From IMG/VR virus record IMGVR_UViG_3300046751_000386, positions 1 through 57,960 of that record: 57,960 bases of DNA. One strand, written 5' to 3'. Origin of the DNA: a virus. Position 1 is the first letter of the stretch; each line of letters opens with the position of its first letter. The notes beneath the pieces are model-generated. The model was not told the origin of the DNA. It ran no database searches and worked only from the letters and a program-made list of their open reading frames with translations. Below are positions 1-57,960 of this stretch, one piece after another. A program made the translations under genes and the position numbers.

Positions 1-127
1 GCGGCGCGTGAAATGCTCGAACGCCGTGAAGTGGAAATAGCCCGCTTGCGTGAAGAGATGGAAGCACTTCGAACCGTTAACCAAGAAAATGCTTTGATGC
101 TGGACGATATACGCTTGCCCCTTTTTA
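1..127. repeat. Left copy of 127-bp direct terminal repeat
   Basis: These bases are identical to 57834-57960. An overlap of exactly 127 bases is a common maximum assembly k-mer, so this is most simply the overlap of a circular assembly rather than a biological terminal repeat. The codon frame of the gene at the right end continues without a break into this copy. Confidence 0.95.
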
Positions 128-372
128 AACTTTTGAAAGACCAACTCGGCGCAATGGTCTCGGGCGAAATTGCCGAGCAATTGAAATCACAAGAAAAGGC
201 TTTTGATATTCAGGATCATATGGACGAGATACGCGAAGATATCACTTACAATTTCGACATCAGTTCTTTTCAATCCGAGATCGAAGAGATTGTAACCGAG
301 CGCGACATGACCGACGAGGTGACCGAAATCGTTGAAGATGTTTTGAGAGGCGCGAAAATCACACTGGGTTAA
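1..372 (+). CDS. Coiled-coil protein, 3' part of a gene spanning the contig join
   Basis: Read across the join, the gene starts at ATG 57789 after GGAGAAC, runs 15 codons to 57833 and continues here from base 1, giving 138 aa. It is Glu/Arg-rich. A heptad-like helix fills about residues 16-50, followed by a very acidic C-terminal half with many Asp/Glu pairs. There is no signal peptide or membrane segment. I recognise no family; a small oligomeric DNA mimic or scaffold-type protein would fit the acidity, but that is a guess. It ends just before a strong terminator. Confidence 0.8.
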   Translation, partial: AAREMLERREVEIARLREEMEALRTVNQENALMLDDIRLPLFKLLKDQLGAMVSGEIAEQLKSQEKAFDIQDHMDEIREDITYNFDISSFQSEIEEIVTERDMTDEVTEIVEDVLRGAKITLG

Positions 373-399
373 AAAACCCGCTCAACTTTGCCCAACTTT

Positions 400-424
400 G
401 CCCGCCATAGCGCGGGCTTTTTTT
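400..424 (+). terminator. Intrinsic terminator
   Basis: A GCCCGC / GCGGGC stem with a 6-nt loop is followed directly by seven T residues. It closes the gene that crosses the contig join. Confidence 0.85.
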
Positions 425-428
425 ATGT

Positions 429-458
429 TTGACAGATCAGTAAGAGATATCCCATACT
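429..458 (+). promoter_or_regulatory. Sigma70-type promoter
   Basis: TTGACA at 429-434, an 18-nt spacer and CATACT at 453-458. Transcription would begin near 465, at the base of the leader hairpin of the gene at 507. Confidence 0.6.
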
Positions 459-467
459 GCAGGAGCG

Positions 468-484
468 GCGGGCATCCTGCCCGC
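468..484 (+). promoter_or_regulatory. 5' leader hairpin (family member a)
   Basis: GCGGGCA pairs with TGCCCGC around a 3-nt loop, near the predicted 5' end of the transcript. GGAGAAC follows at 493 and the ATG at 507. Similar GC-rich leaders lie at 1210, 56534 and 57742. Confidence 0.6.
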
Positions 485-506
485 TTGCTATAGGAGAACC
501 GACACA

Positions 507-818
507 ATGAAACGCTATCAAATAGAAGCCTCGACATTCGAGCTAGACGGGACCGAGAGCCACACAGTGCTTTACACCTCGAACGGCATAAGCACCGCCC
601 GTGCTTACCTCGAAGGATTTACAACCGCCAGCGATTGGAAAGATTACGACCTTGTCAATCTATTGGATACAGCGCACCCCAGCGACAGCGACTTGCACTT
701 GATCGATAGCAAGATGCACCCCGCCATCGACAATTGCGCGACAAGCCAGAGCCTTTCTGATTTTACCGAAGTGTGGGCCGACGTAGGACAGCACGCCTTT
801 TTCCGGTGTAAGCTATGA
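507..818 (+). CDS. Small hypothetical protein (103 aa)
   Basis: The ATG lies 7 nt after GGAGAAC, and the gene has its own promoter and leader hairpin. The soluble protein has no recognised motif; it begins MKRYQIEAS, with alternating strands like a small alpha/beta fold, and has two Cys near the C-terminus. The stop overlaps the next start as ATGA, so the two genes are probably translationally coupled. Function unknown. Confidence 0.8.
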   Translation: MKRYQIEASTFELDGTESHTVLYTSNGISTARAYLEGFTTASDWKDYDLVNLLDTAHPSDSDLHLIDSKMHPAIDNCATSQSLSDFTEVWADVGQHAFFRCKL

Positions 819-988
819 GAGGCGGCGTAGGTATCTGTTTAAATGGTTTGAGTACCAAACCCCCCGCAGACCCCCAAAAGAGCCGAGCCGAGCGCAGAGC
901 AGCCGACAGCAACCGCAAACATTCAAAAGGTGGAAAGGTTAACTTTAACCGCTGGACTACCAAACATGGCAGACGAGCCGGAAAGTGA
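815..988 (+). CDS. Small basic hypothetical protein (57 aa)
   Basis: The ATG overlaps the upstream stop as ATGA and the ORF fills the gap to the next gene. The product is strongly basic (many Arg/Lys, few acidic residues) with a central PQKSRAERRAADSNRKHSK segment and a C-terminus NRWTTKHGRRAGK. This would suit nucleic acid binding. No family recognised. The coupling and perfect gap filling are the main reasons to accept it. Confidence 0.65.
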   Translation: MRGGVGICLNGLSTKPPADPQKSRAERRAADSNRKHSKGGKVNFNRWTTKHGRRAGK

Positions 989-992
989 AACT

Positions 993-1184
993 ATGATAGA
1001 TATGACAACCGCCCAGCGCGACACATTGGAACGCAAATGGTCAGAGCTGGACGAGACCACCCGCCCGACGCTTGAACGCTTTCTTGAGAGCGTGAAAGAC
1101 ACGTTCTATTGCGACGACGCCGTGACCGTGTACTGGGCTAACATGTGGCTTTGCATAGAGCGTGACGGATACTGTCACACTTGA
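993..1184 (+). CDS. Small acidic hypothetical protein (63 aa)
   Basis: I chose ATG 993 because GGAAAG sits 8 nt upstream and it starts 4 nt after the preceding stop. GTG 930 and ATG 966 are longer in-frame alternatives that would overlap the coupled gene 815-988. The product has a helical, Glu/Asp-rich N-terminal half (TTAQRDTLERKWSELDETT) and a Trp/Cys-containing C-terminus. No family recognised. The stop codon TGA lies inside a TTGACT box. Confidence 0.65.
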   Translation: MIDMTTAQRDTLERKWSELDETTRPTLERFLESVKDTFYCDDAVTVYWANMWLCIERDGYCHT

Positions 1185-1232
1185 CTAAATCATATAGATC
1201 AGGCAAAACAGGGGCGGGGCAATCCCGCCCCT
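1181..1232 (+). promoter_or_regulatory. TTGACT box and 5' leader hairpin (family member b)
   Basis: TTGACT at 1181-1186 overlaps the upstream stop codon and is followed 6 nt later by TATAGA, as in several other boxes of this genome. No good -10 stands at 17 nt, so promoter activity is uncertain. AGGGGCGGG (1210-1218) pairs with CCCGCCCCT (1224-1232) around the loop GCAAT. Confidence 0.45.
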
Positions 1233-1254
1233 TATCTATTGGAGAACCGAAACA

Positions 1255-1476
1255 ATGATTAAAGTACTTTACCAGAGCATCGACAATCACGACGGCTGGA
1301 CCGTTGAGTATGATACTGAAGCCTCGGCTTTTGCCGGTATACGTCACCAGCTTGGCAACGTCGGAGAACCGTCGAGCCATTACGCTTGCGCCGACGATGG
1401 AGTGTGCACCGCCACCGTTATCAATTCTACATTGCGGGAACTGCACGAGGCCGCATCTGTTTTGGGTATTCGTTAA
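1255..1476 (+). CDS. Small hypothetical protein (73 aa)
   Basis: The ATG lies 7 nt after ATTGGAGAAC, the site exactly complementary to the loop of the candidate small RNA at 50042-50051. The acidic soluble protein has two Cys in CADDGVC. It looks like a small one-domain protein with a C-terminal helix (STLRELHEAASVLG). No family recognised. A terminator follows. Confidence 0.75.
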   Translation: MIKVLYQSIDNHDGWTVEYDTEASAFAGIRHQLGNVGEPSSHYACADDGVCTATVINSTLRELHEAASVLGIR

Positions 1477-1505
1477 TACCCAGCACCACCGCACCGACGC
1501 TCAGA

Positions 1506-1533
1506 GGCCCGCCCAGTGCGGGCCTTTTCTTTT
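1506..1533 (+). terminator. Intrinsic terminator
   Basis: GGCCCGC and GCGGGCC form a stem around CCAGT, followed by TTTTCTTTT. It ends the small-gene block that begins upstream of the contig join. Confidence 0.85.
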
Positions 1534-1686
1534 AGTGACACATGCGACCCCCGCACCCCGCCCCTTGGCTTAAACCTACCGGACCGAGATCCGAGGCCCA
1601 AGGTTTGATGTTCGATCTCGTCGATCTCGTGCCCAGATACCCAGTGATCGACAACGAGGTGGACGAGAGAGCCGTTAATCTGGTCC

Positions 1687-1732
1687 GATCCGCCCCGATC
1701 CGCCCCGATCCGCCCCGATCCGCCCCGATCCG
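1687..1732. repeat. 10-bp tandem repeat, four and a half copies
   Basis: GATCCGCCCC is repeated four times without change and is followed by a partial GATCCG. The unit is close to one helical turn, so each copy would face the same side of the DNA, as origin iterons or binding-site arrays do. Confidence 0.9.
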
Positions 1733-2049
1733 ACGCCAACTGGCGGAAAATATCGGAGCGCAGCCGCGCAGTTAAATCCACCGGATCGACGTTCGAGCGT
1801 CAATTAACTGTAACAGCTGCAGCAGCTGGCGCACCAATCGCCACGGCTGCTGGCACCGGACAACCGCAGCACGATCACGAAACCCGGACCAGGCTAGACA
1901 ATATCGCATGTTATCAATGCCCCAAAGACCGTTTAACGCGACCTAGGGTCCCCCAGATATCGGGTCAATCCGCCTAGGTTAAACCCAAATCGACCGGAAT
2001 CCGCCGACCGCGCACCCCGTGCCGACCTGCGGGGGCTTGGGCCATGTTT

Positions 2050-2088
2050 TTGACAAATAGTTGCCATAAAAATGATATGGGGTATAAC
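2050..2088 (+). promoter_or_regulatory. Promoter region of the terminase-head operon
   Basis: Two overlapping readings are possible: TTGACA (2050) with TGATAT 17 nt later, or TTGCCA (2061) with TATAAC 16 nt later (2083-2088). It is the only promoter-like sequence between the non-coding region and the long structural operon. Confidence 0.55.
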
Positions 2089-2134
2089 TATGTAATAAGA
2101 CTATAACCTTTGTACAACTTTAAGGAGAAAGCTC

Positions 2135-2353
2135 GTGGGTATTATTAAAGAAATGCAACTAGAAGCTGCGGACATAGAGTCTATTAAACAAGACCGCGAA
2201 GAGGAAGCGCGGTTCGCGGCTATGGATCACCGGACCGCGGACGAAAAACGCTGGGACGAGGAGGGTCCTTCTGATTCAGAGATAGAGGATATGGAGGTTG
2301 AGCGTTTAATTAATCTACAGGAAGAAAGGTCATTAGGGGTCCCCGATCTGTGA
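2135..2353 (+). CDS. Small acidic protein upstream of terminase (72 aa)
   Basis: The start is GTG after AAGGAGAAA. The protein is very rich in Glu/Asp and helical throughout, without membrane segments. Its stop overlaps the GTG start of the large terminase (GTGA), so the two are coupled. Position suggests an accessory of packaging, but the recognisable small terminase is at 53788. Function unknown. Confidence 0.75.
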   Translation: MGIIKEMQLEAADIESIKQDREEEARFAAMDHRTADEKRWDEEGPSDSEIEDMEVERLINLQEERSLGVPDL

Positions 2354-3801
2354 CTATTGCACTACAAGAAAAGGCTCTGAAACTTCAACTTAGGCTTGCA
2401 CAAATAGAGAAGCAGGAGTCTCAGCGTAACAATTTTTTACCGTTTGTGAGGGGTATGTGGCCTGACTTTATTGCTGGTCGTCATCACCGTATTATTGCTG
2501 AGAAGTTGGAGCGTGTTGCGAGTGGCGAGTTAAAGCGTTTAATTATCAACATGGCTCCGCGGCACACGAAGTCTGAGTTTGCGTCATTTTTGTTTCCTGC
2601 GTGGATGATGGGCAAGAATCCTAGTATGAAGATCATTCAGGCGACTCACACGACGGAGTTGGCGGTAAACTTTGGTCGTAAGACTAAGAATCTTTTGGAC
2701 ACGGACGAGTATAAGGGTGTGTTTCCTCACGTTAAGTTAGCGGCGGATTCGAAGGCTTCTGGTCGGTGGGACACGAGTGCTGGTGGGATGTATTATGCTG
2801 TTGGTGTTGGTTCTAACTTAGCGGGTCGTGGTGGTGATTTAATTATTATTGACGATCCACATTCTGAGCAGACGGCTATGAGTACGAATGGTTTTAACGA
2901 TGCTTGGGATTGGTACACTGGGGGCCCTCGGCAGCGGCTTCAGCCCGGAGGTTCTATAGTTTTGGTACAGACTCGGTGGTCTGAGAAGGACATGACGGGT
3001 CAGTTGTTACGGGGTATGGCTAAGGACCCTTTGGCGGATCAGTGGGAGGTTGTAGAGTTACCTGCTATTTTTGAGGACGGTACGTCTTGTTGGCCTGAGT
3101 ATTGGAGTATTGAGGATTTAACCGCGGTTAAGGCGTCTATTCCTCCTATGAAGTGGAATGCTCAGTACCAGCAGAATCCTACTGGTGAGGAGAACGCGAT
3201 TGTTCCTCGGGAGTGGTGGCAGCGTTGGGAGAGTGAGCGGGTCCCTAACTTGCAGTATGTGATACAGAGTTATGATACTGCGTTTAGCAAGCGGGAGAGT
3301 GCTGACTACAGTGCTATTACGACGTGGGGTGTATTTTATCCTGAAGAGGCTGGGGGTCCTCCGGCGTTAATATTGTTGGATAGTAAGAAGGGTCGTTGGG
3401 ATTTTCCTGAATTAAAGCGGATTGCTTTTGACGAGTACCAGTTTTGGGACCCTGACACTGTAATTGTGGAAGCGAAGGCGAGTGGTATGCCTTTAACTCA
3501 GGAGATGCGGCAGGTTGGGATTCCGGTTGTAAATTTTACGCCGAGTAGGGGTAATGACAAGGTTACGCGGTTGCACAGTGTTAGTCCTTTATTTGAGGCT
3601 GGTATGGTGTATGCTCCTGACAAGACTTGGGCGGACGAGTTAATTGAGGAGATGGCTGCGTTTCCCAACGGTGAGTTTGATGATTTAGTTGACAGTGCTA
3701 CACAGGCTTTGATGAGGTATCGTCAGGGCAATTTTGTGCAGTTGCCAACAGATGATTGGCAAGATGAAGAAACATCTGCTAGGGTACACGCATATTATTG
3801 A
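2350..3801 (+). CDS. terL: Terminase large subunit
   Basis: This is the packaging motor ATPase and headful or end-cutting nuclease, acting at the portal vertex. The N-terminal ATPase has a Walker A-like APRHTKS (residues 69-75), a Walker B LIIIDDP (164-170) and a coupling region around QTRW (207-210). The C-terminal RNase H-like nuclease has candidate acids D309 (SYDTAF), E374 (VIVEAK) and D445/D448 (DDLVDSA). At 483 aa it is of normal length and looks intact. It starts with GTG overlapping the upstream stop. Codons here favour G/T on the coding strand (CAG, GAG, TTG, GGT) more than in the replication genes. Confidence 0.95.
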   Translation: MTIALQEKALKLQLRLAQIEKQESQRNNFLPFVRGMWPDFIAGRHHRIIAEKLERVASGELKRLIINMAPRHTKSEFASFLFPAWMMGKNPSMKIIQATHTTELAVNFGRKTKNLLDTDEYKGVFPHVKLAADSKASGRWDTSAGGMYYAVGVGSNLAGRGGDLIIIDDPHSEQTAMSTNGFNDAWDWYTGGPRQRLQPGGSIVLVQTRWSEKDMTGQLLRGMAKDPLADQWEVVELPAIFEDGTSCWPEYWSIEDLTAVKASIPPMKWNAQYQQNPTGEENAIVPREWWQRWESERVPNLQYVIQSYDTAFSKRESADYSAITTWGVFYPEEAGGPPALILLDSKKGRWDFPELKRIAFDEYQFWDPDTVIVEAKASGMPLTQEMRQVGIPVVNFTPSRGNDKVTRLHSVSPLFEAGMVYAPDKTWADELIEEMAAFPNGEFDDLVDSATQALMRYRQGNFVQLPTDDWQDEETSARVHAYY

Positions 3802-3812
3802 CGGAGACGGCT

Positions 3813-6221
3813 ATGGCTATTGGCGGATTGATGGATACGAACGTACCAAGTCAGCTTGACGAGGACGATTTACGCGCTGAGTTGGAGATAGAGATACCTG
3901 ATTCTGGTGCGGACCCTATGTTGTATGCGGTAGATTCTGACGTGGAGATAGAGATTTCTACGGAGGATGACGGCGGGGTTACGGTAGATTTTGATCCTGA
4001 AGACATGCGCGGTGAGGGCGGAGATTTTTACGCTAACTTGGCGGAGGAGATGCCGGACCGCGAACTTAGTCGCATTGGCAGTGACTTAGCGGGTGAGTTT
4101 GATGCTAACAAGGCTGGTCGTCAGGATTGGGAGGATGCGTATACGGATGGTTTGGAGTTGTTGGGATTTAATTACGAGGAGCGCACTCAGCCGTTTCGTG
4201 GTTCCAGTGGTGTAACGCATCCGTTGTTGGCGGAAGCTGCTACGCAGTTTCAGGCTCAGGCGTTTAATGAGTTATTGCCTGCGGGTGGTCCTGTACGGAC
4301 GCAGGTTATGGGTGAGGAGACACATGCCAAGGCGGATCAGGCCAAGCGGGTTCGTCAGTTTATGAATTACTACATTACGAATGTCATGGAGGATTACACT
4401 CCTGACATGGATCAGATGTTGTTTTATTTACCGCTTGCTGGCAGCACGTTTAAGAAGACTTATTATGATGAGGTCATGGACCGCGCTGTAAGTAAGTTTG
4501 TTCCTGCACAGAATTTGGTTGTTCCGTATGATACTTCTGATTTGGATACGTGTCCGAATATAAGTCAGCTTATACGGATGGATTTAAATGATTTGCGTAA
4601 AAAGCAGCTTGCGGGGGTTTATTTAGATATAGACGTAATACCTGCGCAGGGTGATGTTACGGATGTTGATTCTGAGATAAACCGGATTGACGGCATTGAG
4701 CCTTCGCAGATTGATTACGACTGCACTTTGTTGGAGTGTCACGTTGATTTGGATTTAGAGGGTTATGAGGATTTAGACGAGGGTGGTGAGCCTACGGGCG
4801 TTAAGGTTCCTTACATTGTTACTATATCTCAGGACAACGGTCAGGTTTTGTCTATTCGGCGTAATTACCGTGAGGACGATCCGGCTAAAAAGAAAATTGC
4901 ATATTTCACGCACTTTAAGTTTTTACCGGGATTTGGGTTCTACGGCTTGGGCTTGATCCATACTATTGGTGGATTATCGCGGACCGCGACCAGTGCTTTG
5001 AGGCAGTTGATTGATGCTGGTACTTTGTCGAATTTACCTGCGGGGTTCAAGGCCCGCGGACTTCGGATACGGGACGACGATGATCCATTACAACCGGGGG
5101 AGTTTAGGGACGTAGATGCTCCGGGTGGTGCTATACGTGACAGTTTAATGCCTTTGCCTTTTAAGGGTCCTGACCGGACGTTGTTTGAGTTATTGGGTTT
5201 TGTTGTACAGGCTGGACAGCGGTTCGCGACCATTACTGATATGAAGGTTGGTGACGGTAATCAGAACGCGGCGGTTGGCACGACGATAGCGATGTTGGAG
5301 CAGGGTTCGCGAGTCATGAGTGCTGTTCACAAGCGTTTACATTATTCGATGCGTCAGGAGTTTAAAATTTTGGCGCGTGTAATGTCGGAGAGTTTACCGC
5401 AGGAGTATCCGTATTCTGTTGCTGGTGACGAGTCGAGCATTATGGCGTCTGATTTCGATGATCGTGTTGATGTAATTCCTGTCAGTAATCCGAATGTATT
5501 TAGTCAGGCGCAGCGGATTGCGTTGTCTCAGACTAAGATGCAGTTAGCGGCGCAGGCTCCTGAGATGCACAACATGCACGAGGTTTATCGTGATATGTAT
5601 GAATCGTTGGGCGTTACGGACGTTGATAGGATAATGAAGGCGGTGCCGGACGACGAACCGCGGCCCTTGGACCCTGCTCAGGAGAACATAAACGCGTTGG
5701 ACATGATGGAGTTACGTGCGTTTGCGGGTCAGGACCATCAGTCTCATATTATGGCGCATTTAATTTTTGGTTCGACTCCGATGGTTGGACAGATGCCGCA
5801 GGTTGCGGTTGCTTTACAGAAGCATGTTTTAGAGCATGTTAAGATACAGGCTGAAGAGGCTGGTATGCAACAGATGCAGCAAGCGCAGGGCGGTGAAGAG
5901 GCTCAGATGGAGATGCAGTATCAAGCGGTTGTAGCTCAGTTGATTGCGCAGGGTATGCAGCAGGTTAAGCAGTTGTCTGGACAAATATCTGGTCAGGGCC
6001 CTGATCCTCTGGTAAAGCTTAAAGAGAAAGAGTTGGAGATTAAGGCGCAGTCGGAACAGGCGGACAATCAGATTGATCAGGCTAAGTTGCAGTTAGACGC
6101 GCAGAACCAACAGATGCGCAGCGAACAGTTCCAACAGCGGCTTGAGAGCCAAGAGAAGCAAACGGACAAGCGCATTCAGAGTGCAATGCAGCGTGAAATG
6201 ATGAAGCAGAGGAGTCAGTGA
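3813..6221 (+). CDS. Portal protein
   Basis: The portal is the dodecameric ring that docks the terminase and the tail connector. It follows terL directly and is 802 aa, the large size seen in P22-like podoviruses. Start ATG 3813 is preferred (GGAG 7 nt upstream) over TTG 3798. The N-terminus is acidic. A conserved-looking core includes QPFRGSSGVTHPLLAEAA and FQAQAFNELLPAGG. The last 170 residues are Gln/Met-rich and then a long charged coiled coil, like the barrel helix of P22 portal. The stop overlaps the next ATG (TGATG). Confidence 0.9.
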   Translation: MAIGGLMDTNVPSQLDEDDLRAELEIEIPDSGADPMLYAVDSDVEIEISTEDDGGVTVDFDPEDMRGEGGDFYANLAEEMPDRELSRIGSDLAGEFDANKAGRQDWEDAYTDGLELLGFNYEERTQPFRGSSGVTHPLLAEAATQFQAQAFNELLPAGGPVRTQVMGEETHAKADQAKRVRQFMNYYITNVMEDYTPDMDQMLFYLPLAGSTFKKTYYDEVMDRAVSKFVPAQNLVVPYDTSDLDTCPNISQLIRMDLNDLRKKQLAGVYLDIDVIPAQGDVTDVDSEINRIDGIEPSQIDYDCTLLECHVDLDLEGYEDLDEGGEPTGVKVPYIVTISQDNGQVLSIRRNYREDDPAKKKIAYFTHFKFLPGFGFYGLGLIHTIGGLSRTATSALRQLIDAGTLSNLPAGFKARGLRIRDDDDPLQPGEFRDVDAPGGAIRDSLMPLPFKGPDRTLFELLGFVVQAGQRFATITDMKVGDGNQNAAVGTTIAMLEQGSRVMSAVHKRLHYSMRQEFKILARVMSESLPQEYPYSVAGDESSIMASDFDDRVDVIPVSNPNVFSQAQRIALSQTKMQLAAQAPEMHNMHEVYRDMYESLGVTDVDRIMKAVPDDEPRPLDPAQENINALDMMELRAFAGQDHQSHIMAHLIFGSTPMVGQMPQVAVALQKHVLEHVKIQAEEAGMQQMQQAQGGEEAQMEMQYQAVVAQLIAQGMQQVKQLSGQISGQGPDPLVKLKEKELEIKAQSEQADNQIDQAKLQLDAQNQQMRSEQFQQRLESQEKQTDKRIQSAMQREMMKQRSQ

Positions 6222-6415
6222 TGGCTAAAGTAAAATTCCAAGGGGCCCCTGCGGGTCCAACTCCGAAGGCGGTTCCTTACGCTGACATTAAGGATCAGGG
6301 CCGTATTCCTTATGGCAAGAGTGCGCCGTTTAAGATACCTACGTCTACATCTATTAAGACGGCCCGTGGTATGGGCGCTGCGAAGCGCGGCGGCAAATAC
6401 ATTGCGTGTGTCTGA
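6221..6415 (+). CDS. Small basic protein (64 aa)
   Basis: ATG 6221 follows GGAG and overlaps the portal stop. The protein is Lys/Gly/Pro-rich (FQGAPAGPTPKAVPYADIKD, then TARGMGAAKRGGKYIACV) and probably unstructured. The Gly-rich basic C-terminus resembles the GG-containing tails of other virion genes here. Possibly a minor virion protein; function unknown. Confidence 0.7.
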   Translation: MAKVKFQGAPAGPTPKAVPYADIKDQGRIPYGKSAPFKIPTSTSIKTARGMGAAKRGGKYIACV

Positions 6416-6418
6416 CGG

Positions 6419-6652
6419 ATGCCCCCTGAGTTGCTATGGAGCGGCGGTTTAACGGCGGGTTTGGGCATTGTTGGTTGGTTGTTACGCACGTATGTGTGTG
6501 AGGTTCAGCGTATTCAGATACTTTTGAATCGCACTCGGGAAGAGATGGCGAAGGAGTATGTGACTAAATCTGACAACACGACGGACATGAATCGGGTTAT
6601 AACGCGTTTGGATGCGTTAGACGCTAAGATGGACCGCATGTTGGAGAGGTAG
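6419..6652 (+). CDS. Small membrane protein with coiled coil (77 aa)
   Basis: One hydrophobic segment spans about residues 5-27 and is followed by a charged helix to the C-terminus. It opens a run of five membrane or secreted genes ending in the endolysin, so a role in lysis (holin, antiholin or inner-membrane spanin) is plausible. No family recognised with confidence. Confidence 0.7.
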   Translation: MPPELLWSGGLTAGLGIVGWLLRTYVCEVQRIQILLNRTREEMAKEYVTKSDNTTDMNRVITRLDALDAKMDRMLER

Positions 6653-7132
6653 ATGATTGATCCTGTAACGGCTTTTGCCGCAGCTAACGCCGCGTTTAAG
6701 GGCGTGAAGATGTTGGTTGGTGCTGGTCGTGAGATGCAGGACGTAAGTAAGCAGCTTGGGCAGTGGTACTGTGCGGTTGCGGACATAACCAAGGCAGAGT
6801 CTCAGCGTAAGAATCCAACGTGGTTGGATAAGAAGACGCATGGAACCGATAACATAGAGCAGCAAGCTATGGATATCGTGATCCGCAAGAAGACTTTACT
6901 GGAAAAAGAGAAAGAAATTAAGTTCATGCTGGACTATAGGTTTGGCTTGGGCACTTACGACGAGATGTTGGGTATGCGGCGCAAGATACGCGCAGAACGG
7001 GAGGAAACGGTGTATCGTGCTATGGAAGCCAAGCGCCAGATACAGAATAACATGGCTATTGGTGCGTTAAGTCTTGGTATAATTGGCGTTTTAGGTGGTG
7101 GTATTTATTTAATAGTATTGGTTACTCAATGA
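6653..7132 (+). CDS. Membrane-anchored protein of the lysis block (159 aa)
   Basis: The N-terminus MIDPVTAFAAANAAFKGV is of a type common in marine phages (from memory). The middle is a charged, mainly helical cytoplasmic domain, and a single strong membrane segment ends the protein at about residues 133-157. It starts right after the preceding stop and overlaps the next start by 4 nt. It could be a lysis regulator; function unknown. Confidence 0.7.
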   Translation: MIDPVTAFAAANAAFKGVKMLVGAGREMQDVSKQLGQWYCAVADITKAESQRKNPTWLDKKTHGTDNIEQQAMDIVIRKKTLLEKEKEIKFMLDYRFGLGTYDEMLGMRRKIRAEREETVYRAMEAKRQIQNNMAIGALSLGIIGVLGGGIYLIVLVTQ

Positions 7133-7395
7133 TAAACGCGCTTATTTTGTCTGTAACTCTTGCGGGAGTGGCTAATCCGACGCATGTTCAGTGTCACTTA
7201 TGGAAACGACTTACAGCCGAAAACGGTCAAAAGATTTGTGTTTATAGGTTTACAGCGGGTTATGGAGGTTTGGGGTATCACTACCCTACGAAAAGTTTTT
7301 CCGAGTGTCCGAAGGTTTTTAGTTGTCTTTATGAGAAGAAGGACAAGCGACCTAGCTTGTCGGAAATATTAGATGGCCTGAAAGGAGGTTTCTAA
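7129..7395 (+). CDS. Predicted secreted Cys-containing protein (88 aa)
   Basis: The N-terminus MINALILSVTLAGVANPTH looks like a signal peptide. The mature part has four Cys (HVQCHLWK, QKICVYRF, FSECPKVFSCLYE), which would suit disulphides in the periplasm. Position between membrane proteins and the holin suggests an outer-membrane spanin-like or other periplasmic lysis factor, but no lipobox is obvious. Function unknown. Confidence 0.65.
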   Translation: MINALILSVTLAGVANPTHVQCHLWKRLTAENGQKICVYRFTAGYGGLGYHYPTKSFSECPKVFSCLYEKKDKRPSLSEILDGLKGGF

Positions 7396-7595
7396 TGACT
7401 ATGGAGAAGTTTTTGGCATGGAAGGTTATGCCTCGGCTTATGATGTTGGTAATGACGGTTATGTATATCAGGGTGATTGAGTGGTTTATGTCGTTACCGC
7501 AGGACGTTGTTAGTACGCAAGCTACTGCGCTTACTGCAACCGTAACGGGTGCTATGACGGGTGCCTTCGCCGTATGGTTAGGATCAGAAAAATGA
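7395..7595 (+). CDS. Two-TM protein, possible holin (66 aa)
   Basis: A strong AGGAGG lies 7 nt upstream of the ATG. Two hydrophobic segments (about residues 12-32 and 42-62) join through a short polar loop, and the N-terminus has one Lys-containing stretch. Size, topology and the neighbouring 3TM holin and endolysin fit a small class II holin or antiholin. The stop overlaps the next start (ATGA). Confidence 0.6.
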   Translation: MTMEKFLAWKVMPRLMMLVMTVMYIRVIEWFMSLPQDVVSTQATALTATVTGAMTGAFAVWLGSEK

Positions 7596-8047
7596 TGGCA
7601 TTATTAGGGAGTTTGCTGGGCTTTGGGAGTTCTTTTCTGCCCGAGGTACTTAGCTATTTTAAGGCTAACCAACAACAAAAGCATCGTATGGAGATGATGC
7701 AGCTTGAAACGCAGTTGGCGCAGAAGCGTTCTGAGATGAAACTGGTTGAGTTAGATAAGCAGGCGGATATCGCGGAAACGAAGGGGTTGTATGAGCATGA
7801 CCGATCTATCGATGCTGGCGGATTTATCAACGGTCTTCGGGGTAGTGTTCGTCCTGTCATTACTTATGCCTTTTTCGGACTGTTCGTAGCTACGAAAGTA
7901 GTTATCATGGTTAAAGTAGGGCAGTCGGGCGGCGATTGGACGGAAGCTGTTGAACTTATGTGGGACCCAGAAACAGCCGGACTTATGAGCGCAGTTTTAG
8001 CATTCTGGTTTGGAAATAGAGCAATCTCTAAATATGCGGGGAAGTAG
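7592..8047 (+). CDS. GTA-type 3TM holin
   Basis: Holins of this family (GTA_holin_3TM type) permeabilise the inner membrane to release the endolysin. The 151-aa protein has an N-terminal hydrophobic segment, a Gln/Lys-rich coiled coil (about 26-60), the family-like stretch GGFINGLRGSVRPVITYAFFG and a last hydrophobic segment ending WFGNRAISKY. Start ATG 7592 overlaps the upstream stop; AGGA is 7 nt upstream. The family is best known from alphaproteobacterial phages and gene transfer agents. Confidence 0.75.
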   Translation: MMALLGSLLGFGSSFLPEVLSYFKANQQQKHRMEMMQLETQLAQKRSEMKLVELDKQADIAETKGLYEHDRSIDAGGFINGLRGSVRPVITYAFFGLFVATKVVIMVKVGQSGGDWTEAVELMWDPETAGLMSAVLAFWFGNRAISKYAGK

Positions 8048-8049
8048 TT

Positions 8050-8502
8050 ATGGGATACAAGTTAGGAAAGCGAAGCCTATCAAGGCTAGAAGGTGTCAAC
8101 GACGATCTGGTAACGGTCGTGAAATACGCTATCGGCGTGACGAAACAAGACTTCTCGGTCATCTGCGGGTTGAGAACAATAGAAGAGCAACGCGCATTGG
8201 TTGCAAAAGGGGCCTCGCAAACCATGAAATCAAAACACATTGACGGCAACGCCGTTGATTTGATGGCTTACTGCGACGGAGGGCGTTGGGAACTCAACCT
8301 GTATGATGAAATTGCTGACGCCATGAAGGAAGGTGCCGAGGCTGCGGGTGTAAAGCTCCGTTGGGGCGCGGCGTGGACGATAGACGATCTTGGTGCGTGG
8401 GATGGAACTGCGGAGAATGCAATGAACAGCTACATTGACATTCGCAGATCACAGGGACGTAGGCCTTTTATCGACGCTCCACACTTTGAAGTTATGTTTT
8501 AA
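8050..8502 (+). CDS. Endolysin, M15-family peptidase
   Basis: A peptidoglycan peptidase of the VanY/L-Ala-D-Glu peptidase M15 fold. It shows the zinc-binding pattern SKHIDGNAVDL (H63, D70) and the distal APHFE (H145). At 150 aa it is a one-domain lysin without signal peptide, so it needs the holin encoded just upstream. No cell wall binding domain. It would cut the stem peptide during host lysis. Confidence 0.9.
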   Translation: MGYKLGKRSLSRLEGVNDDLVTVVKYAIGVTKQDFSVICGLRTIEEQRALVAKGASQTMKSKHIDGNAVDLMAYCDGGRWELNLYDEIADAMKEGAEAAGVKLRWGAAWTIDDLGAWDGTAENAMNSYIDIRRSQGRRPFIDAPHFEVMF

Positions 8503-8714
8503 TGTACGCGTTCGTTCTCATGCTGTATCTCGGCTACGGGAGCGAACGTAAATTAGTTGTGGATGATCTGTATTTTTCCCAGTTAAACGTTTGCAATAGG
8601 GTAGCCGAGGCTCTTGTAGAGCGTTACAGCACTCACGGTATAGCGACAGCGGACAGAGCCGTTGCGTATTGTTTGCCAATAAAAATTACGGACGACTCGT
8701 TGCACGTTTACTAA
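8502..8714 (+). CDS. Small protein with hydrophobic N-terminus (70 aa)
   Basis: It overlaps the endolysin stop by one base (TAATG). The N-terminal YAFVLMLYLG is hydrophobic and could be a short anchor or weak signal; two Cys follow. Position after the endolysin is where spanins often lie, but the protein lacks a clear lipobox or coiled coil. Function unknown. Confidence 0.6.
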   Translation: MYAFVLMLYLGYGSERKLVVDDLYFSQLNVCNRVAEALVERYSTHGIATADRAVAYCLPIKITDDSLHVY

Positions 8715-8760
8715 AAAACAAGTAGGTTTCCCATATAAGATTAAATGGGAGAATCTGGGA

Positions 8761-8958
8761 ATGGATGAGATACGCGTTGCAGAAGCTGTTTTTCGCGTTA
8801 TAAGGGAAAGGAGACAGGGCGTTGTCGATCTAATGCAGTACGGCAACGTTAAATCACTAGAGCAATATCGTGAGCTTATGGGCAACTTAGAGGCCCTGAA
8901 TCATGTGGAACAGGAACTCAAGGGCCTGCTAGATAAACAGGAGCGTAGTGTTGACTAA
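8761..8958 (+). CDS. Small helical protein (65 aa)
   Basis: A mainly helical, charged, soluble protein with RVIRERRQGVVDLMQ and a C-terminal ELKGLLDKQERSVD. Such short helical proteins are common next to chaperonin/scaffold genes in marine phages (from memory). GGGAAT precedes the ATG. Function unknown; its end overlaps the start of the GroES-like gene. Confidence 0.7.
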   Translation: MDEIRVAEAVFRVIRERRQGVVDLMQYGNVKSLEQYRELMGNLEALNHVEQELKGLLDKQERSVD

Positions 8959-9403
8959 AGCACATGCAATAGACTTAGCCGCTGCCAAAAAGGGCGTGGC
9001 GAACTTAGAAGATGCTTATAAAGAGAAAGTACAGACAACTTTAGACCCTTCGGCGTTGGGTCAATCTCTTTTAGAAAAAATGCCTAGTCCTACGGGATGG
9101 CGTCTGTTGATTCTCCCATACAAGGGAAAGGGTCAGACAGAAGGCGGCATATATCTACCGGATAAAGTAGTTGAGGAACAATCTGTGTCTACGCAGGTTG
9201 GATATGTCTTGAAGGTCGGGGAACTGGCGTATCAGGACGGGGACAAGTTTCCAAATGGTCCGTGGTGCGCGAAGGGTGATTGGGTAATGTTTGCTCGTTA
9301 CGCTGGTTCGCGGTTCAAGATCGACGGTGGCGAGGTCCGTATTCTTAATGATGATGAGGTTTTGGCTAAAATCTCTAATCCTGAAGATATTTTGCATTTC
9401 TAG
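8948..9403 (+). CDS. GroES-like co-chaperonin
   Basis: The Cpn10 fold occupies about residues 48-151. PTGWRLLILPYKGKGQTEGGIYLP matches the GroES start with a mobile-loop region, and KGDWVMFARYAGSRFKIDGGEVRILNDDEVLA matches the C-terminal half. About 48 N-terminal residues are extra compared with bacterial GroES. It starts with GTG inside the end of the preceding gene. Phage co-chaperonins such as T4 gp31 replace GroES in the GroEL reaction so that the capsid protein can fold; the place just before scaffold and capsid genes fits that role. Confidence 0.85.
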   Translation: MLTKAHAIDLAAAKKGVANLEDAYKEKVQTTLDPSALGQSLLEKMPSPTGWRLLILPYKGKGQTEGGIYLPDKVVEEQSVSTQVGYVLKVGELAYQDGDKFPNGPWCAKGDWVMFARYAGSRFKIDGGEVRILNDDEVLAKISNPEDILHF

Positions 9404-9412
9404 GAGAAAAAA

Positions 9413-10252
9413 ATGGCAGAAAATGATCAAATTGAGTTAGAACTAGAGAGTTCTGAAGAAACGGAGGTTTCGGTAGAGCCTAACGTTGACGCGGACTCGG
9501 GGGATCAGTTCGAACAAGCGGAAAGCGCCACGCAATCGCGCATAAATCGTCTTACAAAGAAGATGCGAGAGGCTGAACGTCGTGAAAATGAGGCTTTGAA
9601 CTACGCAAAACAGGTTCAGGCCGAGGCAAATTCGTTAAAAGAGCGTATGTCCAGCTTGGATAACAGTTACGTTAACGAATATACCACGCGTGTAGAGACA
9701 CAGCTTGCTCAGACTGAAAAAGAGATGGCCCGTGCTATGGAGTTGGGCGATACTCAGGCTGCGGTAGAGGCTCAACGCAAGCTAACGTCGCTATCTATAG
9801 AGAACGACAGGGCTTCTCAGGCTAAAATGCAGCAAGAGCGTCAAAAAGAGGCCGCGTCACAACAACCACAACAACAGGCTCAACCGCAGCAACAACAGAT
9901 GCGCCGTCCTGACCGAAAGGCCGAGGATTGGGCAGAAAAGAACGAGTGGTTTGGTCAAGATGAGGCCATGACTTTTGCGGCTTTTGGAATCCACAAGAAG
10001 TTGGTGGAGGAAGAAGGGTTTGACCCGCAGAGCGATGACTACTATACTGAATTAGATCAGCGCATTTCTGAAAAGTTCAGAACGCCTGCAAATAACGCCA
10101 GTAGACGGCCCGCACAGACGGTTGCTGGAGTTTCAAGAAGTACCTCTGGGCGCAGCACTGGAAAGAAGGTTAGACTCACTCCTAGCCAAGTCGCAATAGC
10201 GAAAAAATTGGGTGTGCCACTAAGCGAATACGCGAAATACGTGAAGGATTAA
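9413..10252 (+). CDS. Capsid scaffolding protein
   Basis: It is 279 aa, very acidic at the N-terminus (residues 5-40), then a long coiled coil (about 45-150), a Gln-rich linker with repeated QQ and QP, and a basic C-terminal segment ending RLTPSQVAIAKKLGVPLSEYAKYVKD. This order (acidic head, helical rod, basic capsid-binding tail) is typical of scaffolding proteins. It lies two genes before the major capsid protein. No protease motif seen. Confidence 0.8.
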   Translation: MAENDQIELELESSEETEVSVEPNVDADSGDQFEQAESATQSRINRLTKKMREAERRENEALNYAKQVQAEANSLKERMSSLDNSYVNEYTTRVETQLAQTEKEMARAMELGDTQAAVEAQRKLTSLSIENDRASQAKMQQERQKEAASQQPQQQAQPQQQQMRRPDRKAEDWAEKNEWFGQDEAMTFAAFGIHKKLVEEEGFDPQSDDYYTELDQRISEKFRTPANNASRRPAQTVAGVSRSTSGRSTGKKVRLTPSQVAIAKKLGVPLSEYAKYVKD

Positions 10253-10256
10253 GGCT

Positions 10257-10715
10257 ATGACAGACAGAACTCCTCGCGCTAACAAAACTAGGGAAAAGAC
10301 GGCTGCGCGTAAGCCGTGGGCTCCCCCGTCTATGCTAGACGCACCGCCTGCACCGGAAGGTTACAAGCACCGTTGGATTCGTTCAGAAACTCGGGGCTTT
10401 GATGACACGAAGAACATTAGCGCCAAGATGCGCGAAGGTTGGGAACTTGTTCGTCAGGACGAATACCCTGACTTTGAGTCTCCGGTAGTTGAAACAGGTA
10501 AATATGCGGGTGTGTTTGGGGTTGGCGGATTGATGCTGGCTCGTATCCCAGAGGAAACAGTAGCGGAAAGAACGGCTTATTTCTCAAGTAGGAATAGGGA
10601 CCAGATGGACGCGGTTGACTCTGACATGTTACGAGAGAATGCACACTCTACCATGACGATCACTAAACCTGATCGTCAATCTCGTGTAACCTTTGGTGGA
10701 CCTAGAAAGAATTAG
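10257..10715 (+). CDS. Conserved head-module protein (152 aa)
   Basis: A basic N-terminus with Arg/Lys/Pro (residues 1-35) leads into YKHRWIRSETRGFDDTKN and MREGWELVRQDEYPDF. This pattern (Trp-Arg, then 'EGWE.V') recurs in many marine phages between scaffold and capsid (from memory). It is probably a minor head protein. Function unknown. Confidence 0.65.
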   Translation: MTDRTPRANKTREKTAARKPWAPPSMLDAPPAPEGYKHRWIRSETRGFDDTKNISAKMREGWELVRQDEYPDFESPVVETGKYAGVFGVGGLMLARIPEETVAERTAYFSSRNRDQMDAVDSDMLRENAHSTMTITKPDRQSRVTFGGPRKN

Positions 10716-10739
10716 CTCCACCTTTAATGGAGAAAGATA

Positions 10740-11384
10740 ATGGCGAATACAGAGACGTCTTATGGTCTTCGTCCGATAAGCAGGCAGGGTTCTTCTGCTT
10801 CTTCTACGGGCATGACTGAGTATCGTATCGCATCTGACAACTCTAACCCTATCTTCAACGGCATGGCGGTTATTCCGTTAGCTGGTGGTGTTATTGACGA
10901 TCTGCAAGCTGCGGCTGGTGGTAACGTTTCAATAGCAGGGGTTTTTGGTGGATGTGAGTACGTTTCAAGCACTACCGGAAAACCAGTGTTTTCTAACTTC
11001 TGGCCCGGATCAGGCGCTGACAGCGACTTTCCCGTAAGGGCTTTCTTGTATGACGATCCTAATCAGTTGTTTCGGATTGCAACATCTAATGTTGTATCTG
11101 CGGCAAATACTGAAGCAGAGATTCGTGCGGCGGTTTTTGCAAACATCGCGTTTGCAACAGGTAACAGCGGTTCGACTTCTACTGGATTGTCTTCAGCTAC
11201 GGCTGACTTGAACACAATCGCAACCACCAACACTTTGGCTCTCAGAATTATGGGTATCTTAGACGATCCTGCTAATAATGACTTCACAAGTGCGGGTATC
11301 CCTCTCATTGTTCGTATAAACAACCACTTCAATGCGCCTACGGGCTCTATTGCGGCGGGCACTGTTTCTACGACAGGCGTATAA
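10740..11384 (+). CDS. Putative capsid decoration or minor head protein (214 aa)
   Basis: It lies directly before the major capsid gene behind a GGAGAAAGATA site. The protein is rich in Gly, Ser, Ala, Thr and Asn with few charges, like beta-rich surface proteins. The N-terminus is NTETSYGLRPISRQGSSAS. A decoration or head-stabilising role is inferred from position and composition only. Confidence 0.6.
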   Translation: MANTETSYGLRPISRQGSSASSTGMTEYRIASDNSNPIFNGMAVIPLAGGVIDDLQAAAGGNVSIAGVFGGCEYVSSTTGKPVFSNFWPGSGADSDFPVRAFLYDDPNQLFRIATSNVVSAANTEAEIRAAVFANIAFATGNSGSTSTGLSSATADLNTIATTNTLALRIMGILDDPANNDFTSAGIPLIVRINNHFNAPTGSIAAGTVSTTGV

Positions 11385-11396
11385 GGAGCTTAAATT

Positions 11397-12305
11397 ATGG
11401 CTATTTCTCGCGCACAACTAGCGAAAGAGCTAGAACCGGGACTGAACGCATTGTTTGGGCTTGAGTACGGACGTTACGAAAACGAACATAGCGAAATCTT
11501 TGAAGAAGAAAGCTCGGATCGGGCCTTCGAAGAAGAAGTTATGCTCGGAGGTTTTGCAACGGCACCTGTAAAAAGTGAAGGCGGCGCGGTTTCTTTTGAC
11601 GATGCTCAAGAGACATATACTGCACGTTATTCCCACGAAACCATTGCGCTTGCGTTCTCTATCACAGAGGAAGCAATCGAAGACAATCTTTATGATCGTC
11701 TGGCTTCGCGGTACACTAAAGCGTTGGCTCGTTCGATGGCTACGACAAAGCAAATCAAGGCTGCGTCTATCCTGAACAACGCGTTTTCAACGGGTGCTAA
11801 TGCAATAGGTGACGGCGCAGCGTTGTGTTCTTCGGCTCACCCTTCGCTGTCCGGCAACCAGCGAAACTTGCTGTCTACAGCGGCTGATCTTAACGAGACT
11901 TCGTTGGAGCAAATGTTGATTGACATTGCAGGGTTCACTGACGAGCGTGGTTTAAAAATCGCGGTTCGTGGTACGAAGCTCATTATTCCAAAAGAGCTTC
12001 AGTTCATTGCAGAGCGGGTTATGAACTCCAATCTGCGTAGTGGCACTGCGGACAACGACAACAACGCGATGAAGAACATGGGCATGTTGCCAGAAGGAGC
12101 GGTTGTAAACCACTTCCTTACTGACACAGACGCGTTCTTTATTAAGACGGATGCCTCTAACGGCTTCAAGTACTTTAACCGTGCTGCGATCAAGACTGCT
12201 ATGGAAGGCGATTTTGATACGGGCAACATGCGGTTTAAAGCGCGTGAGCGTTACTCGTTTGGCGTATCAGATTGGCGTTGCGTCTTCGGAACACCCGGAG
12301 CGTAA
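11397..12305 (+). CDS. Major capsid protein, HK97 fold
   Basis: 302 aa, a usual size for an HK97-fold shell protein without a cleaved delta domain. Recognisable stretches are EEEVMLGGFATAPVKSEGG (N-arm to E-loop), AFSITEEAIEDNLYD, QIKAASILNNAF, the 'LCSSAHPSLSGNQRN' loop followed by DLNETSLEQMLIDI, and IIPKELQFIAERV (A-domain). GGAGCTTAAATT precedes the ATG. A strong terminator follows at once, which would allow high-level expression to stop here. Confidence 0.9.
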   Translation: MAISRAQLAKELEPGLNALFGLEYGRYENEHSEIFEEESSDRAFEEEVMLGGFATAPVKSEGGAVSFDDAQETYTARYSHETIALAFSITEEAIEDNLYDRLASRYTKALARSMATTKQIKAASILNNAFSTGANAIGDGAALCSSAHPSLSGNQRNLLSTAADLNETSLEQMLIDIAGFTDERGLKIAVRGTKLIIPKELQFIAERVMNSNLRSGTADNDNNAMKNMGMLPEGAVVNHFLTDTDAFFIKTDASNGFKYFNRAAIKTAMEGDFDTGNMRFKARERYSFGVSDWRCVFGTPGA

Positions 12306-12327
12306 ATCACGCACAATCTTGTGTTTT

Positions 12328-12359
12328 AAGGGGCAGCTTCGGTTGCCCCTTTCTTTTTG
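12328..12359 (+). terminator. Intrinsic terminator after the capsid gene
   Basis: AAGGGGCA pairs with TGCCCCTT; the loop is closed by a C(TTCG)G tetraloop, and TTTCTTTTT follows. It separates head from connector genes. Confidence 0.9.
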
Positions 12360-12436
12360 TTTAAATATTGTGTATTCTTTTGTTATCCCTGACAGGCGCA
12401 TGATGTGTCTGACACTAGCCACGACAGGAGTATAAC

Positions 12437-12985
12437 ATGGCTAATACAACTTTTTCGGGTCCGGTTCGTTCCGAAGGCGGATTTCAAGTCGTTTCCAAAA
12501 ACGCTACTACGGGCGCACTTACCACTGTTGCAAACACCGCTTCTACAGGAATTGTTACTAACAAGTATGTAAAGCATGTTGGTTTTGCCACGGGAGTTAC
12601 AGTAAACACTACTGCGGGTGATAGCCCTACGATTGGTGAATTTACACAACCAGCAAACACAATCATTACGGACATTAAGATCTTTTGTGATACGTCGCCT
12701 GTAATCGGCACGGGAGATATTGGTTATGAGGTTGGGACTTCTAGCTCTGGCGCACAGATTGTTGCGGCTCAGACTGATGAAATCTTAGACGGCGGTACAA
12801 CTGTTGTTGAGCATAACGTAACTGTAACCTCGTTGGTTTTGCAAACTCAGGACGGCACTACTGCTCCGGCCTCGGTTCAATACACTTCGGCAGAACGTAC
12901 AATCTTCTGTAACATCACCAACACGGTTGACGCCACTACCGCGGGTTCGTTTACGTTCATCATTGAGTATGTGCAGATTGCATAA
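12437..12985 (+). CDS. Virion structural protein (182 aa)
   Basis: It begins ANTTFSGPVRSEGGFQVVSK, a start seen in many marine phage virion proteins (from memory). The composition is Thr/Val/Gly/Ser-rich with almost no helix-forming charge pattern, so a beta-sandwich is likely. RBS is CAGGAG. It follows the capsid terminator and precedes a similar gene. Head fibre or decoration is the likely role. Confidence 0.65.
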   Translation: MANTTFSGPVRSEGGFQVVSKNATTGALTTVANTASTGIVTNKYVKHVGFATGVTVNTTAGDSPTIGEFTQPANTIITDIKIFCDTSPVIGTGDIGYEVGTSSSGAQIVAAQTDEILDGGTTVVEHNVTVTSLVLQTQDGTTAPASVQYTSAERTIFCNITNTVDATTAGSFTFIIEYVQIA

Positions 12986-12998
12986 ATAGGAGCGTGAT

Positions 12999-13403
12999 AT
13001 GGCAGATGCTGTAACGTCACAGACACTTATCGACGGCGGCAAACAAGTCGTTATGAAATTTACAAACGTTTCTGACGGAACGGGTGAGAGTGCTGTAACC
13101 AAGGTTGATGTTTCCGCGCTAGAGGCCAGCGTTGATGGTGACACTTGTACAGGTGTTGTTATTGAACGCATTTGGTGGCAGTGCATTGGCATGAAAGTTA
13201 AGATACTGTTTGACGCAAGCACTGACGCGTTTTGCATTGAACTGGGTGAAAACCAAAGTGGTGACCACGATTATACTTCTTTTGGCGGCTTAACTAACAA
13301 CGCGGGCAGCGGAAAAACAGGTGATATTAACTTTACTACAGTTGGACACTCTAGTGCGGACACCTACACGATAATTTTGTACATGCGTAAGAAGTATGAC
13401 TAA
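12999..13403 (+). CDS. Virion structural protein (134 aa)
   Basis: A beta-rich protein (TLIDGGKQVVMKFTNVSDG..., ending TYTIILYMRKKYD) with three Cys. It forms a pair with the preceding gene. It ends with an 8-nt overlap into a very basic gene. Probably a head surface or neck component; function unknown. Confidence 0.65.
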   Translation: MADAVTSQTLIDGGKQVVMKFTNVSDGTGESAVTKVDVSALEASVDGDTCTGVVIERIWWQCIGMKVKILFDASTDAFCIELGENQSGDHDYTSFGGLTNNAGSGKTGDINFTTVGHSSADTYTIILYMRKKYD

Positions 13404-13674
13404 CGGCAAGATGCCTGCGCGAAACAAAAAGAATTTCCGCTCCACTAAATCTGGGGCGGGAATGACTGAACAGGGTGTAAAAGCCTACAGGGCTAAAAAC
13501 CCCGGATCAAAATTAAAAACGGCGGTTACAGGCAAGGTTAAAGCGGGCAGCAAAGACGCCAAACGGCGTAAATCTTTTTGTGCAAGGTCCGCGGGTCAGA
13601 TGAAAAAGTTTCCAAAGGCGGCTAAAAATCCAAACAGTCGCTTACGCCAAGCTAGAAAAAGGTGGAAGTGCTGA
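13396..13674 (+). CDS. Very basic protein, DUF6321-like (92 aa)
   Basis: About a third of residues are Lys/Arg. The central GAGMTEQGVKAYRAKNPGSK and the C-terminal RRKSFCARSAGQ resemble the DUF6321 type found in marine phages (from memory). Two Cys. It is the first of four consecutive basic small genes between head and connector genes. DNA binding is likely from charge. Confidence 0.7.
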   Translation: MTNGKMPARNKKNFRSTKSGAGMTEQGVKAYRAKNPGSKLKTAVTGKVKAGSKDAKRRKSFCARSAGQMKKFPKAAKNPNSRLRQARKRWKC

Positions 13675-13868
13675 TGTCTTATTCTCGAAAATCTAAGGGC
13701 GCTTCAAAGAAATCTAAGGGTAGCAAGATTTGTCCTGCGGGAAAAGCTTGGGCTCAAAGAACCTTTGATACATACCCTTCGGCATACGCTAACATGGCTG
13801 CATCTAAATATTGCAAAGACCCGAATTATGCCAAGGGAGCCAAAGGTAAGAAGAAGGCGTCAGCGTAA
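13674..13868 (+). CDS. Very basic small protein (64 aa)
   Basis: Start ATG 13674 overlaps the upstream stop (TGATG). Lys/Ser-rich ends flank a core with ICPAGKAWAQRTFDTYPSAYAN and two Cys (ICPAG, KYCKDP), which may form a small metal-binding or disulphide fold. Overlaps the next gene by 1 nt. Function unknown; nucleic acid binding is likely from charge. Confidence 0.7.
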   Translation: MSYSRKSKGASKKSKGSKICPAGKAWAQRTFDTYPSAYANMAASKYCKDPNYAKGAKGKKKASA

Positions 13869-14239
13869 TGGGTGCTTTAAAAGATTGGGTAGACCAAGAT
13901 TGGGTTAGGATTGGGACAGATGGAAAGATTAAAGGTAAATGTGGCACTTCGAAAGATAAGAAGAACCCTGACCGATGCTTGCCTCGGTCTAAAGCGGCTT
14001 CTCTTTCCCAATCTCAAAGAGCTTCAACAGCTCAGAAGAAAAAACGAGAAGGCTCTAAAGGTAAAACAAACGTTAAAAACACCAAAGCCGCTGAAGTTAA
14101 ATATGCAAGGTTTGGCGGAGAAATATCCCGCAAAAGGCCCGCGCCGAAAAAAATGAACGGCGGGGGCGTTGTGGCTAGGGGGTGCGGCATGGTTTTATCT
14201 GATAGAAGAAAATTCACTACAGGTTCTGTAAGCTCATAA
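13868..14239 (+). CDS. Basic protein, DUF5872-like (123 aa)
   Basis: The N-terminal WVDQDWVRIGTDGKIKGKCG and KKNPDRCLPRSKA resemble the DUF5872 type. A Lys-rich middle follows. The C-terminal MNGGGVVARGCGMVLSDRRK resembles short glycine-rich tails found on virion proteins of marine phages. It overlaps its upstream neighbour and belongs to the basic cassette. Confidence 0.7.
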   Translation: MGALKDWVDQDWVRIGTDGKIKGKCGTSKDKKNPDRCLPRSKAASLSQSQRASTAQKKKREGSKGKTNVKNTKAAEVKYARFGGEISRKRPAPKKMNGGGVVARGCGMVLSDRRKFTTGSVSS

Positions 14240-14249
14240 GGAGACTAAA

Positions 14250-14510
14250 ATGGCTGTTAAGAAAAAGAAGAAGGCAAAGGGTTACGCGGCGGGCGGAAAA
14301 GTACGTCGCATGTCTAAAGGTGGAGCGATGGGTGGCAAAATGCCTCGTCGTATGTCGAAGGGCGGAGCGATGGGTGGTAAGATGCCCCCTAAAATGATGG
14401 GCGGTGGTGCTTCTATGACGTTGCCTCAACTTAGAGCCGCAGCAAAACAACGCGGCATGTCGCTTTCGCCTATGAAGAAAATGGCAAAGGGCGGCAAGGT
14501 TAAAAAATAA
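14250..14510 (+). CDS. Lys/Gly/Met-rich repeat protein (86 aa)
   Basis: A poly-Lys start (VKKKKKAKGYAAGGK) is followed by two tandem copies of RRMSKGGAMGGKMP (residues about 19-46) and a LPQLRAAAKQRGMSLSP helix, which looks like a short SAP-like element. Net charge is strongly positive. The DNA of the two repeats is also similar. It probably binds DNA or membranes in the virion; no family assigned. Confidence 0.7.
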   Translation: MAVKKKKKAKGYAAGGKVRRMSKGGAMGGKMPRRMSKGGAMGGKMPPKMMGGGASMTLPQLRAAAKQRGMSLSPMKKMAKGGKVKK

Positions 14511-14513
14511 TCT

Positions 14514-15188
14514 ATGGCATATCTGTATTCTAACGTGCCTTATTTTAAGGCATGGGTGAGGCGTGAGTACACACACAATCATCAAAAGTATCATGGCGAG
14601 TTTTTACACGCTATGGTGATAGGCGTCACAACGCTGCCCAATAGGTGCTTGAGTTTTCAGATAATGTTTACGGGCAGTGCTGCGGAGGGAGAGGACGAGG
14701 ACGAAGTTCATGGCGGTGCTATGTGGGCGAGAATGCCTATAACGGCGCTGGTTGGAGATATACCGTTGGAAGAATGGCCTGAACCTATGGAGACTTATGC
14801 CGCGCAGCCTTGGGATTGTGCGTCTCACCATCATTCAGTGTTTGTTATGGATAGAACCACGCCCTGCCCTTGGTTGGCAAAAATAAACGGTGAAATGTAT
14901 CCAGCTAAATATTTATTTACGGTAGATTATACGGAAAGCGAGATAGCGGACGATCCTGCGCAGCATAAGCAGAGTCATGTTTTACAACTTTTAGAAGCGG
15001 GGAGTTGGACAGGAAATATAGTGGCTTTACCCAACAACCGCGTTAGAGTTACGCATCCCGCATGGTTTGTTACAGGCGAGGGTCCCCCGGACTTCAAGCC
15101 ATCTCAGCATGTACATTACTCTAAATCTGACTTAGACTACACCTTAGACGTTAATCGAATATTCGACAATCTATACAACGAGGAATGA
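14514..15188 (+). CDS. Conserved structural-module protein (224 aa)
   Basis: It contains many aromatic residues and His (YTHNHQKYHGEF, CASHHHSVFV), an acidic loop EGEDEDEVHGG and ends DLDYTLDVNRIFDNLYNEE. I recall similar proteins only as unknowns in marine podo- and myoviruses. Two bases separate it from the gp4-like gene, so it is likely a neck or connector-associated protein. Confidence 0.65.
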   Translation: MAYLYSNVPYFKAWVRREYTHNHQKYHGEFLHAMVIGVTTLPNRCLSFQIMFTGSAAEGEDEDEVHGGAMWARMPITALVGDIPLEEWPEPMETYAAQPWDCASHHHSVFVMDRTTPCPWLAKINGEMYPAKYLFTVDYTESEIADDPAQHKQSHVLQLLEAGSWTGNIVALPNNRVRVTHPAWFVTGEGPPDFKPSQHVHYSKSDLDYTLDVNRIFDNLYNEE

Positions 15189-15189
15189 C

Positions 15190-15858
15190 ATGACAGTTTC
15201 TAGCAGCGTAGATTTTGAGTTAGATGTAGCCGAGTACATTGAAGAGGCTTTTGAACGCTGTGGTTTGGAGGTTCGAACGGGTTACGACCTTAAAACAGCC
15301 AAGCGGTCTTTAAATTTAATGTTGGCAGAATGGGCTAACCGCGGCTTAAACCAATGGACTATTTCTCAAAGAACCACGACCCTGACACAGGGGACGGGAG
15401 AATACGCTTTATTGCCAGATGTTATTGATATTCTATCTGCGGTAATCCGCAGGGATGATATTGATTACTCTTTGCTTAGACTGAGTAGAGAAGAGTATCA
15501 AACTATACCAGAGAAATCCTCTCAAGGGCGACCTAATCAATTTTTCTTAGACAGGCAGGTTACTCCTAGCTTAAAGCTCTGGCCTACACCGGAAAACTCT
15601 ACAGATGTTGTGTTTTACAACGCTCTTACTCGTATGGATGACGCCGACACTTACATTAACACTGTAGACATGCCGTTTCGGTTTTACCCGTGTTTAGCTG
15701 CGGGATTAGCGTATTACATTTCTATAAAGCGGGCCCCGCAACGCGTTCAGTTGTTAAAGGCGGTGTATGAAGAAGAGTTTGAACGAGCTATGACAGAAGA
15801 CAGGGACAGAGCTTCGTTTAACGTAGTTCCTCAATACCAGTACTTTAGGACAGGCTGA
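15190..15858 (+). CDS. Head-tail adaptor, P22 gp4-like
   Basis: P22 gp4 family proteins form the ring below the portal. The N-terminal pattern EYIEEAFERCGLEVRTGYDLK-AKRSLNLMLAEWANRGLNQW is the typical alpha-helical start, followed by 'GTGEYALLPDVIDI'. The 222-aa length fits the family. Here the C-terminus lacks an obvious muramidase-type domain. It is a key reason to call the phage podovirus-like. Confidence 0.75.
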   Translation: MTVSSSVDFELDVAEYIEEAFERCGLEVRTGYDLKTAKRSLNLMLAEWANRGLNQWTISQRTTTLTQGTGEYALLPDVIDILSAVIRRDDIDYSLLRLSREEYQTIPEKSSQGRPNQFFLDRQVTPSLKLWPTPENSTDVVFYNALTRMDDADTYINTVDMPFRFYPCLAAGLAYYISIKRAPQRVQLLKAVYEEEFERAMTEDRDRASFNVVPQYQYFRTG

Positions 15859-16184
15859 TGGGTAGGTTTGCTAGCGGTAAAAATGCTCTTGCGATATCAG
15901 ACCGTTCTGGTTTTCGATACAGATATAGAGACATGCGACGAGAATGGAATGGGTTGTTAGTTGGCAAGGACGAGTTTGAGCCTAAACAGCCACAGCTAGG
16001 TCCGTTTAGAACGGTTTCTGATCCACAAGCCTTAAAAGACGCTAGGCCGGAGCAAAACCTTGCGGAGATAGACGCTATTGAGTATGGATTTGACCCTGTA
16101 GGTTATCGCGGGGATGCTCTGGGTTTAACGGGCAATAGACTAAAGGCTGAAGGGTCTGTAGGAGAGGTCACGGTGACAACATGA
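15858..16184 (+). CDS. Small neck protein with GSVG-VTVTT tail (108 aa)
   Basis: It starts on the upstream stop (TGATG). The N-terminal half (ASGKNALAISDRSGFRYRYRDMRREWNG) is a pattern common in marine phage neck genes (from memory). The C-terminus ends GSVGEVTVTT, nearly the same ending as the protein at 25920. It overlaps the next gene by 4 nt. Confidence 0.65.
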   Translation: MGRFASGKNALAISDRSGFRYRYRDMRREWNGLLVGKDEFEPKQPQLGPFRTVSDPQALKDARPEQNLAEIDAIEYGFDPVGYRGDALGLTGNRLKAEGSVGEVTVTT

Positions 16185-17038
16185 GCTACACATATACAAC
16201 TCTGAAACAGGCTATAAAAGATTATACTGAAAACGACGAAACTACGTTTGTTAATAATCTTCCCGTATTTATTCGTAATACAGAAGAGCGTATTTTAAAA
16301 AACGTGCAGTTAAGCTTGTTTCAGCGTAACGCCAGTGGTGTTATGAGTAATGCAAACAAGTTTCTTACTTGTCCATCTGACTTTTTAGCTCCGTTTTCGT
16401 TGTCCTACACGGATTCTAGCAGTAACCAAGTATTTTTAGATTTTAAAGACTCAAACTTTATACAATCTTTTAACCCTAATTCTGCTACTACGGGCTCTCC
16501 CCGATATTACGGTCAGTTTGACGTTGAAAACTTTATTTTAGCGCCAACGCCAAACAGTGGGTACGCGGTAGAACTGCAATATTACTACAGACCAGCAAGC
16601 CTGACTGTTAGTACGTTTACATTAACGATGACCAGCGTAAGTGGCACGTTTACGACTTTGGACACTATTACTGGATCGTCCAGCGCACAGTCTACAACGG
16701 TTAATGCGGTTCCGTCATCTACAACGTTGACAGTAAAAATACCTGCGGGGGACTTTGCGATAGGAGAAACCTTAACGGGTAGCTCTAGCGGAGCAACGGG
16801 AACCTTGTCTTCTATTGGAAGCGACACAACCGAATCATGGCTTAGTGAAAACGCAGAAGTGGCTTTGCTTTATGGTAGCTTGATGGAAGCCTACGTGTTT
16901 ATGAAGGGCGAACAAGACTTGCAGGTTTTATATGAAAAACGTTTTGGTGAAGCGATTATGGGTCTTAAAATGCTTGGTGAGGCTAAAGAAGTTACTGATG
17001 AGTACCGTACGGGTCAGATCGTAAGGGCTAAACAATGA
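16181..17038 (+). CDS. Neck or tail connector protein with inserted Ser/Thr-rich domain (285 aa)
   Basis: The N- and C-terminal parts (TLKQAIKDYTENDETTFVNNL ... AEVALLYGSLMEAYVFMKGE) resemble small adaptor proteins of marine phages. About residues 147-222 are a Ser/Thr/Gly-rich, charge-poor insert with two copies of a TGSSS word, probably a small beta domain exposed on the virion. Position between the gp4-like and fibre genes supports a connector role. Confidence 0.6.
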   Translation: MSYTYTTLKQAIKDYTENDETTFVNNLPVFIRNTEERILKNVQLSLFQRNASGVMSNANKFLTCPSDFLAPFSLSYTDSSSNQVFLDFKDSNFIQSFNPNSATTGSPRYYGQFDVENFILAPTPNSGYAVELQYYYRPASLTVSTFTLTMTSVSGTFTTLDTITGSSSAQSTTVNAVPSSTTLTVKIPAGDFAIGETLTGSSSGATGTLSSIGSDTTESWLSENAEVALLYGSLMEAYVFMKGEQDLQVLYEKRFGEAIMGLKMLGEAKEVTDEYRTGQIVRAKQ

Positions 17039-17319
17039 ACAGCATGTCTTTTGGAGAGTTCAAGGTTGACGTTCAAACAACCAATAATCGTGGTGCCACT
17101 CCTGAAGAGGTGGCGCACCGTTGTGTTGGAAAAATTGTTGCTTTTTCGGAAGACGCTCATCCCGCGTTAAGAGATCAAGCGATAGCCTATAGGGATAGTA
17201 TTGAAAAGCTGTTAGTGATCTATATGAAACAGGCTATCCAAAGTGACCGTACTACGGTATATAATGCGATTAAAGAAGCGGGGCATCCCACGTTAGCCGA
17301 ATATATAAGGAAAATGTAA
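17035..17319 (+). CDS. Conserved small helical protein (94 aa)
   Basis: A mainly helical soluble protein with 'RGATPEEVAHRCVGKIVAFSE' and HPALRDQAIAYRD. Similar small proteins occur in the connector modules of marine phages (from memory). It overlaps its upstream gene by 4 nt and abuts the next gene. Function unknown. Confidence 0.65.
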   Translation: MNSMSFGEFKVDVQTTNNRGATPEEVAHRCVGKIVAFSEDAHPALRDQAIAYRDSIEKLLVIYMKQAIQSDRTTVYNAIKEAGHPTLAEYIRKM

Positions 17320-17754
17320 ATGGCGTTCTCAGGCAACTTCATGTGTACATCTTTTAAAAAAGAATTGATGACAGGCACACACAATTTCACCGCAGCAAGC
17401 GACCAATTTAAAATGGCTTTGTACACAAACAGCGCCAGCTTTACCGCAGCAACCACTGCTTACACCAGTAGCAACGAAGTTACGGGAACAAATTACACTG
17501 CGAAGGGTAATTTCCTAACAAGCGTAACGCCAACAACTAGCGGCACAACGGCGCTTACAGACTTTGCAGATGAGGTGTTTTCCAACGTAACAATCTCTTC
17601 TGTAAGAGGTGGGTTGATCTATAACGAAGCGGCTAGTGGCGACCCGTCTGTGGTTGTCTTAGACTTTGGAGCGGACAAGGGCGCAAGCTCTGGTGACTTT
17701 ACTATTGTTTTTCCTACAGCGGACGCAAGTAACGCAATTATACGGATAGCATAA
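17320..17754 (+). CDS. Virion structural protein (144 aa)
   Basis: Beta-rich with high Thr/Ser/Ala/Gly. The core FKMALYTNSASFTAATTAYTS, the GTNYTAKG step and the ISSVRGGLIYN strand are patterns common to tail-associated proteins of marine phages (from memory). It ends two bases before the first tail-fibre gene. Probably a fibre-base or tail surface protein. Confidence 0.65.
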   Translation: MAFSGNFMCTSFKKELMTGTHNFTAASDQFKMALYTNSASFTAATTAYTSSNEVTGTNYTAKGNFLTSVTPTTSGTTALTDFADEVFSNVTISSVRGGLIYNEAASGDPSVVVLDFGADKGASSGDFTIVFPTADASNAIIRIA

Positions 17755-17755
17755 C

Positions 17756-19663
17756 ATGGCAGTTGTTCTTGGAAATCGTGCAAAAATGTCCACCAGCACC
17801 ACGGGCACTGGAACGATTACCTTGGGCAGCGCCCTGTCAGGGTATCAGACCTTTGCACAAGCTGGCATAACTAATGGTCAGACGGTCAGGTACGCGATAG
17901 AAGACGGCACTAACTTCGAGATAGGAAGCGGTGTTTTTACTTCTAGCGGAACAACGCTTACGCGAAATGTTACGGAAAGCTCTAATTCTGACAGTGCTAT
18001 TAGTCTTAGCGGTAGTGCCGAGGTGTTTATTACTGCGTCTGCGGCGGATATATTTGTTAATGATGGGGCTACCTCGTTAACTACGACAGGAACAATTACC
18101 GCTGGCGGCAATGTAGCAATTTCAACGGGTGTTATTGACCTAAAGAACGGTGGATCACAGTCTGTTGTTAAGTTCTATTGCGAGTCAAGCAACGCGCATT
18201 ATGCTGAGATAAAAGCTCCCGCTCACGGATTGTTCAGCGGAAACGTGACATTAACACTTCCCGCGACTACAGATACAATCGCAGGGATTGCCGCAACGCA
18301 GACGTTTACAAACAAGACGCTTACTGCGCCTAAAATTAATGAAGATGTAGCAGTAACCTCAACAGCTACTGAACTTAATATTCTTGATGGGGTTACAACC
18401 ACCACTGCCGAAATTAACCTAATAGATGGTGGTACAGCTAGGGGAACCACAGCGGTAGCAAGCGGTGACGGCATTTTAATTAACGATGCTGGCACCATGC
18501 GTATGACCAACGTAGACACGGTATCTACTTACTTTTCTAGTATTAGCGTAGGCGGCGGTAATATTGTAACTACTGGCGCGTTAAACTCAGGGTCTATTAC
18601 ATCTGGCTTTGGCGCAATAAATAACGGTTCAAGCAACATTACCACAACAGGCGTTGGAACTTTTGGGTCTTTAGACATTAGCGGCAATATAGACATTGAT
18701 GGAACGACCAACCTTGATGCTGTAGATATTGATGGCGCAGTTCAGCTAGATGCTACATTAACGGTAGGCGTTGATGATACGGGATACGATGTAAAGTTCT
18801 TCGGAGATGCGGCTAGTGCGTTTATGCAGTGGGATGCAAGCGCAGACGATTTAATTCTCGGTGGTGCAGCGGGTCTTATTGTTCCTGAAGGTCAGTTCAC
18901 TTTAGGTTCTACCGCAGTTACGTCTACTGCGGCGGAATTAAATTTAGTAGATGGCATATCTGCGGGAACAGTTTCGGCAAGTAAGGCTGTAATTGTAGAC
19001 AGCAACAAAGATTTAACAGGTGGTAGAAATCTTACTATCTCCGGTGAGCTAGACGCGGCTACGTTGGATATTTCTGGCAACGCAGATATTGATGGAACGT
19101 TAGAGACAGACGGGCTTACAGTTGGTGGTGTTGCGGCTAAAGTCGCAGGCAAAGAAAGCATTTATGTTCCTGCCACTGCTATGTATCCCAGCACGACCAA
19201 TCCATGTTCTGATTTAACGCAAGTCGAGACAACGGCTCTTCGCCCTGATCTTAAAGTGTTGGACTTTGCTGATGGTGCCGATGATTTTGCTCAGTTTAGT
19301 GTAGCGTTTCCTAAGAGTTGGAACGAAGGCACTGTTACGTTTCAACCTTTCTGGACGGTAACGGGGACAAATACAGGCACGGTAGCATGGCAATTAGCGG
19401 GTGTGGCGATAACAAGCGATGAAAGCATAAATACAGCTTTTGGTACTCAGGTAGCAACAACGGCGTTGGCCTTTTCTGGTACGTCAAATGATTTGATGGT
19501 AAGCGCAGAAAGTGGTGCAGTAACAATCGCGGGAAGTCCCGCAGCGGCGGATATGTGCTTCTTTCAAATAAACAGGGACATTAGCGCGGATACTCAGACG
19601 GGAGATGCTCGGTTATTGGGTGTTAAATTGTTATTTACGACTGATGCAGCGAACGATGCGTAG
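17756..19663 (+). CDS. Tail fibre protein 1 (635 aa)
   Basis: The N-terminal domain (about 1-105, SGYQTFAQAGITNGQTVRYAIEDG) is a common marine fibre start. The middle has repeated 'TATELNILDG', 'TTAEINLIDGG' and 'TAAELNLVDG' units typical of trimeric shaft repeats. The last 240 residues (from about 405) are paralogous to the C-terminus of the fibre at 22517, including PKSWNEGT, FSGTSNDL and GDARLLGVKL. The shared end is probably the receptor or assembly domain. Confidence 0.8.
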   Translation: MAVVLGNRAKMSTSTTGTGTITLGSALSGYQTFAQAGITNGQTVRYAIEDGTNFEIGSGVFTSSGTTLTRNVTESSNSDSAISLSGSAEVFITASAADIFVNDGATSLTTTGTITAGGNVAISTGVIDLKNGGSQSVVKFYCESSNAHYAEIKAPAHGLFSGNVTLTLPATTDTIAGIAATQTFTNKTLTAPKINEDVAVTSTATELNILDGVTTTTAEINLIDGGTARGTTAVASGDGILINDAGTMRMTNVDTVSTYFSSISVGGGNIVTTGALNSGSITSGFGAINNGSSNITTTGVGTFGSLDISGNIDIDGTTNLDAVDIDGAVQLDATLTVGVDDTGYDVKFFGDAASAFMQWDASADDLILGGAAGLIVPEGQFTLGSTAVTSTAAELNLVDGISAGTVSASKAVIVDSNKDLTGGRNLTISGELDAATLDISGNADIDGTLETDGLTVGGVAAKVAGKESIYVPATAMYPSTTNPCSDLTQVETTALRPDLKVLDFADGADDFAQFSVAFPKSWNEGTVTFQPFWTVTGTNTGTVAWQLAGVAITSDESINTAFGTQVATTALAFSGTSNDLMVSAESGAVTIAGSPAAADMCFFQINRDISADTQTGDARLLGVKLLFTTDAANDA

Positions 19664-19671
19664 GGGATAAA

Positions 19672-21687
19672 ATGTCAGGTTTTGGTTATAACGTCTTAGG
19701 TTTTGGGGCCAACGCTTCTAGTGCTGCTGGCGGGGCATCAGACGATCAGTTCAATCGTGTTAGTTTTCTTAGTCATTTTGACGGTGCTAACAACGGTGTA
19801 AACAATGTGTTTGATGATAGCTCTACATCTAACCACACAGTCACGGCTGCTGGCAATGTAACCCAAGGCTCCTTTGGGCCATTTGCTCGGCCAGATGGTG
19901 AATGGGCTGTGTCGTTTGATGGTGGAAGTTATGTAACTAGCAATTATTTGCAAGTAGCTGCAAGTTCTGACTTTGACTTTGGCACTGGTGATTTTACTGT
20001 TGAGCTATTCTTTTTTAATAGGGCATATGGGGCATATTATGACTATTTAGTTACGTTTGGGAATGATGTTGGTGCAACAACTTCTTTTGGAATATATCTT
20101 GACAATGGAACAAACATTAATTTGTGGAACAATGGAGCAATAGCTAGTTCAACGTCCTACAATAAAAATCAGTGGTATCATCTAGCAGTTGTTAGAGCCT
20201 CTGGTACAGTTAAAGTTTATTTAGACGGCAGTGAAATAAAGTCAGCTAGTCTTTCAAGTGATATATCAAGCCCCGGAGGAATGAATGTTGCGAATTGGCG
20301 ATTATCTGGTGATGGTCAATATTTTAATGGGATAATTAGCAACCTAAGAGTAGTCAAAGGAACAGCAGTTTATACAGGAAACTTCACTGCACCTACAAGC
20401 AAACTGACTGCTATTACAAATACTGTTTTACTAACCTGTCAATCAAACAGGTTTGTTGATAACTCTGCAACAGGCCACACTGTAACACCGTATGTAATAC
20501 CAGCCGTAACATCATTTGGCCCATTCCTGTCCAGCGCAGTGTATGACCCTGCGATAAACGGCGCATCTGCTTACTTTGATGGGACAGCCGATGCTCTAAG
20601 TATTGCTGCTTCGCCTATTTCTGCGTCTGGAAACTTTACTTTAGAGGGTTGGGTATACCCTAATACTACATCAGAATCCGGGGTTGTTGGACAATATCAA
20701 GGCCGTAGTACGGGCCGCATGATAATCACTACAAATGCTGGACTGTTAATATTTTTTCAAAACGGTGTAACGGGAGGTCAGGCTACGGTAGCCCCGAAGC
20801 AGTGGGCGCATTTTGTTTTGCAGAGAACAGGCAGCAACATAGCTTTTTATGTAAACGGTACAAGAATACTGAATAATTCTGCTGGTAATATAGCACAAGA
20901 TTATCTTGTAATTGGGACAGAAGATGTAAACTCAGGCAATTACCCAAATACTATGGACGGCTATATTTCAAACATTCGTATTACATCGTCAGCAGTGTAT
21001 TCTGAGGGTACATCTATAACTGTTCCAACCGCACCGTATTCAACGGTTACGAATACAAACTTCCTGCTCAACATGGCAGATGGACAGGCGATTGACAGTG
21101 CTGCTCAAAATAATCTGAACTTGTTTGGCACAGCCAAAACTAGCACGGCACAATATAAGTTTGGCACTGCGTCTTTGCTTTTGGATGGTAACAGTGACTA
21201 TGCAACATTCCCAGAAAATGGGGCAAACGACATTGATGGTGGAGGTAACTGGACTGTTGAGTTTTTTTGGAGGTTCGTAAATAAAACGTCACCAGCATAT
21301 CAAGAACTTATAACTAAAGGCAACGGCTTTCAAATATATACAAGTAGCGGGTCGTTATCTTTAGCTTTATCATCTAATAATTCAAGTTATGATATAGCCA
21401 ATGCTACAGGTGGTACAACATTGGATAATGACGTTTGGTATCATCTTGCCTTGGTAAAAAATGGAACCTCTTACAAATTATATTTGAACGGCACTAGTGA
21501 TTTATCCGTTACATCCTCTTCAAACTTAGATACGGGTGGTTTTCCTTGGTTTCTAGGCACTCTCAGAACTGCTGAAACTACTTACCCTTCCAACGGATAT
21601 ATGGATGAAGTTCGTATAAGCAAGTTTGCTCGTTATACAAGCAATTTCACAGCACCGACAGAACCATTTGCAGATAAAGGACAATAG
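19672..21687 (+). CDS. Triple LamG/concanavalin-like tail protein (671 aa)
   Basis: Three jelly-roll (LamG/ConA-like) domains follow one another: about residues 25-245, 290-465 and 485-665. Each has the typical elements: 'FDGG/FDGT/LDGN..Y', 'DFTVELFF / NFTLEGWV / NWTVEFFW', 'WYHLAVVR / WAHFVLQR / WYHLALVK', 'V-YLDG / YVNG / YLNG' and 'G-I-NLRV / G-ISNIRI / GYMDEVRI'. Such domains bind glycans, so it is a likely host-range protein. The coding sequence is visibly more AT-rich than its neighbours, which may reflect separate acquisition. Confidence 0.8.
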   Translation: MSGFGYNVLGFGANASSAAGGASDDQFNRVSFLSHFDGANNGVNNVFDDSSTSNHTVTAAGNVTQGSFGPFARPDGEWAVSFDGGSYVTSNYLQVAASSDFDFGTGDFTVELFFFNRAYGAYYDYLVTFGNDVGATTSFGIYLDNGTNINLWNNGAIASSTSYNKNQWYHLAVVRASGTVKVYLDGSEIKSASLSSDISSPGGMNVANWRLSGDGQYFNGIISNLRVVKGTAVYTGNFTAPTSKLTAITNTVLLTCQSNRFVDNSATGHTVTPYVIPAVTSFGPFLSSAVYDPAINGASAYFDGTADALSIAASPISASGNFTLEGWVYPNTTSESGVVGQYQGRSTGRMIITTNAGLLIFFQNGVTGGQATVAPKQWAHFVLQRTGSNIAFYVNGTRILNNSAGNIAQDYLVIGTEDVNSGNYPNTMDGYISNIRITSSAVYSEGTSITVPTAPYSTVTNTNFLLNMADGQAIDSAAQNNLNLFGTAKTSTAQYKFGTASLLLDGNSDYATFPENGANDIDGGGNWTVEFFWRFVNKTSPAYQELITKGNGFQIYTSSGSLSLALSSNNSSYDIANATGGTTLDNDVWYHLALVKNGTSYKLYLNGTSDLSVTSSSNLDTGGFPWFLGTLRTAETTYPSNGYMDEVRISKFARYTSNFTAPTEPFADKGQ

Positions 21688-21689
21688 AC

Positions 21690-22178
21690 ATGATGATAGC
21701 ACAATTAAGTGGCAGTACGATTGTTGCGGTTGGGGATCACACTGCGTTGTTTCCAAATACACGTTTTTACAAAGGTGGCCCAGACTCAACGTGGATGGCT
21801 AATCACTCCTGCGTAGATGTAGTGAAGTATTTAGCTTATGACCATGCCACGCAGAAGAGCGAAGTTGTTACGCCATACTTACAAGATGGCAAGGTGTACA
21901 CGCGCCGTGTTGTAAACATGACCGACAGCGAAAAGACTGCTTATGTTGCAAGTCAAAACGCAGCGGCAGCGCAGCGCAATCGTGATGAGCGCAATAGGCG
22001 GTTGGCTAATTGTGATTGGGTAGTGACCAAGGCATTAGAAGCAGGTGGTTCTGTACCGTCTGCTTGGTCAACGTATCGCACCGCCCTGCGAGATATTACC
22101 ACACACGCCAACTGGCCCAACCTAACAGGGCCAAATATGGACGGTAGCGGGGGCGATTGGCCCACAGAGCCTAGCTAA
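21690..22178 (+). CDS. Tail fibre-associated protein with assembly-type C-terminal domain (162 aa)
   Basis: The C-terminal half (NRDERNRRLANCDWVVT ... WSTYRTALRDITTH) matches the 'R-R..LA.CDW ... W..YR.ALRDI' pattern of tail fibre assembly/XkdW-type domains. The N-terminal half (residues 1-90) is a separate domain with FPNTRFYKGGP. It is placed between two fibre genes and overlaps the next by 1 nt. Confidence 0.65.
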   Translation: MMIAQLSGSTIVAVGDHTALFPNTRFYKGGPDSTWMANHSCVDVVKYLAYDHATQKSEVVTPYLQDGKVYTRRVVNMTDSEKTAYVASQNAAAAQRNRDERNRRLANCDWVVTKALEAGGSVPSAWSTYRTALRDITTHANWPNLTGPNMDGSGGDWPTEPS

Positions 22179-22507
22179 TGTTAGGGTTTGCCCCACTAGC
22201 TAATAACTCCATAGCGGGGTTTGGCAATATTCCTGTAGATACCGCTGTAACGGGCGTGGCAGGAACAGGGGCTGTTGGAACTGTTGCAGTTGGCGCGGTA
22301 GTTACGGTTACGGGACCATCTGCGGGAACGGCCTCTGTTGGTACAGCCACTTCGGTTGGTGACGCTAATGCTAACGTGACAGGTCTTTCGGCTACGGGTT
22401 CAGTTGGATCAGTTCTTGTTTGGGGTGAAATCACACCCTCGCAAAATTCAAACTTCTCTGCTATAACTCCCTCACAAACACCGTCTTGGACGGACATTGC
22501 GGCATAG
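22178..22507 (+). CDS. Gly/Val/Thr-rich virion protein (109 aa)
   Basis: It has low complexity, with repeated 'VTGVAGTGAVGTVAVGAVV' and 'VTGLSATGSVGSVLV' units of about 15-20 residues. The C-terminus SAITPSQTPSWTDIAA resembles ends of fibre-associated proteins in marine phages (from memory). The TGSVG word links it to the tails of the proteins at 15858 and 25920. Probably a short fibre or linker. Confidence 0.65.
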   Translation: MLGFAPLANNSIAGFGNIPVDTAVTGVAGTGAVGTVAVGAVVTVTGPSAGTASVGTATSVGDANANVTGLSATGSVGSVLVWGEITPSQNSNFSAITPSQTPSWTDIAA

Positions 22508-22516
22508 GATAATGAC

Positions 22517-23803
22517 ATGGCTAGTACATATGTAAACGATCTAAGGCTAGAAGAGATTGGTACTGGCGAAGCGTCTGGTACGTGGGGAACTAAAACAAAC
22601 GTAAATTTAGAACTTATTGGAGAAGCGTTTTCCTACGGCTCTGAAGCTATAGCAAATGCGTCTACACACACTATTACAATGGCTGACGGCACCTCAGATC
22701 AAGCCCGTTCATTCTACCTTAAATGCACTGGTGGTGGTCAAGCCTGTACGGTCACACTGGCACCTAACACTGTGTCTAAGGTTTGGATGATTGAAAACGC
22801 TACCAGCGCAACGCTAACTTTTTTTCAAGGATCAGGGGCCAACGTTGCAGTAGCCGCTGGCGAAGTTAAGATGATTGCAACGGATGGTCAGGGTTCAGGG
22901 GCCGTTGTTTATGATTTGTTGACAGACGTTAACTTGGCGGGAACCACGGCTCTTGCAACTTTAAAGCTCGGTGGCACAACGGTTACTTCCACCGCTGCGG
23001 AACTAAACATATTAGATGGAGTTACGTCCACCGCTGCGGAGTTAAACATATTAGACGGTGTGACAGCTACTGCGGCAGAGCTAAACTATAACGACACAGG
23101 CGCGGCTGTTGGTACGGTTGTAGCGAGTAAAACTGTAACGGCAGACGCTAATAAGGATGTTGCAAGCCTGCGTAATCTTACGCTTACAGGCGAGTTAGAT
23201 GCCGCTACACTAGATATATCAGGCAATGCTGATATTGACGGCACGTTAGAAGCAGACGTTTTAACGGTTGATGGCGTTGCTGCTAAAGTGGCAGGTTTAG
23301 AAACCATATATGTGCCTGCAACAGCAATGTACCCTAACACCACTAGCGGCTGTGCTGACATAGCTCAAGTTGAATTAAGCAATGGTCCTGAATTAAAGTG
23401 CTTGGACTTTGATCCAAGTTCCGATGAGAATGCTCAGTTTACCGTGTGCTTTCCCAAGTCTTGGAATGAGGGAACCATTACGTTTCAAGCATTTTGGACA
23501 GTCACGGGAACGGATAACGGCACTGTAGCTTGGGGCTTGTCTGGTGTAAGTGTAGCTGACGATGCTTCTATAAACGCTTCTTTTGGAACTAACGTGGTAG
23601 CTACGGCAAAAGCATTTAGCGGAACGTCCAACGACATGACTGTTTCTGCGGTAAGCGGCCCCGTTACTGTAGCCAGTGCTGCGGTAGATACGCAGACATA
23701 CTTTCAAATTATGCGGGACGTTTCTGCGGATAGTCAGGCAGGAGATGCTAGACTTTTAGGAGTAAAACTTTTCTTTACTACAGATGCAAAGAATGATGCC
23801 TAA
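22517..23803 (+). CDS. Tail fibre protein 2 (428 aa)
   Basis: The N-terminal 'YVNDLRLEEIGTGEASGTWGTKTNVNL' is a widespread fibre start (virion attachment). A carbohydrate-module-like beta region follows, then three 'TAAELN-LDG/YND' repeats (about 157-195), and a C-terminal 240 residues paralogous to fibre 1. It ends on the ATG of the gp10-like gene (TAATG). Confidence 0.8.
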   Translation: MASTYVNDLRLEEIGTGEASGTWGTKTNVNLELIGEAFSYGSEAIANASTHTITMADGTSDQARSFYLKCTGGGQACTVTLAPNTVSKVWMIENATSATLTFFQGSGANVAVAAGEVKMIATDGQGSGAVVYDLLTDVNLAGTTALATLKLGGTTVTSTAAELNILDGVTSTAAELNILDGVTATAAELNYNDTGAAVGTVVASKTVTADANKDVASLRNLTLTGELDAATLDISGNADIDGTLEADVLTVDGVAAKVAGLETIYVPATAMYPNTTSGCADIAQVELSNGPELKCLDFDPSSDENAQFTVCFPKSWNEGTITFQAFWTVTGTDNGTVAWGLSGVSVADDASINASFGTNVVATAKAFSGTSNDMTVSAVSGPVTVASAAVDTQTYFQIMRDVSADSQAGDARLLGVKLFFTTDAKNDA

Positions 23804-25920
23804 TGCCCTTAACAAAGTTACAGTTTAAGCCCGGAATAAACAGGGAAACCACTTCGTACAGTAACGAAGGTGGTTGGTTTGATGGCGATAAAATACGATT
23901 TCGCATGGGTTTTCCTGAAAAGATAGGCGGTTGGATAAAGAACTCTGGCAGTGCTTTTTTAGGCACTTGTCGTGCGCTTCATGCTTGGGTGGCTTTGTCT
24001 GGTGAAAAATACATAGGCGTTGGAACAACCTTAAAGTATTATATAAGTGAAGGCGGAACATACCACGATATAACACCTCTTAGAGTTGCATCGTCCTCCG
24101 TTACCTTTGCGGGGGGAGCCGATACGTTAAATGGAGCCATTACAGACTCGGCACAATCTATAACGTTAAACAGTGCCAGTGGATTTCCTACAGGTGGTGG
24201 TCGCATTTTGATTGGCTCAGAACAAATAACGTATGGCGGAGTTAGCAGTGCGACTTTGACAGGATGTGAACGCGGGGTTAACGGAACGACTGCGGCGGCT
24301 CATTCTGACAGTGCCTCGGTAACATGTTGCACAATTTCTGTAACAGATGCGGACAATCATGGTGCTTTAGAAAATGACTTTGTAACTTTTACAAATGCAG
24401 CAAGTCTTGGTGGGGTGATAACTGCAAACGTTTTAAACCAAGAGTATCAAGTAACGCATGTTGTAAGTGCTACCGTCTTTCAAATTGAGGCTAGGTCTGT
24501 TGCATCTATTGAAAGCATTACTACAACCTCTGGATTAAACCCTACTTTTGTTTTTGCTAACACCAGCGATACAGGAAATGGTGGTGGGTCATCAGTTGGA
24601 GCGTATCAAGTCAACACGGGATTAGACACCTCTGTTGGTGGTACGGGCTGGGGCGCAGGAACATGGGGTCGTGGAACATGGGACTCAGCGTCAACACTTT
24701 CGGCGGGGGGTTCTACCTTGCGTATTTGGAGCCACGATAACTTTGGCGAAGACCTGTTAATAAACGTTCGTGACGAAGGTATATTTTATTGGGACAAGAC
24801 AAACGGCCTTACAACACGGGCGGTATCTCTTGCCAGTTTAGGTGTAGCGACGGATAACATACCGACTATTGCAAAACAGGTATTAGTTTCAGACAAGGAC
24901 AGGCACATTATAGCCTTTGGTTGTGACCCAGAAACGGCAATAGGCACACAAGACCCTTTGCTTATTCGTTTTGGCAGTCAAGAAAGCCTAACAGATTGGT
25001 CGGCAAAAGCTACTAATACAGCGGGGGATTTGCGCATTGGTTCCGGTTCCGAGATTATAACCGCTGTAGAAACCAGACAACAGATTCTGGTATTTACAGA
25101 TGTGTCTTTACACGCCATGCAGTTTCTTGGACCGCCGTTTACGTTTGGTATAAACACGGTTTCTGAAAACATTACTACGGCTGGGCCTTTGTGCGCTATT
25201 GCGGTAAATGACAACGTATTTTGGATGGGTCGCGAAGAGTTTTATGTTTATGCAGGTGCCGTAAACAAACTGCCTTGCACCGTTAAAGACTACGTTTTTT
25301 CGGACTTTAACCAAAATCAAATTGAAAAAGTTATCGCAGCAAATAACAGTTCGTTTTCAGAAATATGGTGGTTTTATCCGTCTGCAAGTAGTGAAGAAAA
25401 TGACAGGTATGTTATTTTTAATTACGAGCAACAAATTTGGTATTACGGTAATTTGGGCCGCACAGCGTGGATGGATCGTGGGGTAGATGAGTTGCCTATA
25501 GCCGCGGGTTCAGATCATTATTTGTATGACCACGAAAGCGGTTTAGATGACGGTAGCACCGCACCAGCTAGCGCCCTAGCTGCAAACATAGAAAGCAGTC
25601 AGATAGACTTAGGTGACGGGGATCAGTTTGCTTTCTTGTCAAGAATTATACCAGACATTACGTTCCGCGATTCTACTGCCAACACGCCTACCGCTACGTT
25701 TACTTTGGGTGTTAGAAACTTTCCGGGTGGTAAATACTTACATACCGACGAAGATGTAGTATCAAAAACTGCCTCAACGCCTGTTGAGCAGTTTACCAAA
25801 GAAGTGCGAACGCGGTTACGTGGGCGGTCGTTTAACCTAAAGGTTGAAAGCACTGCGACAGAAACTACTTGGCGTTTGGGCACTCCCAGAGTCGAAGTTA
25901 GACCCGACGGCAGACGCTAA
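23803..25920 (+). CDS. Tail nozzle/hub, P22 gp10-like
   Basis: It starts 'LTKLQFKPGINRETTSYSNEGGWFDGDKIRFRMGFPEKIGGW', the signature start of gp10-like tail accessory proteins in marine podoviruses. P22 gp10 closes the tail channel beneath gp4 and anchors spikes and needle. At 705 aa it is larger than P22 gp10 (about 470 aa), the extra length being beta-rich insert material at about 90-250. It overlaps genes on both sides by 1 nt. Confidence 0.75.
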   Translation: MPLTKLQFKPGINRETTSYSNEGGWFDGDKIRFRMGFPEKIGGWIKNSGSAFLGTCRALHAWVALSGEKYIGVGTTLKYYISEGGTYHDITPLRVASSSVTFAGGADTLNGAITDSAQSITLNSASGFPTGGGRILIGSEQITYGGVSSATLTGCERGVNGTTAAAHSDSASVTCCTISVTDADNHGALENDFVTFTNAASLGGVITANVLNQEYQVTHVVSATVFQIEARSVASIESITTTSGLNPTFVFANTSDTGNGGGSSVGAYQVNTGLDTSVGGTGWGAGTWGRGTWDSASTLSAGGSTLRIWSHDNFGEDLLINVRDEGIFYWDKTNGLTTRAVSLASLGVATDNIPTIAKQVLVSDKDRHIIAFGCDPETAIGTQDPLLIRFGSQESLTDWSAKATNTAGDLRIGSGSEIITAVETRQQILVFTDVSLHAMQFLGPPFTFGINTVSENITTAGPLCAIAVNDNVFWMGREEFYVYAGAVNKLPCTVKDYVFSDFNQNQIEKVIAANNSSFSEIWWFYPSASSEENDRYVIFNYEQQIWYYGNLGRTAWMDRGVDELPIAAGSDHYLYDHESGLDDGSTAPASALAANIESSQIDLGDGDQFAFLSRIIPDITFRDSTANTPTATFTLGVRNFPGGKYLHTDEDVVSKTASTPVEQFTKEVRTRLRGRSFNLKVESTATETTWRLGTPRVEVRPDGRR

Positions 25921-26231
25921 TGTCTAGGAATTTAGTTCGCCCGTTCTTTCCGATTCCGCCGCAGGAGTACGATCAGACATACTTTGATGAGGTAATTCGG
26001 TCCTTCGCGGTGTATCTGGATCAAATGCAGAACCCCGGAGAAGGCAGGCATACGGCGTTAGTTTTGACCAATTTACAGACGGACGATCAGGGCTTAGAAG
26101 TAGGTAGCTTGTATCAAGGGGCTAACTCTGATGGCTTAATGGGCTATGTTAAGATAACCCTAGCGGACATAAGTAGTTTGCGCGGCAACTCGGTTACAGG
26201 TTCAGTGGGTGCGGTTACGGTGACAACATGA
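25920..26231 (+). CDS. Small tail protein with GSVG-VTVTT end (103 aa)
   Basis: The start RNLVRPFFPIPPQEYDQTYFD and 'YLDQMQNPGEGRHTALVLTNLQT' are common in marine phages directly after the gp10-like gene (from memory). The C-terminus ends TGSVGAVTVTT, as in the protein at 15858 and close at DNA level too. Probably a fibre-to-tail adaptor. Function unproven. Confidence 0.65.
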   Translation: MSRNLVRPFFPIPPQEYDQTYFDEVIRSFAVYLDQMQNPGEGRHTALVLTNLQTDDQGLEVGSLYQGANSDGLMGYVKITLADISSLRGNSVTGSVGAVTVTT

Positions 26232-26289
26232 TAAATACATGGAAAAGTTTTAGACGGTCTGATACAGTCCAGATCAAAGGGGCGATGTG

Positions 26290-27747
26290 ATGCAAGAACA
26301 GATGTATTTTCCCGAAGGTGGCGTTGGGTCTTTCTTAACCTCTAACATGGATGAAATGCCTGACAACGTGCTTGCGTTTGGTCAGCCTCGCGGCATTAAC
26401 TCTATGGGCGACGTAGCAAACCGCATGGCTCAGATGGGTCGTAACGGCGATACGGAACTGGCTCACTTACGGCGCGACGAAGTTGTTATGACTGAAGACA
26501 TGGCCCGCGATCCGCGGATCAGGAACGCTGTGGCGGAGGTTTTTAGTGACAATGATATGGACATGGCGCGTTACACGGTTGGCAACGCGGCTAACTCTGT
26601 AAACCCGTACACTGGTAACAGAGAGTTCTTTTTGAAGAAGATCATTAGCGGCGTTAAGAAGATCGTTAAGATGGCTGCGCCTGTCGTTATACCCCTTGCG
26701 CTTAACTTTGTTACGGGTGGCGCGTATGGCGCACTTTCAATGGTAGCGCAGGGCGCTATTTCTGGCGGAATTACTTCTTTAGTTCAAGGCGGCAATTTAA
26801 AAGACGCCTTGAAGGGCGCGGCAATAGGCGGCTTTGCGGGCGGACTTTCTGCGGGTGTTCAAGGGTTTCAAGGTGCTGAGGGCACCTTTGGGCAAAGGTT
26901 TGGCAAAGGTGTTGAGAGTTTTAAAGGCAGTGTCATGGACACCTTTAGAAAGCCTGACGCAGGGTTCATTCTTGGTGAAAGTGCTAAAAAGTTTTCTACG
27001 CCTTCGGGAGCAGAAGAAAGAATGAGTACGCTTAGTGCAACCGGAGAACAAAGTGGTGCAAACGCTAGAATAGGTGAAAAATTACCCCTTGAGATGGGTA
27101 AAGAAGTTGGACCTGCTCTTCCAAAGGACATTAAACTGGCGGATTATACGACAGACGGTTCTTTTTATAAGAACCCTGAAATAACGCTTGATGCGGCTCG
27201 TAAGTATCTAACCGCCTCTGGTACGCCTGTAAACGAGGGAACGCTTAAAATGGTTATGGATCAGGCGTCTGGTGGCTACAAAATTCTACCAACAGTCGGC
27301 ACTGCTCTCGGCATAGGCGCGTTAGCTGGTGGCTTTAAACAAATACCCGCGGAGAAATTAGAAGACCCTTACGATCAGGAATCGCCGTCCCAAAAACTCT
27401 TGGAAGCAAACCCTGAGAAGTATCGCACAGGTGTAGTGGGTGCCCCGTCTTACCGCACTCTGTACGATGTAATGGTGCCCACGGTCCGTCCGCCGATTTA
27501 TGAGCCCCTCGTTGAGCCCATACAAACCGCGGCCCGCGGCGGCGAAATGGAGAACTTCCCACGCAAAACAGGTTATATAAGTGGCCCCGGAACCGAGACT
27601 TCCGACAGCATCCCAGCGATGCTTTCTGACGGTGAGTTTGTAATGAACGCCAAGGCCGTCCGCGGAGCGGGTGGCGGTAGCAGGGAGCGCGGCGTTAGAA
27701 AGATGTACGATATGATGAGAGCTTTTGAAGGGGGTGCCGTAGCATGA
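26290..27747 (+). CDS. Internal virion protein with Gly-rich hydrophobic core (485 aa)
   Basis: Start ATG 26290 is chosen over GTG 26287. The N-terminus contains MGRNGDTELAHLRRDEVVMT, a form seen at the start of internal virion proteins. Residues about 125-195 are hydrophobic and Gly/Ala-rich and could insert in membrane. The C-terminus holds ARGGEMENF, then SGPGTETSDSIPAMLSDGEF and AVRGAGGGSRERG, a marine-phage signature also seen at the ends of tape-measure-like proteins. An ejection or tail-channel function is inferred. Confidence 0.65.
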   Translation: MQEQMYFPEGGVGSFLTSNMDEMPDNVLAFGQPRGINSMGDVANRMAQMGRNGDTELAHLRRDEVVMTEDMARDPRIRNAVAEVFSDNDMDMARYTVGNAANSVNPYTGNREFFLKKIISGVKKIVKMAAPVVIPLALNFVTGGAYGALSMVAQGAISGGITSLVQGGNLKDALKGAAIGGFAGGLSAGVQGFQGAEGTFGQRFGKGVESFKGSVMDTFRKPDAGFILGESAKKFSTPSGAEERMSTLSATGEQSGANARIGEKLPLEMGKEVGPALPKDIKLADYTTDGSFYKNPEITLDAARKYLTASGTPVNEGTLKMVMDQASGGYKILPTVGTALGIGALAGGFKQIPAEKLEDPYDQESPSQKLLEANPEKYRTGVVGAPSYRTLYDVMVPTVRPPIYEPLVEPIQTAARGGEMENFPRKTGYISGPGTETSDSIPAMLSDGEFVMNAKAVRGAGGGSRERGVRKMYDMMRAFEGGAVA

Positions 27748-28784
27748 GTACAACCACTCAATATGTAGTCAATCGCCAAGACCCCGCGATTGAGGCTTAC
27801 CGTCTGGGTTTACTGGGCGATGTACAAGAATACATTAAAGGTCAGATTGAACGCGGCGACGCACCGCCTGACTATCAGGTTGCAGGGCTAAGTCCCGGTG
27901 AACAGGCTTCTATTGCCGCCGCCCAAACAGGCGTGGGCGCGTATCAGCCGTTCCTGACGCAGGGTTCGTCAACCGTGGATCAAGCCACGGGTTTAGTTGG
28001 AGATCAGGCCACCGGATATATGGGTGACGCCTCGACGGCGTTGCAAAGCGGTATTGGTGCTTTGGCTGGTACTGGGGCTATGTATGACCCCAACAGTTAC
28101 CAAGACTTTATGAACCCTTACGAAGATCAGGTAATTGACAACACTCTGGCGGACATTCGTCGTCAGGGTGACATAGCGCAGCGGGGCGTTGCGGCTCAAG
28201 CGGTAGGTTCTGGAGCGTTTGGTGGTTCTCGCGGTCAGATTGCACAGTCTGAGCTAGACCGAAACGTTATGAAGCAACAGGCAGACACGGCGGCGCAAAT
28301 GCGGGCGGCAGGTTTTCAGAATGCGCAGCAAGCTGCGATGAATGCGTTTGAGTCTGGTATGGGTAGACAGCAACAGTTGGGCCAGCTTACCGGACAGATA
28401 GGCGCGGGCCTCGGCTCCTTGGGCGCACAAACAGGTGCGTTGGGTCAACAGTTAGGCGGGCTTGGTATACAGCAAGCGGGCTTGGGTGAGATGGGCACAA
28501 ACCTGAATACTCAAGACATACAGAACCTAATGACTACGGGTGCCACGGAGCGCGGTGTTAATCAAGCGGGCTTGGATGCTCTGCGTCTGACTAACTTGCA
28601 GCGTTATACACAGCCTTATCAACAGTATGGCTTCTTGTCAGATATTTACTCTGGCACACCAACAGGGTCTTCAACGCTTACGGCGGCTTCGGCTCCGCAA
28701 GTTTCACCCTTCCAAACTGCAATGGGTTTGGGTATAAGTGGATTAGCCGCCGCATCAGGCGCACAACGGGCGGGGTTATTTTAA
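27744..28784 (+). CDS. Internal virion/ejection protein (346 aa)
   Basis: Gln/Ala/Gly-rich and strongly helical, with small-residue stretches (GQLTGQIGAGLGSLGAQTGAL) like pore-lining or coiled helices. 'DPNSYQDFMNPYEDQVIDNTLADIRRQG' and 'GSGAFGGSRGQIAQSELDR' are typical for this gene in related phages (from memory). Overlaps its upstream gene by 4 nt. Comparable in place to P22 gp7/gp20 or T7 gp14. Confidence 0.65.
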   Translation: MSTTTQYVVNRQDPAIEAYRLGLLGDVQEYIKGQIERGDAPPDYQVAGLSPGEQASIAAAQTGVGAYQPFLTQGSSTVDQATGLVGDQATGYMGDASTALQSGIGALAGTGAMYDPNSYQDFMNPYEDQVIDNTLADIRRQGDIAQRGVAAQAVGSGAFGGSRGQIAQSELDRNVMKQQADTAAQMRAAGFQNAQQAAMNAFESGMGRQQQLGQLTGQIGAGLGSLGAQTGALGQQLGGLGIQQAGLGEMGTNLNTQDIQNLMTTGATERGVNQAGLDALRLTNLQRYTQPYQQYGFLSDIYSGTPTGSSTLTAASAPQVSPFQTAMGLGISGLAAASGAQRAGLF

Positions 28785-31700
28785 ATGATGAATCGTAGCG
28801 TAATGAAGCGTCAGATGTTTAACCGCGGCGGAGCGGCCTCGTTTCCTGATCTGAGCGGTGACGGAAAAGTCACTAGAAAAGATATTTTGATGGGCCGAGG
28901 CGTACAAGGCTTGGCAATGGGCGGTCAACCTATGATGCCGCCCGCAGCGCCACCACCAATGGCACCTCCTATGGGAGCAGAGCAAGCTCTCGCGGGCGCG
29001 GAGATGCAGGGCCAAGAGATGGGCATGATGGCAGCGGAAGGCGTTATGCAGCAAATTGACGGCGCTCAAGATTACGAAAGCTTGATCGACGGAATACGCG
29101 GCAACCAACAGCCCCTTCAAGCGCGGTACGCGGAACTTGGTAGTATTGTTGGTCAGCAAGACGCTATGCAGACGCCCGAGTCGGTTTTGGCACTAACGCA
29201 ACCAGCCATTATGATGACGGAAGAGGGAGCGGTTAACAGCGGCATTGGTGAGCTAATGCAGGGCATAGCCGGAGATACTTCGATGGCAGGTCAGATGGGG
29301 GAGGGCGTCGGTGGTTTGATGATGGCCCAATCGCCGGAGCCCGCGATGGAAGCTCCCATGATGGAGGCGGGCAACACTCCCCCCGTAAATTTTAGGCAGG
29401 GTGGGCCGGTAGAGGTCCGAGGATACCAAGACGGAGAAGAAGTTAAAGCTGGCGGAGGACAATCCCTCAATCCTGTTATAACGCAAGCAAAACGTGATGC
29501 TTCAGCGTACCAAGATTACTTTGCGGGCGCTATGGACAGGGAAGCGCGGGCCGCGGACCTTGAAGAACAACGTAGAATGTCACAAGCGCAAATGCTGTTT
29601 GATATTGCTCAAGCGGGTCTGCAGTTTGCAGGTACTACTGAAGGCGGCTCTATAGCGGAGCGTCTGGCAAATGCGGCTGCGCAAACACAACTTCCGCAGC
29701 GGATCGGGGAACGTGCCGCAGGTATGATGGCTGCGAAACGAGAACAACGCGCCGAGGATCGTCAGATGCGTATGGCGGGTCTACAGGCCAGCCTTCAACA
29801 GTCGATTGCAGACAAAACTGCGGCAGACGAGTTGGCTTTAGCTCAAGCAAAAGTAAAACCAACGGCTGCGGACCGTCAGACTTTATACAGAGTTACGGCT
29901 GATGGAAAAGGTTTAACTGGTGGATTTAAAACGTTTGATTTAACGAACGATGCAGAAAAAGCTGCGTATGATAAGGCTTCAGGTAGCGGAAATTATCGAA
30001 CAAAAGACACTGCGGGACCTCTTTTAGAAGCCTTTACGGGAGAACTTGTTGGTTTAGACCTTACTAAGGTTGTAGCTAAACAACCTATGCAAGTAGATGG
30101 AGTTGATTATGCAGTAGGCGAAGTAGCTTACCTATCAAAGAGAGAACAAGGCGAACAACGTGGGAAATGGGATTTAATTGACGCTGACGTTAAGCTAACA
30201 ACGCTCTATAAAAAAGGCGAACAACCAAAAACTGTTTTAATGGGTCAACCAAATTCTGCAAAACGCGTTAAGGAGCTTTTGGACAAAGGTTGGAACCAAA
30301 GCGAAATCGCTACTCAAACCGCCGCAACGATTGAAATCGAACAGTTTAAAAACAAAAACCGTGTTTCCGCTGCCGAGAAACTGGCGGAGGTTGGTCTTAA
30401 CCTACTGGAAATTCGTGAGAAGGGTGCGGATCTTCGTCAAAAACGCGGACTTATTGCAACCGAGGAACAAAACCGCGCAGCATTTAACTACTCCAAAGCT
30501 TTACAGGATGACCAACAGTTGTTTACCACGGGTCGGGATCAAACTCTGCAAGGTTACAAAGAGTCGTTGGCAACAGATTTGGCTGAAACTAACCGTGCCA
30601 TGCAGAACCTTAAAAACATGCAGGGTCGAGGTGTGGAGCGGTTACGGGCGACCTTGGCAGAGCGCAGAGACAAGGCTCAAGCTCAATTAGACCAGACTAA
30701 CGCTCTGGAAATGTTTGATGTTAAAAGTCTGCATGACATACGAACAGCAACAACTGCATTTGACCGACAAAAAGAGTATGCGAGATACTCTGACGCGTTG
30801 AGACTTGTTCGAGAAACTGCAACAGAGGGTCGGTTAGAACTGGCTGCAATACGGGCAGAAGATAGAGCTAATGATCGAACACTGGACGAAGAGTCCCGAG
30901 CGTTATCGCGAATATTAGCTGAAGAGATACGTGCGGAATCCGCTTTAAACCGACAGCTTGATAAAGTTGCCGCAATGGAAGAGGACTCTACTATAGGGGC
31001 GGAGCAACGGGCACTTGCTAGACAGTTGGCGCAAGAAAAACGCGACGAGTTGGCAAAAAAGCGTCAAGAAATACGGGATCAAGGTTATGATATCGCTGCG
31101 GAAAAACGTCTACTTCTTACTACTATTGGTGCAGAGGAACGTGCCCTTGGTCGAGAAAACGCTCTTTGGGCTAAAAACCGTTCAGCGCAACTGTCGGACA
31201 TTATTGCTCGTACAGAAAGAGAACTTTTAGAAGAAAAACGTTTGCGCGGATATGATTTAGATGACGCTGCGCAACAAGAGCTTTACTGGAAAACTCGTCA
31301 AAAGATTGAAAACGAATACGCGATAGACGCGGAACAACGGGCTTTGGGCAGAGACTTAGCTAAAGAAGACCGTGTAAGGATAGCAGAAAGAACTCGGTTT
31401 GAACGGGACGTTGCGGCTCAAATTGAAAAAGAACTTCGTGCAGTACAAAATCGCGATAACATCCTTGTAAAAGAAATTGACGGTCAGCTTGTTCGCGTAG
31501 ACAAATCCACGGGAGAAGCTTTGGCGGTTTATGGAACAGCAAAACTTCCTGACCCTGAATATCGTGTGTTTACGTTGCCCAACGCCAACGGTGTTTTAAC
31601 CAAAACGGTTGCAGATATCTCCGGTCCTCGCGGAAAATCTTTGTTAGAGCAAGTTAACCAAGCTACCGAGGCGGGCATTGCTGGCGCGTCTATGCAAAAA

Positions 31701-32540
31701 GTGACTACGCAAAGCACCGCGGTCCGCGGGTTTGTAATTCCTAATGAGGGTGTGGTAACTTCTTACGACGGCGTGACATATGTTAACCATGCTGGAGAAA
31801 TTAAAAATCTTCAAGATGCCGAAGGGGTCTATGAGGTTAACAACTCTGTAGCAAACGAGGTTAACAAACAAGAAAAATACGCCGCTACGGCTATTAGAAA
31901 GTTGAAAGAAATTGACGCGGCGCTGGTTCAAGGCATGTCTGTTCCCACCTACGACGCGGCTGGAAACGTTAACGGAAGTAGAATGCTTGACCCTAATGAA
32001 GCAGGGCAGACAGTGGATGCTTACGCCGCAGCGCGGTCTGGTACAGGCTTCTGGTCAAAGGTCGGCGCAGGATTAAACGCAGTGTTGTCTGCAATTCCCG
32101 GTTCTGAAGATGCCTTTAGGGATTACTTTAAAGAAACGACAGACGCGAGACAGTTTGTTAAAATGGTTCGTGTCATGGGTCGATCCGCGTTATCTTCGTC
32201 CCCGAGATTTGCGGTAAGTGACCTTGTAACTACAGAAAAATTGTTTCCAAATGAAGAAGCCTTGTTCAGTAACCCTAAGACAGAGGCGGACAAGCTGGTT
32301 ACTATTGACAGGTATTTAACCGAGGAAAAACAACGTTTGTTAGGATTGTTTGCTCGTAACGAACCTATGGATAAATCTACTCGAACCATATATTCTCAAA
32401 AAATATCTGAGATTGAAAAACTGCAAAACATTTTAGGTCCAATCGTGACTACGGATCAAAGCGCCGCAGCCGCCGTTAATTATGGCGCGGCTCAAGACAT
32501 GATGCGACAAAGCGTGACAGGCGGCGATAAAGAGGATTAA
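28785..32540 (+). CDS. Large internal virion protein with EF-hand-like loop (1251 aa)
   Basis: Residues 22-33 (DLSGDGKVTRKD) form a dockerin/EF-hand-type calcium loop with acids at 1, 5 and 12. Short Gly-rich motifs follow (LAMGGQPM, RQGGPVEV). Residues about 230-900 are extended Gln/Glu/Arg-rich helices with repeated 'AEERALGREN' or 'AEQRALARQL' units of roughly 20-50 residues. The C-terminal 300 residues are mixed. Its size and place before the 1439-aa gene suit an ejected core protein. It is A-rich in coding sequence. Confidence 0.65.
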   Translation: MMNRSVMKRQMFNRGGAASFPDLSGDGKVTRKDILMGRGVQGLAMGGQPMMPPAAPPPMAPPMGAEQALAGAEMQGQEMGMMAAEGVMQQIDGAQDYESLIDGIRGNQQPLQARYAELGSIVGQQDAMQTPESVLALTQPAIMMTEEGAVNSGIGELMQGIAGDTSMAGQMGEGVGGLMMAQSPEPAMEAPMMEAGNTPPVNFRQGGPVEVRGYQDGEEVKAGGGQSLNPVITQAKRDASAYQDYFAGAMDREARAADLEEQRRMSQAQMLFDIAQAGLQFAGTTEGGSIAERLANAAAQTQLPQRIGERAAGMMAAKREQRAEDRQMRMAGLQASLQQSIADKTAADELALAQAKVKPTAADRQTLYRVTADGKGLTGGFKTFDLTNDAEKAAYDKASGSGNYRTKDTAGPLLEAFTGELVGLDLTKVVAKQPMQVDGVDYAVGEVAYLSKREQGEQRGKWDLIDADVKLTTLYKKGEQPKTVLMGQPNSAKRVKELLDKGWNQSEIATQTAATIEIEQFKNKNRVSAAEKLAEVGLNLLEIREKGADLRQKRGLIATEEQNRAAFNYSKALQDDQQLFTTGRDQTLQGYKESLATDLAETNRAMQNLKNMQGRGVERLRATLAERRDKAQAQLDQTNALEMFDVKSLHDIRTATTAFDRQKEYARYSDALRLVRETATEGRLELAAIRAEDRANDRTLDEESRALSRILAEEIRAESALNRQLDKVAAMEEDSTIGAEQRALARQLAQEKRDELAKKRQEIRDQGYDIAAEKRLLLTTIGAEERALGRENALWAKNRSAQLSDIIARTERELLEEKRLRGYDLDDAAQQELYWKTRQKIENEYAIDAEQRALGRDLAKEDRVRIAERTRFERDVAAQIEKELRAVQNRDNILVKEIDGQLVRVDKSTGEALAVYGTAKLPDPEYRVFTLPNANGVLTKTVADISGPRGKSLLEQVNQATEAGIAGASMQKVTTQSTAVRGFVIPNEGVVTSYDGVTYVNHAGEIKNLQDAEGVYEVNNSVANEVNKQEKYAATAIRKLKEIDAALVQGMSVPTYDAAGNVNGSRMLDPNEAGQTVDAYAAARSGTGFWSKVGAGLNAVLSAIPGSEDAFRDYFKETTDARQFVKMVRVMGRSALSSSPRFAVSDLVTTEKLFPNEEALFSNPKTEADKLVTIDRYLTEEKQRLLGLFARNEPMDKSTRTIYSQKISEIEKLQNILGPIVTTDQSAAAAVNYGAAQDMMRQSVTGGDKED

Positions 32541-32551
32541 GCGGGGCACAC

Positions 32552-35500
32552 ATGGCGGAAGAACAACAAGTTTCTGGGGAAAAACAGGCGGGGCCCGCAG
32601 CGAAAGTGGTTCCGGCGCACCTTACTTTTAGTAAGGAAGAGTTTGATAATCAAATGGAATCGTTTAACGGCAACATCCCTCAGTTTGCTGCTAACATGTC
32701 CGCTGTTTTACAGGAACAATATAAAGACCCTGAGTTTTTAACGTACCAAGGTTTAAAGGACGGCACCGCCCCTGTATTTAATTTGTTCCCTAGTTATAAA
32801 AACGTTTCTCCTCAAGACAGGCGCTTAACAGACGAACAGATTGTCAGCCTTTTTGCTTTTGACACAGAAGGAAATCCAATACAGGCAGGAACTTTTTTAG
32901 AAGGTTTTTCGCGGGAACTTCCCGCTCAAGCGGCCTCTGTTCCCGGTTTTATGGGCGGGTTTTCTGCGGGTCAAAGCCTTGTGGCGGGTGTTCCCCCTGT
33001 CACTTTACCTACGGCGGCACTTCGATTTGGTGTACCTTTAATAACAGGCACCTTGGGGGCAATGACAACCTATGCTCTGGGCGAGAAAGTTACAGAGGCT
33101 ATTGCGGGCGAAGAAAAACCCATGCTTCCGGGTACTGCCGCAGCTTACGAAGCAGGTAAAACAACCGCTGGAGCATTAGCGTGGTTGCCCATGCCCTTTA
33201 TGATCCCACAAAAATTAAACTTTGGCGTTCAAGCCGTTGAAAGCATGTGGCGATACAAGGGTAAACAAATCCTTACTTCAGGAAAGGGAACAAACTTCGG
33301 CTTGAGAATGGCCCGTGGTCTTGAAAACACGGTGGGAAGTTTGGGCAGGGTTGCTCAAGAAGCTCCCAGCGCGTTTTTAAAAGCCGAGGTCGCGGCGGGA
33401 GCGGGGGCTACTTTAGGGGCTTACGGCGCTGAAACATATAAACCCGGAGACACAACAACTCGGCTAATTGCAGAATTTGCTGGAGGACTTTCGGTTCCAG
33501 TAACCAAAGCCGTTTTGTTTGAACGTATTCCCGCAATGAAAAATGCCTTAAAGGGTATGCTTAAATACGGAAAAGAGGGGAAAGCTCAAGACGCTGCAAT
33601 GGAGCTTGCAGGTAAAGGCACTAAGGAAATGCGCAGGCAGAATATAAACTATATTCTGGACCTTTTAGAAGACTCCGGTGAGGATGCCGATGCAGTTATA
33701 GCGGCGCTTTCTTCTAAAGAATTTGAGGGCATCTTACTTGACCCTGACACAGGTGACCCGATTGAGCTTACAGCAGCACTAAAGTCGGGTTCTCCAACAA
33801 TACTAGCGTTAGAAAAAGCTCTTGATCGTCTGTCTACGGGATTAGGTAAAGAGCGTGGTTCAGCCAATATACAAGCCACCAGAGCTTTAAGAAATTATGT
33901 TATGGCTATGTACGCTTCGGGAGACAAAGAGGCTTTAAGAAACGGAGCCGAGTTAGCCGAGCAAATATTTGAGGCCGACCTTACCAGTGGAATACAACAA
34001 GCTGTTGATAATACGTTTAACGCTTTCAACCGTGTAAAGGGCGGGGAATCTCCTGAGAGGCAGGCCGTTTTAGGTCGAAATCTCATGCAAGTTTTTGAGC
34101 AACGCTTTAAATTGGGAAGAGACAATGAACGTCGTTTGTGGCAACAAACCAACCGTAATGGCGAAATAACCACGTTTAGAAACCCTCGCGGTCAAGAAAT
34201 AGATGAGCCTAACTTTATGGCTTATTGGAAATCAGCGTTACCAACAACCCCCCGAGCGGCAGACCCAATAAAACGTGCGTTAAAAGATTTAGCGGGTTTT
34301 TATGATGATAAAATGCGCGACCTGTTCCCAGAGGCGGCGGATGCGGCGGATGCGGCGGCTACAGGTCCGTCACAAGCGCAAAGAAGTTTTGATTCAGCCT
34401 TTCTAAAGATACGAGGAACGCCATCTGAAGACACATACAATACCGTCATGGACTCAGTTAGGGGCATGGACCCAGAAACAGCTATGGCAGAGTTGGCTCA
34501 ACAAGCTGCGTCTAGGAGACGGTTAGGCCCACGATCTACTCAGTTAGCTAACGCTTTAGATCGTCAAAGAGAACTTATAGCCACGCGACTTAATGTGGGC
34601 GAGTTGGGGGATGCCCCTGCGATGCAAAGAGTGTCGCAAGAGGCGCTTAACAGAGCCCAACAACGTTTTGACGAAGCGGAACAGGCGTTTTTAAGCGAGG
34701 GCGGTGACGCAAGAGACGTTGCTTATTACACCCGTAGAATTGATTCTTTGTTAAATGATACTCCGGTTATTAACCAAAACAGAGATATTATCGGAGCGGA
34801 TATAGACCAGTTAAGAAGTGAAGGTCAAACGGCTTTAGCTGATGTAGTTGACAGCTACCTACAAAGTCGAGACTTAACTCTACAGGGACAAAGCCAACCT
34901 TCCGAAACCCGTGGCTCTGCAATGTCCGCGGCCCGTGCTGCGGCTTCCGACGGGTCTGAAGAAGCCGGAACACTTAGCGTCGTAGAATTGGTAGATATGC
35001 GAAGCACCGCAATAAACTTAGGACGACAGCTTGCGGCTGCGGGCGACAGCAATTCTGCTCGAATAGCTTACGGGTTTGCGGATGCGTTGTTAGATGATTT
35101 AGAAAGTTTTCCAGAAGGCGTGGACCCTGCATACGATACGGCGAGAGCTTACTCCCGAGCTTTTAATGACGCCTTTACTCGTACATTTGTTGGCGACGCA
35201 ATGGGTCTGAGCAAAACAGGTGCGCCCAAAGTTGCACCTGAAATGTTAGCAAACGACCTGTTTAACGCTGATGCAGGATATTTGCGGTCCCTTCAAATTG
35301 ACGGAATTGGCAAATTTGAAATAACGCAGGCTATGACAAATCTTGCAAACGAGTCCTCGGGAGAGTTGCGCCCTTTACTAGATGATATGTTAGAAACTTC
35401 AGTAAATCCCGACAATCAGATGTTGGATCAAAGAGCTTTGTCTCAGTGGATTTTTGAAAACGCGGGTTCTCTTGAGGCTTATCCAGAAGTTTTAAACAGG

Positions 35501-36871
35501 GTTAGAGACGCTGCAAGTTTGACAACCACTACCCGCGGCACTGTAGAATCCATTCTAAGAAACATACGATCTACAGCCAACATGTTTAACCCTGACACGG
35601 GAGAGGTTAATCCTGACACACTTAGAAAGTGGATGGCAAAACCGGAAAATGTAGATGTTTTGAACGCTATGCCTGCGTTAAAAGCAGATTTAGAAAACAG
35701 CGCCTCTGCAAATGTTGTTTTAAACGAACAAAATGCTGCTATGAAAGAACGCCGAGCGGAGGTTAAAAAACAAAGTTCGTTTATGGATTTATTGCCATCC
35801 GTTACAGAAAACCCCACTACAGCGTTTTCAAAGGCACTGGCTCGTAACAACAAAAACCCTATCGTAAAAGGCTTAAACCCTCTTTGGCAAGTGGTGAAAG
35901 ATGCCCCAGAAAATTGGACTACTCCTGACGGCGTTAATCACACCAAAGCTGATGCAATAGAGGGTTTTAGAAGTTCGTTATTAGAGTCCATTTTTACGAA
36001 AAATGGACAAACATCCCTGACGTTCAGTCCTCGGGCTGCGTTCGACGACCTGTTTTCTCCTATTCCAAACTCTCAAAACAAAATTACTGTTGCAGAATGG
36101 ATGGAGGAAAACGGTGTTATGCCTAAAGCCGACATTGAACGTATGCGACGTTTTATGGCGGAAATGGTAAAAATGGAGTCTTTTGCCGCAACAGGAGATA
36201 TAAACCTTCAGGACGTTGCTGAAAACGTTGGTCCTGCTATGGACTTTTATTTGCGTATTCAGGGTTCTAATTTAGGTGCAGGCGCTTCTGAAATGCTTGG
36301 TGGTGGGGGTAACGACCTTATTGCGCGGGGCGCTGGTTCTAAGCTCTTTAGAAACGCATACAACAAGGTTTTCTCTGCGATACCCGAAGAGTTGAAGATG
36401 GACAGTATGCAGGCCATGATGAAAGACCCTGAACTATTGGCAACGCTTTTAAAAAGAGGCCGGACGGAAAGAGAACAACTTAACATTGCAGGGCGTTTGG
36501 CTACACTCTTTGTTGAAAAAGGTCTTATACCTGCAACAACTAGCACGGCGAACTTCTTTCGTCGCCAAGCGCCCGCGATTGTTCGTGAGTCTACTGAGTC
36601 CGTTGTGGACAAAGAACCTAAGAAATATGGAACTGAGAGCCTTAATCTTCCTATTCCAGAAGAGCAATCATCCTTACAACTACCGAGTAGGGGGGTCCTC
36701 CCAGCCCCTGCTCCGGTGCCCAGCGGAGTCCAGACGGCTTCTGTTGACTCCGCTGGTAGCGGTATAAGTAGCATTGACATTAACAAAGCGCGACAGCTTT
36801 TCCCTAACGACATAACCTTCGCGGCCCGTGGCGGCGAGATGCGATCAGGCATAGGAGGATTATTCCGATGA
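32552..36871 (+). CDS. Giant internal virion protein (1439 aa)
   Basis: The largest gene. Residues about 125-215 are hydrophobic and Gly/Pro-rich (GFMGGFSAGQSLVAGVPP, PLITGTLGAMTTYALG) and could span a membrane. The rest is mostly charged helix without a recognised enzyme motif. The C-terminus ends FAARGGEMRSGIGGLFR. By size and place it is the counterpart of T7 gp16 or P22 gp16 ejection proteins, but the sequence shows no transglycosylase; that activity is in the gene at 37487. Confidence 0.65.
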   Translation: MAEEQQVSGEKQAGPAAKVVPAHLTFSKEEFDNQMESFNGNIPQFAANMSAVLQEQYKDPEFLTYQGLKDGTAPVFNLFPSYKNVSPQDRRLTDEQIVSLFAFDTEGNPIQAGTFLEGFSRELPAQAASVPGFMGGFSAGQSLVAGVPPVTLPTAALRFGVPLITGTLGAMTTYALGEKVTEAIAGEEKPMLPGTAAAYEAGKTTAGALAWLPMPFMIPQKLNFGVQAVESMWRYKGKQILTSGKGTNFGLRMARGLENTVGSLGRVAQEAPSAFLKAEVAAGAGATLGAYGAETYKPGDTTTRLIAEFAGGLSVPVTKAVLFERIPAMKNALKGMLKYGKEGKAQDAAMELAGKGTKEMRRQNINYILDLLEDSGEDADAVIAALSSKEFEGILLDPDTGDPIELTAALKSGSPTILALEKALDRLSTGLGKERGSANIQATRALRNYVMAMYASGDKEALRNGAELAEQIFEADLTSGIQQAVDNTFNAFNRVKGGESPERQAVLGRNLMQVFEQRFKLGRDNERRLWQQTNRNGEITTFRNPRGQEIDEPNFMAYWKSALPTTPRAADPIKRALKDLAGFYDDKMRDLFPEAADAADAAATGPSQAQRSFDSAFLKIRGTPSEDTYNTVMDSVRGMDPETAMAELAQQAASRRRLGPRSTQLANALDRQRELIATRLNVGELGDAPAMQRVSQEALNRAQQRFDEAEQAFLSEGGDARDVAYYTRRIDSLLNDTPVINQNRDIIGADIDQLRSEGQTALADVVDSYLQSRDLTLQGQSQPSETRGSAMSAARAAASDGSEEAGTLSVVELVDMRSTAINLGRQLAAAGDSNSARIAYGFADALLDDLESFPEGVDPAYDTARAYSRAFNDAFTRTFVGDAMGLSKTGAPKVAPEMLANDLFNADAGYLRSLQIDGIGKFEITQAMTNLANESSGELRPLLDDMLETSVNPDNQMLDQRALSQWIFENAGSLEAYPEVLNRVRDAASLTTTTRGTVESILRNIRSTANMFNPDTGEVNPDTLRKWMAKPENVDVLNAMPALKADLENSASANVVLNEQNAAMKERRAEVKKQSSFMDLLPSVTENPTTAFSKALARNNKNPIVKGLNPLWQVVKDAPENWTTPDGVNHTKADAIEGFRSSLLESIFTKNGQTSLTFSPRAAFDDLFSPIPNSQNKITVAEWMEENGVMPKADIERMRRFMAEMVKMESFAATGDINLQDVAENVGPAMDFYLRIQGSNLGAGASEMLGGGGNDLIARGAGSKLFRNAYNKVFSAIPEELKMDSMQAMMKDPELLATLLKRGRTEREQLNIAGRLATLFVEKGLIPATTSTANFFRRQAPAIVRESTESVVDKEPKKYGTESLNLPIPEEQSSLQLPSRGVLPAPAPVPSGVQTASVDSAGSGISSIDINKARQLFPNDITFAARGGEMRSGIGGLFR

Positions 36872-37476
36872 ACAGAATGGAACAGGGCATAGCGTCCATA
36901 CCCCGACAGACCATGATCCGCGATCAGCCGCACATGCTGGCCTACATTACGCCCGCGGAAGCCATGCTTTTGAAACAGAACGGCGGATCGGGGCTCCCGA
37001 GCCACGGCGGCGTCCCTGAGTTTGGTGCCATAGGTGATTTCTTTAGTGCCATGAAGGACGACTTTATGATTGGCACTGGGATGAAAGACGACCCGGGTCC
37101 TACTCCCCGTGATGATATGTCGGGATTGCCTTCCGCTTACGAAAGACGCACTCAACAGCGTAAGGCCCAAGAACAAGACGCGATTGACAATTATTATTTG
37201 TACAAAGAAGACGACAAGCCGCAACCCGTTCAAATCGCGCAACCCATGTACCGTCCGCCAGAGCCCGTGAACGTCGCGCCGCCGACGATGACACCGATTA
37301 GTTCTGGTCAGCCAAGAGTGCCCGTAAATACGGATGATCCTGTATTTGTGGGGCGTCCCGTACCACCGTCCGATATTATAGCGCGTCCTCCTGCTATGCC
37401 TATTGGACAGCGGCCCGCGAACAAAGCCTACACCTTCCAAGAACTGTTGGGCATGTACCAGAACCCTTACGCGTAG
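36868..37476 (+). CDS. Pro-rich virion-module protein (202 aa)
   Basis: The N-terminus has DQPHMLAYITPAEAMLLKQNG, then GSGLPSHGGVPEFG, a motif that recurs in marine phages (from memory). The second half is Pro-rich and probably disordered, ending AYTFQELLGMYQNPYA. It overlaps the upstream gene by 4 nt. Placed between ejection proteins and the virion lysin. Function unknown. Confidence 0.65.
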   Translation: MNRMEQGIASIPRQTMIRDQPHMLAYITPAEAMLLKQNGGSGLPSHGGVPEFGAIGDFFSAMKDDFMIGTGMKDDPGPTPRDDMSGLPSAYERRTQQRKAQEQDAIDNYYLYKEDDKPQPVQIAQPMYRPPEPVNVAPPTMTPISSGQPRVPVNTDDPVFVGRPVPPSDIIARPPAMPIGQRPANKAYTFQELLGMYQNPYA

Positions 37477-37486
37477 GATTTGAGCT

Positions 37487-39604
37487 ATGGCTGAAAGCAT
37501 CTCTCCCGAAAGAATGCAGCGTTTGATGGAGTTGTCTAACAACGCCATGACGGTGGAGCTTGGTGCGTTAAGAAACCCGCAAGTAACTACGGTGCCCTCA
37601 AATGAAGCCAACGCCTTTTATCAATCCGCTCCCTACGCTGAAAGAGAAATAAACAAATATCTTTACGAGGAATATAGAAAAATCAGAGAGGCCAAAGATA
37701 AATTTGCCCGTGGAGATTTAAGTAAGTATCGGTTTGAAGAAGCAATCCGCAAAGCTAAATATAACATAAATCAAATGAAACCTTCCGTTGAAAACGGCCT
37801 TGATCAAGCGGGTTTAGATTACCTTGATCAGAAACAACAAGAAGGCATAAGCTCTTTAAAGGACACGGTTTCTACAGAATTTAACCCTGACTTTTCTATG
37901 CCAGAACTGGATCAAAGTCGTGACCAGATAGTTTTGGGCGAAAAAATGAACGAGTCCGTTTTAGCGCACGAAATAGGCCACGCAGCTTTTTCCGTGGCAA
38001 AAGACTTTTTTAGAAGTAAAGTTGTAGAGCTTGGTTCCATTGAGGACGCTTTAAAAGCCACGGCTTTGGAGTATGGGAGAAACATAGCTGACAAAATAGA
38101 GGCGGGTGTTCGCGGAAATCTTGACGGGCTTTTTGCTGACACGGATGAGGCCACCGTTCAATATTACGACAACCCGTTGGGAGATGATCCCTCTAATCCG
38201 GGCGTGGGAACCCCTACGTCTGAAGGCGGTCCAACTTATTATAGTCCCGGAGGAGGGTTTGATGCAGATACCGACAACACGTTTAGTTTTCTCCCGTCCG
38301 ATAGAGCAAACACTACAGACCCCTTGCTTCAAAAGCCTTTTACAGATTACCGTACTGGAGAGTTAGTCTATCACGATGAATACAAGGGCGACTTCGAAGC
38401 CGACTTAAAAGAGGCGGGGTTAATGGGTTTTGAAACTCTAATGTCCGACCTTATTTCAGAAAGAAAAGGCTTGGACCGTTTTGCGGAACGGCAACGCCGC
38501 GGGCTAAAGATTAACCCGTTGGGAGCCCCCAAGGGAGAGGTCCTGCGGTCCGTTAAACCTCAAACTCGACCAGAAAAATTTGCCCAAGGAGGTCCCGTGA
38601 TGCGCGGTATTGGAACCTTGAACGAGACTGCGAGAAACATGTTCCGCGGACCGTCCGGTGTTGCCGCGTATCAACAGTTCGCGGACGGCGGACCTGTTTA
38701 TATGAGTAATGGTGGTGAAGGCAGTGTAGGAGCCGCTTATAAAGATACTATAAACAAGTATGCTGAAGAATTCTTAGTAAACCCTGACGTATTGTTTAAC
38801 TTACTAAAAACGGAATCAAATTTTAATCCAAAAGCGGTGAATAAAGCTAGTGGGGCGCAGGGTATTGCTCAAGTTATGCCTGACACTGCCGCTGATCCCG
38901 GATATGATGTTACACCTTTATCAAACCCTTTTAACGCAGAAGATAGTATACGTTTTAGTGCCGAATATTTATCCGCTATGCTTGAAGAATTTAGGGGCGA
39001 TTACGACCTTGCTCTTGCTGCATATAATGCAGGTCCCGGTAGAGTAAGAACTTACCGAGGTGTTCCTCCCTTTGCTGAAACTCAAAATTATATTGAAAAA
39101 ATATTAGGGCGCGTTGCGCCTGATGAGAAACAGGGTAGATCGGGGTCCGGTGTAAATGAGCAAGGTGAGCAAGTATTTACTCCGCGCCCACTTTTAAGGG
39201 GGGAAACAGGGTACAAAGAAGAATTAGAGGGAATGCCCTTAAAACCTCGTATGCGTCCTTCTAGCTTGTCTCAAGGGATTATGGCAGCACAAGATACGGT
39301 AGACCCCGCAGTCATAGACAGGGTAGTGGAGCAAGTACAAGAAGAATTACCCCCTACACAAGAAGAGGGCGACCTGTATGAAAAGTACAGCCCTGAAAAC
39401 ATGTTTCCTGACGCAGGGCTTACCGAGGGCGAACTAGAAAGAAGAAAACGCTTCGCACCAAAAGAGGGGGACGCAGAACCTTATCGGCAACCGCCTTCAA
39501 CGTTGGAGCAGATAGACCAGTTCTTTCAAAGATTTGCCCCGTCCAGAAAACCTGAACGGGTTATCCAACCAAAGCCTACGCCAATGCAGTACCGTAGTGC
39601 CTAA
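37487..39604 (+). CDS. Metalloprotease-lytic transglycosylase fusion, virion lysin
   Basis: An N-terminal helical domain is followed by SVLAHEIGHAAFSVA (HEIGH at 161-165), a neutral zinc metallopeptidase signature. FAQGGPVM and FADGGPVYMSNGG follow at about 364 and 398. The lytic transglycosylase (SLT, GH23) domain covers about 410-545: LLKTESNFNPKAV (catalytic Glu about 443), GAQGIAQVMPDTA and ALAAYNAGPGRV. A Pro/Glu-rich tail follows. Virion-borne transglycosylases open the wall during DNA entry. The protease site may be degenerate; I could not place a third zinc ligand. Confidence 0.8.
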   Translation: MAESISPERMQRLMELSNNAMTVELGALRNPQVTTVPSNEANAFYQSAPYAEREINKYLYEEYRKIREAKDKFARGDLSKYRFEEAIRKAKYNINQMKPSVENGLDQAGLDYLDQKQQEGISSLKDTVSTEFNPDFSMPELDQSRDQIVLGEKMNESVLAHEIGHAAFSVAKDFFRSKVVELGSIEDALKATALEYGRNIADKIEAGVRGNLDGLFADTDEATVQYYDNPLGDDPSNPGVGTPTSEGGPTYYSPGGGFDADTDNTFSFLPSDRANTTDPLLQKPFTDYRTGELVYHDEYKGDFEADLKEAGLMGFETLMSDLISERKGLDRFAERQRRGLKINPLGAPKGEVLRSVKPQTRPEKFAQGGPVMRGIGTLNETARNMFRGPSGVAAYQQFADGGPVYMSNGGEGSVGAAYKDTINKYAEEFLVNPDVLFNLLKTESNFNPKAVNKASGAQGIAQVMPDTAADPGYDVTPLSNPFNAEDSIRFSAEYLSAMLEEFRGDYDLALAAYNAGPGRVRTYRGVPPFAETQNYIEKILGRVAPDEKQGRSGSGVNEQGEQVFTPRPLLRGETGYKEELEGMPLKPRMRPSSLSQGIMAAQDTVDPAVIDRVVEQVQEELPPTQEEGDLYEKYSPENMFPDAGLTEGELERRKRFAPKEGDAEPYRQPPSTLEQIDQFFQRFAPSRKPERVIQPKPTPMQYRSA

Positions 39605-41058
39605 CTTAACCACCCCTTAACTTCTTCACCCAGTACTTTGCCTGCTAGGCTTACCTTGTCGCGCAACGCGTTCAAAACCTTCTCGTCAATCGTATTAGGG
39701 GAAACTATGTCGATATAAGTTACCGCTTTAGTTTGACCAATCCGGTGCGCCCTGTCCTCACTCTGTAAGCGTATCTCCAGATCGTAGCTGTTGCTGTAGT
39801 AGATCACAGTGCTAGCCGCCGTCAGAGTAATGCCATAACCGCCCGTCTTGGGCTGACCCACAAAGAACCGCAGCGGGCTGTCGGGGTCTTGGAACTCCTC
39901 AACAATCTCCTGTCTGCGGTCCTGCGGCGTCTCACCGTAATAAGTTGCGACCGAATCGGGCCCGAAACGGTCGCGCAGGGCATGTGCTATCCGTTGGAGG
40001 TCGTTAGTGTACGTCGCCCAAATGATAGCCTTCCCCGAAAGCTCGTCTGTTATATCCATTAACTCTGGCAGACGGTTGTTCTTTAGTTCCTGTAAATCCC
40101 CCACGTCAGGCTGAAACGATCCGCAGCATATCTGTTGGAGCCGCATGATCTGTGTCAGAACACTGGTTGTCGTGGCAATGTTGTCATCATTGAGATGCGC
40201 CAAAGCCAATGACTTCATCTGATCGTACACCCTGCTTTGCTCCGTGGTCAACGGAACGCGGCGCTTTATGTACAGTTTCTCAGGTAAATCCAAACAATCC
40301 TCTTTTAACGTGCGGGTGCTGAACCCCAACAGACGCTCGTTTAGTTCGTCCAACCTACGGTATCCCGTTATCTCCTGAAAGCTGCGCGAACCCATTACAC
40401 GCTTCTGCGTAATCGCGTAGCGGCTCTGGAACGCGTAAAAGCTGGCAAAGCCCAAAGAACTCGGATCAAGGAACCTGCACTGACTGTAGAGGTCCAACGG
40501 GGACTTTGTAATCGGGGAGCCTGTCAGAATGCGCCTGTACTTAATGTACGGGTTTAACGCCATCAGGTTCTTGGTACGCTGGGCGTTGCGGTTTTTTATC
40601 GTGGTGCTTTCATCAACAACAGCCATGTTCTCGGGATTGGCTACCAGAAAACGTCCCGCGGCCCGCGTACCTCGGGGCGATGAGAACGCTTCGACGTTCA
40701 TTACAAAAAGTTTTAATCCGTCAAACGGGTCATCAATAAACGTATCCAGTTCCTCGGAGTAGCGTTTGGATGTGGCGGGCGTCCACCGCATAACTTTGCG
40801 CTTTATAGTGTCTGGCAAGTGTGCGGGTATTTCGCCCTGCACCCAGTTGTCGTAGACACCCTTGGGCGCTACAATTAGTGCCGCGTTTAGGTCACCTTCT
40901 ATATATAGTACACCTATATTATCTATGGCGACTTTAGATTTACCCGTTCCCATTTCCATAAAGTACGCGTGGTACGTTTTGTACCACGACTCTTCTAGTG
41001 CGTCACGCTGATGGTTGAAGGGCTGCGTCTTAAAGTCGTAATCTATCTGTTCCAACAT
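39601..41058 (-). CDS. SNF2-like DEAD/H helicase
   Basis: The only gene on the reverse strand, 485 aa from the ATG with GGAGAAC upstream (a longer in-frame start at 41115 would cover the promoter). Superfamily 2 motifs: FMEMGTGKSK (Walker A, about 33-42), VVDEST (Walker B, about 147-152), RILTGSPI (motif III, 176-183) and QSEDRAHRIGQ with IDIVSPNTIDEKVL near the C-terminus, as in SNF2/RapA-type translocases. Its stop overlaps the stop of the convergent virion lysin gene. It diverges from the replication operon and probably remodels DNA or displaces proteins during replication. Confidence 0.9.
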   Translation of the reverse strand: MLEQIDYDFKTQPFNHQRDALEESWYKTYHAYFMEMGTGKSKVAIDNIGVLYIEGDLNAALIVAPKGVYDNWVQGEIPAHLPDTIKRKVMRWTPATSKRYSEELDTFIDDPFDGLKLFVMNVEAFSSPRGTRAAGRFLVANPENMAVVDESTTIKNRNAQRTKNLMALNPYIKYRRILTGSPITKSPLDLYSQCRFLDPSSLGFASFYAFQSRYAITQKRVMGSRSFQEITGYRRLDELNERLLGFSTRTLKEDCLDLPEKLYIKRRVPLTTEQSRVYDQMKSLALAHLNDDNIATTTSVLTQIMRLQQICCGSFQPDVGDLQELKNNRLPELMDITDELSGKAIIWATYTNDLQRIAHALRDRFGPDSVATYYGETPQDRRQEIVEEFQDPDSPLRFFVGQPKTGGYGITLTAASTVIYYSNSYDLEIRLQSEDRAHRIGQTKAVTYIDIVSPNTIDEKVLNALRDKVSLAGKVLGEEVKGWLS

Positions 41059-41074
41059 TTGTTCTCCTACGGGG

Positions 41075-41103
41075 TTGACTGCCTGATATCTTATATGTAT
41101 ATA
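41075..41103 (+). promoter_or_regulatory. Promoter of the replication operon
   Basis: TTGACT (41075-41080), 17-nt spacer, TATATA (41098-41103), 48 nt before the first ATG of the operon. It overlaps a divergent promoter. Confidence 0.7.
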
Positions 41104-41115
41104 GGTGTTTGTCAA
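41086..41115 (-). promoter_or_regulatory. Divergent promoter of the SNF2-like gene
   Basis: On the reverse strand TTGACA (41110-41115) is followed by a 17-18 nt spacer and AAGATA or AGATAT. The boxes interleave with those of the forward promoter, so polymerase cannot use both at once. Confidence 0.5.
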
Positions 41116-41150
41116 GGCCGTAAAAAGGGTCTTTTAAACAGGAGTACTAG

Positions 41151-41726
41151 ATGAACGATATTTTAGGCATGATGGAAGAGGACTTTGAGAAAACTCTCTC
41201 TTCCGTCGAAACGCTGGACAACGCAGGTTTAGACACTGTGGCTGGTCTAGCTAGAAAGATCAAGCAGCAACAAGATAAAGTTGAACGGCTTGATCGGGAA
41301 CTTAAAGACGAAAAGCAAGCACTACTAAAGCTGACAGACGAGGACCTACCCTCGACTATGGCTGACTTAGGGCTGTCTAAGTTCTCTTTGGATGACGGCA
41401 GTACAGTAGAAGTCAAGCCGACTTACGGTGCCAGCATCCTAGTCAAAGACCGTCCGGCAGCATACGAATGGCTGCGCGAAAACGGGTTTGATGACATTAT
41501 CAAGAACGTTATCTCCTGCCAGTTTGGCAGAGGTGAGGATGACCAAGCCAGTGCGTTCCACGCGTTCGCATCTCAGCAAGGTTATCCGGCAGACCAGAAC
41601 GAAAGTATTCATTCGAGTACATTGAAAGCGTTTGTTAAAGAGCGCATCGAAACGGGAGAAGACTTCCCGCACACACTATTCGGAGCCTACGTTGGGCAAC
41701 GAGCCATTATTAGGGGAGCAAAATAA
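41151..41726 (+). CDS. Conserved replication-operon protein (191 aa)
   Basis: First gene of the operon, ATG after AGGAG. The N-terminal third is a coiled coil (GLARKIKQQQDKVERLDRELKDEKQAL); the rest is alpha/beta, with 'NGFDDIIKNVISCQFGRG' and 'IHSSTLKAFVKERIETGEDFPH'. Proteins like this often precede SSB-like genes in marine phages (from memory), so a DNA-binding or recombination role is possible. No firm family. Confidence 0.65.
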   Translation: MNDILGMMEEDFEKTLSSVETLDNAGLDTVAGLARKIKQQQDKVERLDRELKDEKQALLKLTDEDLPSTMADLGLSKFSLDDGSTVEVKPTYGASILVKDRPAAYEWLRENGFDDIIKNVISCQFGRGEDDQASAFHAFASQQGYPADQNESIHSSTLKAFVKERIETGEDFPHTLFGAYVGQRAIIRGAK

Positions 41727-42511
41727 TGGGTGCAGTTAAGAAGACAGAGAAAACAGAAATGGTTGAGTTTGACCAAAGTATGTTTGAAGCGGACGCCGGA
41801 GTTGGCGTATCGGATATGGGCCAAGACGATCTGGCGCTACCGTTCCTCAAGTTGATTAGCGGGCTCGACAGCCTGTTAGATGACCCTGACTTTGAGGGCA
41901 AGAAGGGTGATATCTACAATACCGTCTCTCAGACCGTCCACAAGGGCGCTGAAGGGGTCAAAGTGATACCGTGCGTCTATCAGCGCAGGTTTATCCAGTG
42001 GGCTCCCAGAGGCGCTGGTTCAGGCGCTCCTATCGCGGTGTTCGAACCGACAGACAAACTGCCCCCGTTCGAGCGGGACCGTGAAACCAATAAAGACATG
42101 GTTGTAGGCGGTGACGGATCGTACATCGAAGAAACGCACCAGCACTTCGTAATCGTTCTTAACGAAGACGGCTCTGCGGAAACGGCGCTCATTGCAATGA
42201 AAAGCACGGGCCTCAAGAAAAGCCGTAAATGGAACTCTATGATGAGTTCCATCACCATGAACGGCAAGAACGGTCCCTTCACACCGCCGCGTTTTAGTTC
42301 TGTATATTTGCTAAAGTCCGTCAGTGAAGAAAACAGTAAGGGCAAATGGCATAATTGGGACATGTCCCGCATTGGCCCCGTAGAAGACAAGGGCATCTAC
42401 AACAGAGCCCGCGAGTTCCGTGCAAGCATCGCTTCAGGGGACGTGGTTGTGAAACACCAAAGTGAAGAGGCGTCAAAGCCTGACTTCAACCCAGACGAAG
42501 TACCGTTCTAG
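41726..42511 (+). CDS. SSB-like single-stranded DNA-binding protein (261 aa)
   Basis: Overlaps the previous gene by 1 nt. The core is beta-rich with aromatics and basic residues (VIPCVYQRRFIQWAPRG, HFVIVLNEDG, SSVYLLKSVSEE), consistent with an OB fold. The C-terminus is an acidic linker ending DFNPDEVPF, like the DDDIPF tip by which bacterial SSB recruits partners. Placed before the primase. The SSB assignment is inference from the tip and context. Confidence 0.65.
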   Translation: MGAVKKTEKTEMVEFDQSMFEADAGVGVSDMGQDDLALPFLKLISGLDSLLDDPDFEGKKGDIYNTVSQTVHKGAEGVKVIPCVYQRRFIQWAPRGAGSGAPIAVFEPTDKLPPFERDRETNKDMVVGGDGSYIEETHQHFVIVLNEDGSAETALIAMKSTGLKKSRKWNSMMSSITMNGKNGPFTPPRFSSVYLLKSVSEENSKGKWHNWDMSRIGPVEDKGIYNRAREFRASIASGDVVVKHQSEEASKPDFNPDEVPF

Positions 42512-42564
42512 TTTCACAAGGGCCGTAGCTGATGCTGCGGCCCGCTTTCCCAAAGGAAGACCCC

Positions 42565-44100
42565 ATGTCAGTAGATAAGTTTTCCGCCATCTTTGATGGT
42601 TTGAAACAGGCTTACGGCACGTACAAAGTTGAAAAAACTCAGTCCAACGGTAAAAATACTGGCAAGGCTAGTATCATTAAGGAACCGCGGACCTCGAAAC
42701 TCTGGAAAGGTCATCTGTCCGGCAAAGGCACCGCTGTAGGCATCATCCCGATTAATGAGGATAATTGCTGCAAGTGGGGCTGCATTGACGTTGACCAGTA
42801 CCCGCTAGACCACAAAGTACTTATAGAAAAAATACGGGCCATGAAGCTGCCCTTGGTTGTCTGTCGATCAAAGTCCGGCGGCGCACACTGCTTTCTTTTT
42901 TGTAAGGAATGGATCGAAGCAAAGGAAATGCAGAAGGTCCTGACACACCTGTCCGCGGCCCTCGGATATGGCGGTAGTGAGATATTTCCAAAGCAAGTAA
43001 AGCTGCACTTGGACCGTGGAGATGTAGGTAACTTTCTAAACCTGCCTTACTACGACGCAGAGGACGGCCTGAGATATGGCATTCTGGATGACGGCACGTC
43101 AGCAACGCTTGAAGAGTTCTTCGGCTTGTACGAGGCGCATGTGCAAACGCCGGAGGAGATAGTCAAACTTCAGATGACTGACGCGCAGGTGAAAGGACCG
43201 CTTGCCGACGGACCGCCTTGCCTACAGCACCTTACCAAGGTTTTGATTAGCGAAGGCGGAAGAAACAACGGTCTGTACAACATAGGTATCTATCTACGCA
43301 AAGCGTTTCCCGATAGCTGGGAGACAGAGATAATGACGTACAACACTCAGTTTTTAGACCCGCCCTTGCCGCTGCCAGAAGTGAACGTTGTTGCAAAGCA
43401 AGTGGGCAAAAAGGATTACTCGTACAAATGTTCTGACGCGCCCATTAACGCACACTGCAACAAAGAACTGTGCCAGACCATGAAGTTTGGGATTGGTGCA
43501 GGGGCTCAGAACGCGGCTATTGGAAACTTGCGTAAGTATAACTCAACACCGCCCGTGTGGTTTATGGACGTAAACAGTGAACCCGTTGAATTAGATACTG
43601 ACGGCTTGATGAACCAGAGTATGTTTCAAAAAGCCTGTATGGAGCAAATCAACTTCATGCCCCGCAGCGTTGCTAGATCACAGTGGGAAGCGCGGATCAG
43701 CACTATGATGCGTGAAATGACCGAAAACCAAAGCGCCATAATAGAAGTGTCCGTTGACGCCTCAGTGGGTGGTCAGTTCTACGACTTCCTAGAAGAGTTC
43801 TGTAGCCACATGCAACAGGCCAAAGACAGGGAAGAGATACTACTTCGCCGTCCGTGGACGGATGAGGAAGGGCAGTATACTTACTTTAGGCTCAAGGACT
43901 TTGAAGGGTTTTTAAAGAAGAATAAGTTTTTTGAATATAAGTCCCACAAGATTGCCCAGCGTCTGCGCGAGGTGACCGGAGAAAGCTGCTTACTTAAAAT
44001 AAAAGGTCGAGTAGTGCGCCTATGGAAGGTGCCAGCATTTGAAAACGGTGATATAGAATTAAGTACACCACAGTTTCAAGCGCAGGAGAGTCCGTTTTGA
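42565..44100 (+). CDS. Archaeo-eukaryotic-type primase (AEP)
   Basis: ATG 42565 has AAAGGAAGA upstream; an in-frame ATG at 42532 lacks one. 511 aa. The catalytic core resembles AEPs of the TOTE-associated kind: CIDVD (D75, D77), RSKSGGAHCFLF (S102-H108) and KLHLDRGDVGNFLNLPYYD. A PriCT-like helical domain and a winged C-terminal part follow (FEGFLKKNKFFEYKSHKIAQRL). It would make primers for the family A polymerase. The protein ends QESPF, another Pro-Phe tip. Confidence 0.8.
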   Translation: MSVDKFSAIFDGLKQAYGTYKVEKTQSNGKNTGKASIIKEPRTSKLWKGHLSGKGTAVGIIPINEDNCCKWGCIDVDQYPLDHKVLIEKIRAMKLPLVVCRSKSGGAHCFLFCKEWIEAKEMQKVLTHLSAALGYGGSEIFPKQVKLHLDRGDVGNFLNLPYYDAEDGLRYGILDDGTSATLEEFFGLYEAHVQTPEEIVKLQMTDAQVKGPLADGPPCLQHLTKVLISEGGRNNGLYNIGIYLRKAFPDSWETEIMTYNTQFLDPPLPLPEVNVVAKQVGKKDYSYKCSDAPINAHCNKELCQTMKFGIGAGAQNAAIGNLRKYNSTPPVWFMDVNSEPVELDTDGLMNQSMFQKACMEQINFMPRSVARSQWEARISTMMREMTENQSAIIEVSVDASVGGQFYDFLEEFCSHMQQAKDREEILLRRPWTDEEGQYTYFRLKDFEGFLKKNKFFEYKSHKIAQRLREVTGESCLLKIKGRVVRLWKVPAFENGDIELSTPQFQAQESPF

Positions 44101-44297
44101 CTGACAACGTATTAAAAGAAATGCGGAACAAAGAAATTGTCCGTCTGATTGACGAACAGAAAGTGACCAAGACCGCTGTTGCTAAATGGTTTGGGATAAC
44201 CAAGCAGAGGGTACATCAGATATACACTCGGGAGACAAACAATGTATCGGATATTCGGACCTCCGGGGACGGGGAAAACAACAACACTACTCAATAA
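44097..44297 (+). CDS. Small HTH protein (66 aa)
   Basis: The TTG start overlaps the primase stop (TTGA), with GGAG about 9 nt upstream; ATG 44121 is an alternative. Residues about 12-45 (EIVRLIDEQKVTKTAVAKWFGITKQRVHQIYTR) form a helix-turn-helix like that of sigma region 4 or small phage activators. The last 19 residues are encoded out of frame over the first 56 nt of the helicase gene, so the tail is probably unimportant. Confidence 0.6.
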   Translation: MTDNVLKEMRNKEIVRLIDEQKVTKTAVAKWFGITKQRVHQIYTRETNNVSDIRTSGDGENNNTTQ

Positions 44298-45777
44298 GGT
44301 TGATGACGCCCTGCAAAGCGGAGTAGAGCCGACCAAGATTGCTTTCTTAGCCTTCACCAGAAAAGCCGCAGAAGAAGCTAAAGAACGCGCCGCTGCACGG
44401 TTTAAGCTGGACCCCAAAAAGGACCTGTACTTCTTTCGCACTATCCACAGTCTAGCGTTGTCTCTGTCAGACATAAGCCCCGAACAAGTAATGCAGCCGT
44501 CTGATTACCGTGAACTATCTGAGAGTATGGGCGTACATCTCGTAACCACCAAAAGCGTTAATTTTGATGACGATCTTCCAGACATGATGAAAGCGTCTGA
44601 TCCAATCTTAGGGTTGATAAATCTGGCGCGTCTTAGAAAAGTGCCTCTGCGTAAACAATACGACATGAGCAACACACATCTTACATGGAACGAGATAAAT
44701 TACGTCGATAGCTGCCTTGGTAGATACAAACAGGTGCGGCACAAATTTGACTTTACAGACATGCTGGAGAATTTTGTAACAGAAGGCTCCAACTTCTGTC
44801 CAAACTTCGACCTGTGTTTTGTGGACGAGGCGCAAGACCTCTCTCCAATGCAGTGGGATATTGCCCACCTGTTAGATGAACGCTCCAAACGAATGTATGT
44901 TGCGGGTGACGATGACCAAGCTATCTACCGTTGGGCCGGAGCCGACGTGGACGCATTCATAAACCTCGACGGCGGATCAGATACACTAAGCCAATCCTAT
45001 CGCATCCCCTACAGCGTACACAAAGTGGCAGAAGGCATAGTCAAACGCATTCAACGGCGCGTCGTAAAGAACTACGAACCAAGACAAGAAATGGGCGAAG
45101 TCGGATACTACCGAGATATTATGGACATTGACCTGTCAGAAGGCTCTTGGCTCATAATGGCGCAAGCCGGATATATGCTAGAACCCGTGGCGCAATACCT
45201 AAAGTCCTTCGGTTACCTGTTCGAATATCGCGGCTCACGGTCCATCTCCGCTAAGATCAGTGACGCGGTAAACGGGTGGGAGCAACTGCGTAAAGGCCAA
45301 AGCGTTACAGGGCAAACAGCGCGGAACATCTATGAGTACATGTCCGCTAAGGATTCTATCAACTCTTGCCAAAGAATAAAAAAGGGCTTTAAGCGCCTCA
45401 AAGGTTTGGAAGACGCCGAAATGGTTAACATGCAAGACCTAAATGTTAACCACGGGCTACTCGCAACAAAAGATATGCTTTGGCATGAAGCTATGGACCG
45501 TCTGCCAGAAAGAGACAGGGCTTATATAATCGCACTGCTTCGACGCGGAGAAAGGTTTAACGGGACGCCCCGTATCATAGTGTCCACGATTCATGGCACC
45601 AAAGGCGGAGAAGCCGACAACGTTGTAGTGTTCTCGGACATTAGCGCAGCGGCTCAACAAGATATGACCGAAAGACCCGACGACATGCACCGCGTGTTCT
45701 ACGTTGCCGTCACGCGGACCCGAGAGCGTTTGTTTATTATCGAAGGCGAAAACTTAAACAGGAGTTACGACATATGA
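44242..45777 (+). CDS. UvrD/Rep-like superfamily 1 helicase
   Basis: 511 aa with the full SF1A motif set: GPPGTGKTTT (Walker A, residues 6-15), AFTRKAAEE (Ia), VDEAQDLSP (II, about 194), GDDDQAIYRWAGAD (III), LSQSYRIP (IV), STIHGTKGGEADNVVVFSD (V) and VFYVAVTRTRERLFI (VI). It is a 3'-5' DNA helicase for replication or repair. ATG follows GGGAG. It lies between primase and polymerase genes and is coupled to the next gene by ATGA. Confidence 0.92.
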   Translation: MYRIFGPPGTGKTTTLLNKVDDALQSGVEPTKIAFLAFTRKAAEEAKERAAARFKLDPKKDLYFFRTIHSLALSLSDISPEQVMQPSDYRELSESMGVHLVTTKSVNFDDDLPDMMKASDPILGLINLARLRKVPLRKQYDMSNTHLTWNEINYVDSCLGRYKQVRHKFDFTDMLENFVTEGSNFCPNFDLCFVDEAQDLSPMQWDIAHLLDERSKRMYVAGDDDQAIYRWAGADVDAFINLDGGSDTLSQSYRIPYSVHKVAEGIVKRIQRRVVKNYEPRQEMGEVGYYRDIMDIDLSEGSWLIMAQAGYMLEPVAQYLKSFGYLFEYRGSRSISAKISDAVNGWEQLRKGQSVTGQTARNIYEYMSAKDSINSCQRIKKGFKRLKGLEDAEMVNMQDLNVNHGLLATKDMLWHEAMDRLPERDRAYIIALLRRGERFNGTPRIIVSTIHGTKGGEADNVVVFSDISAAAQQDMTERPDDMHRVFYVAVTRTRERLFIIEGENLNRSYDI

Positions 45778-45953
45778 ATTGTTGGCACTGTGGGACAGAA
45801 TTAATCTGGGGCGGGGATCACGATTGTGAGGATAAGGAAGAGTTTATTATGGTCACTAATCTTAGCTGCCCCAACTGTCAGTCGTTTTTTCTGGTTTATT
45901 TGCCCGAAACAGAAAATGGGGGAGTTTCCCCCGATGGAAAGGTTTACGAATGA
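45774..45953 (+). CDS. Zinc-ribbon protein (59 aa)
   Basis: Its ATG overlaps the helicase stop and its stop overlaps the HNH start (both ATGA). CWHCG at residues 3-7 and CPNCQ near residue 32 form two CxxC knuckles of a zinc ribbon; a third Cys lies in HDCED. An acidic tail follows. Likely a small nucleic acid- or RNA polymerase-binding protein. Function unknown. Confidence 0.75.
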   Translation: MNCWHCGTELIWGGDHDCEDKEEFIMVTNLSCPNCQSFFLVYLPETENGGVSPDGKVYE

Positions 45954-46525
45954 ACTGGTGGGAAGACTTAGAGTTGATGCGGCGTTTATTTAAATATGAC
46001 CCCAAAACGGGTTTGATTTATACGCGGGAACGTTCGCCAAAAGATTTTTACGACACGGGGAGCGGTAGCTCGTTTGTGAGTGCTGAAGGGGCCGCTATAA
46101 AATACAACTTGGAAAACTTAGGGCGACTAGCTTTTAATTGTCGTGTCAAAGGTAGACGATCTACATGTTACTATTTTAACGGTTCACCATCATATCTAGG
46201 TACACAAAAGAAACTGTTCGCGCACCGCGTTGCCTTCTTTTTATATCACGGGCATTACCCTAGATGGCCTAACTCTATCGACCATATCAATAGGGATGGA
46301 TGCGACAACCGCATTGAGAACCTACGAGAAGTTACCGCAAAGGAACAGTCTGCTAACACCGGACTGAGCAAGGCAAACACTTCGGGAGTTAAAGGCGTAA
46401 GCTTTTTAAAGGGCCGGAATAAATGGAGAGCTTCTATTAACCTTGAAGGCAAAAAAGTAAACCTCGGTACGTTCAACACTTTGAAAGAGGCGGTGACCGC
46501 AAGGCAAGCTGGAGAAAAACAATGA
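45950..46525 (+). CDS. HNH endonuclease with AP2-like domain (191 aa)
   Basis: HRVAFFLYHGHYP, then SIDHINRDGCDNRIENLREVT, is the HNH_3 nuclease core (D/H and N residues). SGVKGVSFLKGRNKWRASIN with VNLGTFNTLKEAVTAR is an AP2-like DNA-binding domain. This arrangement is typical of free-standing homing endonucleases, yet both ends overlap neighbours by ATGA, so it is embedded in the coupled operon. Confidence 0.88.
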   Translation: MNWWEDLELMRRLFKYDPKTGLIYTRERSPKDFYDTGSGSSFVSAEGAAIKYNLENLGRLAFNCRVKGRRSTCYYFNGSPSYLGTQKKLFAHRVAFFLYHGHYPRWPNSIDHINRDGCDNRIENLREVTAKEQSANTGLSKANTSGVKGVSFLKGRNKWRASINLEGKKVNLGTFNTLKEAVTARQAGEKQ

Positions 46526-47166
46526 GCGAAGATTTCAACATTAAAATATCGGTTAGAAACGGCAGGTTGTTAAAAGCAATTAGGGCTCGTTACGATTCAG
46601 TGGCTGATTTATCCCGTAAATGTCACCTCCATCAATCTGGAGTAAACAGTTTGGTTACCATGACGGTAAAGCCCTTTAACAAAAACGGTTGGACAAATTT
46701 AGCCTTGGACGTTGCAGCAATGGTTGGCAAAGAGCCCGAGTACTTATGGCCTGACCACCTTCGTGAGTTAAAATTAGCCAGATCAACATCTGAAACAGAA
46801 GTTGGTTTAGACAGTGTTAAAAAAATAATTCAAGACGGAACTTCCGAAAAATCTTTGTCTCAAATAAGTGCTATATCAACGTTATCTAAAACACTGACCC
46901 CCAGAGAACGGCAGTGCTTGGCAATGCGTTTTGCGGTAGGCCATACTTTAGATGAGACTGCCCGAATATTCGGCGTTTCAAGGGAGAGAGTGCGTCAGTT
47001 AGAAGCCAAAGCTATTCGAAAAATGAAAAAACAAGCCAGCCTTGCGGGCTACCGTGTTCAAGGCTCTGAGCATGGACAGTTGAAGTTTGAACCAAAAGCT
47101 AGAACGCTTATAAGAACGGTTCAGGAGCGAACAACCAGCAAAGGTTTGGACCTCCTCAATGATTAA
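46522..47166 (+). CDS. XRE-like HTH fused to sigma70 region 4
   Basis: 214 aa. Residues about 10-85 (NGRLLKAIRARYDSVADLSRKC ... EPEYLWPDHL) look like an XRE-type repressor fold. Residues about 122-170 are a canonical sigma70 region 4: LTPRERQCLAMRF, TLDETARIFGVSRERVRQLEAKAIRKMKK. There is no region 2, so it cannot act as a complete sigma factor. Region 4 recognises -35 TTGACA-type boxes and binds the RNA polymerase flap. It may redirect or block host polymerase at the TTGACT boxes of this phage. ATGA overlap upstream. Confidence 0.85.
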   Translation: MSEDFNIKISVRNGRLLKAIRARYDSVADLSRKCHLHQSGVNSLVTMTVKPFNKNGWTNLALDVAAMVGKEPEYLWPDHLRELKLARSTSETEVGLDSVKKIIQDGTSEKSLSQISAISTLSKTLTPRERQCLAMRFAVGHTLDETARIFGVSRERVRQLEAKAIRKMKKQASLAGYRVQGSEHGQLKFEPKARTLIRTVQERTTSKGLDLLND

Positions 47167-47527
47167 TCGAAGGGAGGCTTACGAAAGATTAGAAAACCTT
47201 TTAAAAAAGGCAATGGACCCTGCTTGCTCCCCCGCAGAAGCTCAAGCGTGTAAGGCAAAGGCGGATAAACTAGCCGCGGAATTAGGCATTAAACGACGTA
47301 AAAAGAAACGTAAAGAAAAGTTGTTTGTAAAAGGACTGTACACAAAAGCCCCGCAAGAAAGCTCTCCTGAATGGGTAATGTTTACTTTAAATATTAACCG
47401 CGCGGAACTAATTAAGTGGCTTTCAACAAGCGGTGACTCAGAGTGGATTAACGCTCAAGTGTGCAAAAGTCGCGGCACGGGGAACTTTTACGCAGAAATA
47501 AATCAATGGGAAGACGTAAATACATGA
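47159..47527 (+). CDS. DUF2786-like small protein (122 aa)
   Basis: The N-terminal 45 residues (REAYERLENLLKKAMDPACSPAEAQACKAKADKLAAELGI) resemble the helical DUF2786 start. A very basic segment follows (KRRKKKRKEK), then a mixed C-terminal domain. It overlaps the upstream gene by 8 nt and the downstream gene by 4. Possibly DNA-binding; function unknown. Confidence 0.65.
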   Translation: MINRREAYERLENLLKKAMDPACSPAEAQACKAKADKLAAELGIKRRKKKRKEKLFVKGLYTKAPQESSPEWVMFTLNINRAELIKWLSTSGDSEWINAQVCKSRGTGNFYAEINQWEDVNT

Positions 47528-47814
47528 AAAAAGAAGAAATTTTAAAAAAAAGTGCAGAGTTAGTGACAGGCAACCGTGCAAAAGACTATGGTGACGCGCT
47601 CGAAAACTTTGACCGTATCGCCACAGGGTGGAACGTAATTCTAAACGGGGCAATAGCCTCGCATGGATACCTAACCGCGCAGCACGTTGCGCTTATGATG
47701 GATTGGGTTAAAACAGCAAGACTACTAAACACCCTAGACCATGAAGACTCATGGATCGACAAGTGCGGATACAGCGCAATCGGTGGGTCTTTTTCGGGAG
47801 AAAAAAGTGAGTAA
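47524..47814 (+). CDS. DUF6378-like protein (96 aa)
   Basis: Start ATG 47524 (ATGA overlap). The sequence follows the pattern of small phage proteins annotated as DUF6378: 'AELVTGNRAKDYGDALENFDRIATGW', 'HVALMMDWVKTARLLN', 'DSWIDKCGYSAI'. Members lie near replication or nucleotide genes in many phages; the fold recalls all-alpha NTP pyrophosphatases, but metal-binding acids are few. Function not proven. Confidence 0.7.
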   Translation: MKKEEILKKSAELVTGNRAKDYGDALENFDRIATGWNVILNGAIASHGYLTAQHVALMMDWVKTARLLNTLDHEDSWIDKCGYSAIGGSFSGEKSE

Positions 47815-49702
47815 TCTAACAGTAGGCAGCGCGTCCCTTTTATCCGAATGGGTGCCGCCACACGAACTGCCAGACCTAACACACGCCAAAACAATCGCTA
47901 TCGACGTGGAAACCAAAGACCCGAACCTTAAAAAGATGGGCCCCGGATGGGCTAGAGGTGACGGCGAAGTGGTGGGATACGCCGTGGCAACTACAGATTG
48001 GGCCGGATACATCCCCATCAGGCACCAAGGCGGCGGCAACCTAGACGAAAAACAAGTAAACAAGTGGCTGAAAAAGATATTCGACTGCCCCGCAGATAAA
48101 GTAATGCACAACGCTCAGTATGACCTCGGCTGGATCAAGCGCATGGGCTTTGATGTAAAGGGCCGTGTGATCGACACGATGGTTGTGGCGTCCCTGCTTG
48201 ATGAAAACCGTAGAAGCTTCAGTCTCAACAACCTCTGCTACGAACTGTTAGGCATAGCCAAGTCAGAAAAACTATTAAACGCCGCCGCGGTGGAGTTCGG
48301 GTTCGATGCAAAAGCAGAAATGTGGAAGATGCCCGCAATGTTTGTCGGGCCTTACGCACAGAACGATGCAGAGATTACGCTTAAACTGTGGGACTACCTG
48401 TCCGTACAAATCAAACAAGAAAACCTTGAGGGCGTTACAGAACTCGAACTAGACCTCCTGCCCTGCCTTGTAGACATGACATGGCGCGGTATTCGCGTCG
48501 ATATGGACAAAGCCGAAATAACGCGGAACGCAATCCTAAAGCGTGAGAAAGAAGTCCACAAAGAAATAAAACGTATCTCTGGCTGCGACATAGAAATCTG
48601 GGCCGCGGCGTCCATTGCCAAAGCCTTCGATAAAATGGGCATAGAATACTTTAAAACAGAAAAAGGCTCTCCGTCCTTCACCAAGAAGTTCCTGTCAGAA
48701 CATCCCGATAAGTTACCTAAACTGATTGTAGAAGCGCGAAACCTCAACAAAACGTCAGGCACGTTCATCAACAACATCCTGACCTTCTGTAACTCAGATG
48801 GACGTATCCATAGCCACATAAACCAAATTAGATCAGATGACGGCGGTACAGTATCAGGGCGGTTCTCTATGAATAACCCCAACCTACAACAAATCCCCGC
48901 CCGCGACCCAGAGATAGGACCAATGATCCGGTCCCTGTTTCTGCCAGAAGAAGGCGAACAATGGGCCGCTATAGATTACTCCCAACAAGAACCGCGCATC
49001 TTGGTTCACTACGCACACGTATTTGGTAAAAGCCAGAACAGAGTGCTAGGGGGCGTCACAGAGTTTATACAAAGCTACAAGGACGATCCGCGGACCGACT
49101 TCCATACGATGGTGGCAGAAATGGCGGGCATCCCGCGTAAACAAGCGAAGACCGTGAACCTCGGTATCATGTATGGCATGGGCGTGGGTAAGCTGGCGAT
49201 TGAACTTGATCTGCCCGAGGAACAGGCCAGAAGCCTGATTAACCAGTACCATGAGCGGGTGCCGTTTGTAAAAGAACTGATGAAGGGCGTACAAAGTCAC
49301 CTTAGTCAGAAAGGAAGCCGAGGCCATGTGAGGTCCCTACTGGGCCGCAAGTGTCGGTTTGAGTTGTGGGAACCAAAGCAGTTTGGAATGTTTAAAGCAC
49401 TGCCGTTCGAGCAAGCGGTGTTAGAACACGGCAAGCACACTCCGCTGGTCAGAGCGTACACCTACAAAGCACTCAACAGGCTGATCCAAGCGTCCGCCGC
49501 GGACATGACCAAGAAAGCTATGGTCGATCTGTACCGAGAGGGCTATCTGCCGATGCTGCAAATACACGATGAACTGGCTATGTCCGTAACGTCCAGAGAA
49601 GAGGCAGAAAAGGTTGCACTAATCATGCAAAATGCTGTACCATTGGAGTTGCCAAGCCTTTGTGACGTTGAGTTGGGTCCGTCATGGGGTGAAGCAGTAT
49701 AG
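47807..49702 (+). CDS. DNA polymerase I family (family A) with 3'-5' exonuclease
   Basis: Start GTG 47807 (GGGAG 6 nt upstream, overlap 8 nt); 631 aa. The exonuclease domain starts AIDVETKD (D33, E35) and has HNAQYDLGW and YAQNDAEIT. Polymerase motif A is DYSQQEPRIL (D390), motif B RKQAKTVNLGIMYG (R444, K448, L452, Y456) and motif C QIHDEL (D588). The position equivalent to E. coli Phe762 is Leu452. No 5'-3' nuclease and no DnaJ-type zinc finger. It is the replicative polymerase of the phage. Confidence 0.95.
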   Translation: MSNLTVGSASLLSEWVPPHELPDLTHAKTIAIDVETKDPNLKKMGPGWARGDGEVVGYAVATTDWAGYIPIRHQGGGNLDEKQVNKWLKKIFDCPADKVMHNAQYDLGWIKRMGFDVKGRVIDTMVVASLLDENRRSFSLNNLCYELLGIAKSEKLLNAAAVEFGFDAKAEMWKMPAMFVGPYAQNDAEITLKLWDYLSVQIKQENLEGVTELELDLLPCLVDMTWRGIRVDMDKAEITRNAILKREKEVHKEIKRISGCDIEIWAAASIAKAFDKMGIEYFKTEKGSPSFTKKFLSEHPDKLPKLIVEARNLNKTSGTFINNILTFCNSDGRIHSHINQIRSDDGGTVSGRFSMNNPNLQQIPARDPEIGPMIRSLFLPEEGEQWAAIDYSQQEPRILVHYAHVFGKSQNRVLGGVTEFIQSYKDDPRTDFHTMVAEMAGIPRKQAKTVNLGIMYGMGVGKLAIELDLPEEQARSLINQYHERVPFVKELMKGVQSHLSQKGSRGHVRSLLGRKCRFELWEPKQFGMFKALPFEQAVLEHGKHTPLVRAYTYKALNRLIQASAADMTKKAMVDLYREGYLPMLQIHDELAMSVTSREEAEKVALIMQNAVPLELPSLCDVELGPSWGEAV

Positions 49703-49716
49703 TCTGCTCTTCAACT

Positions 49717-49750
49717 CCCCCGCTTTGGTTCAGCAAGGCGGGGGTTTTTT
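49717..49750 (+). terminator. Intrinsic terminator of the replication operon
   Basis: CCCCCGCTTTG pairs with CAAGGCGGGGG (one wobble) around GTTCAG, followed by TTTTTT. Confidence 0.92.
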
Positions 49751-49751
49751 G

Positions 49752-49780
49752 TTGTGTATCAAGTGTTTATCCTATATAGT
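49752..49780 (+). promoter_or_regulatory. Promoter of the RHH-like gene
   Basis: TTGTGT (49752-49757), 17-nt spacer, TATAGT (49775-49780), directly after the terminator and 28 nt before the ATG. Confidence 0.6.
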
Positions 49781-49808
49781 CCCAGAAACTCTCACAAAGG
49801 CGCATAAG

Positions 49809-49985
49809 ATGGATACTACAAAATGGAAATCAGTCCTCGTTCCGGTCGAAGTTTACCGCGAATTGAAGATTTTATCGGCTATCGAAGGCCGCACAATCAG
49901 CGGACAGCTACGCTTTATGTTTGACCAATACAGCAAACTGAAGTCCGTTCGAAATAAGCTCAAGCAACACTACGAAGAAGCTTGA
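49809..49985 (+). CDS. Ribbon-helix-helix-like small regulator (58 aa)
   Basis: Start ATG 49809 is chosen from the promoter position and gene size; an in-frame upstream ATG at 49632 lies inside polA. The sequence WKSVLVPVEVYRELKILSAIEGRTISGQLRFMFDQY has the strand-helix-helix pattern of RHH DNA-binding proteins. It is monocistronic with its own promoter and may be an autoregulated repressor. Its stop codon TGA forms part of the next TTGACC box. Confidence 0.65.
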   Translation: MDTTKWKSVLVPVEVYRELKILSAIEGRTISGQLRFMFDQYSKLKSVRNKLKQHYEEA

Positions 49986-50010
49986 CCACTCCCATATTAT
50001 CGCGTATGTA
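49982..50010 (+). promoter_or_regulatory. Promoter of the candidate small RNA
   Basis: TTGACC (49982-49987) overlaps the upstream stop codon; a 17-nt spacer leads to TATGTA (50005-50010). Twenty-one of 29 bases match the promoter at 54779, including CTCCCATAT in the spacer. Confidence 0.55.
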
Positions 50011-50015
50011 ATATG

Positions 50016-50095
50016 TATCTCCTCATGAGATATTAATGTTTGTTCTCCAATAAACATTGAACCCTCACCGAAATACCCGCGGTGAGGGTTTTTTC
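50016..50095 (+). ncRNA. Candidate phage small RNA with anti-Shine-Dalgarno loop
   Basis: A transcript from the promoter at 49982 to the terminator at 50060-50095 would be about 80 nt and carries no ORF. Hairpin 1 is a perfect 7-bp stem, AATGTTT (50035-50041) with AAACATT (50052-50058). All ten loop bases, GTTCTCCAAT (50042-50051), are the exact complement of ATTGGAGAAC, found at the ribosome binding sites of the genes at 1255 and 55559; seven bases of it match nine leader genes. ATGTTTGTTCTCC (50036-50048) is complementary over 13 nt to 50154-50166, the SD and start codon of the next gene. It could also be the 3' UTR of the RHH gene mRNA. Confidence 0.5.
50060..50095 (+). terminator. Intrinsic terminator
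   Basis: AACCCTCACCG pairs with CGGTGAGGGTT (11 bp, 9-nt loop), followed by TTTTC. It lies before the promoter of the next gene. Confidence 0.92.
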
Positions 50096-50107
50096 TTGTA
50101 TTTGTAC

Positions 50108-50136
50108 TTGACTATCTCGTATAGTTGGTTTATCTT
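50108..50136 (+). promoter_or_regulatory. Promoter of the ParB-like gene operon
   Basis: TTGACT (50108-50113), 17-nt spacer containing TATAG, TATCTT (50131-50136); the ATG follows 28 nt later behind GGAGAAC. Confidence 0.65.
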
Positions 50137-50164
50137 AGCTTTACTCAACCAAAGGAGAACAAAC

Positions 50165-51004
50165 ATGCTTGAGTCACGCTTTCTTGATAAAGCAGCCGCA
50201 ACAGAACTGCTTAGTAATAACTGGTATAAAAACCGTAAAATCCACAGAGGCATTAAAGATCAACACGTTAAAGACCTCGCGGCAAAGATCACACAAGGCC
50301 GCTGGGTTGTAGATGCAATGGAAACGCCTATTCTAATTGATACAGACGGTATTTTATATAACGGTCAAAATAGATGTATGGCTGTAATTCTCGCTGACCA
50401 AGGTGTAGTGGTGCAGTGCCGCATAGAGTCGCCGGAAGAGTGCCAAAGACTGTACGCGTCTCTGGACCTTGGCAAAGCCCGATCAATCGCAGACATTACA
50501 GGATTAAACCAAAGCAACATAGTGCAGCCCATACTCTACCTCATGCGCTGCGCGGGCCTTGATGGACGGCTTAAAGATGAAGCCGTCGTATCGCGGATCG
50601 CGGATACTTACATGGGAGATATCCTGCGCCACTTCGATCAGAACACCCGTTGGGTAAAAAACAATCGGTGCTTTAATTCTGTTCAATTTAAGGCCGCAAT
50701 GGCGTACTGTGTTCATAGGCGGGTATTGCCCGATTATGAAGCTATCTCGGTGCTTGAAATGTTGCAGAACAACAAAGACTACCACTGGCCTTCCATGTAT
50801 TTAAACTACCGCGAACAGATCGTGTTTCCAAACGGTAAGCTAAATACTAGCGGTAAGAACGTAGCAAACGATAAGTTCTGCCGAGGCGTTTATCTGATCG
50901 AACGCCGCATGAAACATCAAAGCAAAATTCAAATATCCAGCGGATTTCTGGATGACCTTGCTTCAAACGTTCGCCGCGTGATTAGCTTGGCTGCTGCCGA
51001 ATGA
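50165..51004 (+). CDS. ParB/sulfiredoxin-like fold protein (279 aa)
   Basis: ATG 50165 follows GGAGAAC and the promoter; an upstream in-frame ATG at 50057 would cover the terminator and promoter. The N-terminal half has the pattern 'NRKIHRGIKDQHVKDLAAKITQGRW', 'PILIDTDGILYNGQNRCMAV', like ParB-type N-terminal domains of phage proteins that bind DNA or nucleotides. The C-terminal half is helical. Its ribosome binding site is complementary over 13 nt to the candidate small RNA. First gene of a run of overlapping small genes. Confidence 0.7.
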   Translation: MLESRFLDKAAATELLSNNWYKNRKIHRGIKDQHVKDLAAKITQGRWVVDAMETPILIDTDGILYNGQNRCMAVILADQGVVVQCRIESPEECQRLYASLDLGKARSIADITGLNQSNIVQPILYLMRCAGLDGRLKDEAVVSRIADTYMGDILRHFDQNTRWVKNNRCFNSVQFKAAMAYCVHRRVLPDYEAISVLEMLQNNKDYHWPSMYLNYREQIVFPNGKLNTSGKNVANDKFCRGVYLIERRMKHQSKIQISSGFLDDLASNVRRVISLAAAE

Positions 51005-51219
51005 ATTATAAGATAGAAAAAAACATCCCCCTTCCCGCGTCACAGCGGAAAGGGAAGTTCGCTATCTTAGAGGACTTGGAAGTTGGCGACAGCTTTCATG
51101 TTGCAGATGTAACCGCGCCAGCGGGCATCTATTCAAAAGCAGAGAGCCTCGGGATTAAAGTAACCGTGAGAAGCATCCTACACCCTAGCGGCGGCTTCAG
51201 AGTTTGGAGAATCGAATGA
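51001..51219 (+). CDS. Small conserved phage protein (72 aa)
   Basis: ATGA overlap with the upstream gene. The pattern 'IEKNIPLP', 'LEDLEVGDSFHV' and a C-terminal 'GFRVWRIE' resembles small phage proteins of the DUF7303 type (from memory), probably a small beta-rich, DNA-associated fold. Function unknown. Confidence 0.7.
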   Translation: MNYKIEKNIPLPASQRKGKFAILEDLEVGDSFHVADVTAPAGIYSKAESLGIKVTVRSILHPSGGFRVWRIE

Positions 51220-51515
51220 GCGACAAAGCTTGGCATATCAGTTACCTGTCCGCTATCGTCGGACCGTGCGCCGCAACAACCGATGACGGTTGTATGGCGT
51301 GGGAAGACACAGAAAAAAGTGACTTTGTTATGCGCCTACTTGACAGGGATAATGACGCCAAAAACCTCCTACTCGTTATTCAACCAGAAATGAATGAGTT
51401 GGCGATTTACACCCTGACCGGATACTGCGTGGCAAACGATCTGCCGTACATGATTAAAGATTGGGATACCCTGTCCGCAGAAGGGCAAAAAGAAGCTCAG
51501 AAAACGAGGCACTGA
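51216..51515 (+). CDS. Hypothetical protein (99 aa)
   Basis: ATG 51216 overlaps the upstream stop (ATGA). Soluble alpha/beta protein with acidic character and three Cys. No motif recognised. Belongs to the coupled small-gene run. Confidence 0.7.
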   Translation: MSDKAWHISYLSAIVGPCAATTDDGCMAWEDTEKSDFVMRLLDRDNDAKNLLLVIQPEMNELAIYTLTGYCVANDLPYMIKDWDTLSAEGQKEAQKTRH

Positions 51516-51517
51516 AC

Positions 51518-51721
51518 ATGATCCACCGCGACGAGTACGAACGCGTCTGCGAAGAAAACAGAAAGTTGCGGGACTTGGTTAAAGCCAAGTCCCCAATGGC
51601 TATGATGCAAATGCTTAAAAGGTTTCTGGGAGGGAACTATGACCGCACTGGAACAGTGGAAGACACTAGCGAAAATAGAAAACGCCAAGATGCTGGAACC
51701 CTACGAGGGCCGACCCCCTAA
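51518..51721 (+). CDS. Small charged protein (67 aa)
   Basis: ATG 51518 lies 2 nt after the previous stop, behind GAGG. The first 35 residues form a charged helix (DEYERVCEENRKLRDLVKAK). The last 83 nt overlap the next gene in another frame, so the C-terminal part may be little constrained. Function unknown. Confidence 0.55.
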   Translation: MIHRDEYERVCEENRKLRDLVKAKSPMAMMQMLKRFLGGNYDRTGTVEDTSENRKRQDAGTLRGPTP

Positions 51722-51932
51722 TTACGGTATTGTCAAAAATAAGATTAAAGGCGGCGGACCGCGGCTCTCGGAAATTAACCGCTCACTCGCCGCACAAAAA
51801 CTTCTGGAAATGTCCCAAAAAGGTTATACTCTGGAAGAAGCCGCCGTTGAAACAAACTCCCCAATAGAGAAAGTTCTAGGCCGCGCCAGACGCTATCAAA
51901 TCACGTTTAAAGGGCAAGAGGAGCTTTTATGA
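51639..51932 (+). CDS. HTH-like protein (97 aa)
   Basis: A strong GGGAGG lies 5 nt before the ATG although it starts inside the previous gene. The C-terminal half (AAQKLLEMSQKGYTLEEAAVETNSPIEKVLGRARRYQ) looks like a helix-turn-helix. Probably a DNA-binding regulator. It overlaps the next gene by 4 nt. Confidence 0.65.
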   Translation: MTALEQWKTLAKIENAKMLEPYEGRPPNYGIVKNKIKGGGPRLSEINRSLAAQKLLEMSQKGYTLEEAAVETNSPIEKVLGRARRYQITFKGQEELL

Positions 51933-52192
51933 GTAATCACCTATCAGAAGTGGCAGAGGGCATCATAGAGGCTTGCCCAACGCAGCTTAACCCAGATGAA
52001 ATGTCTACCCTGATTGCGTACATGATCTGGTCGTACGGTATGCAAAGCGATTGGGACGATATGCTTCCCAAAATCGTGCGCTGCATAAATCTGGATGACG
52101 GTCACGCCCGTATCGTCAGAGTGGCTAACAGAGACGCTAATAAGTTTTTGGATAAAGTAAGAGAGGATGTTAGCAATGCCCGACGCAGTTAA
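51929..52192 (+). CDS. Hypothetical protein (87 aa)
   Basis: ATGA overlap with the HTH gene. A soluble, helical protein (SEVAEGIIEACPTQLNPDEMSTL; ANRDANKFLDKVREDVSNARRS). No family recognised. Confidence 0.65.
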   Translation: MSNHLSEVAEGIIEACPTQLNPDEMSTLIAYMIWSYGMQSDWDDMLPKIVRCINLDDGHARIVRVANRDANKFLDKVREDVSNARRS

Positions 52193-52340
52193 ACTGTTCT
52201 CCGAAATAGACCAGCAGTTCCTAGAACTGGAACAACAGTTCGAAATAATCAAAAAACAACGGGAAGAAATAGAACTATGCAAGAAGAAGACATTAAACGC
52301 ATCCAAAGAGACCTCAACCCCGCACAACAAGCCGAATTAA
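52176..52340 (+). CDS. Small coiled-coil protein (54 aa)
   Basis: ATG with GAGAGGAT upstream, inside the end of the previous gene. A continuous heptad-like helix (FSEIDQQFLELEQQFEIIKKQREEIELCKKK) fills most of it; the tail overlaps the next gene out of frame by 64 nt. It could be a multimeric partner of its neighbours, or a leader peptide for coupling. Confidence 0.5.
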   Translation: MPDAVKLFSEIDQQFLELEQQFEIIKKQREEIELCKKKTLNASKETSTPHNKPN

Positions 52341-52486
52341 AATTCCTTCGACAAGAAGTCGATAGATGCCAAGATGCGCGGTTTGCTAAAGAACCACTAC
52401 CCAACGCCAACCAAAACTACTGGACCGCCGCAGAAGAACTGGACAGATACGTCAGGAGCCTTCGTAATGATGGATACTGGATTTAA
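52277..52486 (+). CDS. Small helical protein (69 aa)
   Basis: A Gln/Glu-rich helical protein (IKRIQRDLNPAQQAELKFLRQEVDRCQD) with a C-terminal aromatic part ending RNDGYWI. GGGAAG precedes at a longer distance. Overlaps both neighbours. Function unknown. Confidence 0.6.
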   Translation: MQEEDIKRIQRDLNPAQQAELKFLRQEVDRCQDARFAKEPLPNANQNYWTAAEELDRYVRSLRNDGYWI

Positions 52487-52664
52487 AACCATAATCGAAG
52501 TGATGAAACAAGGATCGTGGCTCACGGACCTCGAAGTGGCAGAGCGGGCCAAAATGAAACTAGATGCCGCGCTCTACTACCTTAGACGATTAAGGCGCTT
52601 GGGGCTGGTGATAAGCGAATGGGTTCACGGACAACGGGTCTGGGGTGTTCTTAACTGCACTTGA
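52467..52664 (+). CDS. Winged-helix DNA-binding protein (65 aa)
   Basis: Start ATG 52467 (or 52470) has CAGGAG 8 nt upstream. The whole protein is one winged helix: IIEVMKQGSWLTDLEVAERAKM, LDAALYYLRRLRRLGLVISEW, VHGQRVWGVL. Likely a transcriptional regulator. Its stop TGA is part of the TTGACT promoter box of the next gene, so it may sense or control read-through there. Confidence 0.7.
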   Translation: MMDTGFKTIIEVMKQGSWLTDLEVAERAKMKLDAALYYLRRLRRLGLVISEWVHGQRVWGVLNCT

Positions 52665-52689
52665 CTTTCTTCTATACTTGGGGTATTCT
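52661..52689 (+). promoter_or_regulatory. Promoter overlapping a stop codon
   Basis: TTGACT (52661-52666), 17-nt spacer with TATAC, TATTCT (52684-52689), 31 nt before the next ATG. Confidence 0.6.
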
Positions 52690-52720
52690 GTAAAAGTAAA
52701 TCTTACAAAGGTAGGTTCAA

Positions 52721-52984
52721 ATGCCTAATCACTCGGCAACAAAAATGATAGACGATGCTTCGGCACAGATTGAGCTTGTTGAAATCATTCCAGAACAAGG
52801 GGATATAAGCAGTTATATTCGGATCGTTGCGCTTGCATCCTTCTATTGGGAAGAGGATCAAGATTGGTCTGAGTTTGTTCAACAGGTAACCTCGGTTGCA
52901 GACAGTATGTTTGCAGAGTTCAATAACGACAATCCGCGGATCGTTACACAATACATTCAATTTAAAACAGGGGGAGTACTGTGA
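52721..52984 (+). CDS. Small acidic protein (87 aa)
   Basis: ATG behind AAAGGTAGG. Acidic, soluble (ASAQIELVEIIPEQGDISSY; YWEEDQDWSEFVQQV). Its end overlaps no gene. Acidity could suggest DNA mimicry, but there is no family match. Confidence 0.65.
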   Translation: MPNHSATKMIDDASAQIELVEIIPEQGDISSYIRIVALASFYWEEDQDWSEFVQQVTSVADSMFAEFNNDNPRIVTQYIQFKTGGVL

Positions 52985-53008
52985 AAGTAACCCCAATGGA
53001 GAACCATT

Positions 53009-53344
53009 ATGAAAGCCCGAATAAACATCACACAACGGATGCTCAACAAAAGCATTATAGACGCCAATAAAAGCGTCGTAGCGTTCGTTAGAAATTGCTA
53101 CCCAACACTGGGATACGACTTCATAGAAAATGGGGGCAAAAACACCCTTTTAGCGTACTATGACGATGGTCACGAATATACAACGACCAGCATACGATTG
53201 TACCGCCGACCGCGGGGCGATAAACTTATGTCCGTTTGGGGGCTGACAAGACGCGCCAAAGCAGGAGACACAATGACTTTCGAGCATGACAAGGAAAGCA
53301 ACAGAATAATCGTCCGGCTCGAACTGGGAGAAGATATAGAATAG
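53009..53344 (+). CDS. Hypothetical basic protein (111 aa)
   Basis: ATG 4 nt after GGAGAACC. Mixed alpha/beta, basic in its middle (RLYRRPRGDKLMSVWGLTRRAKAGD), a part that recalls small DNA-binding pseudobarrels. It ends right at a hairpin without T-run and before the large non-coding region. Function unknown. Confidence 0.65.
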   Translation: MKARINITQRMLNKSIIDANKSVVAFVRNCYPTLGYDFIENGGKNTLLAYYDDGHEYTTTSIRLYRRPRGDKLMSVWGLTRRAKAGDTMTFEHDKESNRIIVRLELGEDIE

Positions 53345-53444
53345 GGCGGGTTTAGGGGTTTTAACCCGTCCTAGCGCAGGGAGCGGTCGCTTAACACTCT
53401 CACGCGGTAGGCCATTTTGACATAGTAGTGGCAGGACCGCGGAT

Positions 53445-53502
53445 CAGGCTCTCGTCTTAATTTAGGCGGGAGCCTGTGTCGTTAGTAACGTGTATACTAT
53501 AC
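53445..53502. repeat. Stem-loop and two adjacent 11-bp palindromes
   Basis: CAGGCTCTCGTCT pairs with AGGCGGGAGCCTG (two wobbles, loop TAATTT). It is followed by CGTTAGTAACG (53480-53490) and, one base later, GTATACTATAC (53492-53502), both perfect around a central base. Confidence 0.7.
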
Positions 53503-53545
53503 CCCTCCTGAGAATTGAAAAAAAAAAAAACGAAAATAAATAGCC

Positions 53546-53620
53546 GTTACCGGTGTTATAAAAGTTACCACTCTGTAATCAAACAAAAATAAGGCAAAAA
53601 ACGGTAACATTTTCGGTAAC
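53546..53620. repeat. GTTACC cluster: two direct, two inverted copies
   Basis: GTTACC at 53546 and 53564; its reverse complement GGTAAC at 53603 and 53615. Three of the four extend to GTTACCG/CGGTAAC. The arrangement is a dyad about 53583 in AT-rich DNA. Confidence 0.75.
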
Positions 53621-53787
53621 TCCATACTAAAGATAGGTGTTACTTTGGCTGTTTTTTGACCCAAACGGTTAAGCAGCCTTCTGCGTTAAGCCAAATCTCC
53701 ACAAAAAAAAGTAAAAAAAGTTTCTCTGGCGGGGTATACTATATGTTGCTAAAGGGTATTGTATAGTTATTTGCAGTGGAGAGAACC

Positions 53788-54447
53788 GTGCCTAGAAAAA
53801 CAAATGCTGATCTTGCAAAACTCCCCAAGCCTTTGAGGATTAAAGCGAGGCCCATCCCTAGAAAGCATACCGGACTAGCCGTGGATAAAGAGGCCAACCG
53901 TTCTGATCCCCGAGGCGCGAAGTATAAGACAGCGGATAGCCCTTTGACGCGTAAGCAAGAGCTTTTTGTAAAAGAGCTTGTAAGCAACGACGGTATGATA
54001 ACTTACAAGGAAGCCGCCATTCGAGCGGGCTACCCTGAGAGTTCAGCCCACACCCGTGCATATGAGTTAACCAACCCTCACAAATGCCCGCATGTTGTGG
54101 CAGCTATCAGGCGGTATCGAAACGAATTGGATGAACGTTTTGCCATCAACTACAGCAGACACGTTCGAGACTTGCAGAAAATCCGTGATGTGGCCCTCGA
54201 AAACGGGGCGTACAGTGCCGCGGTACAAGCCGAGTATAGACGGGGACAGGCGCAGGGTGATATATACGTTAGCAAGGCGGAGATCAGACACGGCAGTATC
54301 GACAACATGGACAAGGATGAGGTGATGAAAGCGTTGAAGGAACTAAAGGAATCCAATGGCTCAGACATTATCGACATTACCCCAACCGAAGATTCCGACG
54401 GAAGCGGCGTTTTATCAACAGTTGAGGACAGCCGCGAAAAAGGTTAG
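53788..54447 (+). CDS. terS: Terminase small subunit
   Basis: Start GTG 53788 with GGAGAG 6 nt upstream; GTG 53776 is an alternative. 219 aa. The HTH domain (about 48-105: PLTRKQELFVKELVSNDGMITYKEAAIRAGYP, then SSAHTRAYEL) matches the Terminase_2 pattern, followed by a long oligomerisation helix and an acidic tail after 'MDKDEVMKALKELKE'. It recognises phage DNA to start packaging. It sits about 6.4 kb from terL on the circular map, and its end overlaps a nuclease gene. Confidence 0.85.
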   Translation: MPRKTNADLAKLPKPLRIKARPIPRKHTGLAVDKEANRSDPRGAKYKTADSPLTRKQELFVKELVSNDGMITYKEAAIRAGYPESSAHTRAYELTNPHKCPHVVAAIRRYRNELDERFAINYSRHVRDLQKIRDVALENGAYSAAVQAEYRRGQAQGDIYVSKAEIRHGSIDNMDKDEVMKALKELKESNGSDIIDITPTEDSDGSGVLSTVEDSREKG

Positions 54448-54796
54448 GCCCCAGTTAAGCCTGACTAGAATAGAAAACTCTGTCGGTCAGGGCATACCCG
54501 ACCTTATGATCTGCGATGAACGCGGGCTATTTCATTTTGTAGAATTAAAGTTTTGCAAGGCCAATGCGGTACGGTTAAGCCCGCACCAAGTTTCTTGGCT
54601 AACGAGGCACCGACACAGTAGCAGTTGGATATTGGTTAAGCAGCATCAGAACTGGGGGAAAAAACCTGTCGTTCTTTTGTATCGTGCGGATCAGGCAATA
54701 GCGGTCAAAACAGACGGGCTAAAGACCGATCCGGTGTATGAAGGCACAAATCCTTTTGATTGGCCTGTTCTTTTCGACTTGATTTCTCCCATATAA
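54356..54796 (+). CDS. VRR-NUC-like PD-(D/E)XK nuclease (146 aa)
   Basis: ATG behind AAAGGA, starting 92 nt inside the small terminase gene. The nuclease core has RIENSVGQGIPDLMIC (E40, D49) and HFVELKFCKANAVRLSPHQVSWL (E63, K65, Q78), the G-PD...E-K...Q set of VRR-NUC and Holliday-junction-resolvase-like enzymes. Likely resolves branched DNA before packaging, which fits its overlap with terS. Confidence 0.85.
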   Translation: MAQTLSTLPQPKIPTEAAFYQQLRTAAKKVRPQLSLTRIENSVGQGIPDLMICDERGLFHFVELKFCKANAVRLSPHQVSWLTRHRHSSSWILVKQHQNWGKKPVVLLYRADQAIAVKTDGLKTDPVYEGTNPFDWPVLFDLISPI

Positions 54797-54807
54797 TCGC
54801 ATATACT
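54779..54807 (+). promoter_or_regulatory. Promoter inside the end of the nuclease gene
   Basis: TTGATT (54779-54784), 17-nt spacer with CTCCCATATAATCGC, TATACT (54802-54807); the next ATG is at 54837 behind GGAGAAC. Close relative of the promoter at 49982. Confidence 0.7.
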
Positions 54808-54836
54808 CTAAGGGTTAGCTAAATGGAGAACATGCT

Positions 54837-55193
54837 ATGAGTTTAAATTATGATTTATGCGGTGTAAAAGCCGACTATAAAGACGACGCCGTCTGGCCTA
54901 TCACCAGTGCTTTAATTTGGGGCACCATGTCGGTTGGCTTAAATGCGATTACGGAAAAGAATTGGGAGGAATTTTACGTTCGTTGCCACGCCGTTGAAAC
55001 GATCAACGGGGCTTGGCTTCGTGATAAGGATTTAAAAGGCCGACCGATCACGGCAGAGGATGTAAGAAGCCACGTAGGATTGCACACCAATGCGGACACT
55101 CGAACTAAGGCCGAGTTCCAGAAAGACATTTACAGACGTTTTTTGGATCAGGCTAACCGCAACATAACACTGTCACGGCAGGAACTCGAATGA
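54837..55193 (+). CDS. Hypothetical protein (118 aa)
   Basis: ATG after GGAGAACATGCT, with its own promoter. Soluble, mixed alpha/beta protein with several Trp (DDAVWPITSALIWGTMSVG; EEFYVRCHAVETINGAWL) and a middle GRPITAEDVRSHVGLHTNAD. I recall similar phage proteins only as unknowns. ATGA overlap with the next gene. Confidence 0.75.
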   Translation: MSLNYDLCGVKADYKDDAVWPITSALIWGTMSVGLNAITEKNWEEFYVRCHAVETINGAWLRDKDLKGRPITAEDVRSHVGLHTNADTRTKAEFQKDIYRRFLDQANRNITLSRQELE

Positions 55194-55372
55194 ATACTTA
55201 TAAGATCACCTGTGAGATTCATGTGCTGGCAGAAAATGCCCACGATGTTGAGGCAACGCTGCACGAAGAAGCTTACGCATGGCTCAAGAACAACGAATTT
55301 ATGTGTGCCATAGAGAGCAACGCGAAGACAATCACACGAATGAATATCACGGAAGAAAGGGAGAAAGCCTAA
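55190..55372 (+). CDS. Small protein (60 aa)
   Basis: ATGA overlap with the gene before. A short alpha/beta protein (NTYKITCEIHVLAENAHDVEATLHEEAYAWL) with a ferredoxin-like order of elements. Function unknown. Confidence 0.65.
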   Translation: MNTYKITCEIHVLAENAHDVEATLHEEAYAWLKNNEFMCAIESNAKTITRMNITEEREKA

Positions 55373-55375
55373 CCA

Positions 55376-55480
55376 ATGTTTATTTTTGAACTAATAGGTC
55401 GATTGCTTTATGGCAGCGATTACGAGGAATTGAGCAAAAGAGCGAACCGCAAAAAACCAACGCGAAAACGCCGACGATAA
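55376..55480 (+). CDS. Very small basic peptide (34 aa)
   Basis: ATG 55376 behind GGGAGAAA at a 9-10 nt distance, 3 nt after the previous stop. A hydrophobic start (FIFELIGRLLYG) and a basic tail (RANRKKPTRKRRR). It could be a membrane-associated or polymerase-binding peptide. It ends just before a terminator. Confidence 0.5.
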   Translation: MFIFELIGRLLYGSDYEELSKRANRKKPTRKRRR

Positions 55481-55493
55481 AACTTTAGAAACT

Positions 55494-55518
55494 GCCCGCT
55501 TTACAGGCGGGCTTTTTT
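55494..55518 (+). terminator. Intrinsic terminator
   Basis: GCCCGC pairs with GCGGGC around TTTACAG, followed by TTTTTTC. Confidence 0.88.
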
Positions 55519-55558
55519 CTTTTATAGATATGGGACATTGCATATATTGGAGAACGCT

Positions 55559-55789
55559 ATGGCTAACGTAATTTATAAGAAATATTCCTTTTTGGGACAG
55601 CCTAGATACTGGAACCGACGCACTAGAATGTGGACATTATGGCTTTCTAAAAGTTGCCATTACCCGACGCACCACGGCGCGTTGCGCGTTTTGCATAGCC
55701 GAAGGTTTTCGGAAAATATTTCAACGAATAAAGACGTATCGACAGGCATAAGCCTATCGCCGGAATATGGGGTAAAAACGCTATGCTAA
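55559..55789 (+). CDS. Hypothetical basic protein (76 aa)
   Basis: ATG 55559 follows ATTGGAGAAC, exactly complementary to the candidate small RNA loop. The protein is basic and aromatic-rich in its first half (YKKYSFLGQPRYWNRRTRMWTLWLS), has two Cys and overlaps the next gene by 7 nt. A weak promoter (TATATT at 55543) lies directly upstream of the SD. Function unknown. Confidence 0.7.
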   Translation: MANVIYKKYSFLGQPRYWNRRTRMWTLWLSKSCHYPTHHGALRVLHSRRFSENISTNKDVSTGISLSPEYGVKTLC

Positions 55790-56493
55790 AAACTGTCGAA
55801 TATAGCCGCGCAAAAAAGACGCGGGGAATTGCAGTCACATATAGAGCGGGCGATGGTAGCAATTACGGAACTTGCCCAGTTAGTTGTGAACTTAACCCGA
55901 GCGGTTGCGGCGCGTCAAAAATAGATGTTGATTATCTTGACGCTGTTTTAGATGCTAAACCTGTCAAAGGTGTATCGTTCACCTATTCGCATTTCTCTCC
56001 CCTTCACTGGAAACGAAAACTTGCGGCAAATAAAACGGTCATAAACTACAGCGCAAAAACCGCCGAAATCGCGGCAAAGTTTATGCGGTTTAAGGTGCCT
56101 TGTGTTGTGACAGTTGGGGAAAAATTCTGGCAGGGGAAAAAGAAACAATCTGTTGATGGTGCCTTGATTGTACGTTGTCCGGCGGAAACAATCGCGGGGT
56201 TTAGTTGTGCCGATTGCGGCAATGGTGATCCCCTATGCGCAAGGCTCGAAAGAACTTTTGCAGTTGGCTTTACCGCCCATGGTGCTAGTAAAAAGAAAGC
56301 CGCTAATCCAGATGAGGCGGGCGGTTGCTATGCGTCTGGCGGTAATGTCGCGTTGCACTGGACGGCTACAGCCGCGCAGGATCAGGACGAAACCGACGGG
56401 GATAAATTGCGTCGCTTTGTTTCTGGCTTGCCGCCCCGTTCAATTATCCGGCATCATATTGCAGGCGATATAGGCGAGGAAACGCACGATTAG
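55783..56493 (+). CDS. Cys-rich protein (236 aa), unknown
   Basis: The N-terminal part has YRAGDGSNYGTCPVSCELNPSGCGAS (C31, C35, C42), then 'GVSFTYSHFSPLHW'. A second Cys cluster FSCADCGNGDPLCAR and a third GGCYASGG follow. The pattern suggests a metal site or Fe-S cluster, but it is not a canonical radical SAM CxxxCxxC. Its neighbour is a DUF932-like gene, a pair also found on plasmids as I recall. No function assigned. Confidence 0.7.
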   Translation: MLKTVEYSRAKKTRGIAVTYRAGDGSNYGTCPVSCELNPSGCGASKIDVDYLDAVLDAKPVKGVSFTYSHFSPLHWKRKLAANKTVINYSAKTAEIAAKFMRFKVPCVVTVGEKFWQGKKKQSVDGALIVRCPAETIAGFSCADCGNGDPLCARLERTFAVGFTAHGASKKKAANPDEAGGCYASGGNVALHWTATAAQDQDETDGDKLRRFVSGLPPRSIIRHHIAGDIGEETHD

Positions 56494-56503
56494 AAATTTC
56501 CGC

Positions 56504-56554
56504 TTGATTATATATGCGAGGTTCTATATGAAGGGGGCGGGGCAATCCTGCCCC
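56504..56554 (+). promoter_or_regulatory. Promoter and 5' leader hairpin (family member c)
   Basis: TTGATT (56504-56509), 17-nt spacer, TATGAA (56527-56532). GGGGCGGG (56534-56541) pairs with CCTGCCCC (56547-56554, one wobble) around GCAAT, the same loop as at 1219. GGAGAAC lies at 56564. Confidence 0.6.
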
Positions 56555-56575
56555 TTTAACTTTGGAGAACGTAAA

Positions 56576-57703
56576 ATGTCACATTCAATCGAAAACTCAA
56601 ACAACAGTTTAACCCAGCTAATGCAACAGGTCCAAGACCAAGCCGCCCGCAAGGCTGATTTTTTGACCCCTACAAATGATCTGCAAAAGATCACCAATTC
56701 AGAAACAAACGAACCAATATTAGTTATTGAAGCAAAAGGCGGCGAACCTACCCGCCATTTAAAAATAAACAACGTAGCTTTCCAACAGCTAGCCGCGCAT
56801 TGCGACATTGAGGCCCGCACGGCCCGCCGCCTTCAAACACATTACCCTTTTGAGTTCGACAATCTGATTAACGCTCACTTTGATCAAGAGCCTAAGCGGA
56901 AAATGCTTCGTACTTTTCTCGACACCGACGAAACGAACGGCACCGCCCGAGCGTTGCTTTCCGACAGGTTTAAGTGTTTTGATAATGATAATATGATCCA
57001 AACCATTTTGCCGCCGTTGATGGAAAACCCCGCGCAACTTCAGGTCGTGAACGCAAAAATTAGCGACAGCAAATTGTATATGCGGTTTAAAAGCCTTGTT
57101 CATACTGGGGCGGGTGCAAACGTGTCAGATGTAATGGCGAACGGTTGCGGCTTTTCTAACTCGGAGACGGGGCAGGGATCGGTGTCAGCTTACCAGCTTT
57201 TTTGGACCTTAGCATGCCTTAATGGCATGCAAACCGAGAACAAAACTCGGAGCAGCCATATCACCAGCGCGAGGGATAGTGACGATTGGGGCTTGTTATC
57301 GGGAGAGGCGCAGGAAGCCGATAATAGAGCCTTGAATTTAAAACTTCGTGATCTGGTGGAAGCATACAGCAGCCGCGAGATGTTTGACCAAGTGCTGGAC
57401 AAGATGAAAGCAGCAGCCGCCGACACAATCGAAGGCGAATATTCGGTTTCTGACACGGTTAACAATCTGGGAACCGTTATGCGTTTGACCAAAAAAGAAA
57501 CGTCAAATGTTCTTGACGGCCTTATGTCAACTATAGGGCAAGCGGGCTATGAGAACGACCGCCCATTGTCGCGGGCAACCTTTATCAACGCCGTGACAGC
57601 AGCGGGCAACAAATGTGATATTGACCAGACGGATGACTATCAACGCCTTGGGGGTCGTCTTTTGAATATGAACGCTCGAGATTGGAACCGCATAGCGGCT
57701 TAA
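56576..57703 (+). CDS. DUF932-like phage/plasmid protein (375 aa)
   Basis: Start ATG 56576 after GGAGAAC; an upstream in-frame start at 56504 would cover promoter and hairpin. The central region (LNDRFKCFDN-like 'LLSDRFKCFDNDNMIQTILPPL', 'VSDVMANGCGFSNSETGQGSVSAYQLFWTLACLNGM') matches the DUF932 pattern of phage, plasmid and prophage proteins whose role is not known. It is a single gene with its own promoter and leader, which suggests strong or early expression. Confidence 0.75.
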   Translation: MSHSIENSNNSLTQLMQQVQDQAARKADFLTPTNDLQKITNSETNEPILVIEAKGGEPTRHLKINNVAFQQLAAHCDIEARTARRLQTHYPFEFDNLINAHFDQEPKRKMLRTFLDTDETNGTARALLSDRFKCFDNDNMIQTILPPLMENPAQLQVVNAKISDSKLYMRFKSLVHTGAGANVSDVMANGCGFSNSETGQGSVSAYQLFWTLACLNGMQTENKTRSSHITSARDSDDWGLLSGEAQEADNRALNLKLRDLVEAYSSREMFDQVLDKMKAAAADTIEGEYSVSDTVNNLGTVMRLTKKETSNVLDGLMSTIGQAGYENDRPLSRATFINAVTAAGNKCDIDQTDDYQRLGGRLLNMNARDWNRIAA

Positions 57704-57741
57704 ATTTTTTTATTGCTTTGCACTTTACAATGGCGCATATT

Positions 57742-57763
57742 GGGGCAGGGGAAACCTTGCCCC
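57742..57763 (+). promoter_or_regulatory. 5' leader hairpin (family member d)
   Basis: GGGGCAGGG pairs with CCTTGCCCC (one wobble) around a GAAA tetraloop. TATT lies directly upstream; GGAGAAC follows at 57776 and the ATG at 57789. No clear -35 box. Confidence 0.55.
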
Positions 57764-57788
57764 TTAACTTTGTTTGGAGAACGAAAAA

Positions 57789-57960
57789 ATGGAACTAGCT
57801 AAAACAGACTACACCAATGAGACCGAGTTGAGAGCGGCGCGTGAAATGCTCGAACGCCGTGAAGTGGAAATAGCCCGCTTGCGTGAAGAGATGGAAGCAC
57901 TTCGAACCGTTAACCAAGAAAATGCTTTGATGCTGGACGATATACGCTTGCCCCTTTTTA
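57789..57960 (+). CDS. Coiled-coil protein, 5' part of the gene spanning the join
   Basis: ATG 57789 follows GGAGAAC and a GC-rich leader hairpin. The first 15 codons (MELAKTDYTNETELR) are unique to this end; from 57834 the sequence repeats bases 1-127 and the frame continues there to the stop at 370-372. The full protein is 138 aa. Confidence 0.85.
   Translation, partial: MELAKTDYTNETELRAAREMLERREVEIARLREEMEALRTVNQENALMLDDIRLPLF
57834..57960. repeat. Right copy of 127-bp direct terminal repeat
   Basis: Identical to 1-127. See the left copy. Removing one copy gives a circular sequence of 57,833 bp. Confidence 0.95.

Follow-up and report, generated by a model that had tools for sequence, protein, structure and literature searches.

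The phage whose genome makes up IMG/VR record IMGVR_UViG_3300046751_000386 likely encodes a small RNA (sRNA) that pairs with the Shine-Dalgarno (SD) sequences of its own early-gene regulon and probably blocks their translation. Transcription of this sRNA, its pairing in the cell and the repression are inferred. Shown at the sequence level are the existence and conservation of the unit, how many complementary sites the window (the whole stretch of 57,960 nucleotides that was analysed) contains and where they lie, and the co-evolution of the seed with the SDs of its targets.

The proposed sRNA unit and its predicted targets

On inspection of the sequence, positions 49982–50094 form a compact unit of a promoter, two hairpins and an intrinsic terminator without an ORF, which at the sequence level constitutes an independent transcription unit. 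The promoter (49982–50010, plus strand) comprises TTGACC at 49982–49987, a spacer of 17 nt containing TCCCATA, and TATGTA at 50005–50010, and is unchanged across all close relatives (class A, see below). A generic promoter scan of the window missed it because TATGTA lacks the final T, and the case for this promoter, inferred from sequence alone, is its conservation and not the scan. Hairpin 1 (50016–50032, plus strand; TATCTC ctcat GAGATA) differs among relatives. Its apex contains CUCC, which is not conserved (CTCTTC in L013–L017), and a second anti-SD role is therefore unlikely. Hairpin 2 (50035–50058, plus strand) holds the SD-pairing seed and consists of a 7-bp stem (AATGTTT at 50035–50041, AAACATT at 50052–50058) and the 10-nt loop GTTCTCCAAT at 50042–50051, the reverse complement of an extended SD common to about ten genes of the same phage. 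The terminator follows at 50062–50094 (plus strand; stem 50062–50088, then T6). The sRNA folds with z = −7.0, and 0 of 200 shuffles folded equally well. Rfam gave no match at the locus; the sole match in the window is a Mu-gpT-DE RNA (RF03012, 70.8 bits) at 12387–12439, just before gene 12437.

Directly upstream lies a gene for a small ribbon-helix-helix protein (49809–49985, plus strand; Pfam RHH_5, E 3e-5, under the curated cut-off), whose stop codon overlaps the −35 element of the sRNA promoter and whose position is kept in classes A and B. After the terminator, gene 50165 has a promoter-like site of its own (50108–50136, plus strand; TTGACT, 17 nt, TATCTT) that is kept in relatives. An earlier note on the window had described a promoter-hairpin-terminator unit without an ORF at 49982, which held with its coordinates confirmed; hairpin 1 and the promoter-like site of gene 50165 had been missed. 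A conserved-spacer promoter, TTGAN..TCCCATA..TCGC.TA, occurs in the window both at the sRNA (49982–50010) and before gene 54837 (54779–54807); in the relatives L047–L062, L065, L093 and L095 it also precedes the ribbon-helix-helix gene and the next gene. It may be the operator of a phage regulator, possibly of the ribbon-helix-helix protein.

Predicted target sites precede ten genes, all on the plus strand except one. The longest belongs to gene 50165, where GGAGAACAAACAT at 50154–50166 is complementary over 13 nt to 50036–50048, with a predicted duplex of −20.6 kcal/mol. Genes 1255 and 55559 carry TATTGGAGAAC (11 nt; 1237–1247 and 55545–55555), and the SNF2-type helicase gene 41058 on the minus strand carries GGAGAACAAA (10 nt; 41058–41067), in which GGAGAAC is contained; before orthologs of this helicase gene the motif was found only in class A. 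Matches of 9 nt are present before gene 56576, a member of phrog_1362, and gene 57789 (TTGGAGAAC; 56562–56570 and 57774–57782) and before gene 54837 (TGGAGAACA, with the TGGAGAAC match present; 54824–54832). Shorter ones are found before genes 53009 (TGGAGAAC, 8 nt; 52997–53004), 51216 (TTGGAGAA, 8 nt; 51204–51211) and 507 (GGAGAAC, 7 nt; 493–499). Predicted duplexes of the sRNA with the target leaders range from −14 to −21 kcal/mol. The earlier reading of the loop as an anti-SD thus held for all of its nine sites (TATTGGAGAAC at 1255 and 55559, TTGGAGAAC at 56576 and 57789, TGGAGAAC at 53009 and 54837, GGAGAAC at 507, 41058 and 50165), as did the 13-nt complementarity at gene 50165; the site of gene 51216, i.e. 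the tenth, had been overlooked. A short GC-rich hairpin precedes four of the target genes (regions 467–486, 1217–1234, 56539–56554 and 57742–57763), with a TTAACTTT-like or similar stretch between it and the SD. The letters of these hairpins differ between relatives while their shape is kept, e.g. before the ortholog of gene 56576 in G001.

Since the seed core CUCC complements any GGAG SD, the pairing is partly generic. The enrichment was determined with the SD core held fixed and only the flanks shuffled (300 shuffles): six start regions pair contiguously with the seed over at least 9 nt, compared with 0.65 expected and a shuffle maximum of four. Among 328 CTCC-anchored 15-mers genome-wide, the sRNA seed ranks first by the number of start-region matches at both ≥ 9 and ≥ 10 nt, and the runners-up include the antisense strands of the sRNA targets themselves. 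Matches of at least 8 nt occur in 8 of 40 start regions of the early and replication part (41–58 kb and 0–2 kb) versus 0 of 45 in the structural part (2–41 kb; Fisher p = 0.0016), and nearly all genes with the extended SD belong to the early module and none to the structural module. Gene starts were called by a simple ORF rule, which picked an upstream start for gene 56576 and omitted it, so that the counts are slightly low. Contiguous match counts were used in place of mean duplex energy, which discriminated poorly because GC-rich seeds pair better everywhere. Taken singly, the genomes G005, G006 and G010 showed no enrichment of seed matches in the core-fixed shuffle test.

We propose that 49982–50094 encodes an RNA of about 75–80 nt that would start near 50017 and end near 50094 under the control of its own promoter and terminator. 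The seed exposed on this RNA (loop GUUCUCCAAU, which can be lengthened to AUGUUUGUUCUCC) would pair with the extended SDs before about ten genes of the same phage, most of them early. A duplex that covers the SD, in gene 50165 up to the start codon, would block binding of the 30S subunit and most likely lower translation of the regulon, so that the sRNA would brake the expression of early genes or set its timing. Gene 54837, itself a predicted target, has the same promoter motif as the sRNA; the two may therefore be switched on together, which would fit such a brake or timer.

Seeds and Shine-Dalgarno motifs in related phages

Class A relatives were gathered by a search with the protein of gene 50165, the hairpin not being a selection criterion, and 15 of them had upstream sequence. 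The promoter and the seed hairpin are identical in all 15, whereas these relatives differ in hairpin 1, in the outer pair of the stem, in the terminator and in the distance to the following gene. Further class A relatives were added by pattern search; L023 and L034 were rejected as chance matches to the hairpin pattern without promoter and terminator. In L020, L026, L030 and L033 a non-homologous terminator of like shape takes the place of the usual one and a different gene follows, which in L020 and its kin likewise bears AAAAGGAGAACAAAATG; L032 has a third kind of next gene. Because terminator and neighbours are swapped with promoter and seed hairpin constant, the sRNA unit is a stand-alone gene and not part of one leader. 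The ortholog of gene 50165 is separated from the sRNA terminator by up to about 100 bp in most relatives. The insert of about 50–100 bp in L003, L007, L013 and L014, which the window lacks, holds a long palindrome (TCACGCTAACGACGTTAGCGTGA). Some class A orthologs of the targets are without the motif, i.e. target sets turn over even inside class A.

A search with the DNA polymerase yielded 80 loci down to about 67–68% identity, and most of those with enough sequence carry, near polA, an equivalent unit with a different seed. These units usually begin with TTGNN..TCCCATA..TA and end in a terminator, and the layout TTGAC..TCCCATA..TCGC.TA precedes the sRNA in classes B, C and D too. The seeds of the lineages are GUUCUCCAAU, ACAUUCUCC, GUUCUCCGUAGUUGA, CACUCCGUAGUA, UUCCCGUAGUAG and CCUUCGUAGUU. 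Class A has UUUGUUCUCCAAU in the loop, with one extra A in the variant A' (L045/L046), and class B (L047–L062) has ACAUUCUCCAAAUGU. In class C (L065, L080, L091, L093, L098, L104, L116) the hairpin GAACAUG..CAUGUUC is followed by UCCGUAGUUGA; the seed of class C2 (L096, L101) is GCACUCCGUAGUAA. Class D (L071, L075, L094, L095, L109 and others) has the hairpin UGUAAAGC..GCUUUACA and then GUUCCCGUAGUAG, and the seed of class E (L111, L113) is GCACCUUCGUAGUUGA. A contig from a genome collection (L170) represents a further variant, GUUAG UUCUCCG CUAAC. In classes C, D and E the seed is located in the linker between hairpin and terminator. The loop of class C varies freely with the seed fixed, the reverse of class A, and pairing is kept through changes on both sides of the terminator stems and of the class D hairpin. 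No DNA match to the class A, C or D units was found for cultured phages in the collections searched, and a partial scan of the polA neighbours DSL-LC04, 023Pt_psg01 and HTVC023P revealed no comparable unit in the stretches read.

Each class was scored against all six seeds by counting contiguous Watson-Crick matches of at least 9 nt in non-redundant start regions from whole contigs. Class A start regions matched their own seed 21 times, compared with 8 matches for the seed of B, 3 for C and none for C2, D and E. For class C, 15 matches to the own seed stand against 8 for its sister class C2, 2 for D, 1 for E and none for A and B; for class D, 16 against 5 for A, 2 for B, 3 for C, 1 for C2 and 2 for E. 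The numbers are smaller in class B (4 own; A 3, D 1, C, C2 and E none), class C2 (3 own; C 3, B 1, A, D and E none) and class E (1 own and none for the other five seeds). Among the 720 possible assignments of seeds to lineages, the true one scores best at each of the thresholds 8, 9 and 10 nt, whether or not one G-U pair is allowed. Support for classes B and E is thin, with few contigs that include the early region, and the permutation test involves few lineages of common ancestry, in which there were perhaps five independent seed changes. Sixteen further class D contigs, which played no part in defining the seed, contributed seven new start regions matching D at ≥ 8 nt versus 3 for C, 3 for C2, 1 for E and none for A and B.

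Orthologs with the same flanking leader swap their SD in step with the seed of their phage. In the DUF7227 family (Pfam; window gene 55783) the SD is TTGGAGAAC in class A, ACTACGGAG in C and TACGGGA in D, within leaders that read GATTGGAGAACGCT-ATG in class A (L014), CACTACGGAGGGCAAACC-ATG in C (G009), ATTACGGAGGGCAAACC-ATG in C2 and ATTACGGGAAATAGAAAA-ATG in D (G020). Members of the phrog_1362 family (window gene 56576) show TTTAACTTTTTGGAGAAC in class A, TTTTAACTACGGAGAA in class C, TTTAACTTTTACGGGA in class D and CAGCTACGAAGG in class E. Ahead of the SD they keep TTTAACTTT, and the SD itself reads TTGGAGAAC (A), AACTACGGAGAA (C), TACGGAG (C2) or TACGGGA (D); the class E form is AACAGCTACGAAGG. 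A small family of 97–124 aa has ACTACGGAG in C, TACTACGGAG in C2 and, in D, either CTACTACGGGA or CAACTACGGGA, depending on whether the sRNA reads GUAGUAG (G020) or GUAGUUGA (L171). The SD variants of this family track the sRNA variants, so that a change of one letter in the seed is mirrored by one letter in the flank of the SD. Covariation in relatives had been named in the earlier note as a check on its proposal of a trans-acting sRNA over an early-gene regulon; the outcome is strongly positive and supports the proposal, in which transcription and repression remain inferred and were not measured. The pattern that would have refuted it did not appear: among the related phages found, none had retained the extended SD and lost the loop complementarity, and in about six lineages seed and SD changed together.

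Rival readings

The earlier note had also considered that read-through RNA folds 50036–50048 onto 50154–50166 and so hides the SD of gene 50165, in which case the other matches would be by-products of a cis-acting leader. In its favour, this neighbouring gene has the longest match (13 nt), and the helix is present in the fold predicted for the joined RNA. However, gene 50165 lies behind a strong terminator and has a separate promoter, the unit is not kept beside this gene (inserts of up to about 100 bp, other neighbours in L020-type phages and L032), terminators are swapped with promoter and seed hairpin constant, and about ten distant matches show lineage-specific covariation. The cis-acting reading is thus disfavoured and appears very improbable. 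Equally hard to maintain is a general anti-SD agent directed against host mRNAs, for which the matches to phage SDs would be due solely to the GGAG core. The seed does contain CUCC, and anti-SD loops on multi-target sRNAs are known (PMC3927594), but the matches run past the core, and both the side of this extension and its letters are those of each phage's own seed; core-fixed shuffles fall short of the counts in class A and in several C and D genomes, and the swap test favours own seeds.

The repeated motif could instead be the DNA site of a protein, the sRNA locus merely holding one inverted copy. Short motifs repeated before genes are common in phages and a ribbon-helix-helix gene adjoins; however, the motif is placed at SD spacing from the start codons and includes the SD core, the sRNA copy is located in a loop or in the linker between hairpin and terminator, and the single-position covariation fits base pairing, so that we give this explanation very little weight. 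It is less easily dismissed, although still unlikely, that the sRNA pairs as proposed and thereby activates or stabilizes the mRNAs, or that the mRNAs act as a sponge for the sRNA. The direction of the effect cannot be read from the sequence, and the evidence for pairing is the same as for repression; against this reading, the pairing covers the SD itself and sometimes extends to the start codon (gene 50165). In characterized cases, pairing of an anti-SD sRNA over the SD blocks initiation. Repression remains our preferred reading. We further speculate, as no more than a possibility, that the pairs of seed and SD represent translational codes, each private to its phages and driven apart by conflict among phages. 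If this were true, a resident sRNA would silence the early genes of an incoming phage only when both share one code, lytic phages would form RNA-based immunity groups, and whole SD regulons would have been rewritten several times to leave such a group.

Relation to known systems

Anti-SD sRNAs with multiple targets are known from bacteria, e.g. SmelA075 and SmelA099 of Rhizobiales with CCUCCUCCC loops, RNAIII and RsaA of S. aureus, and AbcR1 (PMC3927594, PMC3961350). Like these, the unit described here has a C-rich seed in a loop or single-stranded region that pairs with the SDs of several mRNAs. The bacterial RNAs are encoded by cells, act on cellular targets and carry a generic anti-SD; in contrast, our unit belongs to a phage and is predicted to target genes of that phage, in which lineage-specific letters of the seed are matched. 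The c4 antisense RNA of phages P1 and P7 prevents translation by means of a looped sequence that base-pairs with a ribosome binding site of the phage, and its specificity differs between related phages (PMC12197685). However, c4 acts in temperate phages on essentially one gene, the antirepressor, whereas our unit is independent and directed to about ten dispersed genes; it fails the criteria for c4, having no Rfam match, its own terminator and targets dispersed over the early module. Other trans-acting phage sRNAs such as PreS of lambda have mainly host genes or other sRNAs as described targets (PMC12197685); our unit is likewise a predicted trans-acting phage sRNA, but its predicted targets form a regulon of the phage's own start sites.

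In the open-access literature searched, which excludes most subscription journals, no phage sRNA acting on a regulon of own start sites was found, and neither was one with lineage-specific co-evolution of seed and SD. Anti-SD sRNAs as such are known; a self-directed, lineage-specific code of seed and SD across a phage family appears to be new as far as this literature goes. If our proposal is true, a widespread marine phage group controls its early genes by one sRNA that reads a common extended SD, and offers a set of natural cases in which the seed of an sRNA was rewritten several times together with all of its targets. It would become testable how a multi-target sRNA changes its seed, the pairing having seemingly slid from the 3' side of the SD to its 5' side, and why some phages repeat SD motifs that exceed the need of the ribosome, a puzzle since the start-associated sequences (SAS) of mycobacteriophages were described in 2011.

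These SAS are extended conserved SDs of unknown role before many non-structural genes of cluster K mycobacteriophages (PMC3203893, PMC11373665). We rejected them as an instance of the same system: in an alignment of 11 phages, the reverse-orientation copy of Anaya is not kept where the SAS is kept, being absent in Ekdilam, Amgine, Keshu, SirPhilip and Marshawn, and none is present in the right arm of Pixie. The copy in Anaya (L158, 39871–39883) is a single SAS in reverse orientation within an intergenic GC-rich palindrome, which is kept in most of the aligned K1 phages and not in other phages of cluster K.

Relatives by polA were found in metagenome-assembled genomes (MAGs) labelled Flavobacteriaceae, Verrucomicrobiales, Rhodobacteraceae, Maricaulis and Pirellulaceae and in one Pelagibacteraceae assembly; as these labels are inconsistent, no host was assigned. 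The polymerase of the window phage, which bears the Mu-gpT-DE RNA, is nearest to those of DSL-LC04 and HTVC023P-type phages. The window has a direct terminal repeat of 127 bp (1–127 identical to 57834–57960), and the record is therefore probably a complete genome of about 57.8 kb, circular or terminally redundant, in which gene 57789 runs on across the ends.
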